From Bacteroidota bacterium (lineage in GTDB: Bacteria; Bacteroidota; Bacteroidia; Chitinophagales; Chitinophagaceae): a stretch of DNA of 64,000 bases. A model generated the notes under the pieces. It was not told the DNA's origin, did no database searches, and saw nothing but the letters and a program-made list of their open reading frames with translations. The stretch lies in assembly GCA_018267965.1 (NCBI GenBank), contig JAFDXK010000001.1, positions 372,001 through 436,000 of the forward strand, written 5' to 3'. The translations under genes were made by a program, and so were the position numbers. This document shows, one piece after another, positions 1-64,000 of this stretch. The first letter of the stretch is position 1; each line of letters starts with the position of its first letter.

Positions 1-1461
1 AGCAATAAGATAAAAAAACATGCCACGAGCGACTTTATGGAGATAGAGCGTCAGCGTGGTATATCTGTAGCTACATCAGTAATGAGTTTCCAATATAAGG
101 ATGTGCTCATCAATCTGCTGGATACTCCGGGCCACAAAGATTTTGCCGAAGATACTTACCGTACCCTCACTGCTGTAGATAGTGTAATATTAGTTATCGA
201 TAGTGTGAACGGGGTAGAGGCACAAACCCGCCGCTTGATGGAAGTATGTCGTATGCGCGATACGCCTGTTATTGTGTTCATCAACAAAATGGACCGTGAT
301 GGTAAAATGCCTTTCGACTTGCTCGACGAAATAGAAAAAGAACTCAACATATCATTGCACCCGCTTTCATGGCCTATTAATATGGGTAAGGAATTTAAAG
401 GGGTGTATAACCTGCACGATAAAAGCCTGAACCTGTTTACCGCCAGCCAGAAAGCAACAGAAGATAATACCGTATCTATACCTGACATCAACGATAAGCT
501 CTTAGATGAAAAAGTAGGAGAGCGCGATGCCAAACAACTGCGCGAAGATGTAGAGTTACTGGATGGCGTATATGGCGAGCTGGATACAGATGCCTACCTG
601 AAAGGGAAAATAGCCCCGGTATTTTTTGGTTCTGCAGTGAATAATTTCGGTGTAAAGGAATTGCTAGATACGTTCATTCGCATTGCACCGCACCCATTGG
701 GGCGTGCTACCGATAAACGTTTTGTAGAGCCTAACGAAAATAAATTCACGGGCTTTATATTTAAGATACATGCCAACCTCGACCCACGCCACCGCGACCG
801 TATCGCATTCTTGCGTGTATGCAGTGGTAAGTTCGAACGTAATACTTATTATAAACATACCCGTCTTGAAAAAGATGTGCGTTTCAGCAACCCGTATTCT
901 TTCCTGGCACGAGAGAAGGATGTAATTGAAGAAGCATATCCCGGTGATGTGGTTGGTCTGTTTGATACAGGCAACTTTAAAATAGGCGATACGCTCACGC
1001 AAGGTGAGCAAATGCAATTCACGGGTATACCTGTTTTTTCGCCTGAAATATTTAAAGAGCTGGTGAACAAAGACCCGATGAAAACCAAACAGCTTGAAAA
1101 AGGTATCAACCAGCTGACGGATGAAGGTGTGGCACAGTTGTTTACCCAACATGGTGGCAACCGCAAAGTAATTGGTTGTGTGGGCGAACTGCAGTTTGAA
1201 GTAATACAGTATCGTCTCTTACAAGAGTATGGTGCATCTTGTGCTTTCGTGCCGCTTGCATTCTACAAAGCATGTTGGATAACAGGTGATAAAAAGAAGA
1301 TAGAAGATTTTGTACGCTTCAAACAAGCCAATGTGATGACCGATAAAGATGGCAACCTGGTATATCTTGCCCAGAGCGAATGGTTCCTCAACACAGAGCG
1401 TCAAAACAACCCCGATATCGAATTCCACTTTACCAGCGAGTTCAAGACACAGATGGTATAG
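1..1461 (+). CDS. prfC: Peptide chain release factor 3, 5' end outside window
   Basis: Translational GTPase that removes RF1/RF2 from the ribosome after peptide release. The frame is open from base 1, so the start codon and the G1 P-loop lie upstream; 486 residues are present out of a family length of roughly 525-530. Visible in order: switch I region [11 protein letters not shown]3 motif DTPGHKDF, G4 motif NKMDRD, a G5-like GSAVNN, the beta-barrel domain II, and the RF3-type C-terminal domain with [10 protein letters not shown] strong hairpin follows the stop. EF-G and other GTPases are excluded by the RF3-like order ERQRGIS...[14 protein letters not shown]. Identification is firm. Confidence 0.95.
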
Positions 1462-1477
1462 GTTTCATATAACCAAA

Positions 1478-1506
1478 TAAAGGCAGTAATTACTGCCTTT
1501 ATTTTT
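1478..1506. terminator. Bidirectional terminator between prfC and the T9SS beta-helix gene
   Basis: A perfect 24-base palindrome at 1478-1501 (arm TAAAGGCAGTAA) is followed by a T run on the plus strand and preceded by A-rich sequence, giving a T run on the minus strand too. It lies between two convergent genes. Confidence 0.75.
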
Positions 1507-1522
1507 ATGTTCTTGTTATAAC

Positions 1523-2857
1523 TCACTCCTTCATCACCTTACCCAATACAACACTTTCATCCTTTAATCTTACTCTGTACAGATACATCCCCTTTGAAAG
1601 AGAAGAAGCATCTACTGTAAGTCTGTTTTTATCGGTAATGGTGTGTGCTACCAGCGTTCCTTTTATGTCATAAACAGAAACTTCCATCATCATCTTATCG
1701 CCCGCATCTACAGTAAAAGTTGAAGAAACAGGGTTGGGGTATACAGATACTACAGATGGTTTAGGAAAAGCATTGATGATATGAGTTGGTACTATGATAG
1801 TGTCACATGCCGAATCTGCACTGTATAAAAACGGCACTATGATAGCCCTTGCACGATAGCTGTTATCATTTGAGTCAATGATATGTGATTCGATAGTGGC
1901 CGAGTCAATTGTTCCCCAGTAGTTATCAGTCGCATCTATAATAGGCGAACTATCAGTGATAAAATCGTTCGTGTAATTAAATGCTATACAATTGTTATTC
2001 ACCTTCATACCATGGGTTGGGGTAAAATGTGTATTGTAAATGCCAACATCATTGTACTCAATGCAATTGTAGATTACAGCAAAACCAGTCATTTCAATAC
2101 CTATTTTGTTATATAATATCAGGTTGTTGGATATGTAATAGCATTCTTCTGTGCCGCGTATTCTGTTGCCAATAATAATGTTATTGATAACGGTATCGCA
2201 ATGTATAATTCCTGTTGAGTTGTCATAAATTAGGTTATTGGCACAATAGTCATCAACATGCCAATAACCGCTCAAGCCGTATTCGGAATTTGAAATGCTG
2301 CAGTTGGTTACATGATAGGGTGCAGCTTGTATAGCCTTGTAGTGGCAGTTGTCAAGTTTGCATCTGTCTGCATATACATAGCGTTGACTCACAATGCCTG
2401 TGATACAACTGTCTAACACAGAATTAGTTATTTTCAGAGGTCTATCGAGGATAACATTTAATGCGTCATCCAGATGAGAGAAATGACAATAGCTAATAGA
2501 AATAGTGTCTAAGTTATTAGTGTTCTCAAAATAAATCCCTGTTGAATAATACACATAACCGGGTTTAAAAACAGGGTTGGGTACATTGGTAGTAATAGTA
2601 ATAGTGTCAGTTGCGGAGCCTTCCATTTTTAATTTGCCGTATACGTGAAGAGAACAACCACTGTCGATTCTTATAACTACACCCGGGTCCACGGTCAGTT
2701 GGTAGTTACTATCTACGTACGTTGTTCCTGTTATGATATAAGGATTGCCTGATTTTGTCCAAGTAGTGTTGGCACTGATATGTCCTGATACGTTTGTAGC
2801 ATAGCTGCTCAAGGACAGGCAAAATAATATTCCAATGAAGGTTAAGGTTTTTTGCAT
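1523..2857 (-). CDS. Secreted parallel beta-helix protein with T9SS type A sorting domain
   Basis: 444 residues. An N-terminal signal peptide (about 1-20, LTFIGILFCLSLSSYA) is followed by some 330 residues of short repeated strands rich in Asn, Ile and Tyr, such as NNLIYDNSTGIIH and NCSISNSEYGL. This is the pattern of right-handed parallel beta-helix (NosD/pectate-lyase-like) proteins. The last 75 residues (VSVYPNPVSSTFTVDA ... GKVMKE) form a type A C-terminal sorting domain, so the protein should cross the outer membrane through the type IX system. Substrate or enzymatic activity cannot be told; no catalytic residues were recognised. It is a single gene, convergent with prfC. Confidence 0.85.
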   Translation of the reverse strand: MQKTLTFIGILFCLSLSSYATNVSGHISANTTWTKSGNPYIITGTTYVDSNYQLTVDPGVVIRIDSGCSLHVYGKLKMEGSATDTITITTNVPNPVFKPGYVYYSTGIYFENTNNLDTISISYCHFSHLDDALNVILDRPLKITNSVLDSCITGIVSQRYVYADRCKLDNCHYKAIQAAPYHVTNCSISNSEYGLSGYWHVDDYCANNLIYDNSTGIIHCDTVINNIIIGNRIRGTEECYYISNNLILYNKIGIEMTGFAVIYNCIEYNDVGIYNTHFTPTHGMKVNNNCIAFNYTNDFITDSSPIIDATDNYWGTIDSATIESHIIDSNDNSYRARAIIVPFLYSADSACDTIIVPTHIINAFPKPSVVSVYPNPVSSTFTVDAGDKMMMEVSVYDIKGTLVAHTITDKNRLTVDASSLSKGMYLYRVRLKDESVVLGKVMKE

Positions 2858-2970
2858 ACTTGTTGGTTGAGATTAAGCCATTAGTAGTAAAATTAATGCT
2901 AGTTATTATATATATGAGCCTATATGACACGAAACCCTATCTTTATTAAACCAAAGCTCATTTTCCGGGA

Positions 2971-4137
2971 ATGAAAGGAACACGGCATATACTACCGCTC
3001 ATCATTCTGTCGCAGTTTGCAGGTACATCGCTATGGTTTGCAGGTAATGCAGTAGTAAAAGATATTGTTCTTCATTTCGGTTTAGAAACAGATGTTGTCA
3101 GCACTATCACTACCGCTGTGCAACTGGGTTTTATTACAGGCAGTTTGTTGTTTGCCATCTTCACTATTGCCGATAGGTTCTCACCGTCGAGGATATTCTT
3201 TGCATCCGCTCTGGCAGGGGCAATATCTAATCTCTGCATACTTGGGGCGCATACACTTACGGGTGTGGTGTTCTCTCGTTTTGCTACTGGCTTTTTTCTG
3301 GCTGGCATTTATCCTGTTGGTATGAAGATAGCTACAGATTATCACGATAAAGGTTTAGGCAAAGCTCTCGGATACCTCGTAGGCGCTTTGGTATTGGGTA
3401 CAGCATTCCCGCATTTGCTCAATGGCCTTAAGGCCAGTTACAACTGGCATTATGTTATTGTATCTGTTTCAGTCATAGCATCAATAGGAGGGCTACTTAT
3501 TTTGTTGTTCGTACCGGATGGTCCTTACCGCACACGTATTACTCACCCCGACTTTAGTCTCGCTTTTTCATTATTCCGCAATAAGCCTTTTCGTGCAGCG
3601 GCGTTGGGTTACTTCGGGCATATGTGGGAGCTCTACACTTTTTGGGCATTAGTTCCGGCTATGCTCAGTTATTATTTTGCTAATCATGGCTATATCGATA
3701 CCAATATCTCGTTATGGTCGTTCTTCATTATTGCTTCTGGTAGCATTGCTTGTGTTATTGGCGGATACATTTCTTTCAAAAAGGGTAGTGCACGTACTGC
3801 ATTCGGTGCTTTGCTCATGTCATTTCTGTGCTGCGCAACGGCATTTTTCTTTTTGCAATTTCCGGTTTATGTTTTTATACCTGTAATGATAATTTGGGGA
3901 ATGACAGTAGTAGCAGACTCCCCCCAGTTTACTACAACAGGGGCACAATTAATTGAGCCGGCCAATCGCGGCACAGCTATCACTTTTGTAAATGCTATTG
4001 GATTCTTTATAACCATCGTTAGCATTCAAACCATTACTGCTTTACGCAGTGTAGTTGGCGAAACCCACGTTTATTTTATCCTGGCTCTTGGGCCGTTGAC
4101 AGGTTTATTTGCAATGAAAAGGCTCTTGAAAAAATAA
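2971..4137 (+). CDS. Major facilitator superfamily transporter
   Basis: 388 residues with about 12 hydrophobic segments spread evenly and no signal peptide, the standard MFS layout. The first helix carries SQFAGTSLWFAGNAVV and the loop after helix 2 has FTIADRFSPSRIF in the place of the MFS A-motif. It is an inner-membrane secondary transporter of unknown substrate; the family is broad and nothing adjacent gives a clue. The ATG was chosen because hydrophobic sequence starts within ten codons and there is no earlier in-frame ATG near the divergent T9SS gene. A hairpin follows the stop. Confidence 0.85.
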   Translation: MKGTRHILPLIILSQFAGTSLWFAGNAVVKDIVLHFGLETDVVSTITTAVQLGFITGSLLFAIFTIADRFSPSRIFFASALAGAISNLCILGAHTLTGVVFSRFATGFFLAGIYPVGMKIATDYHDKGLGKALGYLVGALVLGTAFPHLLNGLKASYNWHYVIVSVSVIASIGGLLILLFVPDGPYRTRITHPDFSLAFSLFRNKPFRAAALGYFGHMWELYTFWALVPAMLSYYFANHGYIDTNISLWSFFIIASGSIACVIGGYISFKKGSARTAFGALLMSFLCCATAFFFLQFPVYVFIPVMIIWGMTVVADSPQFTTTGAQLIEPANRGTAITFVNAIGFFITIVSIQTITALRSVVGETHVYFILALGPLTGLFAMKRLLKK

Positions 4138-4160
4138 AAGCAGCCTTACGGGGCTGCTTA
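4138..4160 (+). terminator. Terminator after MFS gene
   Basis: Stem AAGCAGCC (4138-4145) pairs with GGCTGCTT (4152-4159) directly behind the MFS stop codon. The following T run is short, so termination may be partial. Confidence 0.5.
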
Positions 4161-4187
4161 TTCGGTTAGAAATTAATAATCAAAATA

Positions 4188-4277
4188 TTAGTCAAGGATG
4201 ATAGTCAAGCTTTTGATGATGATATCGGCCTGGCTCAATTCGATAGTTTCTTCGTAGTTGTTGTGTAGCGTTAACAT
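4188..4277 (-). CDS. Possible 29-residue peptide
   Basis: A short frame starting at an ATG preceded by a CAAACAAACAA leader on the minus strand. It encodes a 29-residue acidic, isoleucine-rich peptide (begins MLTLHNNYEET, ends SLTIILD). Codon choice looks more gene-like than the longer overlapping frame in this gap. A TATTTTTA box, one base from the TAnnTTTG consensus, lies about 60 bases upstream. No homolog is recognised and no domain can be assigned. It could equally be the leader of an untranslated RNA. Confidence 0.3.
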   Translation of the reverse strand: MLTLHNNYEETIELSQADIIIKSLTIILD

Positions 4278-4412
4278 TGTTTGTTTGTTTTTGCGTTGTT
4301 TGAGTTATTGTTCGTTTGATAATGTAAAAATAATATGAGGTGCACCGCATAACATTATTCTTTAGATTGCTTAACACCCGATTTACATCCTGTTAACAAG
4401 CGGTTAACAATC

Positions 4413-5243
4413 TCAAATATCCATAGACATCTCATATTGGCTGATAAAGTGCTGTAAACCAATGCTTTTGAGAAAGGAATTCATAACTTCATCATTTGCA
4501 TCAATGTTTATTGCCATAATAGGTCTTGTGCTATTGGCATATATATGGTTTATCAGAGTAGCGCCCATTTTTTTTCGCCTGTGACCTCTGTCTACTGCCA
4601 GTTGCAGTATCCTGTTTTTTACAGTGTTATAATGGGTATAGGCAACAATACTACCGTTTGTTTTTATGCCTATGCTTTTAATGGCATTGCCCGAATTTCT
4701 TACTCCGCTGTTCATATGTTGCCAGGTAGGTGTCCAGTCATGGTGCTCAGTTAATGCATCAATATCACATCCGGTTATATCTTCCACATGATGATGCAGT
4801 GTAGTATCGGTAGGGATGCCTTTGTAACAATGCAGTTTGCGCACTATTTTGAATCCAAGCTTTTCATAAATTTTTTCTGCCACAGTATTATTGACTAATA
4901 CTTCCAGTAGCATTTGTTGCACATCATTCTGGGCTGCAATAGGCAAAGCTTGTTCAAACATGCGCTCAGTAAGTTTTTGCCCCCTGTGAGATGCAATAAC
5001 GCCCGTGCCGCCATCCCACATTACTTTTTTGCCATTTACATCATCATACCCAAATAAGATAAACCCTACAAGCCCATCGTCATAAGCACCTATTGATTTT
5101 TCAAGATCTATACGCTCGGCTTTCAGTTTGTCCTGCATCATTTCAGGCGTAAGCTGCATGCTTACTTCATAATTTTCAAATGCTTTATTGAAGGCATCTG
5201 TAAGTTCGGGAATGGTAGTATGGTGTAGTCTGTGGAATTCCAT
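4413..5243 (-). CDS. Tandem GNAT-fold N-acetyltransferase
   Basis: 276 residues with two GNAT-like halves. The first has the acetyl-CoA pyrophosphate-binding motif A (GVIASHRGQKLTERMF, about residue 81) and the classical end AEKIYEKLGFKIVRK. The second has AVDRGHRRKKMGATLI around residue 215 and ends FLKSIGLQHFISQYEM. Tandem GNATs usually keep one active half; the first motif is the better conserved, so it is probably the catalytic one. The acceptor is unknown. It is a cytoplasmic protein on the minus strand, 33 bases downstream of the DUF4287 gene and so possibly its operon tail. Confidence 0.85.
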   Translation of the reverse strand: MEFHRLHHTTIPELTDAFNKAFENYEVSMQLTPEMMQDKLKAERIDLEKSIGAYDDGLVGFILFGYDDVNGKKVMWDGGTGVIASHRGQKLTERMFEQALPIAAQNDVQQMLLEVLVNNTVAEKIYEKLGFKIVRKLHCYKGIPTDTTLHHHVEDITGCDIDALTEHHDWTPTWQHMNSGVRNSGNAIKSIGIKTNGSIVAYTHYNTVKNRILQLAVDRGHRRKKMGATLINHIYANSTRPIMAINIDANDEVMNSFLKSIGLQHFISQYEMSMDI

Positions 5244-5276
5244 ATTGCAATTTACATCAAGAGCACATTCACTCCA

Positions 5277-5483
5277 TTAACCCTTACTCTTCAGGTAGTA
5301 AGTAGTGAGTGTCCTTGCCCAGTATCGCGGCACATTATATTCACTTTGCAGGTAAGCTACCACATCATTTGATTTCTTATCTGCCGCACCAAATTTATCC
5401 AGCAGCTTTACCCATTCGGCAATTTTCTTGCCTGTTTTTTCTACTACCTGTTCGTCGGTTACATCCCAGTATTCTTTTTTCAT
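5277..5483 (-). CDS. DUF4287-type small protein
   Basis: 68 residues matching the DUF4287 pattern: KTGKKIAEWVKLLDKFG, then DVVAYLQSEYNVPRYWARTLTTYY. Members are often found next to SRPBCC/AHSA1 proteins and HTH regulators, as here; the biochemical role is unknown. Its ATG (5481-5483) overlaps the stop of the upstream regulator as ATGA, so translation is probably coupled. Confidence 0.8.
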   Translation of the reverse strand: MKKEYWDVTDEQVVEKTGKKIAEWVKLLDKFGAADKKSNDVVAYLQSEYNVPRYWARTLTTYYLKSKG

Positions 5484-5809
5484 GCTTTTTTGTTTTTAGA
5501 TTCCACCAGTTTTTTAAGATTATGTAGTTTGCCTTTCCAGAAGCTTTCAAATGTAGCTATCCAGTTATGTACTTCTGCTAGCCTCACGGCTTCTAATTGC
5601 ACATAGTTTTCCCGGCCAATAAAGTTTGTACTTACCAAGCCTGATTCTGATAATACCCTGATGTGTTTGGATATATTTTCCCTGCTTACATCAAAATCAG
5701 CAGCAATGGTATTCACCGTTAGTGGTTTATTTTCTTTTGCCAGCATAGTAAGTATAGCCCTGCGGTTCTCGTCTGCTATGGCAAAAAAGACATCTCTGCG
5801 CTGTTTCAT
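5480..5809 (-). CDS. ArsR/SdpR-like winged-helix repressor
   Basis: 109 residues counted from the ATG at 5807-5809. I prefer it to a start 17 codons upstream because its A overlaps the TGA of the SRPBCC gene (ATGA). Winged helix: FFAIADENRRAILTMLA, then DVSRENISKHIRVLSESGLV as the recognition segment and a wing with GRENYVQLE. Pairing of such repressors with AHSA1/SRPBCC proteins is common in Bacteroidota. No metal-binding CxC is present, so it is not an arsenic or metal sensor. It probably binds the tandem palindromes in front of this operon. Confidence 0.85.
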   Translation of the reverse strand: MKQRRDVFFAIADENRRAILTMLAKENKPLTVNTIAADFDVSRENISKHIRVLSESGLVSTNFIGRENYVQLEAVRLAEVHNWIATFESFWKGKLHNLKKLVESKNKKA

Positions 5810-6225
5810 AGTTTTTGTTTGATAAGTGATGGAATAATAGTCCTTATCTTTTTGCCCCATCCGCCGCTCATCATACGTTTTAATAAATTGCCCAGGATAC
5901 CTTCAAAGCCGAAGTGTTCTAATAGCAGTAGCGTACCGTCGTCTTTGGGTTGCAGTGTAAAACGTACTGTTGTTGGTTGCTTCATCCAGCCTCCCTGCCA
6001 GGTATACACCAGCAGTTTGTTTTCCACTACATCTATCACTTCGCATTGAATGTTGCCGTCAAACCCCGGCATAGCCGGCATTTTGAAATAGCATTTATAA
6101 CCTATCTCCGGTTTGAAGTTTGTTTCCATCAGCCATTCTGATATAAGGTTACAGTCGGTAATAGCCAACCATACCTTATCAACAGGCGCTTCGATGAACT
6201 GCTCTATTTTTATTTGTTCTTTCAT
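5806..6225 (-). CDS. SRPBCC (AHSA1-type) domain protein
   Basis: 139 residues of START-like fold: KIEQFIEAPVDKVWLAITD at the N-terminus, a central LVYTWQGGWMK and VRFTLQPKDDGTLLLLEHFGF, and a long C-terminal helix. The family binds hydrophobic ligands or acts as an Hsp90 co-chaperone-like domain; which applies here is unknown. It is the first gene of a three-gene operon with start-stop overlaps (SRPBCC, HTH repressor, DUF4287), and its promoter contains two palindromes likely bound by the downstream repressor. Confidence 0.85.
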   Translation of the reverse strand: MKEQIKIEQFIEAPVDKVWLAITDCNLISEWLMETNFKPEIGYKCYFKMPAMPGFDGNIQCEVIDVVENKLLVYTWQGGWMKQPTTVRFTLQPKDDGTLLLLEHFGFEGILGNLLKRMMSGGWGKKIRTIIPSLIKQKL

Positions 6226-6231
6226 TGATGC

Positions 6232-6280
6232 GTAACCATTTGGTTCCGCAAATATATGTAACTATATGGTTCCGCAAAAT
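6232..6280 (-). promoter_or_regulatory. Promoter and tandem operator of the SRPBCC operon
   Basis: On the minus strand a TTTG box (plus 6275-6278) lies about 18 bases from a perfect TATATTTG box (plus 6249-6256). Two direct repeats with a 26-base period share GTAAC and GGTTCCGCAAA; each contains a near-palindrome, AACCATTTGGTT (6235-6246) and AACTATATGGTT (6260-6271). One palindrome sits between the two promoter boxes and the other at the transcript start, the expected layout for autorepression. Confidence 0.7.
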
Positions 6281-6286
6281 ATTTTT

Positions 6287-6326
6287 TTTGACAGTTTAAA
6301 TATCTATCGTAATATTGCAATGAATA
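6287..6326 (+). promoter_or_regulatory. arsR promoter with ArsR operator
   Basis: TTTG (6287-6290), 19 bases, then TAATATTG (6310-6317), one mismatch from the Bacteroidota -7 box. An imperfect palindrome centred on 6313/6314 (ATCGTAATATTGCAAT) covers the -7 box and shares its core with a better palindrome before arsM, so both are probable ArsR sites. Confidence 0.65.
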
Positions 6327-6334
6327 GATGAATT

Positions 6335-6664
6335 ATGGGAGCAACTAAGACAGATTTATTTACCAAAAAGCAGAATGAGCTGGCTGCTATGGCCAAGGCA
6401 CTGGCGCATCCTGCACGTATAGCCATATTGCAGGAGTTAGTGAAGACCAACGCCTGTGTGTGCGGCAGCCTGGTTGACGAACTGGGATTGGCGCAGGCTA
6501 CGATATCGCAACACCTTAAAGAACTAAAACAAGTAGGGCTGATACAGGGCACCATAGAGGGTACCAGTGTGTGTTATTGCATCAACCCCAAAGTATGGTT
6601 GCAGTACAAAGAATTCTTTGCCATGTTCTTTAAAGAAATGCCGGAGAATAAAACCTGTTGCTAA
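6335..6664 (+). CDS. arsR: ArsR arsenite-responsive repressor
   Basis: 109 residues, winged helix. The DNA-recognition part is [22 protein letters not shown]. The N-terminal helix region has CVC at residues 41-43, the position of the arsenite-binding pair (ELCVC) of classical ArsR repressors. A further Cys lies near residue 83 (VCYCIN) and a Cys-Cys ends the protein; extra thiols may complete a three-coordinate As(III) site. It heads the arsenic operon arsR-arsM-aquaporin-arsC and is divergent from the SRPBCC operon with only 109 bases between. Repression should be relieved by As(III). Confidence 0.9.
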
Positions 6665-6676
6665 AATTTTTGTTTG

Positions 6677-6702
6677 TATCAATCGCAATATTGCAATTGA
6701 TA
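6677..6702 (+). promoter_or_regulatory. Second ArsR operator, upstream of arsM
   Basis: A 26-base palindrome with 12 of 13 pairs matched, centred between 6689 and 6690 (central GCAATATTGC). It shares the core with the arsR operator. A TTTG box lies at 6673-6676, so arsM may have its own ArsR-controlled promoter besides read-through from arsR; the matching -7 box is poor (TAAATTAA, 6701-6708). Confidence 0.65.
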
Positions 6703-6719
6703 AATTAAAATCTAAACAT

Positions 6720-7559
6720 ATGACAAGCGAAAAAGAACTGAAAGAACTGGTGCGTCAGAAATACAGCGAGATAGCACTACAGGACAAAGAGACGAACATG
6801 AGTAGTTGCTGTGGCAGCGGCTGTTGCAGTACAGAGGTCTATAACATCATGAGTGATGATTACACCCAACTGGAAGGTTATCATGCCGATGCCGACCTTG
6901 GTCTGGGTTGCGGCCTGCCTACCGAATTTGCCCAGATAAAAGAAGGCGATACGGTAATAGACCTGGGTAGTGGTGCCGGCAATGATTGTTTTATTGCACG
7001 TAAAGCGACAGGTGAAAAGGGAAAGGTAATAGGTATAGACTTTACCGAAGCTATGATAAACAAGGCCAGAGAAAATGCCGAGAAGGTGGGCTTTAATAAT
7101 GTAGAGTTCCGCTTTGGCGATATTGAAAAAATGCCCGTGACTGCTAATGTTGCCGATGTTGTAGTGAGCAATTGCGTACTGAACCTGGTGCCTAATAAAG
7201 ACAATGTGTTTAAAGAAATATTCCGTGTACTGAAACCAGGGGGGCACTTTAGCATATCTGATGTGGTGCTGATTGGTAACCTGCCCGATAAGCTGCGCAA
7301 TGTAGCAGAGATGTACGCAGGTTGCATCAGTGGTGCTATACAAAAAGACCACTACATGGCATTAGTAAAAGCCAACGGTTTTATAGATGTAACCATACAG
7401 AAAGAAAAAGCTATCATCATACCTGATGATATACTGAACCAATACCTCAGTGCAGAAGATATTGCAGCGTTCAAGAATAGCGGATTGGGTATATACAGTA
7501 TTACTGTTTTTGCACAAAAGCCGGTACCTTGCTGCGCACCGGGCAGCGGTTGTTGTTAA
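6720..7559 (+). CDS. arsM: Arsenite S-adenosylmethionine methyltransferase
   Basis: 279 residues from the ATG at 6720; the frame extends upstream into the operator, so an earlier start is unlikely. Class I methyltransferase: SAM motif DLGSGAGNDCF, then VVSNCVLNLVPNK. The three conserved ArsM cysteines are present in context (GLGCGLPTEFA, SNCVLNLV, YAGCISGAI). Extra vicinal cysteines occur near the N-terminus (SSCCGSGCC) and at the C-terminus (CCAPGSGCC), as in many bacterial ArsM proteins. It methylates As(III) to mono-, di- and trimethyl forms in the cytoplasm. One base separates its stop from the aquaporin start. Confidence 0.93.
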   Translation: MTSEKELKELVRQKYSEIALQDKETNMSSCCGSGCCSTEVYNIMSDDYTQLEGYHADADLGLGCGLPTEFAQIKEGDTVIDLGSGAGNDCFIARKATGEKGKVIGIDFTEAMINKARENAEKVGFNNVEFRFGDIEKMPVTANVADVVVSNCVLNLVPNKDNVFKEIFRVLKPGGHFSISDVVLIGNLPDKLRNVAEMYAGCISGAIQKDHYMALVKANGFIDVTIQKEKAIIIPDDILNQYLSAEDIAAFKNSGLGIYSITVFAQKPVPCCAPGSGCC

Positions 7560-7560
7560 T

Positions 7561-8208
7561 ATGAAAAAATACATAGCTGAATTAACAGGAACTTTTGCAC
7601 TGGTGTTTTGCGGCACCGGTGCAATTGTTATAGACCAGCAAACGGCTGGTGCTGTAACACACATAGGCATAGCCATCACTTTCGGGTTCATCGTCATGAG
7701 TATGATATACGCATTGGGCGATGTGTCGGGCGCCCATTTAAATCCTGCGGTGAGTATCGCATTTGCAGTCGCAAAGAAATTTCCCGTAAAAGAACTGTTG
7801 CCTTACATCATTAGTCAGGCTGCAGGTGCCTTATTGGCGAGTGGGATACTGAAGTGGTTATTCCCTGCCAATGAAATGCTGGGGGCTACACTGCCCTCGG
7901 GTAGCGATATGCAATCTTTCGTGCTGGAGGTATTACTTACATTCTTCCTGATGCTGGTGATATTGAATGTAGCACATGGCAGCAAGGAGCAAGGTATGTT
8001 TGCAGGGTTGGCTATCGGCAGTGTGGTGTTGTTAGAAGCTATGTTTGCGGGCCCTATATGTGGTGCATCCATGAATCCTGTACGCTCACTTGCACCTGCT
8101 TTAGTGAGCGGGCATACCCAATCATTATGGGTATATCTTATTGCTCCAACCGTTGGTGCTATTGCAGCTGTACCATTATTCAATTATTTCAAATCAACTA
8201 ATTCATGA
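7561..8208 (+). CDS. MIP-family aquaporin, likely arsenite channel
   Basis: 215 residues, six membrane helices and two re-entrant loops: the first with NPA (SGAHLNPAVSIAF), the second with NPV (CGASMNPVRSLAP). Position in an ars operon between arsM and arsC, with no ArsB or Acr3 pump, matches the AqpS arrangement in which ArsC makes As(III) and the channel lets it leave down its gradient. The altered second NPA box is also seen in some plant NIP metalloid channels. Its ATG follows the arsM stop by one base and its stop overlaps the arsC start (ATGA). Specificity for arsenite is inferred from context only. Confidence 0.88.
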   Translation: MKKYIAELTGTFALVFCGTGAIVIDQQTAGAVTHIGIAITFGFIVMSMIYALGDVSGAHLNPAVSIAFAVAKKFPVKELLPYIISQAAGALLASGILKWLFPANEMLGATLPSGSDMQSFVLEVLLTFFLMLVILNVAHGSKEQGMFAGLAIGSVVLLEAMFAGPICGASMNPVRSLAPALVSGHTQSLWVYLIAPTVGAIAAVPLFNYFKSTNS

Positions 8209-8585
8209 AACTTCTTTTCGTTTGTATAGAGAACAGCAACCGCAGCCAGATGGCACAGGCATTTGCATTGATGCAGGGGGCTGAAGCATATAGTGCAGGT
8301 TCAAAACCATCGGGTATAGTTAACCCCAAAGCCATAGCTGCCATGAAAGAGCTGGGTTACGATTTAAGCAACCATGCGAGCAAATCGCTGGATGAAGTAA
8401 AAGAACATGCTCCGTTCGACGCTGTAGTTACAATGGGTTGCGGTGATGCATGTCCATGGATGCCTGCTAAACAACACATAGATTGGCAAATACCTGACCC
8501 GCGCAATATGGAGCCCGAACAATTTAATGAAGTGCGTGACCTTATTAAGAATAAAGTTACTGACCTCATAGCCTCATTTTCCTGA
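8205..8585 (+). CDS. arsC: Arsenate reductase, LMW-phosphatase fold
   Basis: 126 residues. The phosphatase-type P-loop C7-x5-R13-S (CIENSNRS) begins the protein. The redox partner cysteines sit in MGCGDACPW (79 and 83), and a C-terminal PDPRN supplies the general-acid Asp. This is the thioredoxin-coupled class rather than the glutaredoxin-coupled Escherichia coli type. It reduces As(V) to As(III), which then leaves through the channel or is methylated. It is the last gene of the operon, overlapping the channel gene by four bases. Confidence 0.9.
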   Translation: MKLLFVCIENSNRSQMAQAFALMQGAEAYSAGSKPSGIVNPKAIAAMKELGYDLSNHASKSLDEVKEHAPFDAVVTMGCGDACPWMPAKQHIDWQIPDPRNMEPEQFNEVRDLIKNKVTDLIASFS

Positions 8586-8592
8586 TGACAAT

Positions 8593-8606
8593 CATACTAT
8601 AGTATG
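8593..8606. other. Perfect 14-base palindrome after arsC
   Basis: CATACTATAGTATG lies eight bases after the arsC stop and about 57 bases before the next gene. It may be a weak terminator or an operator. There is no T run, so termination is doubtful. Confidence 0.4.
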
Positions 8607-8663
8607 TTCATCGTCATAATTTAGGACGACCACTCTGCATAGTTTTACAAAAAATAAAAAGCT

Positions 8664-9632
8664 ATGAGAGAGAAGATTACATTGGTCCTTTTACTTGTTG
8701 TAATGACATCATTGCAATCGTTTGCTGCTATAGGCAAAAAGGATACAGTGATGGTTTTTCGTCCGGGACCTGGGGTGAATGATAGTAGCGATAGAGGTAC
8801 TGCTAACGCAGGTATGGATGCCATTGTTTATGAGGGAAATCCCGGTGGTAACTACGCCACATATCAAGGGATAGCAGTACTGCCGATAAGCAACTGTAAC
8901 AACACACATGAAACTGCATTCATGAGGTTTGACCTTGGTACATTACCGGATACGGTAGACTCTGTTTTCCTTGTGATAAAGCATGTGCCCCAAACCAGTT
9001 ATTGTTACTCTAATTGTAGTGCCGATTTCTATTTCTATCCGGTATTACAAAACTGGTACGAGCCTGCAATAACTTACAACAATCAACCCTCTGTTGATAC
9101 CGCTTTTTACGGGCCTATAAGCATGTCGTTCCCCAATACATGGGATGTAAGAGAATACAATATCACCAAAATGTACAGGATGTGGCGCGATAGTGTAATT
9201 CCTAATTATGGAATGCAAATTGCATCGCCTACTGTTGGGTGCAATAATGCGGCAATAGGGTTTTTTGCACATAATTCCGATGACCCCGACAGCACAAAGC
9301 GTCCGTATCTGAAAATATATTACAGGGTAGATACAGGGCATGTTGATACTCCTATTCACATAAGCACTATAGGCATATCTAAGCCTGTAATGAAAATGTA
9401 TCCAAATCCCGCACACAACGAAATAACAATGCAACTGCAAGCAACTGCTGCAGGCGGTGGTTGGTATGTAATAACTGATATTACAGGTAGGGTAGTACGC
9501 TTGGAAAATATACAATGGCTTGCAGGAGACAACAACACCATGATACCATTATATAATCTTGATGCTGGCTTATACTACTATACATTATATACGCCTGAAG
9601 GAAAATTGATTGAAAAAATTCTGAAACAATAA
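8664..9632 (+). CDS. DNRLRE-like secreted protein with T9SS sorting domain (copy 1)
   Basis: 322 residues. Signal peptide 1-21 (MREKITLVLLLVVMTSLQSFA). The body resembles DNRLRE-type beta-sandwich domains: AFMRFDLGTLPDTVDSVFL, NWYEPAITYNNQP, and near the end RPYLKIYY. A type A sorting domain follows from about residue 245 (MKMYPNPAHNEITM to ILKQ). The repeated CSNCSADFYFYP keeps a Cys pair. Such domains occur in surface-attached proteins next to enzymes or adhesins; the function here is unknown. The next gene is a tandem paralog ten bases downstream, with nearly the same leader before its ATG. Confidence 0.8.
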   Translation: MREKITLVLLLVVMTSLQSFAAIGKKDTVMVFRPGPGVNDSSDRGTANAGMDAIVYEGNPGGNYATYQGIAVLPISNCNNTHETAFMRFDLGTLPDTVDSVFLVIKHVPQTSYCYSNCSADFYFYPVLQNWYEPAITYNNQPSVDTAFYGPISMSFPNTWDVREYNITKMYRMWRDSVIPNYGMQIASPTVGCNNAAIGFFAHNSDDPDSTKRPYLKIYYRVDTGHVDTPIHISTIGISKPVMKMYPNPAHNEITMQLQATAAGGGWYVITDITGRVVRLENIQWLAGDNNTMIPLYNLDAGLYYYTLYTPEGKLIEKILKQ

Positions 9633-9642
9633 AATAAAAACT

Positions 9643-10611
9643 ATGAGAGAGAAACTTTTATTGACCGTTTTATTACTGATTACTATTACTGTCCATTCAT
9701 TCGCAGGTTTTGGAAAAAAAGATACTGTAATGGTTTTCCGCCCTGCTCCCGGCTTGAATGACAGTACGGATATGGGCACACTGAATGCAGGTATGGATGC
9801 CTGGGAGCAGCAACCTTATCCAAGTGCTAACTATGGTGCTCATGAGGCCGTTTACGTAGCTCCTATCAGTAATTGCAATTCCACTCATGCCACTGCATTC
9901 ATCAGGTTTGATGTAGGTTCATTACCCGATACTGTAGATTCTGTTTTCGTTGGTTTTACCCACTTCGATCATACTTCTTATTGCTACTCCAATTGTAATG
10001 CAGATTTTTATTTCTATCCTGTTTTACAAAGATGGTATGAGAATACGCTGACGTATGGTAATCAGCCAACCACAGACACTGCTTTTTACGGACCAATCAA
10101 TATTACATTCCCCAATAGCTTTGGTACAAGAGAGTACAATATCACTAACATGTATCGTTTGTGGAGGGATAGCAGCGTTGTTAACTATGGTTTTGCTATT
10201 AAATCACCAACTGTGGGGTGCAATAATGCCGCAGTGATATTTTATGCGCACTCTTCCGACGATACTGTAGTTGCAACACGTCCTTATCTCAAAATATATT
10301 ATAAGGTAGATACCGGGCATGTTGATTCTCCGATACATGTCAAGGCAGTCAGCACAGCTAAGCCCATAATGAAGATATTTCCAAATCCTGCGCACACTGA
10401 AACTACCATGCAATTACACGCAGACCATGCAGGTAGCGGGTGGTATGTTATTTCTGATATTACAGGCAGGGCATTGCGTATAGATGAGATACAATGGACA
10501 GAAGGTGATAATAATATCAGAATACCATTGTATGATATTGATGCCGGTATGTACTATTGTACACTGTATACGCCCGAAGGAAAATTGACCGGAAAGATTT
10601 TGAAGCAGTAG
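9643..10611 (+). CDS. DNRLRE-like secreted protein with T9SS sorting domain (copy 2)
   Basis: 322 residues, the same length as the preceding paralog and colinear with it throughout (signal peptide, AFIRFDVGSLPDTVDSVF, YCYSNCNADFYFYP, RPYLKIYY, sorting domain from MKIFPNPAHTETTM to ILKQ). The pair is a tandem duplication that has drifted at many positions while keeping length and cysteines, so both copies are probably functional. It probably shares a transcript with copy 1 and ends at a strong terminator. Confidence 0.8.
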   Translation: MREKLLLTVLLLITITVHSFAGFGKKDTVMVFRPAPGLNDSTDMGTLNAGMDAWEQQPYPSANYGAHEAVYVAPISNCNSTHATAFIRFDVGSLPDTVDSVFVGFTHFDHTSYCYSNCNADFYFYPVLQRWYENTLTYGNQPTTDTAFYGPINITFPNSFGTREYNITNMYRLWRDSSVVNYGFAIKSPTVGCNNAAVIFYAHSSDDTVVATRPYLKIYYKVDTGHVDSPIHVKAVSTAKPIMKIFPNPAHTETTMQLHADHAGSGWYVISDITGRALRIDEIQWTEGDNNIRIPLYDIDAGMYYCTLYTPEGKLTGKILKQ

Positions 10612-10631
10612 ATGTAGTGTAAATAAAAGTG

Positions 10632-10664
10632 AAGGGCATTGTATATACAGTGCCCTTGTTTTTT
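10632..10664. terminator. Strong bidirectional terminator
   Basis: An extended stem (arms 10632-10643 and 10646-10657, AAGGGCATTGTA with one G-T pair) is followed by TTGTTTTTTA. It lies between the convergent DNRLRE and O-methyltransferase genes. Confidence 0.75.
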
Positions 10665-11334
10665 ATAATACAACGGCTATCGCCATGCCGTCCCAGTCTT
10701 TGATGCCTACATTTTGCAATATGGTTGCAGATACCTGCTTGTTTTCAGATAGCATTTTATTAAAACGCTGCACACCCAGTGCAGCTGCATCATCAATCGC
10801 TGGATTTAATACTTTACCACCACGCACTACATTATCGGCTATGATGATAGTCCCCTTTCGCGATAGCTGTACAGCTTTCTGAAAATACTCGGTATAAGGC
10901 GGTTTATCCGCATCCATAAACATCATATCAAATGGTGCAGCATTATTAGCTATCAGTTCATCCAGCACATCCATGCATTTGCTGATGCGTAATTCTATTT
11001 TATGGCTGAGTCCTGCTTTGTTGATATGCTCTTGTGCAACGGCAGCATGTTTTGCATCATACTCTACTGTTATCAGTTTTCCATCTTTGGGTAATGCCCT
11101 CGCCATCCATATAGTACTATAGCCACCAAGCGTACCTAATTCTAATATGCGTTTTGCGTTGGCTGCTTGGGCCATCACTTGTAAAAACTTTCCCTGGTTA
11201 GCCGATATGCTGCCATAAGCCATGGGTGAATCGATGGCATACAATGCAGGTTCGATACTTTTTAATATTTCATCTTCTTCCCCCAGTAGGTTGCTTATGT
11301 AATTATCAACCTGTGCAAATTGTTCATTATTCAT
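10663..11334 (-). CDS. SAM-dependent O-methyltransferase (COMT/CCoAOMT-like)
   Basis: 223 residues. Class I methyltransferase of the catechol/caffeoyl-CoA O-methyltransferase type: ILELGTLGGYSTIWMARALP binds SAM, ITVEYDAKHAAVAQEHI carries the acidic ribose-binding residue, FDMMFMDADKPPYTEYF holds the metal-binding Asp region, and IIADNVVRGGKVL the second metal ligand pair (DN). It probably acts on a small catechol-like or other hydroxylated substrate with a divalent cation. It starts one base after the stop of the lipoprotein gene upstream, so the two are probably co-transcribed. Confidence 0.88.
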   Translation of the reverse strand: MNNEQFAQVDNYISNLLGEEDEILKSIEPALYAIDSPMAYGSISANQGKFLQVMAQAANAKRILELGTLGGYSTIWMARALPKDGKLITVEYDAKHAAVAQEHINKAGLSHKIELRISKCMDVLDELIANNAAPFDMMFMDADKPPYTEYFQKAVQLSRKGTIIIADNVVRGGKVLNPAIDDAAALGVQRFNKMLSENKQVSATILQNVGIKDWDGMAIAVVL

Positions 11335-11335
11335 C

Positions 11336-12148
11336 TTAATGCTTCTTAACCAAAGTATATTTCAAATCGCCCTGTATTAGTTGTGTACGCTCTTCGTTTT
11401 CTGATGCTGCATACAGTTTTGTGGTATCACCTTTTATTTCAAAGATGTACGGTTTCTGTGTCTTCTGTTGAAAATCAAAACACATTTCATCAAGGTTGCC
11501 TTCCGGGTCTCCGATAAAATCGGTAAACACATAATAAATAGTATGTCCTTCTACGCCGTGCAGCATACCATCTTCCGTAAATTCAATTTCAGATTGTTTA
11601 CCTGTTTCGTCAGTTGCGTCATATTTGCCGGCAAACAATACCCTGTTGGCCATATATTGCAATCCGTAAGGTTCGCTGTCTTCGGTGAGCGGGCCTTCTA
11701 CTTTCGTAAAAGCTCTTTTGTCCAACAGTTTTTTGTCCTTGTTGTAGTGGTACAGCATCAATGATTTGTCCTCATAACCTAATTCATAAAATCCCCCTTT
11801 ATGATCAGCTTCTGTAATGTCTGTTGTGAGAGAGGTTTTGTTTTGTCCTTCTTTCATAACAATATGAAAGTCTAAACCCTCATGGTTATTCAGGCTGCCA
11901 TGCACCGCAAGAGTATCATTACTGAGTAGGGAGGACGTAATTTCCATAGACACTACACCATCCAGTTTATTGGCAGACGCCAGGGGAGATTTTGTTTTAG
12001 ACAAGTCGTTGATGTAATCGGTCATTACCCACACACCATCTATATGTGGTGCAAAATCTTTCATCAGTTCTGCACCGCTTTTGGGTGGAGTGCTTTTACA
12101 ACCAAATAATACTACCAATACCGAAAGGAAAAAGATGCATTTTTTCAT
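11336..12148 (-). CDS. Lipoprotein of unknown function
   Basis: 270 residues. Signal peptide with lipobox VLFGC (Cys17, followed by KSTPPKSG) indicates a lipoprotein. The rest is a beta-rich periplasmic or surface domain with no recognised family: GVWVMTDYINDLSKTKSP near the start, a middle region with many Lys/Asp turns, and LKYTLVKKH at the end. It lies immediately upstream of the O-methyltransferase gene. Nothing in the sequence links the two functions. Confidence 0.75.
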   Translation of the reverse strand: MKKCIFFLSVLVVLFGCKSTPPKSGAELMKDFAPHIDGVWVMTDYINDLSKTKSPLASANKLDGVVSMEITSSLLSNDTLAVHGSLNNHEGLDFHIVMKEGQNKTSLTTDITEADHKGGFYELGYEDKSLMLYHYNKDKKLLDKRAFTKVEGPLTEDSEPYGLQYMANRVLFAGKYDATDETGKQSEIEFTEDGMLHGVEGHTIYYVFTDFIGDPEGNLDEMCFDFQQKTQKPYIFEIKGDTTKLYAASENEERTQLIQGDLKYTLVKKH

Positions 12149-12194
12149 ATACCCAAATATAGTTTATTTATAAAGAGGTTTATATTTACGTAGT

Positions 12195-13823
12195 ATGAGC
12201 AATAAAACCAGCAACAAGAATATTACACCGGCACAACCCTTGCCTCAATCGTCATCTAAAAGAGATTATCATTTGTTGCTGCTTGGTGCTGTATTGCTGA
12301 TTGTTGCATTGCTGAGGATGAGGTTGCTCTCTGTGCCACTGGAACGAGATGAAGGCGAATATGCTTATATGGGCAAGCTGATGCTAGATGGCATTGCGCC
12401 CTACAAATACTCTTACAACATGAAGCTGCCCGGCACCTATGCCATGTATGCTTTGTTGATGACGATATTTGGTAAGAGTATCACCGGTGTGCATATTGGT
12501 TTATTGCTGGTAAATACACTCACGTCGTTATTCCTGTTTTTAGGCATAAGAAAACTTTTCAATCCGACAGTTGCATTAATTACTGCTTCGGTTTATGCAA
12601 TGATGTCTGTTAGCCCCGTAGTATTGGGTTTTGCTGCACACGCCACTCAGTTTGTAAGCTTGTTTGTGGCATTGGGAGTGTGGTTGTATGCAAAGTATAC
12701 AGATAGTCATAAACCGTTCCATGCCATACTTACGGGCGCTATGTTCGGTCTGGCACTGTTGATGAAGCAACAAGCTGTGTTCTTCATTTTGTTTGGTGGT
12801 ATAATGATGTTGCTGCATAAGCAAGATAGGGCTGCTACAATAAAAGGCGCATTGTTTTATAGCATCGGTGCTATCATGCCTTATGCCATCACAGCATTGC
12901 TATTATACTCAGCGGGTGTGTGGGATAAGTTTTGGTTCTGGACAGTTACCTACGCCAGCTCTTATGCTGCAGGCCTTAGTTTCGAAGATGGCAAAGAGTT
13001 TTTGGGTAGTGCAGTGTCATCTATGTGGTCTGCATTTCCATTGGTGTGGTTATTGGCTATTGCAGGTTTGATATTTGCCTTCACTCCTAAGGTGGGCAAA
13101 GAACAAAAAATGTTCGCTACCTTATTTCTATTATTTGCCATCTGGACGGTTTGCCCGGGTTTTTATTTTCGTCCACATTACTTTGTTACCTTTTTACCCG
13201 CGCTGGCATTACTAACAGGCATCGGTGTTGATGCTATTGCATCGCGCACGGGCAGGCAAAGTATAATACTGCCTGTAGCAGTTGTAGCAGTAGTATTGAT
13301 TATCTCCATTGGCAAAAACAAAGACTATTATTTTGATGAAGAACCTGATGAAATTTCAAAAACCATGTACGGCTCTTCCAACCCTTTTGTAGAGGCAGTA
13401 GAAGTGGCACGCTATATTAAAGACAACAGTAAAGAGAATACAAAGATAGCCGTGCTGGGTTCAGAACCTGAGATTCCTTTTTATGCCAATCGCATGTCGG
13501 CCACAGGCTATATATATGTGTATCCTTTGGTAGAGCTGCATAAAGACAATAAAAGAATGCAGCAGGAGATGATCAATGAGATTCAGAAAAACAATCCCGA
13601 CTATCTTATCTTTTGCCGCGTAGACGCGTCGTGGGTAATGCATCCCGGAGCGCCAACGGATATTCTTAATTGGTTCTTTTCATATACCAAAGACAAGTAC
13701 GAAGTTGTGGGCGTAACAGAAGTAGGCAATGCCGGCGAAGCTCATTATGTATGGGGTAATGATGCCAAACAATACAAGCCACAAGCCGAGCAGTTTATGC
13801 TGATATTCAAACGCAAGGTTTAG
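12195..13823 (+). CDS. GT39/ArnT-like polytopic glycosyltransferase
   Basis: 542 residues. After a short hydrophilic N-terminus (1-28) come about ten membrane helices to residue 385, then a C-terminal extramembrane domain. The first loop after helix 1 holds LERDEGEYAYMGKLMLDG, the acidic loop typical of GT-C transferases of the GT39/GT83 group, followed by PYKYSYNMKLPGTY. The family moves sugars from polyprenyl phosphates to proteins or lipids outside the inner membrane; donor and acceptor are unknown here. It is divergent from the lipoprotein gene, and the following cytochrome gene starts 44 bases later. Confidence 0.82.
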   Translation: MSNKTSNKNITPAQPLPQSSSKRDYHLLLLGAVLLIVALLRMRLLSVPLERDEGEYAYMGKLMLDGIAPYKYSYNMKLPGTYAMYALLMTIFGKSITGVHIGLLLVNTLTSLFLFLGIRKLFNPTVALITASVYAMMSVSPVVLGFAAHATQFVSLFVALGVWLYAKYTDSHKPFHAILTGAMFGLALLMKQQAVFFILFGGIMMLLHKQDRAATIKGALFYSIGAIMPYAITALLLYSAGVWDKFWFWTVTYASSYAAGLSFEDGKEFLGSAVSSMWSAFPLVWLLAIAGLIFAFTPKVGKEQKMFATLFLLFAIWTVCPGFYFRPHYFVTFLPALALLTGIGVDAIASRTGRQSIILPVAVVAVVLIISIGKNKDYYFDEEPDEISKTMYGSSNPFVEAVEVARYIKDNSKENTKIAVLGSEPEIPFYANRMSATGYIYVYPLVELHKDNKRMQQEMINEIQKNNPDYLIFCRVDASWVMHPGAPTDILNWFFSYTKDKYEVVGVTEVGNAGEAHYVWGNDAKQYKPQAEQFMLIFKRKV

Positions 13824-13867
13824 TGTTAATGATGCAAGGATTATATTTGTGTCATCAAACCTGCCCG

Positions 13868-15232
13868 ATGAAGAAGATTCTTGCATCCCTGCTGTGTACC
13901 ATACCATTTTTATTAACTGCCTTCAGTAATCCCGGCGCGGACGATTTGATAGCGATTCAACCCTCACCGCAGCGCAGTGGCGATGCTGCGAAGGGATATG
14001 AATATCTCATCACAGGTGATATACTAAAGAGTGGTGTGCCTTATAGCTACTTCACCATGATAAATGGCAAGAATGAAACGAATCATCTCAATCGTACAGG
14101 CAAGAACGCAACTGTAGATTTTGGCTACAACGTTATAGAGCGCGAGGGTATAGATGTGGTGGTGCCTACCTGCCTGCATTGCCATAGCAGCACTTTCGAA
14201 GGCAAGTACGTAATGGGGTTGGGCAACACCACACTTGATTTCAGTGATACGAAAAGCACCAACTTCAAACCTGCGCTGAATATGCTGAAGATGACATCGG
14301 CAAAGCAGTACGAGATAGCCAAACCTTTTCTTACATCTGCTATCGCTACTTTCCCTTTGATGGAGACGGAAGTGCGTGGCGTAAATCCTGCCGATAAATT
14401 GGCCGGTATACTGGTGGCACACCGCAATCCTAAGACATTAGAGTGGAGCGATTCTGCTATGTTGCAAATACCCGATGAGGTAGTGCCCGTAGACGTTCCG
14501 GCATGGTGGTTGCTAAAGAAAAAGAACGCCATGTTTCATAATGCTTTAGGCAGGGGCGATTTCAGCCGCTTCCTTATGCTGTCTAATCTGCTGACGGTGA
14601 AAGATACAGCAGAAGCACGCGAGGTGAGCGGGCACTTTGGCGATGTGCTGGCTTATGTGCGCACTATACAAGCCCCTAAATACCCGCAGCCTGTAGATGA
14701 TAAACTGGCTGCTAAAGGCAAGCTGCTCTTCAATGATAATTGCAGCGGCTGTCATGGTACTTACGGAGAAGGGGGTAGTTATCCCAACTTCTTAGTGCCT
14801 ATAGATGTGGTACAAACAGACCCGATGCTTTGTGAATCATTTATCAAAGGCAAGGCTTTTCTCGATTGGTTCGAAAACAGTTGGTTTACTGAGGGAGAGA
14901 ACCCAGCTCATGTAGTTGCATCAGAAGGCTATGTAGCACCACCGCTGGATGGCGTATGGATAACAGCACCTTATATGCACAATGGCGCAGTGCCTACTAT
15001 AGAGGCGATGCTCAACAGCAAGCTACGCCCTAAGTACTGGAGCCGCGATTTTGATAAGCCCGAATACGATTACAAAGCAGTAGGGTGGAAGTATACCACT
15101 TACACCGAGCCTCAAAAAAAGAAGGCCTACAATACTACACTACCGGGTTATGGCAATACCGGCCACTACTTTGGTGATGCGCTTACTGATGCCGAACGCA
15201 GTGCAGTTATTGAGTACCTGAAGACCTTGTAA
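13868..15232 (+). CDS. Diheme c-type cytochrome
   Basis: 454 residues from MKKILASLLC, which begins a signal peptide ending near FSNPG; a longer frame 15 codons upstream would bury it. Two CxxCH haem sites: CLHCHSS about residue 100 and CSGCHGTYGEGG about residue 295. Candidate axial methionines follow in the second domain (APYMHNGAVP). The C-terminal part has the di-haem peroxidase/thiol-oxidoreductase-like PPLDGVWITAPYMHNG. It is periplasmic electron transfer or peroxidase-like; the partner is unknown. Confidence 0.85.
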   Translation: MKKILASLLCTIPFLLTAFSNPGADDLIAIQPSPQRSGDAAKGYEYLITGDILKSGVPYSYFTMINGKNETNHLNRTGKNATVDFGYNVIEREGIDVVVPTCLHCHSSTFEGKYVMGLGNTTLDFSDTKSTNFKPALNMLKMTSAKQYEIAKPFLTSAIATFPLMETEVRGVNPADKLAGILVAHRNPKTLEWSDSAMLQIPDEVVPVDVPAWWLLKKKNAMFHNALGRGDFSRFLMLSNLLTVKDTAEAREVSGHFGDVLAYVRTIQAPKYPQPVDDKLAAKGKLLFNDNCSGCHGTYGEGGSYPNFLVPIDVVQTDPMLCESFIKGKAFLDWFENSWFTEGENPAHVVASEGYVAPPLDGVWITAPYMHNGAVPTIEAMLNSKLRPKYWSRDFDKPEYDYKAVGWKYTTYTEPQKKKAYNTTLPGYGNTGHYFGDALTDAERSAVIEYLKTL

Positions 15233-15240
15233 TTTTCTTC

Positions 15241-15290
15241 GTTACTCCGAATTGTTGCAAAATGTTGCAATTTGTTGCGAAATGTTGCGC
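15241..15290 (+). repeat. Short GTTGC direct repeats
   Basis: Behind the cytochrome gene GTTGCAAAAT, GTTGCAATTT, GTTGCGAAAT and GTTGCGC occur in near-tandem with a period of about ten bases. Function unknown; chance slippage is possible. Confidence 0.5.
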
Positions 15291-15310
15291 TTTTTGCATT
15301 TTTTTACCGC

Positions 15311-15400
15311 CTGCCCCGTACCCATGCGGGGTCATGCTGAACTTGATTCAGCATCTCCTGAGATGTCGTGTCGGAGCACGGCATGACGTATAGGCGTGAC
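15311..15400 (+). repeat. Interspersed palindromic repeat, left flank of NACHT gene
   Basis: A block of hairpins: CCCCG/CGGGG (15314-15318 with 15327-15331), ATGCTGAA/TTCAGCAT (15334-15341 with 15347-15354), CATCTC/GAGATG, CGTG/CACG, and an enclosing GTCATGC/GCATGAC (15331-15337 with 15381-15387). The segment beginning GTCATGCTGAAC and ending ATCTCCT resembles an abundant Bacteroidota interspersed repeat that I recall from other genomes. A related copy lies inverted at 17578-17607. Confidence 0.65.
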
Positions 15401-15477
15401 GGGTTTATCAAAGAACTTTATTTATAGCAAATATACGTTAAAAAATAATGTTCTACGTGAAAGTTAAAATATGTTAG

Positions 15478-17466
15478 CTATAATATTCTGCGTTGAAGAA
15501 TTTCCCATGGTTCTCTTGAAACTAACAATGCAGAATTTTTACATTCTAGCAAAAAAGTAACTAAATCCAGATATTTTTCTAAACCATTTAAATAATTAAT
15601 CTGGTCTTTAATTTGGTACTTTGCTTCTAATTCGTTCTTAAAATTCTCAATTGTAGAATAATCGTATTTACACATCAATTCATATATTTCTCTTGTACAA
15701 GAGTTTGTATTTTTTGACTTAGATAGTAATTCTTTTAACAGTCGCCACCTAAGATCATTATTAATTGTACCATCGATAATCCATATATAATTAATATCGT
15801 AAGCAAGGGCTGTATCAATTTTTTTGATTGCGTTAACTAGAGAGTGTAAAACTGCTTTTTGTTGCGATGGATATATGTATAAAAAAATAGCAGTTAAAAA
15901 TAACTTGTCACGTATGGAGTATGAATCTTTGTCGAACTTTAACGCTAATTTTTTTGCGTAGTTATCAATGGATTTTGTTCTGTTTTTATTGATTTGAACA
16001 AAGATTGCATTTAATAATTTGTCAGCCCCAGCTTTCATCAAGCCAGCAAGCAACAAAAATACTTCCCTCCATTTTTTATCATTAATCTTACTGTCAATAA
16101 TAGTATCTATTAACCCAAAATCATCGATGTATTTTGCTGTAAAGAACTCTTGAAAAGTCAAATGCGAAAAAGAAAATATTCCTACTGCACGCTCAACTAA
16201 AAGACCCTGCTGTAAGGATATTTCGTGAATAATTTTATATGAATCAAGATACTTTTCGGCATTAATATTGTCATGCAAAAAATGCGATATAAATTTGGCT
16301 AACTTTTCTTCTGAAAAGAATAATTTATCAACAATAAAATTTTCGTATGCAAGTTTCGACAACATTAATTCCTCCAATGGAAGTGTCAGGTCTTTATAAA
16401 TAGGTTCCCTATTAATTCTTTTTTCAGAAGACCATTCCTTCAATAGTATGTCTATTGCATGTTTATATAATATTGAACGATTTTTGGGAAAGTCTTGCTC
16501 AGACTGAAACACAAGACATAACATTGTAAGTAAAAGCGGAGTAGATGCCAACTCAATAGCAGCAGAATAATCAGGCTCCTCAATTTTTTTTATAAATGTT
16601 TCGGCTATATTAAATTGGATGTCATCTGGTGACGAGAACCAATTTTTCACAAACTCTTCAATTTTTTCAATTGTGAACGGTAGTAATTCAACATTTTTAA
16701 ACCTTTGAAAGCCGGTAGGTTTCGCAGCTATTCTGCATGATATTATGTATCGATTCTTGTCATATCTATCCACAAAATCAATTACCTTATTCTGAAAATT
16801 AAATGCTATATCCTTTGGTACTTCATCCAAGCCATCTAATAGTATCAATAATTTTCCGTCTCTTAAAGCAGAATCTGTCATTATATCTGGATTAGGAAAA
16901 CCACAAACACGAAATTCATTCACTATATAATTCCTAATATCTAAATCGTGGTTATTTATTTTTTTCAACTCAATAAAAACTGGCAATAAATAATTAACCT
17001 TATATAAGTCCTTGCTTTGTTTTAAGCTCTCGATTGCAATTTTTCGCAAAAGGGTCGATTTCCCAGCGCCAGGAGAGCCTAATAAGAATAAATATTGCTC
17101 ATCATTAGCTATAGTAATGCCATCAATTTCTTTATCCAAAAAATTTTGCATATCAAATAATCTGTTGTTGGTCTTTAGTTTATTCAATAGCGTTTCCTCA
17201 GAAAAATATTGACTGTTTGTAATTTCATCAATTACTCCTACGTTAATAAATACATCATCTATGTTTATAGGTTTTGGCATTCTGAGTATTTTAATGTAGC
17301 CATGTCTTTCAATAAATGACCTTACATATTTGTCAGAAGAAGAATAAATTTCGTTTTTAATTGCCCCATGAGTATCCTTAATGAAACTAACTAACGACGG
17401 TTTTATTAATTCGTATACTTTTTCAGCAAATTTGATACCGTATGTTGTAATTATATCTTCGCTCAT
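15478..17466 (-). CDS. NACHT-domain NTPase, candidate bNACHT defence protein
   Basis: 662 residues, cytoplasmic, no signal peptide or membrane segment. Residues 1-120 form a helical N-terminal region. The NACHT module follows: Walker A GSPGAGKST (130-138) and Walker B LLILLDGLDEVP (207-217) with the extra acidic residues typical of NACHT, then RYIISCRIAA (sensor region) and SFSHLTFQEFFTAKY, the winged-helix motif shared with NLR-like proteins. About 200 further helical residues end the protein and may be a sensor. Bacterial NACHT proteins of this architecture protect against phages. The gene is visibly more AT-rich than its neighbours, stands alone, and is flanked by inverted repeats. Its trigger and effector are unknown; no nuclease or TIR domain was seen. 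Confidence 0.82.
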   Translation of the reverse strand: MSEDIITTYGIKFAEKVYELIKPSLVSFIKDTHGAIKNEIYSSSDKYVRSFIERHGYIKILRMPKPINIDDVFINVGVIDEITNSQYFSEETLLNKLKTNNRLFDMQNFLDKEIDGITIANDEQYLFLLGSPGAGKSTLLRKIAIESLKQSKDLYKVNYLLPVFIELKKINNHDLDIRNYIVNEFRVCGFPNPDIMTDSALRDGKLLILLDGLDEVPKDIAFNFQNKVIDFVDRYDKNRYIISCRIAAKPTGFQRFKNVELLPFTIEKIEEFVKNWFSSPDDIQFNIAETFIKKIEEPDYSAAIELASTPLLLTMLCLVFQSEQDFPKNRSILYKHAIDILLKEWSSEKRINREPIYKDLTLPLEELMLSKLAYENFIVDKLFFSEEKLAKFISHFLHDNINAEKYLDSYKIIHEISLQQGLLVERAVGIFSFSHLTFQEFFTAKYIDDFGLIDTIIDSKINDKKWREVFLLLAGLMKAGADKLLNAIFVQINKNRTKSIDNYAKKLALKFDKDSYSIRDKLFLTAIFLYIYPSQQKAVLHSLVNAIKKIDTALAYDINYIWIIDGTINNDLRWRLLKELLSKSKNTNSCTREIYELMCKYDYSTIENFKNELEAKYQIKDQINYLNGLEKYLDLVTFLLECKNSALLVSREPWEILQRRIL

Positions 17467-17577
17467 ATCGCTTATTTGTGGTTACTTTTATTAAACTTAA
17501 CTTCTATGCTTCTAATATCCAACTGCGAAAATCACTGGTGCTTTTTTCTGAAAAAATGGTTATTATGCCATTTTGCT

Positions 17578-17607
17578 AGGAGATTTCTCACATACGTTCG
17601 AAATGAC
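17578..17607 (-). repeat. Interspersed repeat, right flank of NACHT gene
   Basis: On the minus strand it begins GTCATTTCGAACG and ends AGAAATCTCCT. It has the same length and the same ends (GTCAT ... ATCTCCT, with GAAC inside) as the 15331-15359 element, but in opposite orientation. It too resembles a widespread interspersed repeat I recall from other genomes. Confidence 0.55.
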
Positions 17608-17647
17608 TTTCTCTCCTTCCCCTAAACTTTTCCACAACACCCACTTT

Positions 17648-17672
17648 GTTTCACGATATATCATCGTGGAAC
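17648..17672. promoter_or_regulatory. parS-like inverted repeat and promoter before the UPF0173-parAB genes
   Basis: GTTTCACG (17648-17655) and CGTGGAAC (17665-17672) are inverted half-sites separated by nine bases. Each half matches the half-site of the chromosomal parS consensus GTTnCACGTGnAAC, but the spacing is too wide for a standard site. A perfect -7 box TAAATTTG follows at 17675-17682, so the repeat occupies the -33 region and could instead be an operator. Confidence 0.4.
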
Positions 17673-17710
17673 ATTAAATTTGTAGTGTACCCTCTATTAG
17701 CGCGGTTTCA

Positions 17711-18391
17711 ATGAAATTTACGTATTACGGACATGCCTGTTTTGCTATTGAAGTAGCTGGTAAGCACTTGCTTTTCGACCCTTTCATCACGGGAAATCCG
17801 TTGGTTAAAGGCTTCGATATCAATACCATAAAGGCAGATTATATTCTCCAGTCGCACGGGCACGGAGACCATATAGCCGACTTGATACCCATAGCCAAAA
17901 ACACGGGGGCTACGGTAATAGGTGTGGCAGAGGTAATAGGCTGGGTAATGAAACAGGGGCACGACAAAGTGCACCCGATGAACTACGGCGCTTTCGACTT
18001 TGAATTTGGCAATGTACGCATGGTGCCCGCAGCGCACAGCAGCGGCCTGCCAGATGGCAGTTATGGCGGCAACCCCGGCGGTTTTGTCATCACTACCGCA
18101 GAAGGTGTTTTCTACTATTCGGGCGATACCTGCCTGAGCATGGAGATGCAACTGATACCCCGCTATGCGGCTGGGCTGAAGTTTGCGATACTGCCCGTTG
18201 GCGGCAATTACACCATGAACCCCGATGATGCACTGATAGCTACCGAGTTCATCAAATGTGATAAAGTGGTAGGTGTGCATTTCAACACATGGCCGCCGAT
18301 AACTATTGATGAGGTGCATGCAAAACGCATTTTCGAGGCAGCAGGAAAAGAATTGATATTACCCGAAATAGGGCAAACTATAGAATTATAA
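17711..18391 (+). CDS. UPF0173-type metal-dependent hydrolase
   Basis: 226 residues of metallo-beta-lactamase fold: KFTYYGHACFAIE at the N-terminus, the metal motif SHGHGDHIADL (about 54-64), VPAAHSSGLPDG, YYSGDTCLSMEM (metal-bridging Asp) and PVGGNYTMNPDDA. This order is characteristic of the UPF0173 family, whose substrate is not established. It is cytoplasmic. It is the first gene before parA with 40 bases between, possibly the same transcript. Confidence 0.88.
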   Translation: MKFTYYGHACFAIEVAGKHLLFDPFITGNPLVKGFDINTIKADYILQSHGHGDHIADLIPIAKNTGATVIGVAEVIGWVMKQGHDKVHPMNYGAFDFEFGNVRMVPAAHSSGLPDGSYGGNPGGFVITTAEGVFYYSGDTCLSMEMQLIPRYAAGLKFAILPVGGNYTMNPDDALIATEFIKCDKVVGVHFNTWPPITIDEVHAKRIFEAAGKELILPEIGQTIEL

Positions 18392-18431
18392 ATCGTACCT
18401 TATCAAAAGGATAAGTGAAAAACAATAAGAC

Positions 18432-19253
18432 ATGGCTAAAGTAATAGCGATAGCAAACCAGAAAGGTGGAGTAGGGAAAACAACAACTGCCATAAATATG
18501 GCAGCAAGCCTTGCAGTGCTGGAATATAAAACCCTGCTGGTAGATGCAGACCCTCAGGCAAACAGCACTACAGGTAACGGCTTTGATTTGAAGAACATTC
18601 AACTGAGCCTGTACGATTGCATGGTGAATGATACACCGGCATCGCAGGTGATATTGCAGACAGAAACTCCAAATCTGTATCTCATTCCATCACATCTTGA
18701 TTTAGTCGGCGCAGAGATAGAATTGATACATCATCCCAACCGCGAGCATGTCATGCGCACCGTGCTGGAAGAGCAATCAAAGAATTTTGATTTCATCATT
18801 ATAGATTGTTCACCTTCATTAGGTTTGATAACGGTGAATGCGCTTACCGCTGCTAACAGTGTGGTGATACCTGTACAGTGCGAATACTTTGCATTGGAAG
18901 GTTTGGGCAAATTGCTGAACACTATTAAGATAGTACAGACGCGCATCAATACCGATTTGCAAATAGAGGGTATCCTGATGACGATGTATGATGGCCGTTT
19001 GCGCTTAAGCAACCAGGTGGTAGAAGAAATTAAAAACCATTTTGGCGAGCTGGTATTCAATACCATCGTTCACCGCAACACACGTTTGGGCGAGGCACCA
19101 AGTTTTGGTACACCTGCACTGATGTATGATGCGGAAAGCACAGGAGCGGTCAACTACCTGAACCTTGCAAAAGAGATTTTGCAAAAGAACAACATGACTA
19201 AAATAAAGAACGAGGATAAGATTTTTGAACCGGGAGATCATGTCGCAGATTAA
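18432..19253 (+). CDS. parA: Chromosome-partitioning ATPase ParA/Soj
   Basis: 273 residues. Deviant Walker A KGGVGKTTTAIN at residues 11-22, Walker A' region LLVDADPQANSTTG, Walker B FIIIDCSPSLG. Chromosomal ParA of the Soj type without an N-terminal HTH. With ParB and parS it segregates the replication origin region, which suggests the window may lie near the origin. Its stop overlaps the start of parB, so the two are translationally coupled. Confidence 0.93.
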   Translation: MAKVIAIANQKGGVGKTTTAINMAASLAVLEYKTLLVDADPQANSTTGNGFDLKNIQLSLYDCMVNDTPASQVILQTETPNLYLIPSHLDLVGAEIELIHHPNREHVMRTVLEEQSKNFDFIIIDCSPSLGLITVNALTAANSVVIPVQCEYFALEGLGKLLNTIKIVQTRINTDLQIEGILMTMYDGRLRLSNQVVEEIKNHFGELVFNTIVHRNTRLGEAPSFGTPALMYDAESTGAVNYLNLAKEILQKNNMTKIKNEDKIFEPGDHVAD

Positions 19254-20169
19254 CAAGAAACAAGCATTAGGAAAAGGTATCAGGGCATTGCTCAATACCA
19301 TAGATGAGGAGATGAAATCTCCGGCAGACACCAGCAGTGCGCCTCCTGCCGTATCGGGGCAAACAACCGGTGCCGGCAGCATTGTGCGCATACCTGTTGA
19401 GCAAATAGAAGTGAACCCTAAACAGCCGCGTCGTGATTTTGACGAGCAGGCACTGCGCGAACTTTCAGAAAGCATCAAGCTGCATGATATCATACAGCCC
19501 ATAACGGTTGTAAAACTTAGCCCTACGCATTACCAGCTTATTTCCGGCGAACGCCGTTTGCGTGCATCTAAATTAGCAGGGCTGAAGGATATACCTGCTT
19601 ATATACGTACTGCAGACGACCAGCAAATGCTGGAGATGGCATTGCTTGAAAACCTGCAGCGCGAAGACCTTAATGCGATAGAAATATCACTGAGCTACAA
19701 ACGCCTGATGGACGAATGTGAACTGACACAGGAACAAGTAGCAGAGCGCATGAAGAAAGACCGTAGTACGGTTACCAACTATTTACGTTTATTAAGATTA
19801 CCGCCGGATATTCAAAAATCGGTAAGGGATGGCCAGTTGAGTATGGGTCATGCGCGCGCCATCATAGGGCTGGATAAAGTGGATGAGCAATTGTATGTTT
19901 TCCGCGAGGCTATACAAAAAGGTATGTCTGTGCGCCAGGTAGAACAACTGGTGAAAAATATGCTGGGCGGAGATAAACATGCACCGTCATCTGCTGTAGC
20001 AGCATCTAAAAAATTACCTCCTGCATACAAGCGCATTGAAGATAACATGGCTTCTCACTTCAGCACCAAAGTAAAGCTAGACAGGAAGAAGACAGGTAAA
20101 GGACAGGTCATCATTGAGTTTTATAACGACAGCGACCTGGAACGCATCATGGAGAAGATGAATTTGTGA
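19240..20169 (+). CDS. parB: Chromosome-partitioning protein ParB/Spo0J
   Basis: 309 residues from the ATG at 19240, preferred over one five codons upstream because GGGAG lies six bases before it. Contains IPVEQIEVNPKQPRRDFDE, the CTP-binding ParB core with GERRLRASKLAGL, the HTH LTQEQVAERMKKDRSTVTN that reads parS, and a C-terminal dimerisation region ending EFYNDSDLERIMEKM. Overlaps the parA stop by 14 bases. A terminator follows. Confidence 0.93.
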   Translation: MSQINKKQALGKGIRALLNTIDEEMKSPADTSSAPPAVSGQTTGAGSIVRIPVEQIEVNPKQPRRDFDEQALRELSESIKLHDIIQPITVVKLSPTHYQLISGERRLRASKLAGLKDIPAYIRTADDQQMLEMALLENLQREDLNAIEISLSYKRLMDECELTQEQVAERMKKDRSTVTNYLRLLRLPPDIQKSVRDGQLSMGHARAIIGLDKVDEQLYVFREAIQKGMSVRQVEQLVKNMLGGDKHAPSSAVAASKKLPPAYKRIEDNMASHFSTKVKLDRKKTGKGQVIIEFYNDSDLERIMEKMNL

Positions 20170-20224
20170 TAATGGCTTAATAGCTCGATTGCGCATTGGC
20201 TCAATGAGTATAATAAATAATATC

Positions 20225-20246
20225 GGGCTGCTTTGCAGCCCTTTTA
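20225..20246 (+). terminator. Terminator after parB
   Basis: GGGCTGC (20225-20231), loop TTT, GCAGCCC (20235-20241), then TTTTAT. Compact rho-independent terminator. Confidence 0.75.
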
Positions 20247-20259
20247 TATAATAGGCAAC

Positions 20260-20739
20260 ATGATACCTGCAAACTGGCAAAAAGCAGCTAAAGAAAATCA
20301 GAAGGCATACAAACGTATGCTGGAGAAGGGCAATTATAATAAAATGCTCAAAGCCTTGCCCGACCTGCACGAAGAAGCGTTCAGTAAAATAGATTGCCTG
20401 CAATGTGCCAATTGCTGCAAAAATTATTCTCCCCGATTTAAGACGCCCGACATCAAACGCATAGCCAAGCTACTGCGCATGAAAGAAGGTGATTTTGTAG
20501 AAACCTACCTGCGTCTGGACGAAGACAATGATTATGTGGTAAAGCAATCGCCGTGCCCTTTTCTGGCTGCCGATAATACCTGTAATATCTACGACGACCG
20601 ACCCTCTGATTGCCGGCGTTATCCGTATACAGATGAAGATGTACTATTAGACCGTGTGCCGCTCACGCTCAAAAATGCAACTGTTTGCCCCGCTACTTTT
20701 GTGGTGCTGGAAAAACTGAGAGAGCTGGAGGGTAAATAG
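20260..20739 (+). CDS. YkgJ-family cysteine-cluster protein
   Basis: 159 residues from the ATG at 20260; a TTG nine codons upstream falls inside the parB terminator. Cysteine pattern CLQCANCCKNYSP, then SPCPFLAADNTCNIYDDRPSDCRRYPY, typical of the CxxCxxCC (YkgJ) family thought to bind zinc or an iron-sulfur cluster. The molecular role is unknown. It is convergent with the small lipoprotein gene, with one base between their stops. Confidence 0.85.
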   Translation: MIPANWQKAAKENQKAYKRMLEKGNYNKMLKALPDLHEEAFSKIDCLQCANCCKNYSPRFKTPDIKRIAKLLRMKEGDFVETYLRLDEDNDYVVKQSPCPFLAADNTCNIYDDRPSDCRRYPYTDEDVLLDRVPLTLKNATVCPATFVVLEKLRELEGK

Positions 20740-20740
20740 A

Positions 20741-20956
20741 TTATTGCAAACGGCAGGTAGCAGTGCTGTCACCCGTTCTGAAAGGAACGTAGGTGGTGCA
20801 ATCTGTTTCTGCATTTTTTCTTTTTGATTTGTCGTATTTGATGGTAAGTATAACAGTTCCGCTTTTATTGGTGCAGGTGCAGTTGTAGCTTTTTTTGCAG
20901 GCGCTAAACCCGAGCAGAATGATGCTGGTCGTTACTGTTGCAAATAATGTTTTCAT
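20741..20956 (-). CDS. Small Cys-rich lipoprotein (copy A)
   Basis: 71 residues. Lipoprotein signal with Cys20 (LLGFSACKKS), then YNCTCTNKSGTVILTIKY, a Lys-rich stretch, one Cys and a terminal ATCRLQ. It is the apparent paralog of the next gene upstream: both read signal, C-K/N-K-x-Y-x-C-x-C, one internal Cys, and end in C-x-L-Q. The four cysteines after the lipid Cys could form two disulfides. Function unknown. Confidence 0.7.
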   Translation of the reverse strand: MKTLFATVTTSIILLGFSACKKSYNCTCTNKSGTVILTIKYDKSKRKNAETDCTTYVPFRTGDSTATCRLQ

Positions 20957-21028
20957 TCCTCTATATATGTTTTGCAGATAACCGCTAAGTTAAAACAAAC
21001 TGCGTTAATCAACACATGAGTAAGACTG

Positions 21029-21235
21029 CTATTGCAAAGTACAGGTGTAAGTGCTGCCCGCTTGCCCGTTTCCGCCTTCGCAGGCTTTGCGCGCTTCTCT
21101 GCCATTGGGTGCATTTACATTTCCGCGTACAGTTTCTCCTGTCATATTGCTCTTACACATACACAGGTAATTTTTGTTGCAAGATGTAAAGACAACGCTT
21201 GCAGTAACGGCTACTAATAAAAGAAGTGTTTTCAT
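21029..21235 (-). CDS. Small Cys-rich lipoprotein (copy B)
   Basis: 68 residues. Signal peptide with lipobox VFTSC (Cys19), then NKNYLCMCKSNMTGETV, an internal Cys and the end YTCTLQ. Same cysteine plan as the 71-residue protein 72 bases downstream on the same strand. The two were probably produced by duplication. The mature domain is only about 50 residues, so a binding or inhibitory role is more likely than catalysis. No family recognised. Confidence 0.7.
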   Translation of the reverse strand: MKTLLLLVAVTASVVFTSCNKNYLCMCKSNMTGETVRGNVNAPNGREARKACEGGNGQAGSTYTCTLQ

Positions 21236-21276
21236 ATATGTAAGATACGTTTTTTATCTTAGCACAATAACTCTAT

Positions 21277-21816
21277 ATGAAAAAAGCCCTTTTGATAATA
21301 TGTTGTTTTTTGCCACTGACCGTATTTTCACAACGCCTGTTCAAAACACCGGACGGTGTAACTGCCACAGATTTTTTGAACCTTGTGGAATACAGCCAGG
21401 GCAAGTATAAATTACTTATCAGTCAGCGCTTCGTTAAAGAAGGAGATGCATATTACCTAGAGCTGAGGATGTTGAATAAAAAAGGTGGCGAACCGGGTTT
21501 TCTGAAAGGAGGCAGGCTGCATTTTTACATGATGTTTCATAAAGGAGAAGTAGATGTGCAATGCACGGAGGTAAAAGACTTGAATAATGAAGGACAGAAA
21601 TATTATGCACGCTACCCGCTGACGGAAAAAGATATTGATATGTTCATTCAAAATAAGTTTACCAATTTTATTTTAGAAACTGCTGTCACTACCATTGATG
21701 CCGAAGGGGATAATCGTGTGAACTATGACATACGCAGCGCTGCAGCAGCCATTATCACAGGTAGGGATATTCGCGGCGAAAAGATAATACCTGAGACAAG
21801 GGCATTGCCGAATTAA
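21277..21816 (+). CDS. Secreted protein of unknown function
   Basis: 179 residues. A signal peptide (MKKALLIICCFLPLTVFS) is followed by a soluble domain of mixed beta/alpha character: VTATDFLNLVEYSQGKYKL, GGRLHFYMMFHKGEVDV, and a C-terminal VNYDIRSAAAAIITGRDIRG. No cysteines in the mature part and no sorting domain, so it is probably periplasmic. It precedes the MbnP/MbnH genes by 56 bases on the same strand and could belong to that group. Not recognised. Confidence 0.7.
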   Translation: MKKALLIICCFLPLTVFSQRLFKTPDGVTATDFLNLVEYSQGKYKLLISQRFVKEGDAYYLELRMLNKKGGEPGFLKGGRLHFYMMFHKGEVDVQCTEVKDLNNEGQKYYARYPLTEKDIDMFIQNKFTNFILETAVTTIDAEGDNRVNYDIRSAAAAIITGRDIRGEKIIPETRALPN

Positions 21817-21872
21817 GCGCCGAAGGAAAAACCTTGCAAAATCGTCTGTATATTTAATCAAAACCACACGAA

Positions 21873-22526
21873 TTGCTCCGAATCATTATTGCAGTTATGC
21901 TATTGTGTGCCAGTTTGCAGGTAAAAGCACAGCCGGAAGACAAGCCTAATATTTTATTCAATTTAGTATGCCCGAATGATACCAATGAAATTAGATTAGA
22001 AACGGTTCGCTGCTATATATCTAACCTGTCGCTGTATAGTAAAGGCAGGCTTGTTTATCATGATAGTGTTTATCACCTTCTGAATTTGAGACGTGGGGTT
22101 GGCATAGGTTTTTCTTACGAAGAAATATCATCTGTTTTAGTTGATAGTGCGCAATTTAATATTGGCGTTGACAGCCTGATGAGTGTATCAGGTGCTATGG
22201 GCGATGACCTGGACCCTGAAAAAGGAATGTATTGGGCATGGCAGAGCGGCTATATCAATTTCAAGATAGAAGGAAGATGTAATAAAGTGCCTGCCCGAAA
22301 CCATGAGTTTCAATACCATATAGGCGGCTACGCAGGTAAGGATAATGCTTTGCAAACAGTAGGGCTACACATGCTGAAGGGAGCTTCTGTCTTAAGTATT
22401 GATATCCGCCTTGATGAGTTTTTTTCGGGCATAGATATAAGTAAACAATATTCGGTAATGATACCCGGCCCCGAAGCTGTGCAACTGGCTAAACGATTCG
22501 CAGGTTGTTTTAAAATGGCAAGGTGA
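21873..22526 (+). CDS. MbnP-family copper-binding protein
   Basis: 217 residues from a TTG start; no ATG upstream is in frame before a stop, and the next ATG (21897) would truncate the signal peptide LRIIIAVMLLCASLQVKAQ. The mature part fits the MbnP family: VRCYISNLSLYSKGRLVYHDSVYHLLNL and the hallmark GMYWAWQSGYINFKIEG (Trp121, Trp123). In the studied methanotroph system the partner di-haem enzyme MbnH oxidises a Trp of MbnP to kynurenine to make a copper site. The MbnH-like gene overlaps this stop codon, which supports the assignment. Periplasmic. Confidence 0.82.
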   Translation: MLRIIIAVMLLCASLQVKAQPEDKPNILFNLVCPNDTNEIRLETVRCYISNLSLYSKGRLVYHDSVYHLLNLRRGVGIGFSYEEISSVLVDSAQFNIGVDSLMSVSGAMGDDLDPEKGMYWAWQSGYINFKIEGRCNKVPARNHEFQYHIGGYAGKDNALQTVGLHMLKGASVLSIDIRLDEFFSGIDISKQYSVMIPGPEAVQLAKRFAGCFKMAR

Positions 22527-23533
22527 TGAAGAAATGGTGTATATTACTGGTGTTATCAGCAGGTATATTAGCCGGCTTCAAAACGAACAAACTGACATTT
22601 GTTGTTCCAAAGGGATGGCCAAAACCTGTTTACGATTTTAATAGAAATCCGCTAGCGGAGGGCAAAATACAGCTGGGCAGGTTGTTATTCTATGATCCCC
22701 TTTTATCCAAGGATAGCACTATATCCTGTGCCAGCTGTCATTCGTCTTTCAATGCTTTCACTCACGTAGACCATAGCCTAAGCCACGGCATCAGTGGCAA
22801 AATAGGCACCCGCAATTCTCCCGCACTGATGAACCTTGCCTGGCAGAAGGATTTTATGTGGGATGGTTCCATCAATCATTTAGATGTACAGGCATTGGCA
22901 CCCATATCCAATCCGTTGGAGATGGATGAAAGCCTTGTTCATGTAGTTGCCAAGCTCAAGGCATCGGCACAATACAAGAGTATGTTTTACAATGCATGGG
23001 GAGATAGCAATATTACAGGCGAACGTGTGTTGAAATCATTATCTCAATTCATGCTGACGTTGGTAAGCTGCAATTCACGATACGATAGTGTAATGCGAGG
23101 TGAAAAAAAGTTTACTACCGAGGAAGCTAATGGCTATACGTTGTACAAAAAGAATTGCGCTGGCTGTCATGCTGAGCCATTGTTCACTAACGGACAGTAT
23201 GAGAACAATGGTTTGTATGTAGATGATTCGCTGCATGATATAGGACGTATGAAGGTGACAAAGAACAGGGCAGATTCGCTGAAGTTTAAAGTACCTACAC
23301 TGCGCAACCTGAAATACAGCTACCCATATATGCACGATGGCAGGTTCAAGAATATGGGGCAGGTAATTAATAATTATATGCTGGGTTTGCAGCATACGCC
23401 TACGCTCAGCCCCAAACTGCAGAAGGGTGTTTATTTTACCGATGAAGAGAAGGTCGATTTGATGGCATTCCTGTTTACACTCAATGACAAAAGCTTCATC
23501 ACCAACCCCGATTTGGCCTTTCCCAGGAAATAA
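22526..23533 (+). CDS. MbnH-like di-haem enzyme (cytochrome c peroxidase family)
   Basis: 335 residues from the ATG at 22526, which shares its A with the TGA of the mbnP-like gene. N-terminal signal (KKWCILLVLSAGILAGF). Haem 1 CASCHSS about residue 75 and haem 2 CAGCHAE about residue 213, with MauG/CcpA-family features GTRNSPALMNLAWQKDFMWDGS and VPTLRNLKYSYPYMHDGRF. A plain cytochrome c peroxidase has the same fold; overlap with an MbnP gene makes an MbnH role, kynurenine formation on its neighbour, the better reading. Confidence 0.83.
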   Translation: MKKWCILLVLSAGILAGFKTNKLTFVVPKGWPKPVYDFNRNPLAEGKIQLGRLLFYDPLLSKDSTISCASCHSSFNAFTHVDHSLSHGISGKIGTRNSPALMNLAWQKDFMWDGSINHLDVQALAPISNPLEMDESLVHVVAKLKASAQYKSMFYNAWGDSNITGERVLKSLSQFMLTLVSCNSRYDSVMRGEKKFTTEEANGYTLYKKNCAGCHAEPLFTNGQYENNGLYVDDSLHDIGRMKVTKNRADSLKFKVPTLRNLKYSYPYMHDGRFKNMGQVINNYMLGLQHTPTLSPKLQKGVYFTDEEKVDLMAFLFTLNDKSFITNPDLAFPRK

Positions 23534-23614
23534 TTTTTTGGAATAACGAAGGATTATTAAATAACCATCGTCAAATGATGTATAGCGCTTATTCTAACTA
23601 ATAAAACTGGATTT

Positions 23615-24802
23615 ATGCTAAAAAATAATTTACTCTTTACTGTGCTTACGCTGATGGCTTATGCCTGCAACGCACAGGTTACAGACCCCATGATCATCAA
23701 TTGGTGGTTCAATACTACAAACAACAAATACAACAGCATTTTAACCGACGTTGAAGCTGTGTATTACACAACATCGAACGTGTATGTAAAAACCAGCGGT
23801 GTGCCTAATTATTATAAAGATGGTGTAACACACAACAATGCAAAAGACCTGAAAGCTGTATGGGTATTACCACGCACACAAAGTGCTGCAAGTAGTCCTA
23901 CCGGCCCGCAGGGCGGACAGCACGGTTTGATGCTGGATGGTTCTGTAAGCTTTACCGCAGGCGATGCACAATCATACAACAACGCTGGTGTATGGAACAG
24001 ACTGGCTTATTATTTCGAAGGCATGGATATGGACGCAGCCAACGGGCACAGCACACCTACCAATATGTACCACCACCATTTTGATAACCTTGCATTGCAT
24101 ACATGGGACAGTAGTAAGCACTCTCCTATAGTGGGCTACGCATGGGATGGTTATCCTATTTACGGGCCGTTTGGTTATAAAAACACAGATGGTACAGGTG
24201 GCATTACACGTATGAGAACCAGCTATAGCACTAAGTCATACACTACACGTACTAACGGGCCTGCCGTTAACAGCACCTATCCTATAGGTTGTTTTATCGA
24301 AGACTGGCAGTACACTGCAAGCTATGGTGACCTTGACGAACACAACGGCCGTTTTTGCAAAACACCCGAATATCCTGCAGGTACGTATTGCTACTTTACA
24401 ACGGTGGATGCGAGCCTGAAACCTGAGTATCCTTACTTTATTGGTCCTACTCTGTATGGCAACTATTCTAATTCTAATACGGGCCCTACTGGAGGTACTG
24501 CTACTGTGCCATCAGGTGCTACACAATACATTCCTACAACAGGTGTAAAGGAAACTGAAGCTATTGAAGCTAATGTGAAGTTGTTCCCTGTACCGGTACA
24601 TGATTATCTGACTGTAGAATTACAAGACAGCAAAAGCTATAGGGTTACGGTATATAATGCAGAAGGCAAAGTAATGGAGAATAAGGATATTACAGGTACT
24701 ACTAAAATAGACATGAACAACTATGCTTACGGCGTATACTTCGTTGGTTTACATAACAGTAACGATGGTACAGGCTTTATAAAGCGTATTGTTAAACAAT
24801 AG
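23615..24802 (+). CDS. YHYH-domain secreted protein with T9SS sorting domain
   Basis: 395 residues. Signal peptide to about residue 20 (LTLMAYACNAQ). The YHYH domain shows NMYHHHFDNLALHTWDSS and IVGYAWDGYPIYGPFGY plus a following GCFIEDWQYT and GTYCYFTTVD. Type A sorting domain from VKLFPVPVHDYLTVEL to the end. The His cluster suggests metal binding; MbnP/MbnH genes lie immediately upstream, so a role in copper handling at the cell surface is possible but inferred only from position. Confidence 0.82.
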   Translation: MLKNNLLFTVLTLMAYACNAQVTDPMIINWWFNTTNNKYNSILTDVEAVYYTTSNVYVKTSGVPNYYKDGVTHNNAKDLKAVWVLPRTQSAASSPTGPQGGQHGLMLDGSVSFTAGDAQSYNNAGVWNRLAYYFEGMDMDAANGHSTPTNMYHHHFDNLALHTWDSSKHSPIVGYAWDGYPIYGPFGYKNTDGTGGITRMRTSYSTKSYTTRTNGPAVNSTYPIGCFIEDWQYTASYGDLDEHNGRFCKTPEYPAGTYCYFTTVDASLKPEYPYFIGPTLYGNYSNSNTGPTGGTATVPSGATQYIPTTGVKETEAIEANVKLFPVPVHDYLTVELQDSKSYRVTVYNAEGKVMENKDITGTTKIDMNNYAYGVYFVGLHNSNDGTGFIKRIVKQ

Positions 24803-24836
24803 GGGTATGCACATATTTTAATATGTGGTTTTGATG

Positions 24837-24866
24837 ACCGGGCTTGCAAGAGGCCCGGTTTTTTTA
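24837..24866 (+). terminator. Terminator after YHYH gene
   Basis: ACCGGGC (24837-24843) and GCCCGGT (24853-24859) followed by seven T. A weaker AT-rich hairpin CACATATT/AATATGTG precedes it. Confidence 0.8.
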
Positions 24867-24941
24867 ATGAACACATTTCCAGTGTTTTTCACATAGGATT
24901 AGTAAAAAAGAAAAAATAATTTCGTAGATAAATTATTCACT

Positions 24942-25502
24942 ATGGAATTAGGCACAGTATGGTTTCCCATTAATGAGTCAAAAACTGATGCTCAAAATGT
25001 TTATAGTTTTCTTGAAAATGTATCATCTAATTTCAGGCAATTGTTTAATAGCGAAACTTCAAATTATCTAGAAGTAATTGGAGAGGAGTCAATGCTTTTT
25101 GAAAACGCATATTGGGATGCAGAACAGCAACTTAAGATCAATTTATCTGTATTTGAAGAAAGTAATGGCGACTATAGGTTTGGTGCTTCTGAAAATTTAT
25201 ACTTTTATTATCGTTATTTCTTCCCACATCCTTATTTCTCACTCAGCCGTATTTTAAAGAATATAGGTTTTACAGGAAGTTCTTTGCGTTTAAAGGCAAA
25301 CCTATTGAATGCATTATGGAATGAAATTGTATCTGTAGTAAGCAATTCTAAGGTTATTGACTTCTTGGACAAAACAATAGTTAAACTGGTACTCAAATTT
25401 CTGAACTATCTTAATTCAATATTTGATAGTTTGAAGATTGCTTTCCCTGGGCTTGATTTACTTAAAGAATTGAAAGAATACATTGAAAATACTATTGAAT
25501 AA
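24942..25502 (+). CDS. Protein of unknown function, AT-rich gene
   Basis: 186 residues, no signal peptide. N-terminal half acidic with aromatic clusters (NLYFYYRYFFPHPYF about residue 85); the C-terminal half has two amphipathic or hydrophobic helices (KVIDFLDKTIVKLVLKFL and DLLKELKEYIENTIE). Its base composition is more AT-rich than the genes to its left, and it stands alone between two terminator-like regions, which may point to transfer. No family recognised. Confidence 0.6.
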   Translation: MELGTVWFPINESKTDAQNVYSFLENVSSNFRQLFNSETSNYLEVIGEESMLFENAYWDAEQQLKINLSVFEESNGDYRFGASENLYFYYRYFFPHPYFSLSRILKNIGFTGSSLRLKANLLNALWNEIVSVVSNSKVIDFLDKTIVKLVLKFLNYLNSIFDSLKIAFPGLDLLKELKEYIENTIE

Positions 25503-25647
25503 TATTTTATTTGGAAATAGTATGACAGTTTCTGTATCTTTAAGTGGAGAGAAATTACATGTAGAGGAGCATATCCATTCTTTTTCGTGGTTATGTTATG
25601 TAATAATAAGGGCTAATTATTATTAATAACGTTTTAAACAGATCACG

Positions 25648-25728
25648 ATGACCAGGCAAAATTATTTAGGTAAAGTCTTAATCATTCTCGCGTTCGGCGC
25701 TTGTTTACTATACATGTACCTGATGTGA
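25648..25728 (+). CDS. 26-residue single-span membrane peptide
   Basis: An ATG frame of 26 codons: five polar residues with two positive charges (MTRQNYLGK), then a hydrophobic stretch VLIILAFGACLLYMYLM reaching the C-terminus. Composition and positive-inside charge are what a real one-helix membrane peptide shows. It ends six bases before the stop of the convergent PAS gene. No RBS or promoter is clear. Not recognised as a known small protein. Confidence 0.45.
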   Translation: MTRQNYLGKVLIILAFGACLLYMYLM

Positions 25729-25734
25729 TAGTTG

Positions 25735-27105
25735 CTACGCTTCAAATTGATTGGCGCGTGAAGTAATTTCTTTTATAGCTTCATCCAGTTGGGTGGTGGC
25801 TGTTATCAGTTTTCGTACTATGTCTGCATTAGTACTGTCCATCGTTTCGGGTTTAATCAATTGAGACAAACCCAATATGCGCGCTACAGGGCCACGTATG
25901 TTATGAGATTGGATAGTGGCTATTTCGCGCAATTGCTGCAATTGCTCTTCTATACGTATCTGGTAATTGCGGTTTTCTGTAATGTCGATTGAGATACCAA
26001 TTATTACTTCTTCTCCCGAAGGGTCTTTTAACAAAGCCACCTCGTTGCGTATATGTTTTAGTTCGCCGCTTTTGCTGTACAGGCGATAGTACATAGTTTC
26101 TTTGCTGCCCCTGCGCTGAAGCTTTTCTATTTTTCGTAACACTTCTGCTTTGTCCTCAGGATGAATGCTGTTGAGCAGTGTATTGGATTTGCCTATAAGT
26201 TCATGGGGTTCGTACCCAAAAATATCAAGAGATGCTTTGTTGATGTATGTGATTACCAGGCTATCTGCTTTGCACATCCAAACAGCCTCAGTCATACCGG
26301 ATAATATGGTATCCATCTGTGCTTTTTGTTTGCGTATGGTTTCATTCAACAGGCTATTCATCTCATCCAATCTTACACGTTCGTCTACGTCAACCGCCAT
26401 TACCAACCTTGCACTATGGCCGTTGAATATAGTATAGTGAGAATATACGTGTACGTAAAATACGCGGCCATTTTTATCCTTGTGTATGATATTGCCAACA
26501 TCAAAGTATAGCTTTTCAGTGCTGGTAGTACGCAATATCTCGAAATAACGCTGCAACTCTTCTTCGGGGCGTATATCGGTAGACTTCATCGACAAAAACT
26601 CTTCCCTTGTATATCCATACAGTGCTAATGCGGCATTATTCACTGCAAGAAAATCAAGCGTATCCATGTCATAGATATACATTGCGCCAGGGTTCTCGTC
26701 AAAAAGGCGCCTGTAATCATTTACAACATCTGTTCGTATATAAGCACAACGCATGGCTTTCAACAGGTCGCTATTTTCTATGCTCTCTAATAAAAGATAG
26801 TCCTGCGCACCTTGCAACAGACAGCGTAATGCGGGAGATTCTTCATTGGATTTTGCCAATACAATGATAGGTACACCCGGGTACTTGATATGCAGGCTCG
26901 GGATGATTTCATTGTTTTCAACCCCATGTACCAACAGACGTGTAAGTATAATCCTCGGCATATACTCTGGATATGCCGGAGTGTCAATTAATGACGTAAA
27001 ATGGGTTATGTTCTTCTCATCATAACCTATTGTTGTCAGCCTCGATAAATGTGTTTTATACTCTTCGTCGTTAGGTTCTATTACAAGAACGCTGTATTTA
27101 TTCAT
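25735..27105 (-). CDS. Pseudo-receiver/PAS/PAS protein with a lone histidine-kinase DHp domain
   Basis: 456 residues, cytoplasmic. Residues 1-120 look like a response-regulator fold (KYSVLVIEPNDEEY ... GAQDYLLLESIENSDLL), but the phospho-acceptor Asp is replaced (RIILTRLL). Two PAS domains follow: about 133-245 with YIYDMDTLDFLAVNNAALALYG, and about 265-385 with YINKASLDIFGYEPHEL and a PAC end VIIGISIDITENR. A DHp-like segment has the H-box QSHNIRGPVARILGLSQLI near residue 405. The protein stops 50 residues later, so there is no HATPase domain. It may be a scaffold or phosphotransfer protein served by another kinase. Nothing indicates a frameshift: the following DNA is a normal terminator region. 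Confidence 0.82.
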   Translation of the reverse strand: MNKYSVLVIEPNDEEYKTHLSRLTTIGYDEKNITHFTSLIDTPAYPEYMPRIILTRLLVHGVENNEIIPSLHIKYPGVPIIVLAKSNEESPALRCLLQGAQDYLLLESIENSDLLKAMRCAYIRTDVVNDYRRLFDENPGAMYIYDMDTLDFLAVNNAALALYGYTREEFLSMKSTDIRPEEELQRYFEILRTTSTEKLYFDVGNIIHKDKNGRVFYVHVYSHYTIFNGHSARLVMAVDVDERVRLDEMNSLLNETIRKQKAQMDTILSGMTEAVWMCKADSLVITYINKASLDIFGYEPHELIGKSNTLLNSIHPEDKAEVLRKIEKLQRRGSKETMYYRLYSKSGELKHIRNEVALLKDPSGEEVIIGISIDITENRNYQIRIEEQLQQLREIATIQSHNIRGPVARILGLSQLIKPETMDSTNADIVRKLITATTQLDEAIKEITSRANQFEA

Positions 27106-27191
27106 CTATAAATCCTCTATAAAAAAATCGGGTAAATATAGACAAGTATTGCAATCGGCAAAGTATTTTCTCTAACCTGTTGAGCTACAAT

Positions 27192-27218
27192 AAAAAAGCG
27201 GGACATGCCCGCTTTTTT
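27192..27218. terminator. Bidirectional terminator between TonB receptor and PAS genes
   Basis: AAAAAAGCGGG and CCCGCTTTTTT around a five-base loop, immediately at the TonB receptor stop codon. On the minus strand it ends the receptor transcript. Confidence 0.75.
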
Positions 27219-29586
27219 AAAATGTATAACGTACTAATGGCACAGGGAAGAACCCTTGCTGGTAGGTGTAATATAGTTTGTTGGTCTTAGGGTCGTATCC
27301 CTGGCTGAAGACATTTTTGTTGTTCGTTAGGTTCTGTAAATCTATAGATGCTTCGAGTGTGCTGTGTTTGTATTCTTTGCGGAAACTAATTTTGAAGTCA
27401 ACCCTGAAGTAAGCAGTTTGTTGTTCGCTGTAGGCTTTACTTTCATCATAAATACCACGTCCTGCAATTGATGAAGCTGTAGCATCCAACGGCGTAAAAT
27501 ATTTGCCACCTAATGTTGTTGCTTTGATATTCAATACCAGTACATTGTTTTTATGTTTACCCATTTTGAATTCCTTTCCTGCTAATACATTCATTACATA
27601 TTTGCTATTGAAAGCAGTATTGCGTTCTATGCCATCACTCGCTACATATTTACTATCGAACAATGAACCAGTGATGAGAAAATAAAACCCTTTATTGAAG
27701 AATCGTTCTGCCGTTAGTTCCAATCCGTAGTTGGTGCCTGTGCCGTTATTTACAAGGCTGTCTTCGTTAGATGGATTAAAGCTTGCCCCTGTATTTAGTG
27801 CTGAGAAAGAACTTGATTTCATTTCTATCGGCACATTGTCCAGCATCTGGTAATAAGCCTCTGCCTTAAAGCGCAGGTTCTCCTGCACATTCCAGTCGTA
27901 GCTTAATACAAATTGGTTGCTGCGTGTAAAGCCCAGATTCTTATTAGTATAGCTGATGCCAGCAGGAGTAACGGTTTGAACGTAATAAGTATAAATACCT
28001 TGAGTCTGGTGATTGAGGCCGTAACCTAATCCTAACGTATGTTTGCTATTGATAGCATAACGCAAGTTAGCACGTGGTTCTATTGCCATGGTATTGTTCA
28101 ATGTCAGGTATTGTCCGTGTACACCTGTCACCAATGACAGGCTATTTGAGAAACGATGTTTCCATTGCAGGTATGCCTGCCCTAAGCCATAATTATCTTT
28201 CATGTTCACATACACCACATCAATATTTACAGGGTATGTCTTTTTGTTCATGATATCGAAAATGCTATGGTCATAAATAATGCCTGCTTGCAAACTGTTT
28301 TTAGAATTGAACTTGTGCAACAGACCCCAAACAGCAGACAGATTATTAGTAGTTAGTTTAGCAGCACCGCTCGGCATTACAATGCTTCTGTCTTTATAAC
28401 TGATAGAATCTTCAGTATAGTTTTGATAGGTAGTGCTGTAGCCTAAGGTCAGTTTTGAAGATGTCTTTTCGCTGAATTGGTGCTCGTATGATGCACCTGT
28501 AACCGTTGTGGCAAATCGTGCATAAGCATTGTTATAGGCATTGCCATAAAGGTTAGTTTCGCTGGTGTCTACATCATTGCCTAAGATGTCTATTTTACTG
28601 TTGCCCGCAAAACCAAATAAACTCATCTTGCCATGCTTGCCTACGTTCGTAACGAACTTATAATTCACATCCTGGTACACTGGTACAGCTTGTCCCGTAC
28701 CAAAGTTGATGCCCAGTGCTTTGAACACACCAAGTGTAGAGTAGCGATAGTTGATAACATAAGAAGATTGCGATTTCTTGCTGATAGGGCCTTCTGCGCC
28801 TGCTTCAAAACCATTGAAACCTATCTGTCCTACAAATTCCGCTTTCTCTTTATTACCGCTACGCATACGCAAATCAAAAACGCCTGCTAGGGCATTGCCG
28901 TATTGTGCAGGATAAGCGCTGGTAAGAAAATCAGATTTATCAAGATTGTTATTGTTGAGTATGCTCACCGGACCTCCCGAACTGTATATCGCACCATAGT
29001 GGTTAGGATTAGGAATGTTCAAATCATCCATGCGCCACAGCATACCGGTTGGTGAATTGCCACGCACTACTATATCATTGCGGCTGTCATTACCCGATAC
29101 CACACCCGCAAAGTTGGCTGCCATACGCGATGGGTCGCCTAAAGAGCCTGCATATTTTTTAGTATCATCCACATTGAAAGAACGTGCGCTCACCATAGCC
29201 ATTTCGTTATTGGTGCGTGTGCGGTCTTTGGCTTTGTTGTATTTTATGGTTACATCATTCAGCTTTTTTACAGCTTCCTGCATATTGATGTTCAGGTTCA
29301 CCTCTTTACCTGCGGTAACGATGATATCCGCTATCAGCCTTTCTTCATAACCAGAATAACTGATTTTGAATGACTGCCTGCCGATAGGTACATTTGCCAA
29401 ACGGAAATTACCGTTTTCGTCTGTTGTGGTGCCTAATGATGAATTGCTTTGCAGTATAATCACCGCACCTATCAACGGTGCATGTGATGCCTCGTCGAAC
29501 ACATAACCCGATACTACTTGTGTTTGTTGTGCGTAACTGAATACGGAAATGAGTAAAAAGCCTATTGTAGCTATTGCCTGTCTCAT
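27217..29586 (-). CDS. TonB-dependent receptor with N-terminal carboxypeptidase-like domain
   Basis: 789 residues from MRQAIATIGFLLISVFSYAQ, a signal peptide; an ATG 14 codons upstream would bury it. Then a carboxypeptidase-regulatory-like domain (VVSGYVFDEASHAPLIGAVI, about 22-110), a plug with DPSRMAANFAGVVSG and IVVRGNSPTGMLWRMDDL, and a beta-barrel with the usual aromatic strand end (VPLVRYTF). Outer-membrane importer; there is no SusD partner next to it, so a ligand other than a glycan is possible. A Crp-like regulator gene lies upstream on the same strand. Confidence 0.88.
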   Translation of the reverse strand: MRQAIATIGFLLISVFSYAQQTQVVSGYVFDEASHAPLIGAVIILQSNSSLGTTTDENGNFRLANVPIGRQSFKISYSGYEERLIADIIVTAGKEVNLNINMQEAVKKLNDVTIKYNKAKDRTRTNNEMAMVSARSFNVDDTKKYAGSLGDPSRMAANFAGVVSGNDSRNDIVVRGNSPTGMLWRMDDLNIPNPNHYGAIYSSGGPVSILNNNNLDKSDFLTSAYPAQYGNALAGVFDLRMRSGNKEKAEFVGQIGFNGFEAGAEGPISKKSQSSYVINYRYSTLGVFKALGINFGTGQAVPVYQDVNYKFVTNVGKHGKMSLFGFAGNSKIDILGNDVDTSETNLYGNAYNNAYARFATTVTGASYEHQFSEKTSSKLTLGYSTTYQNYTEDSISYKDRSIVMPSGAAKLTTNNLSAVWGLLHKFNSKNSLQAGIIYDHSIFDIMNKKTYPVNIDVVYVNMKDNYGLGQAYLQWKHRFSNSLSLVTGVHGQYLTLNNTMAIEPRANLRYAINSKHTLGLGYGLNHQTQGIYTYYVQTVTPAGISYTNKNLGFTRSNQFVLSYDWNVQENLRFKAEAYYQMLDNVPIEMKSSSFSALNTGASFNPSNEDSLVNNGTGTNYGLELTAERFFNKGFYFLITGSLFDSKYVASDGIERNTAFNSKYVMNVLAGKEFKMGKHKNNVLVLNIKATTLGGKYFTPLDATASSIAGRGIYDESKAYSEQQTAYFRVDFKISFRKEYKHSTLEASIDLQNLTNNKNVFSQGYDPKTNKLYYTYQQGFFPVPLVRYTF

Positions 29587-29725
29587 GAATAAAAATTTAT
29601 GAGGGCAAAATTGCAGTATAGAATCCAATTAAAATCTTAACTCAAGTCAATAAATGGGGAATTGCTCATTTATTGATCCAAATCAATTACTCTTTATCAC
29701 GCAGTGACGGTTGGAGGTTTATTTA

Positions 29726-30346
29726 TTACTCCGCATCTATTGCTGAGGCGGGGATAGCTGCTGTCGGCTTGTTCCTTATCCTGCTGCGGATGCGGCTTAG
29801 TGCCTCAGGAGTAATACCCAAATAAGAAGCTATCATATATTGCGGTATACGGTTGGCAATTTGCTCACATTCTTCATAAAACCTGTGATAACGTTCCTCG
29901 GGAGTTTGCAGCATGAAAGAAGTATTGCGGTTGCACAGCTCTACAAACAATTGTTCGGCTATCAGCCTGCCTGCGCGCTCGCAGTCAGCATACTTTCCGT
30001 ACAGGTTTTGTAAATCATCATAAGTGATTTCTACCATCTCGGTATCTTCCAGTACGTCTGCATACTGATTAGATGGTTTGCGAGAGAGGAAACTTTCGTA
30101 TTCCGAGAAATAACAATCACTATCAAAGAAGGATACAATAATTTCCTTGCCATCTACTAAATAATAGCTGCGCAGTAAACCTTTGTTGATAAAGCTAACA
30201 TGGTTGCTCACCATGCCGGGCTTGATAATGACATCACCTTTTTTATAATGACGAACGGTAGCGATGGCTTCAAATGATTGCCATTTTTCCTCCGTCATGG
30301 TGGGAATAAGATTGAAGAAGAATTCTTTTACCTGTGCAAGTGCCAT
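29726..30346 (-). CDS. Crp/Fnr-family transcription regulator
   Basis: 206 residues. Cyclic-nucleotide-binding fold: RHYKKGDVIIKPGMVSNHVSFINKGLLRSYY, FFDSDCYFSEYESF. C-terminal helix-turn-helix: QYMIASYLGITPEALSRIR. It lacks the Fnr cysteines and looks like the Bacteroidota Crp subfamily whose ligand is usually unknown. It is encoded 139 bases upstream of the TonB receptor on the same strand and could regulate it, though no operator was recognised. Confidence 0.85.
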   Translation of the reverse strand: MALAQVKEFFFNLIPTMTEEKWQSFEAIATVRHYKKGDVIIKPGMVSNHVSFINKGLLRSYYLVDGKEIIVSFFDSDCYFSEYESFLSRKPSNQYADVLEDTEMVEITYDDLQNLYGKYADCERAGRLIAEQLFVELCNRNTSFMLQTPEERYHRFYEECEQIANRIPQYMIASYLGITPEALSRIRSRIRNKPTAAIPASAIDAE

Positions 30347-30449
30347 GGGTTGATATTAATTACTGCAAATTAGGGTATATCTTTATATATCACCTGCAAA
30401 ACAAGTAATTGTGCTATAGGTTTAAGTTATTGGATGTAGAAACAACAAA

Positions 30450-32081
30450 TCACCTACTCACCACCATTTGCACTGACTGCTTTGTATTCCCATTGTATAC
30501 CTGTAACATATAAGTGCCTACAGGCAATTCTGGTTGTTGGTATTCAATCGTACCGTTCGGTGATGTCAATAACACTGTTTGTGTTTGTATCAATCGCCCC
30601 TGTATATCATACAGCATCAGCGTTGTAATACCATTCACTGCCGCATTGGTATAATTGATATGTACATCCCCATTGGCTGATGGGTTGGGGTAGAGCGTAA
30701 AGCTTGCTTTTTCTTTTTGAGGTTCTGCGATGCCCAGGTAAATATTGATTTGCTTGCTGGTGATGCGCATACATACCACGTTTATCGTATCGGGCATGGT
30801 ACCAGTGCGATGCATACCTGCCACTATAATACGCCCGTCGTCGTAGATAGATGATGTCATGCAATATTCCGTCCTGTTGCGCCTGATGTTGAATGCCCCA
30901 TTAGTGCCGAATGTTAGGTCTAATATGCCGTTGGGAGTGTAACGTACTACTTTGAAATGTGTATTCGCACCTGTGTCAGCCGTACCGCTGATAACTATTC
31001 TTTCATCTTTTTGCAGGCAGTAGGTTGCTTCTGTTGTAAATCCGATGGCAGCAATATTATAGCGTTCTACAAAAGGTGAATCGCAAAGAAATCTGCCCTG
31101 TCCGCCTACACCATAAGATAGTTGTCGGTTGCCGCTGGTGTCAAATTTATATACAGCAGGCTGCAGGCTATCGATGAATGTAGTAGGTGTGGCACCCTGG
31201 CTAACGCATACATATACATTGTTGCCTTTTATCAAAAGTTGGCGTACGTACAGGTTGATGGTGTCGATTTCTTTGAGGCCATTTACACCAAAACTACTAT
31301 CCGGAGTACCGTTTTGTTTGCAGCGTACCAGGTACAACATTTTTTTATAGTTGGCGATACCGGTATTGATATAAGCACCGGCTATCAGCATCTTGTCATT
31401 GTCCAGTAGTTTCATGCTGTTGACACCGGGGTCGATGCCTGATAAGGGTGCAAAGCTTGATTTGAAAATACCTCCCGCACCATAAGTAGCATCGAGGCTG
31501 CCATCGGTTTTCAACCGAGCGCTTGCCAATACATTTACACTTCCGTCGTAGTAAGTGCCTTGTATAATAATCTTGCCATCTGTTTGAAAATCAAGGCTGC
31601 TAAGCCAGGGTAAGTATCCGAAGTTAATAAGCTTCGAACCTCCTGCAAATGACGTATTTGAAACACCGGTTGGTTTTAGCGATATCACATAACCTCTTTT
31701 TTCGGTAACGGAAATGCCAACAGTGCCATAGATGTATATATCGCCATTAGATGCCAGTTTCAGGCCTGAACAGAAAAAAGGATAAGTGGGTACGGGTGAA
31801 ACAATTACTGCGCCATTCGCGCCAAAGCTGCTATCCAATGTCCCATCTTTTTTAAATCTGGTGAGCTCCCACTTAGAACCTACCGGGCTACCATCCTGGC
31901 TATTGAGGGTGAGTACCTTGCCTTCTGCCTGTATAGCACTATAGCGCATACGGTGAATCCATATAGAATTTGAGGGTACTTCATTAATGCCCGTCTTATT
32001 GAAAGTGGTGTCTAAGAAATATTGCGCGCGTGTGGAAATGGATACTATGGTAAATAAAAGGCAGGTAAATAATGGCTTCAC
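30450..32081 (-). CDS. Delta-60 repeat protein with T9SS sorting domain
   Basis: 543 residues. Signal peptide (CLLFTIVSISTRA), then repeated units of about 50-60 residues with the delta-60 signature LDSSFGANGAV, LDATYGAGGIF, PDSSFGVNGLK and LDLTFGTNGAF, which build a beta-propeller-like body. A type A sorting domain follows (ASFTLYPNPSANGDVHI to the end). Secreted or surface-attached; the repeat family has no assigned activity. Confidence 0.85.
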   Translation of the reverse strand: MKPLFTCLLFTIVSISTRAQYFLDTTFNKTGINEVPSNSIWIHRMRYSAIQAEGKVLTLNSQDGSPVGSKWELTRFKKDGTLDSSFGANGAVIVSPVPTYPFFCSGLKLASNGDIYIYGTVGISVTEKRGYVISLKPTGVSNTSFAGGSKLINFGYLPWLSSLDFQTDGKIIIQGTYYDGSVNVLASARLKTDGSLDATYGAGGIFKSSFAPLSGIDPGVNSMKLLDNDKMLIAGAYINTGIANYKKMLYLVRCKQNGTPDSSFGVNGLKEIDTINLYVRQLLIKGNNVYVCVSQGATPTTFIDSLQPAVYKFDTSGNRQLSYGVGGQGRFLCDSPFVERYNIAAIGFTTEATYCLQKDERIVISGTADTGANTHFKVVRYTPNGILDLTFGTNGAFNIRRNRTEYCMTSSIYDDGRIIVAGMHRTGTMPDTINVVCMRITSKQINIYLGIAEPQKEKASFTLYPNPSANGDVHINYTNAAVNGITTLMLYDIQGRLIQTQTVLLTSPNGTIEYQQPELPVGTYMLQVYNGNTKQSVQMVVSR

Positions 32082-32136
32082 GAAAATGGTTTTATAATAA
32101 GACTACTTTTTTAGGGAAATAGTTTGTAGAAAATAA

Positions 32137-32161
32137 AAAGGCGAGCTATCAGCCCGCCTTT
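32137..32161. terminator. Bidirectional terminator upstream of delta-60 gene and after lolA
   Basis: AAAGGCG (32137-32143) and CGCCTTT (32155-32161) with A/T tracts on both sides. It lies downstream of lolA on the minus strand. Confidence 0.6.
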
Positions 32162-32195
32162 CAATATTTTACTAATCAACTATTCAACCAATCAA

Positions 32196-32846
32196 CTACC
32201 TAAGGTCAACTACTTCCACACCCGGGTGTTTCTTAGTATCAAATGAGAACATATCATCAGCAAGGTTGGCATTGGGTGTAAAGCCACTTACTTCATATTG
32301 GTATGAATTGCCATTCTTTTCCCAGATATTACCACCAACTATGGTGCTGGTTTTATCTACAGCTAATTCTACTTTGGTAAATTGTTTTGACTTGTTAGTA
32401 GGTACCAGTTCAATGATATCGCATTTCTTGCCGCTCATAGTGCGTTCTCCTATATATTTATAAGCGTATTCTTTGTCGTAAAAATTGGTGAACAGTTTTG
32501 TTGGCGATATCGTTTGTTCGTTTGGGTTGAAGTTGCTAACCTGCACTTCTTTGGTTTCTTTCATGTAAGTCCAAACCGTTTTGTTATCGCAGATAATTTC
32601 CTGTCCGGATATCTCAATTTTATACTTAGGACCTTTCATGTAGAAAGTACCTTTTTTAGTTTCTTTTACTTTGCCGCCATTACCGCCATTCAGGTGCAGA
32701 GCAAAGTTTGCCTTTAGCGATTTTAAACCGTTTACTTTCTTACTTACTCCTTCCAGTATCGTTTTGGCTTTGGCATCACCTTGTGCCATTACCGGTTGCG
32801 CTACTGCCATCAGGGCTACTACACTCAGACTGATTAATTTTTTCAT
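32196..32846 (-). CDS. lolA: LolA-like outer-membrane lipoprotein carrier
   Basis: 216 residues. Signal peptide (LISLSVVALMAVAQPVMA), then the LolA fold: LEGVSKKVNGLKSLKANFAL, KGTFYMKGPKYKIEISGQEIIC, TVWTYMKETKEVQVSNF and a C-terminal FTPNANLADDMFSFDTKKHPG. A periplasmic chaperone that carries lipoproteins to the outer membrane. It lies 88 bases downstream of ftsK on the same strand, a pairing that is frequent in Bacteroidota. Confidence 0.88.
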   Translation of the reverse strand: MKKLISLSVVALMAVAQPVMAQGDAKAKTILEGVSKKVNGLKSLKANFALHLNGGNGGKVKETKKGTFYMKGPKYKIEISGQEIICDNKTVWTYMKETKEVQVSNFNPNEQTISPTKLFTNFYDKEYAYKYIGERTMSGKKCDIIELVPTNKSKQFTKVELAVDKTSTIVGGNIWEKNGNSYQYEVSGFTPNANLADDMFSFDTKKHPGVEVVDLR

Positions 32847-32934
32847 CTTTTTCTTCTGTTCTGTAAAATTGTTTATTAATAATGGATAATCCTATGACGA
32901 CAATCAGGTTTATGAAATCTATAAATTGAAAACG

Positions 32935-35514
32935 TTAATTGTTATTCCTGTCTAAAAACTGTTCCAACTCGGCTATTGTTTTATATATCACATCACGCGG
33001 CTTGCTGCCTCTTGCAGGCCCTACTATGCCTGCAGATTCCAATTGGTCCATAATGCGGCCTGCGCGGTTATATCCTAAGTTGTAGCGGCGTTGCAGTAGT
33101 GATGTAGAGCCTGATTGTGTTTCAACCACGGTACGCGCACAATCTTCAAACAAATCATCGCGGTTGGTCAGGTCTACTACTTTGTCGTTATCGCCATCTT
33201 CACCTTCGTATTCCGGCAATTCAAATGCAGAAGGATATCCGCGTTGTTTGCCAATAAAATCTACTATGCGCTCTACTTCCGGTGTATCAACAAATGCGCA
33301 TTGCACACGGAACAATTCACTGCCATGAGAAACCAGCATATCACCACGACCTATCAACTGCTCGGCACCACCTGCATCTAATATGGTACGGCTATCTACT
33401 TTAGCAGAAACCTTGAACGCAATACGTCCCGGGAAGTTGGCTTTGATAGTACCTGTAATTACATTCACCGATGGGCGTTGCGTAGCAATAATTAAGTGTA
33501 TACCTACTGCACGTGCTAACTGTGCCAAACGCGCTATAGGCATTTCCACTTCTTTGCCCGCTGTCATTATCAAATCCGCAAACTCATCTATTACCAATAC
33601 AATGAATGGTAAGTATTTGTGTCCGCGCTGAGGGTTTAGCCTGCGGGCAATGAATTTGTCGTTATACTCTTTTATGTTTCTTGCACCCGCTTCTTTCAGC
33701 AACTCATATCGGTTATCCATTTCAATACACAATGCATTGAGTGTATAGATAACTTTCTTGGTGTCAGTAATGATAGCCTCTTCTTCGTTAGGCAGTTTGG
33801 CAAGAAAATGTTTTTCGATAGTGCGGTAAATAGATAACTCTACCTTCTTAGGGTCTACCATCACAAACTTCAACTGCGAAGGATGCTTCTTATATAATAG
33901 TGATACCAGTATGGCATTGATACCAACAGATTTACCTTGTCCTGTTGCGCCGGCCATCAGCAAGTGCGGCATGGTGGCGAGGTCAACGATATAGTTTTCG
34001 TTATCAATTTTCTTACCCAATGCTATAGGTAGGCTCATGTTCGATTTCGCGAACTTTTCACTTGCCAGCAATGCCCGCATCGATACTATCTGTTTATTAG
34101 CATTTGGTACTTCAATACCAATAGTGCCACGTCCCGGTATAGGTGCTATGATACGTATACCCAACGCTGCAAGGTTCAATGCTATGTCATCTTCCAGGTT
34201 GCGTATTTTAGATATACGCACGCCTTCAGCAGGCACAATTTCATACAACGTTACAGTTGGGCCTACAGTTGCACTGATGCGCTGAATTTCGATGCCGAAA
34301 CTGCGCAGTGTATTGATGATTTGATTCTTATTCTTTTCTAATTCTTCTTTATCCAGCGTAATGGTCTCATTACGATTTTCAAGCAGGTCGAGGGTAGGGA
34401 ATTTATAACTTGGTAAATCCAGTTCAGGAGCATAAGGCTCGTTATCTTCTATGCTGATGTGTGCATTTTTTGTGATAACGGTTGGCTCATCTTCCTGTTT
34501 TATTATTTCTATCGAAAGCTCTGTATCATCTGCAGGTTTTGTTTTCTTTTCTGCAGCAGGCACTTCCAATTCCATTTCTTCTATTTCTTCCTCCTCCTCT
34601 TCATATTCTTCTTCTTCAATTTCTTCCTCTTCTTCTTCTAATTCCTCTGCCGGAGCTTCTTTCATGGCATTGATGTGCGGAGCAGATTTATCTACCACAG
34701 ACATTTCCCATTGGTCTTGTTGTGGTTCATCGTCCATCATTGCCGGCTTCACAAAATCACTTTCCAGTTCTTGTTGTTCTGCAGTTTTCTGACTGGTTAT
34801 TGCATCCTTTTCTACTTCTTCTTGCTCTTCTTCAGGTTGCTCTTCTTTTTCTGCTCTTACCGGAGTAGGAATGATATCAGCCACAACTCTTGCAGTGCGT
34901 TTTGCATGACGCAGCAGCGGACTGATATCCAAAGCGAAAACAGCAAATGCCACAATAGCTACTACCGCAAAAAGTACCATGCCTGTGCCTCCATGGCCGA
35001 AGAAGCCGTTCATATATTCTACAGCTTGGTTGCCCCAAGCGCCTCCATAAGCAAAATCGGCATCAGGTATCAGGTAACTTAATATAGGCGCAGTAATTAA
35101 TAATAGAATGGACAACCACCGCAGGTAGCGCATGACAGGCAGTACGCGCTTGCCATATATCATATTGAGCCCCAGCATACTTACCCAAATGCTGATGGCC
35201 AGGGACGCCACACCGGCCCCATTCCATACCAGCGCCTGCGATACAACTGCGCCAAGACGGCCTCCCCAGTTGTTTACAATTGCTTTATTGTCAAATAATA
35301 AGCGAAAACTGGCTTCACTCTGGTCGTTTTTCCAGGTGAAGAAAAAACTGATGATGGATATGGTGATGAAAATGCCTGTAAGTAAGAGAAATATGCCAAT
35401 ACCCAGCCTCCATTGCTTTTTTCGGTCAATAGCATGCACAGCGGCTGTTTCCGCTGATGTTTCTTCTTCTTTTGGTGCTGCCTTTTTTAGTGTATTGGTC
35501 TTATTCCTCGCCAT
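32935..35514 (-). CDS. ftsK: DNA translocase FtsK/SpoIIIE
   Basis: 859 residues. N-terminal membrane domain with four helices (about 35-195). An unusually acidic linker follows (about 220-335), including an almost pure Glu/Tyr/Ile run near residue 300. The motor domain has Walker A GATGQGKSVG near residue 500 and Walker B IVLVIDEFADLI. The C-terminal gamma winged helix is RRYNLGYNRAGRIMDQLESAGIVGP and would read KOPS-type polar sequences. It pumps DNA at the division septum. The Glu run creates long spurious antisense open frames at 34.4-34.8 kb. Confidence 0.93.
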   Translation of the reverse strand: MARNKTNTLKKAAPKEEETSAETAAVHAIDRKKQWRLGIGIFLLLTGIFITISIISFFFTWKNDQSEASFRLLFDNKAIVNNWGGRLGAVVSQALVWNGAGVASLAISIWVSMLGLNMIYGKRVLPVMRYLRWLSILLLITAPILSYLIPDADFAYGGAWGNQAVEYMNGFFGHGGTGMVLFAVVAIVAFAVFALDISPLLRHAKRTARVVADIIPTPVRAEKEEQPEEEQEEVEKDAITSQKTAEQQELESDFVKPAMMDDEPQQDQWEMSVVDKSAPHINAMKEAPAEELEEEEEEIEEEEYEEEEEEIEEMELEVPAAEKKTKPADDTELSIEIIKQEDEPTVITKNAHISIEDNEPYAPELDLPSYKFPTLDLLENRNETITLDKEELEKNKNQIINTLRSFGIEIQRISATVGPTVTLYEIVPAEGVRISKIRNLEDDIALNLAALGIRIIAPIPGRGTIGIEVPNANKQIVSMRALLASEKFAKSNMSLPIALGKKIDNENYIVDLATMPHLLMAGATGQGKSVGINAILVSLLYKKHPSQLKFVMVDPKKVELSIYRTIEKHFLAKLPNEEEAIITDTKKVIYTLNALCIEMDNRYELLKEAGARNIKEYNDKFIARRLNPQRGHKYLPFIVLVIDEFADLIMTAGKEVEMPIARLAQLARAVGIHLIIATQRPSVNVITGTIKANFPGRIAFKVSAKVDSRTILDAGGAEQLIGRGDMLVSHGSELFRVQCAFVDTPEVERIVDFIGKQRGYPSAFELPEYEGEDGDNDKVVDLTNRDDLFEDCARTVVETQSGSTSLLQRRYNLGYNRAGRIMDQLESAGIVGPARGSKPRDVIYKTIAELEQFLDRNNN

Positions 35515-35900
35515 ATTTCAAAAGCAGGGCAAATGTACAATTAAAATGAAGTAGCAGGGAACATTAGCAGATATATCTATAATGATTAATGTGATAGGCG
35601 ATGAAACATTTATTTGCGCTTACCAAACCAAAGAAAATTATTAACTGTCTATGAATGAAACGAGTTGTTTTTATGGAGTGGCAAAGCGTTGCAAGGGTTA
35701 TATATGAGGATAATGAATTAAAAATTATGAATAAAGGCATTGCAACTTTGAAATATTTCCGTATTTTCAACCGTTGGGCGAACTGGATTTTCTGTAACAA
35801 CAGGTTAAAAAACAATCTGTTGGATGTTCAGGTTATACAGATTTTTACCACAAAAAAACAACATACACAATACAGATACTAACAACAAGGTTAATATATC
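35515..35900. other. 386-base intergenic region, promoters only
   Basis: Between divergent ftsK and the porP-like gene. A 75-codon plus-strand frame here (35655-35882) has no signal, no domain and poor codon use, so I do not call it. An inverted repeat CAACAG/CTGTTG (35798-35803 with 35817-35822) lies about 80 bases before the porP-like start. No clean TAnnTTTG box was found. Confidence 0.5.
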
Positions 35901-36935
35901 ATGATGATGAAAAATACAATTAGCCGTGCAAGCCTGGTAGCAGCGTTAGCTCTTAGCTTTCAGTGTGCAAACGCGCAAGACATCCACTTCACACAATTCA
36001 GTGCTTCTCCTCTAATCGTTAACCCGGCTTTCACCGGTAGCGGTACAGGGGTTTGGCGCGCAGCTGCAGTATACCGCGACCAATGGAGGAGTGTTACTTC
36101 TCCGTTCAAAACGTATGCTGTATCTGTTGATGCACCGATTGTAAACGACCTTACGCATGATGATAATCTTGCTGCAGGTATCCAGTTTTACAATGACCGT
36201 GCAGGTGATGCAAACTTGTCAAACCTGTCTGCTTTGGCTTCTGTAGCTTACCACAAATTCGTTGGCCAGGGTGCAGCATTATCAGTAGGTTTCCAGGGTG
36301 GCTACACTCAAAAAAGCTTTGACCTTACCAAATTATACTTTGGTAATGAATTCCAGGGTGGAACATTCAACCCGGGTACTTCAGGTCAAAATCTGAACAA
36401 CAAAGTGAATTACTTCACATTTAACGCCGGTATCGCCTGGGCACACGCTCCTAGTCAAAATTTCAGCTATACCATCGGTTTGGGCGCTAATAACATCAAC
36501 CAACCAAAAGAATCTTTTGAGAAAAAGACACATAGCGATGTTGGCTTAGGCATGCGCTATACCGCACAATTAGGTATTGAGGCTAACCTTAGCGAAACTT
36601 TCAGCATTCGCCCTGCATTCCTGTACCAAACACAAACTACTGCGGTAGAAATGGTTGCAGGTAACGAATTTCACTTGATAGTTGGTAATCCTGAGTTCCG
36701 CAACTTCACAACTGCGGTATTCTTAGGTGGTTACTGGCGCAGCAACGACGCTATCATGGTAAATGCCGGTGTAGAGTTTAAAGGTATGCGTGTAGGCGTT
36801 AGCTACGATTATAATACTTCAAGCCTCAAAACTGCTTCAAACGGCAACGGTGGCTTCGAAATATCACTTATTTACAACGCTCCTAGCGCACTCGATTTCG
36901 CCCGCAGGTTGGTATATCCTTGCGCTCGATTCTAA
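35901..36935 (+). CDS. PorP/SprF-family type IX secretion membrane protein
   Basis: 344 residues. Three ATGs occur in the first nine bases; the signal peptide runs to about residue 26 (NAQ). The family hallmark follows directly: DIHFTQFSASPLIVNPAFTGSGTGVWRAAAVYRDQWRSV (read as DIHFTQFSASPL then VNPAFTGS and YRDQWRSV), with an outer-membrane barrel ending YNAPSALDFARRLVYPCARF. PorP/SprF proteins act in type IX secretion or anchor gliding and surface adhesins. The next gene is PorE-like, which completes the usual pair. A very strong terminator separates them, so they are probably separate transcripts or attenuated. Confidence 0.88.
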   Translation: MMMKNTISRASLVAALALSFQCANAQDIHFTQFSASPLIVNPAFTGSGTGVWRAAAVYRDQWRSVTSPFKTYAVSVDAPIVNDLTHDDNLAAGIQFYNDRAGDANLSNLSALASVAYHKFVGQGAALSVGFQGGYTQKSFDLTKLYFGNEFQGGTFNPGTSGQNLNNKVNYFTFNAGIAWAHAPSQNFSYTIGLGANNINQPKESFEKKTHSDVGLGMRYTAQLGIEANLSETFSIRPAFLYQTQTTAVEMVAGNEFHLIVGNPEFRNFTTAVFLGGYWRSNDAIMVNAGVEFKGMRVGVSYDYNTSSLKTASNGNGGFEISLIYNAPSALDFARRLVYPCARF

Positions 36936-36956
36936 TATCATTAAAATATCTAAAGA

Positions 36957-36997
36957 GAAAGGGCAAAAAATATTTTTTAAAGCCCTTTCTTTTTTTT
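36957..36997 (+). terminator. Strong terminator after porP-like gene
   Basis: GAAAGGGC (36957-36964) and GCCCTTTC (36982-36989) followed by eight T. The loop is AT-rich and can extend the stem. Confidence 0.85.
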
Positions 36998-37028
36998 AAA
37001 CAGATTTATACTTTTATACCCATTAACA

Positions 37029-39218
37029 ATGCTCGCGAACATGAGAAAAAATTGGCTGCTACTGATTCTGGCAACGGTTCTTGTTACAATTCAGATTGAT
37101 GCTCAAGCTCAACAGGCTCACAAAGAAAAGTACAGAAACAAAGCTGACGATCCCGCCTCAAGGCTCCCTGACTACAAAAAATTGCGCTGGGCTGATGACC
37201 TGTATCGCAGGGGTAGTTACTTCAGCGCTATCGAATATTATCAACAATTGAAAGAGAATGATGAACGCAATATGTACTATGCGTATCAGTTAGCCTCTTG
37301 TTATTGGATGACACGTGACTATGCTCCGGCTGCTCACTATTTTGCAGAAGTATATTCAATGTCTTCTAAGTTATATCCTGAAGCGATATACAAATCAGCA
37401 TTGATGTTGAAAATGCAAGGCAAGTATGATGAAGCTATTGCTGGTTTCAACAAATTCATTGCTGACAATCCAAAAACTTTCAAGAAAGAAAAGAAAAATG
37501 CTTTGAGAGAAATAGAAGGCTGTAAAGCAGCTATGAATTCTATTAAAGATCCTCAGGCAGTTTCTGTTCTCAATGCTGGCCCTAATGTAAACAGCGCTTA
37601 CACTGAAGCGTCACCTTACCCATTGGGTGACAGTGCTTTGATGTTCTCTTCAATGCGTTCAAACAAATTGATCATCAGGGAGAAACAATCTACTGAAGAA
37701 TATTTAGAGCATTTCATGATTGCTCAAAAACAATCTCATGTAGACGCTGTTGATTCTTTCCAATGGCCTTTACCATACAATGATGGTACTTTCTCTGATA
37801 AGAAAGTAAACGTTGGTAATGGTTGTTACAGTCCTGGTGGTGAGCGTTTCTATTTCACTAAGTGTGAAGAAACAGACTCAATGATGTTCCTGTGTAAAAT
37901 CTATGTATCAGAATTTGATAAACAAAAGTGGTCTGAACCTAAATTATTAGGTGAAGGTATCAACGAAGGAGGTTCAAATACTCAGCCATGGATGGCTAAA
38001 GTTGGTAAGAAAGAAATATTATTCTTTGCTTCTAACCGTAAACTGCAAAGCCGTGGTGGTTATGATATATGGTATTCTACTTATGATCCTCGTACAAAAG
38101 CATATCGTCGTCCTCAAAACGCCGGTAAACAAATTAACACTCCGGATGATGAAATCACTCCATACTACGATAGCCGTGTAAATAAATTATACTTCGCGTC
38201 TAAAGGATGGGTTACATTTGGTGGTTTTGATATTTACTCTGCTGATGGTGGTCCTTCACGTTATTCAAATGTGCAGAACTTAGGTTATCCTATTAATACT
38301 TGTGCAGATGAAATTTACTATGTAAAAGATCCAGTAGGTAAGCCAGATGCTTATTTAGTGTCTAACCGTGTTGGTTCAATAGCTTTGAAAAACCCAACTT
38401 GTTGCGACGACATCTGGCGCATACAATACGAACCTAAGTTGGTTGTAATGGGTAAAGTAGTAGACAGGAAAACACAGCAAAACATGACTGATGTTGTGGT
38501 GAGAATGGTAGACCAAAACGGCGATTTAAAAACTTTCAACTCTCCTGATGGTAACTTCGGTTTCAACATTCTGCGTGGTAAAACTTATGTTTTCACAGGC
38601 GATAAACAAGATTATGCTACCACACGTGCTACTGTAAGCACAATGGATACTAAACGTACTGACCCGGATGATACATCTCATGTTACTATTTACATGGATG
38701 AGATCGTTAAGGTTCAAACTTTCCAGGTAAGCAATGTATACTATGATTATGACAAAGCAACATTGCGTCCTGAGTCTGTAACAGCTTTAGATTCTGTTGT
38801 TGCATTCCTTAAAGACAATCCTTCTTTCAATGTAGAAGTTTACTCATTTACCGATTCAAAAGGTAAAGATGACTACAACAAGAAATTGTCTGAAAAACGC
38901 GCTCAGTCAGTAGTTGATTATTTAGTAGGTGCGGGTATCGAACAAGGCCGCTTAGTTGCTAAAGGTTTTGGTGCTGCAATGCCAGCTGCTGCTAACAAAG
39001 ACGCAAAAGGTAAAGACAATCCTGAAGGTCGTCAGTTAAACCGTCGCACAGAGTTCCGTATAGTAACTGATGTTCCTACACGCCGTATCCTGTATAACAG
39101 TGCTAAACCGGGTAATATGGACGAACAGTCTAAGAACCTGATGCAGGACGAAAACAAAAACGACGAGCCTGATAACGAGCCTGATATGACTAAACCAAAC
39201 AGCAGGCTTAATAAATAA
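37029..39218 (+). CDS. PorE-like OmpA-family protein (TPR, beta-propeller, CRD, OmpA C-domain)
   Basis: 729 residues; a start four codons later (37041) is equally possible. Signal peptide to about residue 29. Order of parts: TPR-like helices 45-175 (YRRGSYFSAIEYYQQL), a PD40/WD40-like propeller about 190-470 with GGYDIWYS and GGFDIYSADGG blades, a carboxypeptidase-regulatory-like domain about 475-560, and a C-terminal OmpA domain (VYYDYDKATLRPESV ... GRQLNRRTEFRI) that binds peptidoglycan. This is the PorE layout of the type IX system. Codon use from about 37.6 kb on is very biased (GCT, TCT, GGT), as in highly expressed genes. Confidence 0.88.
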   Translation: MLANMRKNWLLLILATVLVTIQIDAQAQQAHKEKYRNKADDPASRLPDYKKLRWADDLYRRGSYFSAIEYYQQLKENDERNMYYAYQLASCYWMTRDYAPAAHYFAEVYSMSSKLYPEAIYKSALMLKMQGKYDEAIAGFNKFIADNPKTFKKEKKNALREIEGCKAAMNSIKDPQAVSVLNAGPNVNSAYTEASPYPLGDSALMFSSMRSNKLIIREKQSTEEYLEHFMIAQKQSHVDAVDSFQWPLPYNDGTFSDKKVNVGNGCYSPGGERFYFTKCEETDSMMFLCKIYVSEFDKQKWSEPKLLGEGINEGGSNTQPWMAKVGKKEILFFASNRKLQSRGGYDIWYSTYDPRTKAYRRPQNAGKQINTPDDEITPYYDSRVNKLYFASKGWVTFGGFDIYSADGGPSRYSNVQNLGYPINTCADEIYYVKDPVGKPDAYLVSNRVGSIALKNPTCCDDIWRIQYEPKLVVMGKVVDRKTQQNMTDVVVRMVDQNGDLKTFNSPDGNFGFNILRGKTYVFTGDKQDYATTRATVSTMDTKRTDPDDTSHVTIYMDEIVKVQTFQVSNVYYDYDKATLRPESVTALDSVVAFLKDNPSFNVEVYSFTDSKGKDDYNKKLSEKRAQSVVDYLVGAGIEQGRLVAKGFGAAMPAAANKDAKGKDNPEGRQLNRRTEFRIVTDVPTRRILYNSAKPGNMDEQSKNLMQDENKNDEPDNEPDMTKPNSRLNK

Positions 39219-39240
39219 TCCAAACTGAATAAAATAATAG

Positions 39241-39276
39241 AATCGCCCCGTAGATACACGGGGCGATTTTCTTTTT
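39241..39276 (+). terminator. Terminator after porE-like gene
   Basis: AATCGCCCCG (39241-39250) and CGGGGCGATT (39259-39268) followed by TTCTTTTT. Confidence 0.8.
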
Positions 39277-39307
39277 CTGAAATTGCAATGCGTATTTTTG
39301 CCACCGT

Positions 39308-40123
39308 ATGGATTATGTGAAAGTCACGTTTTATACTATCAATGCCAGCACACGCGAGATACTTATCGCACTGCTGAGCAATGAAGGCTTTGAAGGGTTT
39401 GAGGAAACAGACGAAAAACTGGATGCCTATATTTCATTATCTGCTTTTGATAAGGAAACCGTACAGATACTGGCTTCAGAATATGATGTACCGTTTGAAT
39501 TGTCGCAATTAGGCAAGCAAAACTGGAATGCCGAATGGGAGAAGAATTTTCAACCAGTTGTAATAGATGACTTTTGTACAATAAGAGCAGATTTTCACAA
39601 CCTGAACGTTACTACACAATATGAGATTGTCATCACACCCAAAATGTCATTCGGTACTGGACATCATGCTACTACCAGGCTGATGATGCAGTTGATGCGT
39701 GATTTGGACTTGAAAGATAAAACCGTATTGGATTTTGGTACCGGTACTGGTGTATTGGCCATAATGGCTGAGAAGCTTGGTGCAAAAAATATTGTTGCAA
39801 TAGACAACGATGAATGGTCGGTAGAGAACAGTATAGAGAATGCACAAAGAAACAATTGCCATCATATCAGCATTCATTTGGGTAGTATAGAGAATGCTGA
39901 AGTGAAACAATTTGATATCATCCTTGCCAATATCAATCGACATATTTTGCTCCGCTATATGACCGATATGTATCAACTCTTGCCAATAGGTGGCAAATTG
40001 TTGATGAGCGGCTTGCTGAAAGAAGATGATAGTATTGTAACTGAAGCAGCTATCGCAGCAGGCTTTAGAAAATTCTCATATAAAGAATTAAATAATTGGG
40101 TAGCAATATTGTTTGAAAGGTAA
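39308..40123 (+). CDS. prmA: Ribosomal protein L11 methyltransferase
   Basis: 271 residues. PrmA signature: SFGTGHHATTRLMMQLM before the SAM motif DFGTGTGVLAIMAEKLGA, then AIDNDEWSVENSIENA and DIILANINRHILL (the NPPY-like catalytic loop reads NIN). N-terminal substrate domain with DYVKVTFYTINASTREILIALL. Trimethylates L11 in the cytoplasm. ACCCCGATTGGGGT (about 40140-40153) after the stop may end the transcript. Confidence 0.92.
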   Translation: MDYVKVTFYTINASTREILIALLSNEGFEGFEETDEKLDAYISLSAFDKETVQILASEYDVPFELSQLGKQNWNAEWEKNFQPVVIDDFCTIRADFHNLNVTTQYEIVITPKMSFGTGHHATTRLMMQLMRDLDLKDKTVLDFGTGTGVLAIMAEKLGAKNIVAIDNDEWSVENSIENAQRNNCHHISIHLGSIENAEVKQFDIILANINRHILLRYMTDMYQLLPIGGKLLMSGLLKEDDSIVTEAAIAAGFRKFSYKELNNWVAILFER

Positions 40124-40239
40124 ATTCTGACTATCTTTTTACCCCGATTGGGGTCATAATTCCTTAATATTTATATAATAATGAGGTTTTTGACCACTCA
40201 GGGATAGGCTGATAGTTAGGATTAACCGACACTTAAGCC

Positions 40240-40247
40240 TATATTTG
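40240..40247 (+). promoter_or_regulatory. -7 box for plsY
   Basis: Perfect TATATTTG 29 bases before the plsY start; the -33 region is not obvious. Confidence 0.45.
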
Positions 40248-40275
40248 CCAACTTTCTCAAAAGCAACAAACAAGA

Positions 40276-40917
40276 ATGGGTATTGCAATACTTGTAGTTC
40301 TGGCTTACCTGATAGGTTCAATTCCTACAGCTGTTTGGGTAAGCAAACAAATCTATGGTATAGATATTCGTGAGCATGGAAGTGGTAACGCAGGGGCTAC
40401 CAATACATTCAGGATACTAGGTTCAAAAGCAGGCACAGCCGTAATGATAATTGATATGCTTAAGGGCTTTATAGCTGTTAAGCTCTCTCTTTTATCTGCC
40501 TTTAGCTGGCAAAGCGAGGCGATAACCAATTTGCAGGTGTTTCTGGGTTTGGCGGCAGTGGTAGGCCATATTTTCCCTATCTGGGCCGATTTCAGAGGCG
40601 GAAAAGGTATCGCTACATTATTCGGTATGATACTCGCTATTCAGCCCGTTGCAGCAGTAGGCCTAGTATGTGTATTCTTAATGATGCTGTATCTGACCAG
40701 GTATGTATCGCTCAGTTCAATATCGGCAAGCATTGCTTTCCCGGTGATGATAGTGTTTGTTTTCCAGGCAAAAGAACTTACTTACCAAATATTCGCGATA
40801 GCTACGGCTTGTTTGGTAGTGCTCACACACTATAAGAATATCGGGCGCCTTATCAATGGCAACGAGAGCAAAGTGCCATTGTTCCGCAAGCGCAGGTTCC
40901 GTCGTAATAACGACTAA
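40276..40917 (+). CDS. plsY: Glycerol-3-phosphate acyltransferase PlsY
   Basis: 213 residues, five membrane helices. Motif 1 GSGNAGATNTFR (residues 37-48), motif 2 GGKGIATLFGM (about 107) and a later loop LTHYKNIGRLINGNESK match PlsY, which transfers acyl groups from acyl-phosphate to glycerol-3-phosphate at the start of phospholipid synthesis. The basic tail RKRRFRRNND is cytoplasmic. Confidence 0.93.
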   Translation: MGIAILVVLAYLIGSIPTAVWVSKQIYGIDIREHGSGNAGATNTFRILGSKAGTAVMIIDMLKGFIAVKLSLLSAFSWQSEAITNLQVFLGLAAVVGHIFPIWADFRGGKGIATLFGMILAIQPVAAVGLVCVFLMMLYLTRYVSLSSISASIAFPVMIVFVFQAKELTYQIFAIATACLVVLTHYKNIGRLINGNESKVPLFRKRRFRRNND

Positions 40918-40978
40918 TTACTACATTTCCACAGGTTATAAATCGTATCTTTCAACCCGAAAGGGATAACCGTATTCT

Positions 40979-41776
40979 ATGAAAAAACTATTTTTTGCAA
41001 CGCTGATAGCTGCATGCTGTCTGGGCTTTTCTTCATGCTTTACCAATCCGGTAACAGGTCGTACTTCTATCAATTTGGTGGACGAAGCATCTGTTAGGCA
41101 ACAAGCTGCATTGTCATACTCCAGCTTCTTAACTACTAATAAACCCGTAACAGGAACTGCAGATGCTGCAACAGTAGTTCGTGTTGGCAATAAAATGGCT
41201 GCTGCTGTGCAGCAATACCTCACACAGATAGCCAAACAGGATTTGGTTGCGGGCTATCAGTGGGAGTTTAACGTAGTGAACAATAATGAAGCAAATGCAT
41301 TTTGTATGCCCGGCGGAAAAGTGGTTGTATATACCGGTATTCTGCCACTTACAATGAATGAAACAGGATTGGCTGTCGTAATGGGGCATGAGATAGCACA
41401 CGCTATAGCAAGACATGGTAATGAACGTATGAGCCAATCGTTGGTAGCAGAGGCGGGAGGTATTACTTTGTCTGCTCTTATTTCATCAAAACCTCAGCAA
41501 GCACAACAACTATTCAATACAGCCTATGGCATCGGTTCAACATTAGGCACATTGGCATATTCACGCACGCAGGAAAGCGAAGCAGATGAAATGGGGCTCT
41601 ATTTCATGGCTATGGCAGGTTATGACCCTAATGAGGCTGTAAATTTCTGGCAACGTATGGCTGCAAAAGGCGGTGTAAAACCTCCTGAAATATTGAGTAC
41701 ACACCCGTCTGATGAAAGACGTATCAATGATATTAAAGGCAAACTGCCGAAGGCACTGCAGCTATATAAACATTAG
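40979..41776 (+). CDS. M48-family zinc metalloprotease lipoprotein
   Basis: 265 residues. Lipoprotein signal with Cys20 (CLGFSSCFTNPVTGRTS). Zinc motif HEIAH at 137-141 within VMGHEIAHAIARHGNERMS, and third ligand Glu in RTQESEADEMGLYFMAMAGY. This is the BepA/LoiP-like periplasmic group that works on outer-membrane protein quality control. The transposon has landed 42 bases behind its stop codon, leaving the gene intact. Confidence 0.9.
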   Translation: MKKLFFATLIAACCLGFSSCFTNPVTGRTSINLVDEASVRQQAALSYSSFLTTNKPVTGTADAATVVRVGNKMAAAVQQYLTQIAKQDLVAGYQWEFNVVNNNEANAFCMPGGKVVVYTGILPLTMNETGLAVVMGHEIAHAIARHGNERMSQSLVAEAGGITLSALISSKPQQAQQLFNTAYGIGSTLGTLAYSRTQESEADEMGLYFMAMAGYDPNEAVNFWQRMAAKGGVKPPEILSTHPSDERRINDIKGKLPKALQLYKH

Positions 41777-41810
41777 TTATTTAGGAATTTATTAATTACT
41801 ACTATTAATA

Positions 41811-41818
41811 AATTTTTA
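41811..41818. repeat. Target-site duplication, left copy
   Basis: AATTTTTA, identical to the bases just outside the right inverted repeat at 45242-45249. Eight bases is the duplication size known for IS1595-family elements. Confidence 0.9.
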
Positions 41819-41845
41819 GGTAACTATACCGAGTTACACGTAGAT
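41819..41845 (+). repeat. Left terminal inverted repeat
   Basis: Begins GGTAACTATACCGAG and ends CACGTAGAT; 27 of 27 bases match the reverse complement of 45215-45241. Its last base is the first base of the stop codon of the outermost passenger gene. Confidence 0.92.
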
Positions 41846-42360
41846 TATACTAAACCTGAATTTATTTCGTGATATGGGTCGTAAAACAAGATATACAATA
41901 CGGCGTGTGGTCCAACCATAAAGTATATACGAGGACACTTGATGCCAGTCGAGCGCGAAGCTTGCTTATTTGATGTGTATAGCCCAACTTGCCCGACTAC
42001 AGGAGTTTCTTCTGGTCTTAGATTTTCTTTCTTTAGCACAACCTTAAGTAGTTCTTTTATTTTAGCATTTGGGTTATTATAGAAGTGAATATGCTCTTTG
42101 TGGCTGGAGTGGTCTATTAAGTCGTTTATTGTAAGCTTAGAAAGTTTTTTTAAGTTCATAAAATACGAAACGATGTCAGTATTATCTAAGCATTGTTGCT
42201 GGAAGGAATACTCTGTTTCATCCAAGTCAATATAATCATAACCAAACAATGGAGTTCTATGGTAATGTTTGCCGACGTTGGCGTATTTCCTGTTATTGAA
42301 ATTGTATTTAACAGGTTTTTCGTCCTCATCGTCTGGGATGTCGGTAAATCGGTAGGTCAT
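41845..42360 (-). CDS. Candidate toxin or partner of the Panacea protein
   Basis: 171 residues, soluble, basic-acidic mixed: DIPDDEDEKPVKYNFNN at the start, a helical middle (DIVSYFMNLKKLSKLTINDLI), and a beta-rich end PRIYFMVGPHAVLYILFYDPYHEI. No known toxin fold (RelE, HicA, Fic, ADP-ribosyltransferase) was recognised. It follows the Panacea gene by 17 bases on the same strand; Panacea proteins are antitoxins that pair with many unrelated toxins, so this is a plausible unknown toxin. The stop codon touches the left inverted repeat. Confidence 0.65.
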   Translation of the reverse strand: MTYRFTDIPDDEDEKPVKYNFNNRKYANVGKHYHRTPLFGYDYIDLDETEYSFQQQCLDNTDIVSYFMNLKKLSKLTINDLIDHSSHKEHIHFYNNPNAKIKELLKVVLKKENLRPEETPVVGQVGLYTSNKQASRSTGIKCPRIYFMVGPHAVLYILFYDPYHEINSGLV

Positions 42361-42377
42361 AGCGTAGGAGGATTTTA

Positions 42378-42878
42378 TTAACTTTCCGCTCTTTCCTTGT
42401 AATACGTATATATGACTTCTAGGTCTATCTTATTATCAGAATACTCAAAAGGAGCTAGTCCTTTCCTTGCTTCATTCCATGGCTTTTCAGAATGCGTAAG
42501 CAGTACTAATTTTTCGTGTGACATTGTGCCATAGTGCAGAAGTATGGCTTCTAAAAAATCCCATTGCTCTTTGTCTAAATCCAATGCCTTAACAGCATTA
42601 TCGTAGTGTTCTTCGCTCTTTTCTGGATTAGTGTAAGTAATATGAGGGTAAGCTCCTAAATTCTTATATTGGTTATAAACCGACCTGTATACCGGCCCGT
42701 TTACCCAGGCTTCTGGGGCTTCATCAAAAATCAATTCTTTACCAAAATACACCATGTGCCAAGCTTGTATGTAATACAATAGCTTTTGCAATTTTAAATG
42801 GTTAACCTGTATTTGGCTTTTCAAAAGATGGTGCAATACAAAATTGGCAACATTTAATATGTTAGCTCTTTTTGACAT
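42378..42878 (-). CDS. Panacea (SocA/GepA-like, DUF4065) domain protein, likely antitoxin
   Basis: 166 residues from MSKRANILNVANFVL; the frame extends 27 codons upstream to a second possible ATG (42959) close to the predicted promoter, so the start is uncertain. Panacea hallmarks: VNHLKLQKLLYYIQAWHMVYFGKELI, then PEAWVNGPVYRSVYNQYKN (read as LKLQKLLYYIQAWH and WVNGPVYRSVYNQY) and the C-terminal LVLLTHSEKPWNEARKG. The domain acts as an antitoxin in many two-gene modules and as a proteolysis adaptor in SocA. First gene of the leftward passenger operon. Confidence 0.85.
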   Translation of the reverse strand: MSKRANILNVANFVLHHLLKSQIQVNHLKLQKLLYYIQAWHMVYFGKELIFDEAPEAWVNGPVYRSVYNQYKNLGAYPHITYTNPEKSEEHYDNAVKALDLDKEQWDFLEAILLHYGTMSHEKLVLLTHSEKPWNEARKGLAPFEYSDNKIDLEVIYTYYKERAES

Positions 42879-42969
42879 AAAAGATTCGGTGGTAGATGCC
42901 ACTAAGGTAGTTAGCCATTTTCTCATTTCACAATATATCTTACATATTAACGTTTTCATGGGATTTTAT

Positions 42970-43007
42970 TGTACAAATGTACATAAAAAATTGAACATAA
43001 TTACAAA
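42970..43007 (-). promoter_or_regulatory. Promoter and palindrome of the Panacea operon
   Basis: On the minus strand a perfect -7 box TACATTTG (plus 42974-42981) lies 22 bases from TTTG (plus 43004-43007). TGTACAAATGTACA (42970-42983) is a near-perfect palindrome over the -7 box, as expected for an autoregulated antitoxin operon. Confidence 0.6.
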
Positions 43008-43025
43008 AAATGTGGATAACTTTTA

Positions 43026-43067
43026 ACGTGTAACTTATTCTAATTTAGAATAATTGCATTATCTTTG
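43026..43067 (+). promoter_or_regulatory. Transposase promoter with internal copy of terminal-repeat bases
   Basis: TATCTTTG (43060-43067) fits the -7 consensus and lies 22 bases before the transposase ATG. ATTCTAA-T-TTAGAAT (43037-43051) is a perfect inverted repeat in the -33 region. ACGTGTAACT at 43026-43035 is identical to ten bases of the terminal repeat (45219-45228). Confidence 0.55.
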
Positions 43068-43089
43068 TTTAATAAAAGGCAATCAAAAA

Positions 43090-44067
43090 ATGGATTTCAC
43101 TTTCAAGACAATAGCAGAATTTAACGACTACTTTAAAGATGAAAAGACTTGTTATGAGTTCTTAGAATTGCAACGTTGGGATGGTACGCCAGTTTGTCCT
43201 CACTGTGGCTCTGTGAAGAAGCCATATAATGTAAAAGCGCGCAGTAAAGTTGCAGCTATTCAAGAAATCCCACATTATCGTTGTGCCGAAAAAGAATGTA
43301 GTTTGCCCTTCACAGTCCGCACTGGCAGCATATTTGAAGGTTCTAAAGTTGAATTGAAAAAATGGTTTCAGGCTGCCTATGAAATATCTACACGCAAAAA
43401 AGGTATTAGTAGTTTAGAGTTAGCGGAACGTATTGACGTAAGTCAAAAAACAGCGTGGTTTATTAATCATCGTTTGCGCAATATGCTCAAAGATACCAAC
43501 CCTGAATTACTTACAGGAATAGTCGAAGCTGATGAAACATATGTTGGCGGCAAATTGAAGAATAAGCACGAAAGCAAAAAGAGAAAAGAAAAGACTAAAT
43601 ATGGTCGCTTTTATAACACAGGGGATAAAACAACTGTTGTAGGCTTATTGCAACGTGATGGCAAGGTTGTTACCTACGTAACGCCTAACGCGGAAGCCGC
43701 AACTATTGCCCCTATTATGGTAGCGCACTTAGATAAGGACGCAACACTGATTACCGACGACCATAAATCATATAAAGAAGTAGGTAAAAATTATAAGCAT
43801 CTTATGGTAAAGACTACGTATGGGAGCTATGTAACTCATGGCAACGTTCATACCAACACAATAGAGGGCTTTTGGTCTCAATTGAAAAGGGGTATTATTG
43901 GCACATTCCATGTAGTTAGCCCTAAGCACTTACAGAGATACTGCAATGAGTTTAGCTATCGCTATAACAATAAGGGTGTAAGCAATATTGAAAGGTTTGC
44001 AGAAAGTATTAAACAGTGTGCGAATACAAGGTTGACATATAAATCATTGATTAGCAACGAACAATAA
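43090..44067 (+). CDS. IS1595-family (ISXO2-like) transposase
   Basis: 325 residues from MDFTFKTIAEF; an in-frame TTG 12 codons earlier lies in the promoter. N-terminal zinc ribbon: Cys36, Cys39 (CPHCGS) and Cys65, Cys70. Helical DNA-binding region KGISSLELAERIDVSQKTAW. Catalytic DDE-type core: Asp148 in VEADETYVGGK, Asp223/224 in LITDDHKSYKE, and HTNTIEGFWSQLKRGIIG with Asn256, Glu259 and Lys266, ending RYCNEFSYRYNNK. Complete with no frameshift, so the element is probably active. Confidence 0.93.
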   Translation: MDFTFKTIAEFNDYFKDEKTCYEFLELQRWDGTPVCPHCGSVKKPYNVKARSKVAAIQEIPHYRCAEKECSLPFTVRTGSIFEGSKVELKKWFQAAYEISTRKKGISSLELAERIDVSQKTAWFINHRLRNMLKDTNPELLTGIVEADETYVGGKLKNKHESKKRKEKTKYGRFYNTGDKTTVVGLLQRDGKVVTYVTPNAEAATIAPIMVAHLDKDATLITDDHKSYKEVGKNYKHLMVKTTYGSYVTHGNVHTNTIEGFWSQLKRGIIGTFHVVSPKHLQRYCNEFSYRYNNKGVSNIERFAESIKQCANTRLTYKSLISNEQ

Positions 44068-44123
44068 ATACATTTGCTTAATAAAAATATTATCTATACA
44101 TTTGTATTACAATAAGCAAGAAA

Positions 44124-44159
44124 GCCCCGTAAAAACGGGGCGACCATCTACGAAATGGT
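44124..44159 (+). terminator. Double hairpin after the transposase
   Basis: GCCCCGT/ACGGGGC (44124-44130 with 44135-44141) is followed by ACCAT/ATGGT (44143-44147 with 44155-44159) and TTTCTT. The next 160 bases, up to the winged-helix-like gene, hold no convincing gene; a further hairpin AGCCACC/GGTGGCT lies at 44295-44313 and may end that gene's transcript. Confidence 0.5.
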
Positions 44160-44319
44160 TTCTTGTCGTTGACTGTCAAAGTTCTTTGTTGGTGTGTTTC
44201 GGTACGGTTAATGAACCGCCTTACTTACCAAAACTCTAATGTGGTCGATAGGATGCTTTTCTACCCATAAGAGCTTATTAATCAACTGTTTGCTAGCCAC
44301 CAATAAGGTGGCTATTTCT

Positions 44320-44850
44320 TTATAATGAGATAACTTCCTGTCCGTTATTACTAAAGAAGTTTTCATCGTATTTGTACTTACTTATAATTTCCCCTTTATC
44401 GTCAATCCAGTGCTTACTACCCCATACTGTCAAGGCGTTTGATTTGCCCACCTTTTTGTTTACAAGATTGTACTCAGGAACGCCCTTTAGCGTTGATAAT
44501 GTTGGGGATACTTGAGATATAACACCTTCAACTGTGCCCTTGCCCTCCAATTTGTGTATAATGTTCGCTATCTCTCTTACAAAAAGAAAATGACCTTCAG
44601 TCTTAATAACAAAAGCTACTTTATTTCTAATAGTCCAATTCTTATTGTATTTCGCGTACTTATCAGATTCTTTATTGTTTGATGAATCAATGGGCACAAA
44701 AGTGTAACCATTGCTATTAGACATAGGCTGGTAGCCACTCTTTGGCTGTGATTGCTTGAGTTGAGATAAAAAATTATCAATAGAAGCCACCCTATTCAAG
44801 AGCTCTTGTTTCTCTTTTTCTAAGGTTTCAATTATCACTCTGTTATCCAT
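44320..44850 (-). CDS. Coiled-coil and winged-helix-like protein, transposon passenger
   Basis: 176 residues from the ATG at 44850, chosen because AAGGGGG lies a few bases upstream, a rare clear Shine-Dalgarno in this window. Residues 1-35 are a coiled coil (RVIIETLEKEKQELLNRV). Residues 70-150 resemble a HARE-HTH-like winged helix: TIRNKVAFVIKTEGHFLFV, REIANIIHKLEGKG, VSPTLSTLKGVPEYNLV, ALTVWGSKHW. It may be a DNA-binding regulator of the element or a defence-related sensor; this is inference from pattern only. Confidence 0.65.
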   Translation of the reverse strand: MDNRVIIETLEKEKQELLNRVASIDNFLSQLKQSQPKSGYQPMSNSNGYTFVPIDSSNNKESDKYAKYNKNWTIRNKVAFVIKTEGHFLFVREIANIIHKLEGKGTVEGVISQVSPTLSTLKGVPEYNLVNKKVGKSNALTVWGSKHWIDDKGEIISKYKYDENFFSNNGQEVISL

Positions 44851-45043
44851 TTTTACCCCCTTTTTTCTTTGAATATTGCACAAATCTAAGTCGTTGCAAG
44901 ATATCTACCAAATATTTATTAGAAAGGAAAATAGGACGGCAATAGGACGAGAATAATAAATAACCTTAAAACATTTGTCCAGTCTATAATAGCTCGTTAT
45001 AAGACCATTGTCTATTGAACTAAAAAAAATTGTAAATTACACT

Positions 45044-45178
45044 ATGTCTAAGGTGAAAAAAGCAAAAAAACGAGGCAAATACGACGAAAAACTGGCGGTT
45101 AAAGGTTCTTTCCTTGACATTATGCAGGCAGCAGTAAAGAACGCCAACAATAAGAGCGCGCCTAAGAAAAAATCGTAA
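45044..45178 (+). CDS. 44-residue basic small protein
   Basis: Begins MSKVKKAKKRGKYDEKLAV, continues KGSFLDIMQAAVKNAN and ends APKKKS. The pattern basic start, KYDEKL, GSF, hydrophobic helix, basic end is one I recall from short hypothetical proteins widespread in Bacteroidota. It lies inside the transposon, 36 bases before the right inverted repeat. Possibly nucleic-acid binding. No function is known to me. Confidence 0.6.
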   Translation: MSKVKKAKKRGKYDEKLAVKGSFLDIMQAAVKNANNKSAPKKKS

Positions 45179-45214
45179 CAATTTCTCGCTACGGCTTATT
45201 TATAATTGTCGTTT

Positions 45215-45241
45215 ATCTACGTGTAACTCGGTATAGTTACC
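45215..45241 (-). repeat. Right terminal inverted repeat
   Basis: Reads ATCTACGTG ... ATAGTTACC on the plus strand; identical to the left repeat in reverse complement over 27 bases. Confidence 0.92.
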
Positions 45242-45249
45242 AATTTTTA
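45242..45249. repeat. Target-site duplication, right copy
   Basis: AATTTTTA, identical to 41811-41818. Confidence 0.9.
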
Positions 45250-45278
45250 TTATATTGTAGGTAACGCAAATCACCTGC

Positions 45279-45935
45279 ATGCAGCTTATTGTACCCCCAT
45301 ATAAAAGGTTATTAAGTTATTTGTACCCTGTCCTGATACGAAAGGGTTCAGATACTAACAACAGCTTGCTGCAGTTATTGTTGTATCGCAACCAGTATCA
45401 GCTGGCTAGTAATGACGCATTGTATTCTGACGGTACCAGGTATAGACCGGTAGTAGAAGCGTTTAAGCGATTCGAGTCTGAGTTGCCTAATATTAAAAAT
45501 GCCCTTGTGTTGGGTTGTGGTTTGGGTAGTACAGTACATATATTATCATCCAAAGGGCATCATCCAAATTATACTTTAGTAGATATTGACAAAACGGTCT
45601 TAAGCTGGGCATTAGAATTAATGCCCACTGCGAAGAATGGCAATATCAATCCTGTAATTGCAGATGCCAGGCAGTTTGTAGAAACCCATAACCACCAGTA
45701 CGACCTCGTAGTAATAGATGTATTTGTAGGCAGGATAGTGCCGGGGTTTGTTACTACCCCTCATTTTTTAAATAAATGCCGCTCATTCATAAAAGCAGGC
45801 GGCAGGGTAGTTATCAACTATATGATCAATAACGATGGCGATTGGCGGGTAGCCAATGAGCATATACGCCAGGTATTTCCGGGTATAGAGGAAATACAGT
45901 TAGGCGTGAACCGTGTATTTGTTGCTAAAGTTTAG
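45279..45935 (+). CDS. Spermidine-synthase-like methyltransferase fold protein
   Basis: 218 residues. Rossmann core: ALVLGCGLGSTVHILSS (motif I), YTLVDIDKTVLSWALELMP, PVIADARQFVETHNHQYDLVV (read as ADARQFVE and YDLVVIDVF). It resembles the SpeE-like superfamily but lacks the N-terminal beta-domain of true aminopropyltransferases, so polyamine synthesis is doubtful. The transposon insertion lies 29 bases upstream of its start and may have replaced its promoter. Convergent with oxyR, overlapping it by 11 bases. Confidence 0.75.
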   Translation: MQLIVPPYKRLLSYLYPVLIRKGSDTNNSLLQLLLYRNQYQLASNDALYSDGTRYRPVVEAFKRFESELPNIKNALVLGCGLGSTVHILSSKGHHPNYTLVDIDKTVLSWALELMPTAKNGNINPVIADARQFVETHNHQYDLVVIDVFVGRIVPGFVTTPHFLNKCRSFIKAGGRVVINYMINNDGDWRVANEHIRQVFPGIEEIQLGVNRVFVAKV

Positions 45936-46881
45936 CAGACTGGATACGTAAAACCTTCCTGTTCTTTTTCTGTACTCGCATTTTTTCAGGTACCAGGTTA
46001 GTTATCTCATCCATAAGGGTTTGCAGCAATGATAACCTTACAAAATGGTCATTGGTTACAAGGCTCACTTCGCGTACCGGCTCAGGGTCTTCAAAATAAC
46101 GAACACGTTCCATTTGGTCTTCATTGAATTCTATAGTAGCCAGTTCGGGCAATACAGTAAGCCCTTTATTCAGGTCTACCATTTTACGCAATGTTTCTAC
46201 ATTGCTCGATTCGTATCGGTAAGGTTTGTCAATTTGCAGGCGCTGTACCTGTTCGCTGCAAAGGTCTAAAACCTGGTTGCGCATACAATGGCCTTCATTC
46301 AATAACCATATACGTTCCAATGCTATATCATCAGCATTAACCATTCTTTTCTTCAGTGCCTTCTCGTCCTCAGAAAAATAGGCGATGAATGGCTCAAAGA
46401 ACAATGGGTATTCTTTTATGCCATTTTCCTGTAAAGGAGTGCTAACCAGCGCAGCATCTAATTCATTATTCCTTAATGCGGCAATGATCTGGTGAGTTTC
46501 CATTTCTTTCACCTGCAGTTTCACATCAGGGAAATGTTTGGCGTAGGCATCCAGAAAACCTGGTAATATATAAGGTGCTATAGTAGGTATTACCGCAAAC
46601 TTAAATACACCTGCTACGTTATTTTGTTGATTTTGAATAAGTTCCTGTATTTTCTCGCACTCTGCCAGTATCACACGTGCCTGCTCTACTATAGCCTCGC
46701 CCATAGCAGTAATAGCTACAGGGTGTTTATTACGGTCAAAGAGTTTAACGCCCAGTTCTTCCTCCAACTTCTGTATCTGCATACTAAGCGTAGGTTGGGT
46801 AACAAAACATTTGTCGGCAGCAGCTACAAAACTTTTATAAGTGGCAACGGCAACTACATATTCTAATTGAGTAATGGTCAT
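45925..46881 (-). CDS. oxyR: LysR-family peroxide sensor OxyR
   Basis: 318 residues. N-terminal winged helix TITQLEYVVAVATYKSF with ADKCFVTQPTLSMQIQKLE. The effector domain has GHCMRNQVLDLCSE with Cys199 and Cys208, the same positions and spacing as the redox pair of E. coli OxyR. Peroxide should form the disulfide and activate catalase or peroxiredoxin genes. An OxyR-type binding site lies over its own promoter. No catalase gene is adjacent. Confidence 0.92.
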   Translation of the reverse strand: MTITQLEYVVAVATYKSFVAAADKCFVTQPTLSMQIQKLEEELGVKLFDRNKHPVAITAMGEAIVEQARVILAECEKIQELIQNQQNNVAGVFKFAVIPTIAPYILPGFLDAYAKHFPDVKLQVKEMETHQIIAALRNNELDAALVSTPLQENGIKEYPLFFEPFIAYFSEDEKALKKRMVNADDIALERIWLLNEGHCMRNQVLDLCSEQVQRLQIDKPYRYESSNVETLRKMVDLNKGLTVLPELATIEFNEDQMERVRYFEDPEPVREVSLVTNDHFVRLSLLQTLMDEITNLVPEKMRVQKKNRKVLRIQSAKL

Positions 46882-46907
46882 GATGTTATGTATTGTAAAA
46901 GAGATTC

Positions 46908-46967
46908 CAAAATTAAGGCATATTATCCATATAGTCTATACCTATAGTTCATATAGGGCATACTAAT
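46908..46967 (-). promoter_or_regulatory. oxyR: oxyR promoter with OxyR binding site
   Basis: -7 box TAATTTTG on the minus strand (plus 46908-46915). Upstream lies ATAG (46931), seven bases, CTAT (46942), seven bases, ATAG (46953), seven bases, TAAT (46964): the spacing of the four-part OxyR consensus ATAG-N7-CTAT-N7-ATAG-N7-CTAT with only the last element weak. No -33 TTTG is visible, which fits an activated promoter. Confidence 0.7.
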
Positions 46968-47208
46968 AGTTTGTGTCACAAAAATGTTTTTCTCGATAAA
47001 GCGGGATAAAACAGAGATGAAACAGCGCAATAATCATTAAAAATTAATTAAAACGAAACTAATTAAAATAACGTTAAAATAAAACCAATTAACGCGTTCT
47101 TAATATTAACGGCAGTATTTTTGTACTATAATTTAATGTAGTGTTGCTATATACCTGTGTTTTCATCCTAAGCGTTGAAAAAAATTTAACCCCAAAAATA
47201 GGCACACT
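46968..47208 (+). promoter_or_regulatory. AT-rich upstream region of the GEVED protein gene
   Basis: 241 bases with no reading frame of note. A perfect -7 box TATTTTTG lies at 47116-47123 with no clear -33 box, giving a leader of about 80 bases. The tract 47030-47100 is rich in AATTAAAA and AACG words but shows no exact repeat. Confidence 0.45.
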
Positions 47209-50200
47209 ATGTCATGTAGAAGAATCTTTACTCGCGCACTCACTGTATTAGTTGCATTGCTTGTATCTCAACAATCATTTGCACAAATTACAGCTTACAC
47301 AAGAACGGTTTTATCAGGACAGACTTACACACAAATAACAGGCGGAACTGTTATTAACACTACAGTGCAGCTATCAGCCAGTATGTCAACAAATGCAGAC
47401 GACGGAGCAGTTCTCGTAACACTCCCATTTACTTTTACATACAATGGCAACACATTTACACAAGTTACTTTTTGCACTAACGGATGGATAGGAATGGGCA
47501 ATCAGCTTGCGGTTACTGCCGCACAGGGCAGAGCATCAGGCAATCTTTTTTCTGCAACTGTTCCCAATAATACGTTAGCACCATGGTTTGGCGATATGTC
47601 AGCTAATTTCCCTGCACCAGCCGGTATAGGAAGCATGGTGCATGGCACAATGGGTACAGGCATTTACGCATTCGAATGGAGAAACGCTACAGGTTCGGGT
47701 TTTGGTACAACAACAGTTAATCTTATCAATTTCATGATCAAGATATATGGTCCCGCATCATCTGCACCGGGCAGAATTGAGTTCTTATATGGTTCTCAAT
47801 CTGGTGCACTAACCGTAGGGCGAACTATAGGTATTGAAGATGCTGTTGGAGGTACCAATCGTTATATCAATGCATTAAACGGATTGTCAAACAACACTTC
47901 AACAGCAGGCGCATGGCCGGGTAATGGCACAGGTTATCGATTCGATCCTCCTATACCATGTTCAGGAACACCTGCAGCAGGCACTGTAGTAGCTCCGGCG
48001 ACTGTATGTTCAGGCTCAGGTTTTACACTTTCACTTGCAGGTAATACTACAGGTAACGGCATCGCTTATCAATGGCAGTCAAAACCATCTGCAGGTACTA
48101 CCTTCAATAATGTTGCTGGTGCTACAGCCAGTACTCTAACAACAACGATATCAGTTCCTACAGATTTCAGGTGTGTGGTAACATGTACGCCAAGTGCTTC
48201 TTCTGTTATAACACCTGCTGTAAGCATAGGCATCAACAGTTTCTATATCTGTTATTGCAAGGGTAGCCTGGGAGGAAGCACTGTTGCTTCAATAGATTCT
48301 GTATCTATACTTGGCACTACGTTGCAAAGTGCTTCTCCGGGTGCTGCTGCAACATTTTACACCCAATACGCAGCTACAGGCAACAGGACGGCTACATTGC
48401 AGGCAGGAGGCTTATATACTTTTTACCTTAAATACGGTTCCGGCGCTATTGCATCTATATGGATAGACGGCAACCAGAATGGTAATTTTGAGCCAAGTGA
48501 ATGGACACAACTGAACACAACAGGCACATCTGCATTAGCTTACGTACAAGTGCCGCCAAACGCATTAACTGGGCTAACGGGCATGCGTATACGCACAGCG
48601 GCAGCAGGCTCGGCTAATGGTGCATCAAATGTTTGTGGCAATTTCACCACCGGCGAAACAGAAGATTACGTAATCAATATTATCCAGGCGCCACTTAATG
48701 ATTTAAAATTGGTAACCCTGCTAAGTCCGCCATCAGGCAATCCTACTTTATGCCCGTTCAAAGATATACCTGTAAGGGCTGTGATATATAATAACGGTTC
48801 AGTAGCGCAATCGGGCTTTACTGTTGTTGCTAAACTTACAGGGCCGGCGCCCGCTACTAACACTTACAGTTATACCAACACGCTGTTGCCATTCAAAACA
48901 GATACTATATCACTGGCTACTTACAATTTTAATATTACAGGTAGCTTCGCCGTAAAGTCTTACGTGGTTCCGGGTATAGATGCTGACCCGCTCAATGATA
49001 GCTCGGCATTTTATCCGTTCACTATTGCATTCAGTGCAGCACCTCCTGTTATTCATGTAGACTCAGTATGTTATGGAGAGACAGCCGTGCTCAGTTTGGA
49101 TAATGACACACTGGTGCACAACTGGTACAAGACATCAACAGGCGGCACGCCTTTTTATAACCGTGATACTATCATACTCCCTAACATGCAGCGCGATACT
49201 ACTTTTTTTGTAAGCGCACAAGGTAAGAAGTTGATTGGTTCGTTAACTACATTGAACGCACCTAATAATGGCTGTTCGGCCGGAGCAATGTTTGATATTA
49301 TTCCTAACAGAAACATGAGCCTCGATAGCCTCGCAGCACGTTTTGCATCTTCAGGCTCGCAAACTGTAAAACTATACTACAAATTAGGCTCGTATTCGGG
49401 TTTTGAAAATAATGCATCTGCATGGACGTTGTGGGAGTCTATTACGGTAAACCCTGCGACTACAACCAATCTGGAATTGATAAAACCAAGCTCACCGCTG
49501 GTGCTGACTGTAGGTAATACCTATGGTATTTACGTCAGTTACAATGCACAGTACACCAATGGTACTGGTACATTTGCCAATGCAGATATTACTTTGAATG
49601 CCGGTGCAGGTTTTTGTACAGCATTCACCAGTGCTATTGCAGGCAGACAATTTAATGGTACTCTTTTTTACAGTAGTGGTGCCAGTCTTTGCGAAAGCCC
49701 TCTTATTCCAATTACCGCATATGCAGGCCCTGCTCCTTTAGTGAATCTGGGTGTAGACCTTACCATATGCGAGGACGTAAAAATAATATTAGATGCAGGT
49801 TTCTATGGAGGCAAATATCTATGGAGCACTGGCGCTACTACACAAGCCATCGAATTGAAAAACAAACCGGGTACATATTGGGCTACAGTAGATAAATATT
49901 GTGTATCGAGCGATACTGTTGTCATCAATGTAAACCCATTGCCAAGCACTACAGGTATTTCTTATTTGCGTATAGGAGATACATACTCGTTCGAAGCTGC
50001 TGATGTAAAAGATGCTACAAAATGGTTGTGGATTTTCGGCGACGGAGCTACAGATAATACCACCCTCAAACCATCACATACTTATACCAATGGTTTATCA
50101 AACAAGGTAAGGTTGTTGTTGTTCAACGATTGTGGTGTTGATACTACTGATTTGCAATTGCCTTTAGGAGTAAATACTCCGATTGCAGAAAATGATATCA

Positions 50201-50427
50201 AAGTGTATCCTAACCCTGCTTCAGAAAAACTAACTGTTACTACCGGCAATGCAGTTATTACAAGTTTGACAATGATTAATGCTGTAGGACAGGTGGTTTA
50301 TCAATCAGAAGATATACAAACTAACAAGCTGGATATAGATGTGAGCAAAATGCAAACAGGCAATTATATTTTAAGAATAATGAATAAAGACGCAATGGTT
50401 ACTAAAACCCTGACGATTAAAAGATAA
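47209..50427 (+). CDS. Large secreted GEVED-domain protein with T9SS sorting domain
   Basis: 1,072 residues. Signal peptide to about residue 26. An N-terminal lectin-like beta-sandwich (about 30-250: FTYNGNTFTQVTFCTNGWIGMG) is followed by an immunoglobulin-like region with CSGSGFTLSLAGNTTG. A GEVED domain spans about 345-495 (IASIWIDGNQNGNFEPSE and FTTGETEDYVINI). Further Ig-like domains, a PKD-like WLWIFGDGAT and a type A sorting domain (IKVYPNPASEKLTVTT to LTIKR) complete it. Probably a cell-surface adhesin or matrix protein. Confidence 0.87.
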   Translation: MSCRRIFTRALTVLVALLVSQQSFAQITAYTRTVLSGQTYTQITGGTVINTTVQLSASMSTNADDGAVLVTLPFTFTYNGNTFTQVTFCTNGWIGMGNQLAVTAAQGRASGNLFSATVPNNTLAPWFGDMSANFPAPAGIGSMVHGTMGTGIYAFEWRNATGSGFGTTTVNLINFMIKIYGPASSAPGRIEFLYGSQSGALTVGRTIGIEDAVGGTNRYINALNGLSNNTSTAGAWPGNGTGYRFDPPIPCSGTPAAGTVVAPATVCSGSGFTLSLAGNTTGNGIAYQWQSKPSAGTTFNNVAGATASTLTTTISVPTDFRCVVTCTPSASSVITPAVSIGINSFYICYCKGSLGGSTVASIDSVSILGTTLQSASPGAAATFYTQYAATGNRTATLQAGGLYTFYLKYGSGAIASIWIDGNQNGNFEPSEWTQLNTTGTSALAYVQVPPNALTGLTGMRIRTAAAGSANGASNVCGNFTTGETEDYVINIIQAPLNDLKLVTLLSPPSGNPTLCPFKDIPVRAVIYNNGSVAQSGFTVVAKLTGPAPATNTYSYTNTLLPFKTDTISLATYNFNITGSFAVKSYVVPGIDADPLNDSSAFYPFTIAFSAAPPVIHVDSVCYGETAVLSLDNDTLVHNWYKTSTGGTPFYNRDTIILPNMQRDTTFFVSAQGKKLIGSLTTLNAPNNGCSAGAMFDIIPNRNMSLDSLAARFASSGSQTVKLYYKLGSYSGFENNASAWTLWESITVNPATTTNLELIKPSSPLVLTVGNTYGIYVSYNAQYTNGTGTFANADITLNAGAGFCTAFTSAIAGRQFNGTLFYSSGASLCESPLIPITAYAGPAPLVNLGVDLTICEDVKIILDAGFYGGKYLWSTGATTQAIELKNKPGTYWATVDKYCVSSDTVVINVNPLPSTTGISYLRIGDTYSFEAADVKDATKWLWIFGDGATDNTTLKPSHTYTNGLSNKVRLLLFNDCGVDTTDLQLPLGVNTPIAENDIKVYPNPASEKLTVTTGNAVITSLTMINAVGQVVYQSEDIQTNKLDIDVSKMQTGNYILRIMNKDAMVTKTLTIKR

Positions 50428-50453
50428 TGACATAGGTGCGATTTTGATCAGGT

Positions 50454-50489
50454 AAACGGGCGGGTACTTCCTGCCCGTTTATTGTTTTT
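50454..50489 (+). terminator. Terminator after GEVED gene
   Basis: AAACGGGC (50454-50461) and GCCCGTTT (50473-50480) followed by ATTGTTTTT. Confidence 0.75.
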
Positions 50490-50521
50490 AGAAATGTAAC
50501 TTTGCGCCAAACTTTTACAGC

Positions 50522-51181
50522 ATGGGCCTTGCGTCTAAATTAAGGCTGAATCCGGACACACCGTTAGTGTTGATTGAAGCTCCCGATGATGCGGATGCTT
50601 TATTCAAAGGGTTTGAAATCAAAACATCGCTGGCGGGTAAAGGTATCCGCCAAGTCATCTTCTTTGCTGTAAATAAGAAAAGCCTCGATACTTTTTATCC
50701 TAAAATTATTGCCAGGCTTGCTGATGATTTCATATTCTGGATTGCATATCCTAAACAAAGTAGCGGCATAACTTCAGACCTTACTCGTATGACAGGCAAT
50801 GCACGGGATAATATTATTTATTCGGAAGATTATACCATTGTGAGTTCGGCTGCTATTGATGATACATGGACAGGTATGAGGATAAAAAAGAAAGACCCGA
50901 ATGCAAAATACAAAAGAGAAGTACCTATTGCAGATCGTAAAACCGAAGGCATAGATTATGTGAAACGTATCGTGAAGCTACCCAAAGATGCCATTGCAGC
51001 AATGAAGCCATACAAGGGTTTGGAGGACTTTTTCAATACCATGTCTTTTACCCACAAAAAGGAATATGTGGAAGCTATAGTAGACGCAAAGAAACCTGAG
51101 ACCAGGCAACGACGCATAGAGAAAATGATAGAAATGGTTGGACATTTGAAAACAGCTAAAGAAATTAAAAAGAAGAAATGA
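50522..51181 (+). CDS. YdeI/OmpD-associated family protein
   Basis: 219 residues. The C-terminal 90 residues fit the YdeI/OmpD-associated family: VKLPKDAIAAMKPYKGLEDFFNT and SFTHKKEYVEAIVDAKKPETR with RRIEKMIEM. The N-terminal 130 residues look like a DUF3052-type domain (PDTPLVLIEAPDDADALFKG, DFIFWIAYPKQSSG). Cytoplasmic; role in peptide resistance is known only loosely for the family. Its stop overlaps the next start as ATGA. Confidence 0.78.
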   Translation: MGLASKLRLNPDTPLVLIEAPDDADALFKGFEIKTSLAGKGIRQVIFFAVNKKSLDTFYPKIIARLADDFIFWIAYPKQSSGITSDLTRMTGNARDNIIYSEDYTIVSSAAIDDTWTGMRIKKKDPNAKYKREVPIADRKTEGIDYVKRIVKLPKDAIAAMKPYKGLEDFFNTMSFTHKKEYVEAIVDAKKPETRQRRIEKMIEMVGHLKTAKEIKKKK

Positions 51182-51660
51182 GTTATAAAGACATACCGAC
51201 AGGGCAAGTATTACAATACATCAAAGACAATTATTTAGGCAAACTGGTTGAAGGCTCCCGTTCTGCAGCCGGTAATTGGTTACAGTTTACATTAGAGCAT
51301 ATTGAAAAAGGGAAAGCGACCCTGTCTCTCGATGTAAAGCATGATATGACCAATCCGTACGGTAACATTCACGGAGGCATGATGGCCTTGGTAATAGATG
51401 AGGCGATAGGATGGGCAGTTGTAAGCCTGGATACCGATAATCATTATACCTCTTTAAACCTGAATGTAGACTTTCTGTATGCTATAAAAGAGGGCGAAAG
51501 ACTTAAAGCTACTTCTGAAGTAATACGTGAGGGTAAGAAAATAATACATGTAGAATGTAAGGTATATGATATGAAGGGTACCCTGTTGGGAAAGGCTACC
51601 AGTAACCTTATTGTTACAGGTATGAAACCTACAGAGGGCAATTATAAAGTAGCTAATTAG
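51178..51660 (+). CDS. Hotdog-fold thioesterase (PaaI-like)
   Basis: 160 residues. Hotdog signature NPYGNIHGGMMALVIDEAIGWAV around residue 62 (read as NIHGGMMALVIDEAIG) and LNVDFLYAIKEGERLKATS afterwards. Hydrolyses acyl-CoA or aryl-CoA; the substrate is unknown. Translationally coupled to the YdeI-like gene by a four-base overlap. Confidence 0.85.
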   Translation: MSYKDIPTGQVLQYIKDNYLGKLVEGSRSAAGNWLQFTLEHIEKGKATLSLDVKHDMTNPYGNIHGGMMALVIDEAIGWAVVSLDTDNHYTSLNLNVDFLYAIKEGERLKATSEVIREGKKIIHVECKVYDMKGTLLGKATSNLIVTGMKPTEGNYKVAN

Positions 51661-51710
51661 TCCTTAATCCTATTTTCCTATATACTTTTTCTATTTTTGC
51701 AGCCTTATTT

Positions 51711-52460
51711 ATGCTGAACGGTAAGAAAATAGTTGTTGTACTGCCTGCCTATAAGGCAGCTTTGACCATGGAGCGTACCTATTCCGAGATTCCTTTCGAT
51801 ATAGTGGACGATGTTGTATTGGTGGATGACCATAGCCCCGACAATACTGTAGAAGTAGGAGCTAAACTCGGTATCAAACATATTATTCGCCACGAGGTGA
51901 ATAAAGGGTACGGAGGCAACCAAAAAAGCTGTTACTCAAAAGCATTGGAAATAGGTGCTGATATTGTAATCATGCTGCACCCCGATTACCAATATACACC
52001 TAAGCTCATTCATGCTATGGCTGCTGTCATAGCTTATGATGTCTATCCCGTGTCATTTGGCTCGCGCATATTAGGTAAAGGTGCATTGAGAGGTGGCATG
52101 CCTATGTATAAGTACATCTTCAACCGATGCCTTACTTTGTTTGAAAATATCATGATAGGACAGAAGTTGAGCGAATACCACACCGGCTATCGTGCTTTTA
52201 GTGCAGAAGTGATTCGTTCTATTGATTTCACTCACAATAGTGATGACTTCGTTTTTGATAATGAAATGATATCGCAGATATTTATGAATGGCTATGAAAT
52301 TGGAGAGGTTACATGTCCTACCAAATATTTTGAAGAAGCCAGCAGTATCAACTTCAGCCGTAGTATGAAGTATGGCAGGGGAGTGCTGAGGGTATCGCTG
52401 CAACACTGGCTGCACAAGCGAGGCATAGTAAAAAGTAAATTGTACAATAAACCGCAATAA
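51711..52460 (+). CDS. Family 2 glycosyltransferase
   Basis: 249 residues, GT-A fold: IVVVLPAYKAALTMERTYSE at the N-terminus, nucleotide-binding VLVDDHSPDNTVEVG, a HPDYQYTP in the place of the DxD loop, and EYHTGYRAFSAEVI as the acceptor-site region. It has no membrane anchor, like dolichyl-phosphate-mannose-synthase-type enzymes without the C-terminal helices. Probably acts on a polyprenyl-phosphate or surface-glycan acceptor. Confidence 0.87.
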   Translation: MLNGKKIVVVLPAYKAALTMERTYSEIPFDIVDDVVLVDDHSPDNTVEVGAKLGIKHIIRHEVNKGYGGNQKSCYSKALEIGADIVIMLHPDYQYTPKLIHAMAAVIAYDVYPVSFGSRILGKGALRGGMPMYKYIFNRCLTLFENIMIGQKLSEYHTGYRAFSAEVIRSIDFTHNSDDFVFDNEMISQIFMNGYEIGEVTCPTKYFEEASSINFSRSMKYGRGVLRVSLQHWLHKRGIVKSKLYNKPQ

Positions 52461-52487
52461 AAAATCCCGCTCATTGAGCGGGATTTT
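52459..52487. terminator. Bidirectional terminator
   Basis: AAAATCCCGCTC and GAGCGGGATTTTT around a short loop, between the convergent GT2 and RDD genes. Confidence 0.8.
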
Positions 52488-52506
52488 TGTGTAACTTATA
52501 ATGATG

Positions 52507-53052
52507 TTATTTTCTGAAAACAGCAGTTTTGGCAATGGTGTCGTGTAATGCCTGCCTTTTATCACCCAATGCAAAAAAGCAACCGATGAACATAACGAAA
52601 CCCAGTAATCCGCCAATACTCGAAATAAACCCGACGCCTGTTACCATTGCCGCAATATTGCATACAGTACCTATATTTTTTATAGCCCATCTTTTAAGGT
52701 AAAGTCCTGTATTGCCTTCTGTACCATCTTCATTTTTTACCCTTATACCCAGCATCAGTTTACCTAAAGTATAACCTGTGAATGCTTCAAGCAGGCTGTA
52801 AAGGAAAGCTGCAATGGTGGCGCCGGCAATAAATCCCATAATTGCTCCTGCAATGCCTCCTCCTAAAGCACTGTCAGCTGTTTGGCCTGCGGCTGCTCCT
52901 GCAGCTGCACCCAGCATACTGCCTCCGGCGAGGCCTATCATTCCAAGAATGAAAGCAATTGCAGATATAATGATACCGTCTATCAGTACTGCACCAAAAC
53001 GCATTCCAAAACCTATTCGCTCCATATTATTTGATTGTGATATTACTTCCAT
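52507..53052 (-). CDS. RDD-family membrane protein
   Basis: 181 residues. RDD signature FGMRFGAVLIDGIIISAIAF near residue 14 (here RFGAVLIDG), then a Gly/Ala-rich hydrophobic region (LAGGSMLGAAAGAAAGQ) and TLGKLMLGIRVKNEDG, with GDKRQALHDTIAKTAVF at the end. Inner-membrane protein of the family whose function is mostly unknown. Single gene between two terminators, downstream of the pyrophosphatase gene on the same strand. Confidence 0.85.
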   Translation of the reverse strand: MEVISQSNNMERIGFGMRFGAVLIDGIIISAIAFILGMIGLAGGSMLGAAAGAAAGQTADSALGGGIAGAIMGFIAGATIAAFLYSLLEAFTGYTLGKLMLGIRVKNEDGTEGNTGLYLKRWAIKNIGTVCNIAAMVTGVGFISSIGGLLGFVMFIGCFFALGDKRQALHDTIAKTAVFRK

Positions 53053-53105
53053 GATATATAGTTTTTTATAAAGCTAAAGAGAATATTTGCGTAATGCAAT
53101 AGCAA

Positions 53106-53135
53106 TAAAAAAGCCTCTCATTTGAGAGGCTTTTT
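53106..53135. terminator. Terminator downstream of the pyrophosphatase gene
   Basis: AAAAAGCCTCTCA, TTT, GAGAGGCTTTTT. Ends the leftward pyrophosphatase transcript and separates it from the RDD gene. Confidence 0.8.
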
Positions 53136-53153
53136 CTATAGTTTGACTTTCAA

Positions 53154-55343
53154 TTATTTCATTGCAACTGTAGTTGCTTTCACTTCCTGTTTTACAGGAG
53201 CTTTAGCAGCTTCAGTTGATTTACCGTGCATGTTAGCCAATGTTGGTGCAATAACCAATGCAACGATAGACATCAATTTGATAAGGATGTTCATTGAAGG
53301 GCCTGATGTATCTTTAAACGGATCACCTACTGTATCACCTGTTACAGATGCTTTGTGCGGTTCTGATTTTTTATAGTACATCTCACCATTGATTTCAACA
53401 CCTTTCTCGAAAGATTTTTTAGCGTTATCCCAAGCACCACCTGCGTTGTTCTGGAACATACCCATCAATACACCGCTAACAGTAGCACCTGCTAACATAC
53501 CACCTAATGCTTCAGGTCCTACAAGGAAACCAACGGTCAGAGGAGCTATTAATGCAATTGCACCAGGCAACACCATTTTCTTAATAGAAGCTTGGGTAGA
53601 GATAGCCACACATTTATCGTATTCAGGTTTGCCTTTACCTTCCATGATACCCGGTATTTCGCGGAACTGGCGACGAACTTCTTCTACCATTGCCATCGCA
53701 GCTTCACCTACCGCGCGGATAGCTAAAGAAGAGAAGATGAAAGGAATCATACCACCTACGAATAACATCGCAAGAACTTTGGCTTGATATATGTCTATAT
53801 GTTGATTATCTGGCATTGCAACACCTACATAAGCAGCGAAAAGAGCCAATGCAGTAAGAGCAGCAGAAGCGATAGCGAAACCTTTACCTGTTGCAGCAGT
53901 AGTATTACCTACAGCATCCAGCACGTCTGTTTTTTCACGAACTTCTTTAGGCAATTCACTCATCTCAGCAATACCACCTGCGTTATCAGCTATCGGGCCG
54001 AAAGCGTCGATTGCCAATTGCATAGCTGTTGTAGCCATCATACCCGCAGCTGCGATAGCCACACCGTATAAACCTGCCATTGCATAAGAACCCCAGATAC
54101 CACCTGCTAAAACAAGGATAGGTAAGAATGTACTTTCCATACCCATAGCCAAACCACCGATAACGTTTGTAGCATGGCCTGTACCTGATTGACGAATGAT
54201 ATTTAATACAGGGCGTTTACCCATTGCAGTATAATACTCTGTTATCATGCTCATCAGTGTACCTACTACAAGGCCTACCATGATAGCACCAAATACTTGT
54301 GTATTACTAAACTCATGTCCGCGAAGCGTCATGCTTGCAGGCAGAATGTTCATTACAAGGAAGTAACAAACAACTGCAGTCAATACCATAGAACCATAGT
54401 TACCCATGTTCAATGCTTTTTGTACAGCGTTTGTGCTGATGCCTGCGCTGTCAGATATACGTACCATCCATGTACCGATGATAGAAAGGATGATACCGCT
54501 ACCTGCTATCAGCATTGGTAACAATATTGGTCCTAATCCACCGAAGTTATCTACAGATGCAGTCTCACGTCCTAATACCATTGTAGCCAAAACAGTAGCA
54601 ACATAAGAACCGAACAAGTCAGCACCCATACCTGCTACGTCACCTACGTTATCACCTACGTTATCTGCAATAGTTGCAGGGTTACGAGGATCATCTTCAG
54701 GGATACCAGCTTCTACTTTACCTACCAGGTCAGCACCTACGTCAGCGGCTTTGGTATAGATACCACCACCAACGCGTGCAAATAATGCGATACTTTCAGC
54801 ACCCAGAGAGAAACCTGTCAGTACTTCGATAGCACGTTCCATTTCTTCGCTGTTCACTGCAGCTTCAGGAGCGAACACCATTTTGAAAATGATGAATAAG
54901 CTACCCAAACCAAGTACAGCCAAACCAGCAACGCCAAGACCCATTACAGAGCCACCGCCGAAAGAAACGGCCAGTGCTTTGCTAAGGCTGGTACGTGCAG
55001 CGTTTGCAGTACGCACGTTTGCTTTAGTAGCAATGCGCATACCTATGAAACCTGCCAGTGCGCTGAATACTGCACCGATAACAAATGCCAATGCGATTAC
55101 AGGGCTCGATTTAGGATTGCTGTAACCCATGAAGCCCAGCAGCAAACCTGCTATGATTACGAAGTAAGTAAGGATTTTGTACTCTGCTTTCAAAAATGCC
55201 ATAGCACCTTCTGCTATGTATTTCGAAATTTCTTTCATGCGGTCACTGCCTGCGTCCTGTTTGCTCACCCAAGAGCCTTTTACCATCGTATACAACAAGG
55301 CAAGTACGCCACACGCCGGTACGAGATAGAAAAGTGAATTCAT
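53154..55343 (-). CDS. hppA: Membrane-bound ion-pumping pyrophosphatase, K+-dependent type
   Basis: 729 residues, about 16 helices. Catalytic loop [20 protein letters not shown] followed by [22 protein letters not shown], holding the pyrophosphate- and Mg-binding Asp residues (here split for length: [20 protein letters not shown]), and the C-terminal [29 protein letters not shown] has Ala where potassium-independent enzymes have Lys, so potassium dependence is predicted. Whether it pumps sodium or protons cannot be read here. It uses pyrophosphate from biosynthesis to energise the inner membrane. Confidence 0.92.
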
Positions 55344-55376
55344 ATTAAAACTTATGTGTTATAAATAAAAGTGGTG

Positions 55377-55384
55377 CAAATATA
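55377..55384 (-). promoter_or_regulatory. -7 box for the pyrophosphatase gene
   Basis: TATATTTG on the minus strand, 34 bases before the start; a T-rich stretch about 20 bases upstream may serve as the -33 box. Confidence 0.5.
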
Positions 55385-55503
55385 GCAGTTTGACGCCTAA
55401 AAACATAAGATAGCATTTGCAATTGTGGGATAATGGTGGAATAGTTTTTGTACGTATCATATTACAGGAAACCCTTAACACTTATTTGGGTAATTTTATA
55501 TCT

Positions 55504-56073
55504 GTGGCTGTAGGAGACTATAAAAAATTGGCAGATGAAGAGCTTGTTTACCGTTATGTGCATCGTAACGAACAGGCTGCTTTCACCTGTCTCTTTGAGC
55601 GTTATGGCCACTTGGTATATGGTGTTTGTTTAAAATATCTGAAAGATGCCGAAGCTGCCAAAGATGCCATGCAGCAAATATTTATAAAATTGCTGGATGA
55701 CCTCAAACGGTTCCAAATCGAAACTTTTAAACCCTGGCTCTATCAGGTAGCCAAAAACTACTGCTTTATGCAATTGCGTAAAACAGTGCCTGTGGTGGAT
55801 AATAAAATTGACCTTACCGATAATGTGGAATTTGACGATGACTGGCATCATAAGATGGAGAAGGAAGAATTACTTGATAAATTAGAGACTGCGATAGAAG
55901 AACTGAATGAGGAGCAGCGACGGTGTATAAAACTATTTTACCTCGATAAACTGGCTTATGCCGAGATAGCTGCAAAAACGGGTTACTCGATGATGCAAGT
56001 GAAGAGTGCCATACAAAATGGTAAACGGAATTTGAAACTAAAACTGGAAACATCCCGAAATGTGAACACATGA
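55504..56073 (+). CDS. ECF-type RNA polymerase sigma factor
   Basis: 189 residues from the GTG at 55504; the frame is open further upstream to 55417 without an ATG, and family alignment in memory (MxVGDYxKLSDEEL) favours this start. Region 2: AFTCLFERYGHLVYGVCLKY and DAMQQIFIKLLDDL. Region 4: LNEEQRRCIKLFYLDKLAYAE then IAAKTGYSMMQVKSAIQNG. Its stop overlaps the ATG of the anti-sigma gene (ATGA), the standard coupled pair. Confidence 0.87.
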   Translation: MAVGDYKKLADEELVYRYVHRNEQAAFTCLFERYGHLVYGVCLKYLKDAEAAKDAMQQIFIKLLDDLKRFQIETFKPWLYQVAKNYCFMQLRKTVPVVDNKIDLTDNVEFDDDWHHKMEKEELLDKLETAIEELNEEQRRCIKLFYLDKLAYAEIAAKTGYSMMQVKSAIQNGKRNLKLKLETSRNVNT

Positions 56074-57374
56074 GCAACGAGGGGCTGAAACATATTTTTG
56101 ATAGTACCACCTGCCTTAGCAAAAGGCAGATGAAAGACTATGTGTCTGGCGTAATGACCAATGAGGAGGCTCATGCGGTAGAGTTGCACCTGAACAGCTG
56201 CCCTTTATGTAATGATGCCATTGAAGGTTTGTTTGAACAACAGGAAGGCGCACTAACAGAGGTAACTGCACTTAATACAGATTTTCTTAAAGACCATTTT
56301 GGCAACATCAACCCGCAGGTACATCTCAATTCTATAACAGCTACGCATCATGCAAGGCAAATAGACCTGCGAAAGAAAAAAGAAAAAGTGCATCATATAT
56401 GGCGTACTATTTCTATTGCAGCAGGTTTGTTATTGCTGGTAGGCGTGATATGGATGTATCGTTTTACTCACCAGCCCGATGTGCAACCACAAATAGCTGC
56501 TGTTACATCTGCAGAGCAACCAATGCAAGAACAGTTATATAAGAACACTGTACCCGGCGACTCACAACAGACTGAAACATTGTCTAATACTCCTGCCATT
56601 AAACCTGCTGAGAAAGGGGTAGTGGCAATGGTTGAAGAGAAAAATCAGAAAGTTCCTGCAGCAGCACCTGCTATGCCTGTAGCAATGGATGCTAAACAAC
56701 AATCGGCCGATGCTGCGAAATCTTCTGTTGCAAACGAAGATGTTGCAACCGCTACAGGAGTAAATGACAGAAGATTCGGTAATAGTTATACCCCTGCTAC
56801 TGAACCTGAAACCAACGGAGAAAAAGCTTTGAATAATGTAACAGTTAAGTCGTACAAAAAACCGTTGATTTCGGACCGCGAAGTAAGAACAGCCGAAGAA
56901 ATAGAAAAAATGCCTACGCGCAACACTAATGCTGTAGTGAGCACTACTGCCGGTGTTTATCAAAAAACAGATAATGCAAGCGTAAACTTAGGTGGTGCAC
57001 GTAGTGAGGGTACTGCTTATTATGTAGATGGGATAAAAGTACAAGGTAGCAGAGGAACGAATTTGAATCAGCCTGATGGGGGGATAGAAGTTCAAACGTC
57101 AGGCTTGTCTAAGAAATATCGTGATGTTATGAGAGAGCTTGATGCGGATGAACTCTATGCTAATAAAAATTATAAAGCAGCACTCGATAAATATACCGCC
57201 GTTATGCGTGGCGATGCCAATAAACGCCACAGGCACGAAGCCGCGATAGGTGCGGCTAAATGTTATATAGCATTAGGCAATAAAGCCAAAGCCAAAGAAA
57301 TCTTGCAAAGTATTGTAAATGCAGGCGGTGCATATAAACACGAAGCCAAAAAAATGTTGAAAGAATTAGAGTAA
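56070..57374 (+). CDS. Anti-sigma factor with TonB-receptor plug-like segment and TPRs
   Basis: 434 residues. N-terminal zinc-finger anti-sigma domain with the HxxxCxxC motif (LHLNSCPLC, about residue 40). One membrane helix near 106-124 (TISIAAGLLLLVGVIWMY). A Pro/Ala/Gln-rich periplasmic stretch follows to about 265. Then about 265-330 matches the plug of Bacteroidota TonB receptors: VTVKSYKKPLISDREVRTAEE, MPTRNTNAVVSTTAGVYQ, VNLGGARSEGTAYYVDGIKV (each 20 or fewer residues of a continuous match). The end (350-434) is TPR-like: ELYANKNYKAALDKYTAVM, AAIGAAKCYIALGNKAKAKE. The architecture is unusual and the whole is one uninterrupted frame. Confidence 0.82.
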   Translation: MSNEGLKHIFDSTTCLSKRQMKDYVSGVMTNEEAHAVELHLNSCPLCNDAIEGLFEQQEGALTEVTALNTDFLKDHFGNINPQVHLNSITATHHARQIDLRKKKEKVHHIWRTISIAAGLLLLVGVIWMYRFTHQPDVQPQIAAVTSAEQPMQEQLYKNTVPGDSQQTETLSNTPAIKPAEKGVVAMVEEKNQKVPAAAPAMPVAMDAKQQSADAAKSSVANEDVATATGVNDRRFGNSYTPATEPETNGEKALNNVTVKSYKKPLISDREVRTAEEIEKMPTRNTNAVVSTTAGVYQKTDNASVNLGGARSEGTAYYVDGIKVQGSRGTNLNQPDGGIEVQTSGLSKKYRDVMRELDADELYANKNYKAALDKYTAVMRGDANKRHRHEAAIGAAKCYIALGNKAKAKEILQSIVNAGGAYKHEAKKMLKELE

Positions 57375-57387
57375 CCGACTGCCCCCA

Positions 57388-57920
57388 ATGATCGTCATCT
57401 TAATTTTACTGCTTGGTGTTCTGTTAGTTTTTTCAATCCCTTTTTTTATAGGGTATACTATTTATAAGTGGCTTAACAAAAAAGGGTATAGAAAAACTGG
57501 TATAACAATTTTGCCGCTATCGCACTGTATATGCTGTTCAGTATATATACAGCTATATATCCTTTAGATAGTTTTTACAAGGAAGAGTTTGAGTATGGGT
57601 TTAAAACACCTTTTCCCAAATCAGGAAATATTATAGCTAAAAGTGCATCATATCCTGATATTCATGGAGATTATACTTCTGCTTTTGTAGCACAACTAAA
57701 TTCTGCTGATTACAAAAAACTGCGTATGAAGTTCGCAGGTGATAAAGGATATTCCAGTAATGACTCATTACGTGTTCTGTCTGATTCTTATAGCGACGTC
57801 TCGGGAAATGTAAAAGATAGCCAATTGCTTATTTCCTATTATACCGCTGATGCGCATGGTAACAGATTTTCAATTTCTTTTTATAGCAACAACATGATAC
57901 TTGTACACAGAGTAGGTTGA
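57388..57920 (+). pseudogene. Two-helix membrane protein gene broken by a one-base deletion
   Basis: The first part (57388-about 57510) reads MIVILILLLGVLLVFSIP, a membrane helix, then YKWLNKKGYRKTGITI. The second part in another frame reads AAIALYMLFSIYTAIYP, a second helix, then DSFYKEEFEYGF and SASYPDIHGDYTSAFV. Adding one T to the TTTT run at 57509-57512 joins them into one frame of 177 residues. The soluble domain resembles hypothetical proteins I recall from Bacteroidota. The break may be a real frameshift, a homopolymer sequencing error, or slippage during expression. Confidence 0.7.
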
Positions 57921-58004
57921 TAGTAGACACTAAAAAACTACTAAAACTAGTAGGTTAAGACATTTTGTTTTTTCGTACCTTTTCGGCAATATTTCAAAAC
58001 AAAA

Positions 58005-58688
58005 ATGATCCTCCTTACTGAACGCACTCAGGCATTACAAGAATGCCCTGCATTGGCCAGGTATATGCACGACTGGCAGCAGGCAGAATATGAAGAACTG
58101 CAAGAAGAACTATCTGCCGAAGATTTAGAAGATTTTAAACAAAAGACAGACGATGTTAATGTCACTTCGTATCAAAATCAACTTATTGGTCAGTTGGTAT
58201 ACAAAGTTGATGCCGACAATATCTACGATTATATACAGCAATTACCCGAAGCATTTTTCCGTTTTTCTGAGCTGATGAAATGGAAAGAGCTTTCTTTTCT
58301 CTTGCTATATAAAGTGGCATGGCAAAAACAGCAGAACGACTATCCACCTGTGAAGATGGAATTGCAGCATCTACGTTCTATTGGTGTTGATGATAATTAT
58401 AAAGACGCCATTAAGGCAACCGGCACTGAGTTGATACGTTTATTGCGTAGCGTGTTTTGGCTGGGGCGTTGCAACGCATCATTGCCATATATTCATTTTG
58501 CGGCAACGGGTAGTAACACAGCTATATATATGTGCAAATTCGGTTTCCTGCATTTTTATTGTTACGACGAAAAAGAAAAACAGAAAATAGAGGTGGCAGC
58601 ATCAGAATCGGGGTTACAGTTGTTTGCCGAACAGACCTCAGATTTCCTGGAGGGTGGTATTATTATGGGTCGTGAAACCCTGCCATGA
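58005..58688 (+). CDS. Cytoplasmic protein of unknown function
   Basis: 227 residues, no signal peptide. An acidic helical N-terminal third (QAEYEELQEELSAEDLEDF), a helical middle (FFRFSELMKWKELSFLLLYKV), and a final alpha/beta part with YIHFAATGSNTAIYMCKFGF and QLFAEQTSDFLEGG. Not recognised. It lies between the broken gene and a terminator and has no obvious partner. Confidence 0.65.
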   Translation: MILLTERTQALQECPALARYMHDWQQAEYEELQEELSAEDLEDFKQKTDDVNVTSYQNQLIGQLVYKVDADNIYDYIQQLPEAFFRFSELMKWKELSFLLLYKVAWQKQQNDYPPVKMELQHLRSIGVDDNYKDAIKATGTELIRLLRSVFWLGRCNASLPYIHFAATGSNTAIYMCKFGFLHFYCYDEKEKQKIEVAASESGLQLFAEQTSDFLEGGIIMGRETLP

Positions 58689-58703
58689 TATATAAAAGAA
58701 AAA

Positions 58704-58723
58704 ACCGCTTCGAAAAAAGCGGT
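58704..58723. terminator. Hairpin after the unknown gene
   Basis: ACCGCTT (58704-58710) and AAGCGGT (58717-58723), A-rich before and AT-rich after. The following 250 bases to the convergent T9SS gene hold nothing recognisable. Confidence 0.5.
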
Positions 58724-58969
58724 AAATCCAATAGGTTTTTACAGAAGTGGTGTAAGTGATAATACAGGGGCTGTTTCGTCATTCAACTCTACGCCTCATA
58801 ATCACAACTCAAAGTTAAGGTTATGCATCATAATAAATGTAAATCTTATGTAAAATATTATTTACATAATATAATGTAGCTACAATTATCACTGTTTGTA
58901 GCAGGATAGTCTTTCATTTCGTTTTGAAATCAAGCGTCTGAAAAGTGGTTTACCTTTTAATAGTTGAAG

Positions 58970-61705
58970 CTATTTAATAATTATCCTTTTTCTACTTGAT
59001 ATACCGTCATTTGCTGTTATATCTAAAACATAACTTCCGGAAGTTACACCTGTGATACTAACAGGTAAACTAACATTGCTGAATACCTGATGAGATTGCC
59101 ATACTGTTTTGCCGGTTACATCTATCAATTGAAGGGTAACTGTTTTGTTTTTGAAATAATCGTTATTATCTGTTACAATAAAATTACCGCTGCTTGGGTT
59201 TGGGTATAGTGTAATGGTATTATATGCATATGGTATGCCGTTAGGTACTTTAAGATTCTCTTCGTATTTAGGTGATGCCCACATACCTCTGCCCCAGGTA
59301 GCTGCAACTATTTCGCCGGTCTTATAATTTATGCCTAAATCAAAGACATTAACAATAGGGTGGTTATTGCTGAATTTTTCCCACTGTGTCATTGTCGCAG
59401 TTCTGTAATATACTCCGGTGTAGTTACCGATATACAAAGTGCCGTTTGAAGTATCTTGTGTAATACAATACACCGGCAGGTCAGGTAAGTTTTCATTCAT
59501 TGTTTTCCATACACCATCGTTATACATCGCAACCTTTGTCTTGTTTGTCCCAAATCCCGGGAATGTTATCCAGCATTGTTTTTTGTTTTTATGGTCTACG
59601 ACAATATCTGACATTAATGGTTCGGAATACGGGTGTGCGATTGTAGTCCACGATGCTCCGCTGTCATAGGTGATGTTAATATTATTCCCTGTTTCTTCAG
59701 TGGCATAAATAGTACCGGCTGCGGCATTGGTTAATGCAAGACGCTTTATCAACTTATTGAAACCGGGTGAAATAGGAGACCAGGTTACACCTTGGTCAGG
59801 AGAAGCAAAAACTGTTTTATATGCTGTATATAATTTGTTATGATTATTTGGGTCTAATAAAAACGGGGTTATCCAATTACCCGATGTAGTATTAGGTATA
59901 TTACCGACCAAATCATTAAAGGTAGAGAATGAAAGTCCTTTACTTAAGTCCCATTTAAACAGATGTCCACCCATAACGTAGGTAGCATAAATTATGTTGG
60001 GGTTTGTTGGGTCTATTTGACAATCGGCTCCGTCACCCGGGCCTACCGGGGTGGTAAGTTGTGTGCTTCTGTATATTAAGCTGGTGCCGTTATCTTGCGC
60101 GCCACCCAACACAAAAGAAGCATTGTCACTCACCGCATTTCTGTAATACTGTGTGATATTTATTCCGTTAGATATGCTAGTCCATGCAGTCGTTCCAATA
60201 GGGGTAGGCCCGAAATAATAAATGCCGCCATCATTACAATCAAAAAGGACTGAGGGATAAAGCGGGTGAAAGCCCAGAAAATGATGATCTGCATGTACCA
60301 ATGGAACGCCTAACATATCTGCTGATCCAATCGTTTTAATATGCCAGGAATAACCACTGTCAATCGATTCCCAGGTATTCACGCCTCCTATGATAATATG
60401 TTTAACGTTGTTTGGGTCGATAGCTATGCATAGATCATATGCACCTTGTCCTTGCCCTTGAGTAGAATGACACGAAATTCCTTGTACATCTGATGCAAGA
60501 AGATTGTTACTACAGCCCGATGTTGTGTATATACCACCGAATACTTTAGTAAAACTTCCCCCGGCATTGTTAGAGCTATATATGCCTTCGAGTGAATTGT
60601 AGTCATCTGCAACTATCACCTTTAATAAGTTAGGATCGGATTCTGTTACAGCTATTGCAGCTCTGATTGCGTTTGGTATATTTTTTTGAATAGCCCAACT
60701 AAAGCCACCATTTGTAGAGCGCATGATCAACATGCAACTATTGCCTATGCTACTGTCTATTGCTTGTACAGACGCGTACATAATATTGGTGTCATTGGTA
60801 TTGTAAACCAATTGCCAAATGTTATAAATAGAATAACGTGTTAAAAAGTACGGGGTTACAGTTATCCAATTCTTACCGCCATCAAACGATTTTGCTATTG
60901 CAGTTGTGCCGGCTACAGTTATGGAATTTGTATCAATTGGATTTATCAATAGTGAATTTAATCGAGTATCCTCAGAGATACCTAAAACTATACTTGTTGT
61001 GTCCCAGGTAATACCCCCATTGTATGATTTCAGTAAACCTATACTGGTGTATGGAACATCTCCTAATCTGGCATGTCCATAATTGTATTGTGGGGTAAAA
61101 TGTATAGATGGAACTTCTTTATCGCCGGTACATATGTATATCGTGTTAGGATTTAAAGGATTAAAATCTATATCAGATATTGCACATGTCATTAAATTCT
61201 CACAAAGCGGTTTCCACGTTGTAGCGAAATCATGTGTTATCCAGGCACCACCACCTGCGGTTCCTATTGCAAATGTTTCAGGGTCTGAAGGATGAAATGC
61301 CATGGTATTTACACGTCCAATTCCGGCTGCCTGGTAATTAAGCCATAGGCCTGAATTTTCAAAAGGCCCGATTGGCTTCCAGTTAGATTGGTCTACAGCA
61401 GTAGTTTTCGCCCAGGTATTCCATGTTTTAGCTTCATATTCTTTCCATATTCGATAGGCGTCTATTTTAGGTACTATATAACCTTGTTGGTCTGTATGCT
61501 GCTCCCAATACCACGCCCATCGGTCAAACTGATATTCTTCACCCTCTTCAATTTCATTTGTATTTTTTGTAGTAGGATGGTCCATCTCTTCCTGTTCATG
61601 TTCTCGAACAATATCATCAAACTTAACTCTGGTAGTAGAACTAGATTGGGCACTTGATACTGTGCATAATGCTATGCTAATGATAAGCAGAAAGAAGCGT
61701 TGCAT
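58970..61705 (-). CDS. Secreted sortilin/BNR-repeat protein with T9SS sorting domain
   Basis: 911 residues. Signal peptide (FFLLIISIALCTVSSA). A ten-bladed-propeller-like body shows repeated Asp-box-type turns: KSYNGGITWDTTSI, KSFDGGKNWITVT, RSTNGGFSWAIQ, SSNNAGGSFTKV, ASPDQGVTWSPI, YDSGASWTTI. These are features of VPS10/sortilin and BNR sialidase-like propellers. FHPSDPETFAIGTAGGGAW also fits this class. Type A sorting domain at the end (ITLYPNPSSGNFIVTD to RIIIK). Surface or secreted; no sialidase active-site set was identified. Confidence 0.85.
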   Translation of the reverse strand: MQRFFLLIISIALCTVSSAQSSSTTRVKFDDIVREHEQEEMDHPTTKNTNEIEEGEEYQFDRWAWYWEQHTDQQGYIVPKIDAYRIWKEYEAKTWNTWAKTTAVDQSNWKPIGPFENSGLWLNYQAAGIGRVNTMAFHPSDPETFAIGTAGGGAWITHDFATTWKPLCENLMTCAISDIDFNPLNPNTIYICTGDKEVPSIHFTPQYNYGHARLGDVPYTSIGLLKSYNGGITWDTTSIVLGISEDTRLNSLLINPIDTNSITVAGTTAIAKSFDGGKNWITVTPYFLTRYSIYNIWQLVYNTNDTNIMYASVQAIDSSIGNSCMLIMRSTNGGFSWAIQKNIPNAIRAAIAVTESDPNLLKVIVADDYNSLEGIYSSNNAGGSFTKVFGGIYTTSGCSNNLLASDVQGISCHSTQGQGQGAYDLCIAIDPNNVKHIIIGGVNTWESIDSGYSWHIKTIGSADMLGVPLVHADHHFLGFHPLYPSVLFDCNDGGIYYFGPTPIGTTAWTSISNGINITQYYRNAVSDNASFVLGGAQDNGTSLIYRSTQLTTPVGPGDGADCQIDPTNPNIIYATYVMGGHLFKWDLSKGLSFSTFNDLVGNIPNTTSGNWITPFLLDPNNHNKLYTAYKTVFASPDQGVTWSPISPGFNKLIKRLALTNAAAGTIYATEETGNNINITYDSGASWTTIAHPYSEPLMSDIVVDHKNKKQCWITFPGFGTNKTKVAMYNDGVWKTMNENLPDLPVYCITQDTSNGTLYIGNYTGVYYRTATMTQWEKFSNNHPIVNVFDLGINYKTGEIVAATWGRGMWASPKYEENLKVPNGIPYAYNTITLYPNPSSGNFIVTDNNDYFKNKTVTLQLIDVTGKTVWQSHQVFSNVSLPVSITGVTSGSYVLDITANDGISSRKRIIIK

Positions 61706-61925
61706 AAGAGTAAATTTTATAATTAGAATAAAAATTTATCTAATGTAATGGGAGCTCCGAAAAAGCAATAGTGACATGTAGTAAACGGTTGGCTTTAGTA
61801 GTGAAATACGAGTTTGATGTAGGGAAAGGTTATGTCCTAACATTAGTTGCTATTAACAGATTAAAACAAGTGAGATAAATTCTCAAACGAGATATTCGTA
61901 CTTTCATGCCGCATATTGTTGAATT

Positions 61926-64000
61926 ATGAAATTTTTATTTACGTTTTTGAGTGTTATTCTATTTACAGAGGTATTACCGGCCCAGGAGACTGAGTACAGG
62001 AGTACCGCTAACCCCATGTACTGGAAAAACCGTATTCCTGATGGTGCCTATTGGCAGCAGGATGTGAGTTATAAAATAGATGCCAAGATTGATGAAACCA
62101 CCAATATTGTGGATGGCGCCGAAACGCTTGAGTATTGGAATAATTCTCCCGACACATTGCGATTTGTTTATTTCCATCTATGGCAAAACGCTTTTATAAA
62201 AGGTTCGCATCTGCATTCGCTTGAAGAGGCCGAGAATCAAAAGGCTCGTATGGGTAAGTACGAAAAGCAGGGATTAGGTATTGTGTTGGAAGATGTAAAA
62301 GCAGATAATGTTGCGGCAACGCTTGAACTTGATAATACTATTCTGAAAGTGAATTTACCTAAGCCGTTATACCCGGGTGCTAAGGTGACATTCAAAATGA
62401 ATTTCAAAACCTACTACGATAATGGCAGCACACGCCGCCGTATGCAAATGTGGGATGCGTGGGGTTATAAGCATTACAATGGTGTGCAATGGTTTCCTAA
62501 AATATGTGTGTACGACCGCAAGTTTGGCTGGGATACCCAACAACATTTGAATAAAGAATTTTATGGCGACTATGGTACTTATGATGTGAAGCTCGACTTC
62601 GCATCTAACTATGTAGTAGAAGCAACAGGTGTGTTACTGAATCGTAAAGAAGCATTACCTGATGCACTGCGCGAGAAACTGGATGTGAAGAATTTCAAAG
62701 ACAAAAAATGGGATGAAAAACCATCCGAAATAACTCCGTATAATAAAGACGAACGTAAGGTGTGGCATTATCGCGCTATCAATGTACATGATTTTGCTTT
62801 TACTGCCGACCCGTCTTATCGTTTGTCAACTGCTTACTGGAATGGTATTGAATGTGTAGGTATTGTACAGGAGCCTCACGCAAGTGGTTGGCAAAACAGT
62901 GGTGAGTTCGTTGCGAAAATCATCCAAACATTTTCTGAAGACATAGGTATGTATCAATATCCTAAGATGGTAGCCGCTGATGCCCGTGATGGTATGGAAT
63001 ACCCAATGCTAACATTGGACGGAGGTAAAGACCCTGGTTATCATGGTTTGCTGGTGCACGAGATAGGGCATAACTGGTTTTACGGACAGGTGGGTAATAA
63101 CGAAACATATCGTGCTGCATTGGATGAAGGCTTCACTCAATTCCTTACAGCCTGGGGCTTGCGCCGCTTAGATGGCGAAAACATACTTACCGAGCCTCAG
63201 AAGAATTGGTACAAGCGAATGTTTAGCAAAGAGCAAATGAAAGTGCTGGATCGTAGTGTGGAGAATGCTTATGTTTTCGATGCTCTTAATCAAGAAGAGT
63301 TGCCTATCAATACGCATTCAGATGATTTCCACAATGCACTGGGGCATGAAGGTGGTTACAGGCAGGTATATTATAAGACTGCAACCATGCTCTATAACCT
63401 GCAATACACACTGGGCGATTCACTCTTCCAGGCAGCATTGCAGCATTATTTTGCTCAATGGCGTTTTGCACATCCGTATTTCGAAGATTTCAGGAATTCG
63501 ATTATTCAATTCACGCACGTAGACCTCAACTGGTTTTTTGATGAGTGGATGGAAACAACCAAAGCAATTGATTATAGTATAGAACGCATTCATAAAATAA
63601 AAGGAGTTGACAGTTTTGCGGTAACCTTCCGCCGCAGGGGACAAATGCAAATGCCGATAACTTTTACCGTTACGGCAAAGAGCGGCAGCAAACATGATTT
63701 CTATATTCCTAACACATGGTTTGAAAAGCAGGCTGCAAATACCACCACCTTACCTAAATGGTATGGCTGGGGTAAACTGCATGATACCTACACTGCCAAT
63801 ATTCATGTGCCTAACGGCGTGAAAAATATACAGATAGATACATCATACCGATTGGCAGATGTGTATATGCTCGATAATTACAAATCACGTATGCTACCAT
63901 TCTCACCTAAGGCGTTGGTAGTAAAATTTGATGGAGGTTTGAACAACCCGTGGGATAGAAGGCATAATCGCGCGTATGTTCGTCCTGATGTGTGGTGGAA
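61926..64000 (+). CDS. M1-family zinc aminopeptidase, 3' end outside window
   Basis: 691 residues are present and the frame is still open at the last base. Signal peptide MKFLFTFLSVILFTEVLPAQ. N-terminal beta-sandwich (DAKIDETTNIVDGAETLEYW ... RFVYFHLWQNAF). Gluzincin site HEIGH at residues 378-382 in LLVHEIGHNWFYGQVGNNE, with the third ligand in ALDEGFTQF. Usual GxMEN exopeptidase motif is replaced by DGMEYPML, as in the Bacteroidota M1 subgroup. Periplasmic or surface peptidase. Divergent from the BNR protein gene with 220 bases between. Confidence 0.9.
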   Translation, partial: MKFLFTFLSVILFTEVLPAQETEYRSTANPMYWKNRIPDGAYWQQDVSYKIDAKIDETTNIVDGAETLEYWNNSPDTLRFVYFHLWQNAFIKGSHLHSLEEAENQKARMGKYEKQGLGIVLEDVKADNVAATLELDNTILKVNLPKPLYPGAKVTFKMNFKTYYDNGSTRRRMQMWDAWGYKHYNGVQWFPKICVYDRKFGWDTQQHLNKEFYGDYGTYDVKLDFASNYVVEATGVLLNRKEALPDALREKLDVKNFKDKKWDEKPSEITPYNKDERKVWHYRAINVHDFAFTADPSYRLSTAYWNGIECVGIVQEPHASGWQNSGEFVAKIIQTFSEDIGMYQYPKMVAADARDGMEYPMLTLDGGKDPGYHGLLVHEIGHNWFYGQVGNNETYRAALDEGFTQFLTAWGLRRLDGENILTEPQKNWYKRMFSKEQMKVLDRSVENAYVFDALNQEELPINTHSDDFHNALGHEGGYRQVYYKTATMLYNLQYTLGDSLFQAALQHYFAQWRFAHPYFEDFRNSIIQFTHVDLNWFFDEWMETTKAIDYSIERIHKIKGVDSFAVTFRRRGQMQMPITFTVTAKSGSKHDFYIPNTWFEKQAANTTTLPKWYGWGKLHDTYTANIHVPNGVKNIQIDTSYRLADVYMLDNYKSRMLPFSPKALVVKFDGGLNNPWDRRHNRAYVRPDVWW

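Follow-up and report, generated by a model that had tools for sequence, protein, structure and literature searches.

A complete IS1595-type cargo transposon in a Bacteroidota genome with a probable Panacea toxin-antitoxin pair and a conserved basic-protein gene

It is known that IS1595 elements can carry passenger genes: the tIS elements tISCpe8 and MTnSag1/tISSag10 are described as combining a DDE transposase of the family with defined ends and passenger genes (PMC5704250, PMC3129680). Toxin-antitoxin modules are reported as cargo of Tn3-family transposons, where a role in transposon stabilisation has been proposed (Lima-Mendez 2020, PMC7157771), and restriction, toxin-antitoxin and further defence genes are described as abundant in the cargo of Tn7-like transposons (Benler 2021, PMC8649781). 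PanAT systems, defined with a spacing of at most 100 nt between antitoxin and toxin genes, were noted close to transposase genes (Kurata 2022, PMC8832971).

The element, its ends and its genomic site

The 64,000-nt stretch of Bacteroidota DNA analysed here (the window) contains a complete IS1595-type transposon of 3,423 bp at 41819-45241 in window coordinates (Table 1). Terminal inverted repeats of the IS1595 family are about 20-30 bp long and begin with GG, and an 8-bp target duplication is the family size. The repeats of the window element are 27 bp long, begin with GGTAACTATACC and are flanked on both sides by AATTTTTA. Its transposase combines a zinc ribbon and a DDE domain, both above cut-offs, in one intact reading frame (PF12762, 1.8e-42; PF12760, 5.4e-10; NF033547, 202 bits against a cut-off of 75), and presumably acts on the 27-bp ends, producing the 8-bp target duplications.

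The octanucleotide AATTTTTA is itself common, with 11 copies on both strands of the window against 10.1 expected, so that its evidential weight lies in where it stands, exactly at either end of a perfect 27-bp repeat. With up to 3 mismatches allowed, the repeat occurs at only these two sites in the 3.74-Mb genome and the element is therefore single copy. Much of this anatomy had been recognised in the first-pass annotation, whose description of an IS1595-family transposon with identical 27-base inverted repeats, a perfect 8-base duplication, an intact ISXO2-like transposase and passenger genes is confirmed, as is the overlap at 41845, where the stop codon of the left gene begins on the last base of the left repeat. 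Its further proposal, that the cargo is fixed, does not stand (see below). It had also suggested a comparison with empty sites between the flanking M48 and SpeE-like genes. In 12 of 14 other genomes of the genus the SpeE-like gene directly follows the best M48 match with no element between them, the remaining two having another neighbour; the single copy of AATTTTTA expected at an empty site could not be demonstrated there, the surrounding bases being too diverged.

Table 1. Features of the transposon and its borders (window coordinates)
Feature	Position	Strand	Basis or remark
Left target duplication AATTTTTA, 8 bp	41811-41818	.	read from sequence
Left terminal inverted repeat, 27 bp	41819-41845	+	100% complementary to right arm
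Probable toxin of Panacea pair, 171 aa	41845-42360	-	operon position; weak colinear resemblance to MAG6450-like partners
Panacea-domain antitoxin (PanA), 193 aa, or 166 aa from Met28 at 42878	42378-42959	-	PF13274
IS1595-family (ISXO2-like) DDE transposase, 325 aa, intact	43090-44067	+	PF12762, PF12760, NF033547
TACATTTG, presumed Bacteroidota-type -7 box (TAnnTTTG)	44097-44104	+	just ahead of structured RNA
Predicted three-way-junction RNA, type 1	44117-44165	+	folding against shuffles; same fold in L033, L007
Accessory protein, 176 aa (187 aa from TTG at 44883), N-terminal coiled coil	44320-44850	-	no Pfam family
Lys-rich protein, 44 aa, core VKGSFLDIMQAAVK	45044-45178	+	outward-facing; stop 63 bp from element end
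Right terminal inverted repeat, 27 bp	45215-45241	-	100% complementary to left arm
Right target duplication AATTTTTA, 8 bp	45242-45249	.	read from sequence

The left gene pair and the cargo of related elements

The two left genes appear to form a Panacea antitoxin and its probable toxin. The upstream gene, 17 nt ahead of its partner, encodes a Panacea (DUF4065) protein (PF13274, 2.5e-19, 70.7 bits against a cut-off of 25.7) that is 33% identical to the antitoxin of the related locus L030 and scores below the cut-off of the SocA equivalog NF047745 (74.6 bits against 190). The partner is called as a probable toxin from its operon position, the same order of antitoxin and MAG6450-like partner being found in L030, L099, L138 and L146, and from a weak, colinear resemblance to the partner proteins of L030, L040/L099, L138 and L146 (hhalign probability 10.7, E 0.0029 for one comparison). 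It has no match to the MAG6450 family NF046006, for which these partners also score below the cut-off of 40 bits (L138 23.9, L030 23.3, L099 13.6, L146 none), and was not recovered in a family search seeded with four other partner proteins. It reaches the cut-off of no Pfam family; a match to Lit (E 0.11) was taken as noise. Searches of plasmids, phages, viral contigs and the other 394 members of a phylum sample of 395 genomes gave no relative. AlphaFold, with a three-row alignment, gave a mean pLDDT of 33 and no usable model, and PADLOC matched none of five window proteins. Among 195 genomes of the family, 52 Panacea entries were found, four of them less than 500 bp from an IS1595 transposase entry and one more about 140 bp from an element end matching with 2 mismatches.

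Paired ends with an 8/8 duplication are present in 56 of 99 entries of related transposases (window included), a list from which matches covering less than about 150 query residues had been dropped and which counts at least two places double (L040 = L099 and L115 = L174, none delimited). The end finder required a duplication of at least 7/8 and favoured 8/8, and one or two of the 56 may be miscalled (L112 and L084, whose ends are atypical). Their length is 2.2-6.5 kb throughout, and all therefore carry cargo. Relatives that share this kind of repeat, with transposases 55-65% identical, have other cargo. In at least 18 of the 56 elements it includes genes of the sort found in toxin-antitoxin, abortive-infection or restriction systems: Panacea (window, L030, L166), PIN (L021, L091), DUF433 with DUF5615 (L046, L090), IrrE-like and/or NYN (L081, L088, L102), RhuM with Abi_2 (L120), GmrSD (L022, L094, L032), AAA_21/15 (L014, L037), Fic (L087) and MmeI (L029). 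When 139 cargo proteins were compared with PADLOC, the models RmrA, PD-T4-4_A, PD-Lambda-2_B and AriA, among the best 25 of 201 matched models, received two matches each.

It is possible, if somewhat unlikely, that the toxin-antitoxin genes are incidental hitchhikers with no role for the element, such genes merely clustering near mobile DNA. Toxin-antitoxin genes are indeed described near transposases (PMC8832971), and 38 of the 56 elements have no addiction or defence call, a number that includes elements in which nothing matched and cargo proteins that were not all mapped singly. However, the genes of the delimited elements lie inside paired ends with target duplications, which goes beyond mere nearness; at least five kinds of addiction or defence gene each recur in more than one element; and the sole cargo of a relative that lacks a transposase is a HindIII-type restriction-modification pair.

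Transposition by a relative is indirectly suggested by the draft genome G089, in which a 3.4-kb contig consists of a whole element whose ends match four contig edges without a difference (148/148 or 146/146 bases). One insertion, with the duplication AATTTATT, is made up of two of these edges, and the two others mismatch each other, a pattern that implies at least three insertion sites, with the proviso that contig edges of a draft assembly may mix strains. Some eight-base flanks are shared between loci (TGTCCCCA in L013 and beside L218; TATCAAGA in L014 and beside L247 and, reversed, L036). ARAGORN did not support target sites in tRNA genes, which such flanks had suggested; for part of the sites, a palindrome centred on the duplication is the better fit.

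The basic-protein gene, the structured RNA and the accessory protein

An outward-facing gene for a Lys-rich protein of 44-65 aa is present in 14 of the 16 loci of the clade of the window transposase, and in 11/11 entries of a clade with 100/100 support. The 16 loci take in L048, whose transposase match spans only 82 residues and whose basic gene was located separately, and L003, whose contig starts 701 bp before the transposase and where the gene is absent; L040/L099 is also without it. In whole genomes, every one of the 14 matches to the basic protein falls inside an element, close to a matching end or no more than about 2.1 kb from a transposase. The match in G156 is linked only through an end with 3 mismatches, a class that is partly chance (48 matches against 24 with a reversed-pattern control). 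Judging by its codon differences, the gene is under purifying selection: the synonymous share of single-base differences is 0.593, against 0.191 expected.

Beside the transposase lies a predicted three-way-junction RNA (folding z -4.56; 0/200 shuffles fold equally well), whose fold is shared by L033 and L007, with one covarying pair relative to L033. It had no Rfam match at gathering and, at E up to 10, gave only matches of chance level; in the window element and six relative loci, Rfam 15 (4227 families) returned only a tmRNA, outside the L025 element. A three-way-junction RNA of another type (type 2) was compared across 13 copies. Both sides are changed in 21 of its 28 pairs on a structure-fitted alignment, of which 10 of the 13 rows were not used in building model R1. 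A sequence-only alignment gives compensatory changes in 13/19 pairs and three helices; RNAalifold recovers one helix only from 12 rows including the 3'-divergent L220 and L223, and three helices without those two. Models R1 and R2 do not detect the window RNA, and the two types would form one family by position, promoter and shape only. Type 2 is often divergent from the basic-protein gene; the window RNA lies about 880 bp from that gene and is not divergent from it, and no such RNA lies beside the basic gene in 13 of 20 loci found by motif, window included. Of the RNA matches in 191 genomes, 3/12 (G088, G070, G050) are without recognisable end or transposase in a scan that allowed 6 end mismatches and had no control. 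On sequence grounds, these elements frequently include, as a further part, a structured RNA that is presumably transcribed from a promoter box of its own.

The same structure might instead be a bidirectional terminator or a leader between neighbouring genes, with no independent RNA, and it does end near the 3' end of a convergent gene in the eight elements inspected (window, L004, L007, L013, L014, L025, L033 and L081). This seems clearly unlikely: a TAnnTTTG box, which we take to be a -7 box of the Bacteroidota type, stands directly ahead of 18 of 22 RNA copies, a terminator needs less than a three-way junction in which three helices show compensatory changes, and no convincing same-strand gene follows the RNA in those eight elements.

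Two other matches to the coiled-coil accessory protein, one of them weak, were found in 195 genomes; its relative in G097 lies close to another RNA copy. Its structure, predicted from a single sequence, was too poor for fold comparison. An ORF of 52 aa at 44208-44366, which overlaps the neighbourhood of the longer ORF of the 176-aa gene and has no Pfam or NCBIfam match, was not counted as a gene.

That the passenger genes are the element's own machinery, a constant travelling set, is very improbable, and refuted for the toxin-antitoxin pair: the genes lie tight against the element ends and the 44-aa gene, for which alone the model holds, is constant in the clade, but the 11 members of the clade that have both ends complete, the window element among them, share only one other family, of 252-313 aa (L005, L007 and L033; blastp 1e-4), the Panacea pair of L040/L099 lies outside these 11, and the 176-aa protein is as rare as stated above. 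A further four-member cargo cluster among the 11 was rejected as an antisense or RNA-region artefact. L005 belongs to Flavipsychrobacter stenotrophus, a cultured relative of the host. The fixed-cargo model was that of the first-pass annotation, and it fails the test proposed with it, relatives with the same repeats carrying other cargo and the toxin having no counterpart in the phylum sample; proximity of genes to the ends, on which it leaned, is no evidence of fixation. What had been taken for four unrelated genes are a two-gene toxin-antitoxin-like operon, a coiled-coil protein gene and a small basic-protein gene, and the pairing of the left genes, the constancy of the basic-protein gene and the RNA beside the transposase had been overlooked.

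Proposed role and comparison with described systems

The locus is therefore read, with good confidence, as an intact single-copy IS1595 cargo transposon ("transporter IS") in which an exchangeable Panacea cargo is combined with a constant transposase, ends and basic-protein gene and, frequently, the RNA. The cargo behaves as a replaceable module, since relatives with similar ends carry other cargo, often addiction or defence modules, while transposase, ends and the outward-facing basic-protein gene are the constant equipment of the clade. The Panacea operon would most likely make loss of the element costly to the lineage and so retain it there, act against phages, or both. There is perhaps an even chance that peptide and RNA serve the element, either as modulators of transposase expression or of transposition, or as partners that bind the ends or one another. 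More tentative, and on balance unlikely, is the proposal that the basic protein and the often divergent RNA act together, as a ribonucleoprotein or as a regulatory pair, to control transposition or the choice of target; if true, an RNA-plus-peptide component unknown in the IS1595 transposase family would be part of a platform on which addiction and defence modules are exchanged.

Within the literature searched, the recurrent addiction and defence cargo and the peptide-RNA pair appear to be new. A small transposon is normally taken to be a bare insertion sequence; in this group all delimited members carry cargo. The differences in addiction, abortive-infection and restriction genes between close relatives suggest a small, concrete vehicle for module movement and partner-swapping in Bacteroidota, a subject of speculation by the Panacea authors. 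The conserved peptide gene and the structured RNA raise the testable question of RNA-peptide accessories in simple DDE transposons.

Like tISCpe8 and MTnSag1/tISSag10 as described, the window element has an IS1595-family DDE transposase, defined ends and passenger genes. However, tISCpe8 carries lincomycin resistance in place of a toxin-antitoxin-like pair, conserved basic-protein gene and structured RNA, and both described elements differ in being mobilisable by conjugative elements. As with the Tn3-family modules in the account cited, a toxin-antitoxin pair lies within a DDE transposon, near the transposase; the window group differs in its transposase family, in the absence of a resolvase among the genes seen and in a module type that changes between close relatives. 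Defence-type cargo is shared with the Tn7-like transposons as reported, but the window group, in which no target-selector proteins were recognised, is much smaller (2.2-6.5 kb) and has a single transposase of another family. With 17 nt between the Panacea antitoxin gene and the toxin-like gene downstream of it, the arrangement resembles that described for PanATs; in contrast to those published, the window pair has a very divergent partner protein and is delimited inside a transposon by its ends and target duplication.

Delimited elements of the IS1595 family

The window's element ends in 27-bp perfect inverted repeats with AATTTTTA on either flank as the target duplication, and its transposase scores well above cut-off with the IS1595 models for the zinc ribbon and the DDE domain. 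The first-pass annotation's claims of identical repeats, an 8-bp duplication and an IS1595-family transposase are thus borne out. Allowing up to 3 mismatches, the 27-bp repeat occurs at no further place in the 3.74-Mb genome.

Coordinates of the features, in the window or in the locus (L-number) fetched around a relative
Feature	Sequence	Coordinates	Strand	Remarks
Whole element	window	41819-45241		3,423 bp
Toxin-like gene	window	41845-42360	minus	
Panacea-domain antitoxin gene	window	42378-42959	minus	
Transposase	window	43090-44067	plus	zinc ribbon and DDE
TACATTTG	window	44097-44104		precedes the RNA
Structured RNA	window	44117-44165	plus	
Coiled-coil protein gene	window	44320-44850	minus	
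44-aa basic-protein gene	window	45044-45178	plus	
Delimited IS1595 cargo element	L081	3223-7449		own genome, contig 10
Delimited IS1595 cargo element	L082	5323-8266		own genome, contig 7
Delimited IS1595 cargo element	L084	5239-8370		own genome, contig 5
Restriction element	L215	139-2127		1,989 bp; clade-type ends (2 mismatches each); 8/8 duplication TAAAAAAA
tRNA-Ser-like gene	L010	4809-4881		
tRNA-Ser-like gene	L011	2746-2819		
tRNA-Ser-like gene	L098	5901-5973		
tRNA with CTA anticodon	L016	6089-6162		inside element

Relatives came from a scan of named genomes (47 loci) and a transposase search of 195 family genomes (G-numbers), which gave matches in 72; regions were fetched around 40 transposase matches and around 20 further transposase and Panacea rows. 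A script sought inverted ends and target duplications around transposase matches covering at least ~150 residues and delimited 53 of 87 rows in one run and 3 of 12 in another, altogether 56 of 99, window included, with at least two undelimited places counted twice among the 99. All 56 have an 8/8 target duplication and measure 2,233-6,531 bp, with no bare ~1-kb insertion sequence among them. By tblastn, identity to the window's transposase ranges from 31.7 to 65.0% in the other 55. Ends read GGTAACTATACCCAnTTACACG in the window's clade (transposases of at least 55% identity) and are GGTAACTATATACCnGTTnGACCA-like or of other forms outside it. In draft genome G089 one element occupies three or more sites. 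The window's own genome holds three further delimited elements (L081, L082, L084); L081 combines a basic-protein gene and a type-2 RNA, the longer version described below, with IrrE-like and NYN genes.

The comparison with empty sites suggested in the first-pass annotation succeeded in part. At the best M48 match in each of 14 other searched genomes of the genus, the SpeE-like gene lies directly downstream and the element is absent in 12, with another neighbour in 2; a base-exact empty site was not obtained, the bases there being too diverged. Several elements (L004, L007, L013, L014, L018, L029, L031, L081) are inserted in the loop of a palindrome, the 8-bp duplication being the loop. When each of the 56 sites is compared with 200 randomly chosen places in its own locus, 11 reach p<=0.025 (those eight and L017, L021, L086), with 1.4 expected; the window's site scores more weakly (p 0.08).

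A constant basic-protein gene and a structured RNA

A Lys-rich gene with products of 36-65 aa was found by motif search at 20 of 63 loci, a lower bound, since divergent forms were later seen in L014, L081, L088 and L247. It is present at 14 of 16 loci of the window's clade (window, L004-L011, L021, L033, L046, L098 and L048, on G079 contig 395) and absent from L003, where the contig begins 701 bp before the transposase, and from L040/L099, where the second element end was not found. In the transposase tree, all 11 rows of the 100/100 clade have it. All 18 copies inside bounded elements point outward (L008 being bounded by repeats only), and in the window, L006, L010, L011, L021, L046 and L098 a gap of 59-64 bp separates the stop codon from the end of the element. 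Among 13 clade sequences, pairwise single-base codon differences are synonymous in 739 cases and not in 507, a synonymous share of 0.593 as against 0.191 expected. A search of the 195 genomes gave 14 matches. Coordinate comparison places each of them inside a delimited element, next to a matching end or no more than ~2.1 kb from a transposase (G156 relies solely on a 3-mismatch end). Pfam and NCBIfam gave no match for the window's copy.

The window's RNA, 3' of the transposase, adopts a three-way-junction fold (z -4.56) also found in L033 and L007; the window and L033 copies have one covarying pair, and a model made from these two retrieves L007 at 1.8e-7. A longer version, type 2, occurs in L004, L013, L025, L070 and L081. 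With E values under 1e-3, a model built from L004, L025 and L081 retrieved L012, L013, L014, L018, L088, L096, L218, L220 and L223; it scored weakly on L005. Across 13 rows, 86.8% of cells pair, compared with 68.1% when shuffled and 31-54% when slid, and 21 of 28 pairs have both-sided changes. A sequence-only alignment of 10 rows gave three of four helices, with 13/19 pairs compensated; adding two 3'-divergent rows left one helix. The refined model, run on 191 whole genomes, located 12 copies: five next to a transposase row (G000, G058, G136, G173, G188), four close to an end that matches (0-1 mismatches in G062, G144 and G183, 3 in G097) and three with neither adjacent. A TAnnTTTG box immediately precedes the RNA at 18 of 22 examined places, and at 11 of the 22 a divergent basic-protein gene has its start 3-49 nt away (nine of these genes recognised by the motif, those of L014 and L247 by eye). 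Conversely, the RNA is beside the gene in 7 of the 20 motif-found loci and not in 13. Rfam contains no match to it. Because the type-2 models did not find the window's copy, we infer rather than observe that the two types are one kind.

Variable cargo and the Panacea pair

The first-pass annotation took the passenger genes to be fixed; this is contradicted, as cargo differs from one element to the next. Of the 56 elements, 18 carry genes of the kinds usual in toxin-antitoxin, abortive-infection or restriction systems, as judged from Pfam, from blastp kinship for L088, L090 and L094, and with the third GmrSD member read as L032. When the cargo ORFs of 115 aa or more, 139 in total, were scanned jointly, they matched 46 Pfam families at E 0.001 and 201 PADLOC models, many of the latter overlapping (25 of each shown, members unnamed). 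L215 has no transposase match within its ends but a restriction-modification pair, whose methylase matches PF01555 at 6.1e-47 and whose HindIII-type endonuclease matches PF09518 at 5.9e-117.

Some cargo recurs. A P63C-domain gene is found in L013, L014, L018, L025 and L118, accompanied in the first four by a short IS1595 zinc-ribbon protein, and a 252-313-aa protein, without Pfam match for the L007 copy, in L005, L007, L012, L033 and L085; an apparent relative of the latter (by eye) stands beside an RNA copy in L250, where the transposase is absent. In one transposase subclade, a 69-76-aa XRE-like regulator (labelled by eye) begins at the transposase stop codon (L013, L014, L018, L022, L023, L025, L029, L032). 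Three elements of one subclade contain a tRNA-Ser-like gene upstream of the transposase.

The window's two left genes form a Panacea-domain antitoxin and probable toxin pair. Among 52 Panacea rows in the 195 genomes, four (own genome, G015, G086, G144) have an IS1595 transposase row less than 500 bp away, and that of G097 is ~140 bp from an end that matches with 2 mismatches; we estimate that roughly 0.1 would fall within 5 kb of a transposase by chance, assuming random placement, genomes of ~4.5 Mb and ~150 transposase rows. L030 (Mucilaginibacter), outside this sample, is a sixth case. The partners differ: those in L030 and G144 are MAG6450-like, under that family's cut-off, and those in G015, G086 and G097 are other small proteins with no Pfam match. 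The window's toxin gene has the same operon position as the MAG6450-like partners; its product resembles them weakly (probability 10.7, E 0.0029), and a family search started from four such partners did not recover it.

Possible working and related elements

The transposase and ends would mobilise the unit, as suggested by its anatomy and by the multi-site copies of a relative, and the basic protein and the RNA probably act for the element. Judging from its family, as presented in excerpts of PMC8832971, the Panacea pair could penalise element loss or act on phage infection. Titles and abstract starts in a largely open-access literature gave no description of IS1595/ISXO2 elements with toxin-antitoxin cargo, a small gene or an RNA. 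The comparison further draws on excerpts of PMC3129680, PMC7157771, PMC8649781 and PMC5704250; in the last of these, copying excision via a circle is suggested for related IS1595 elements.
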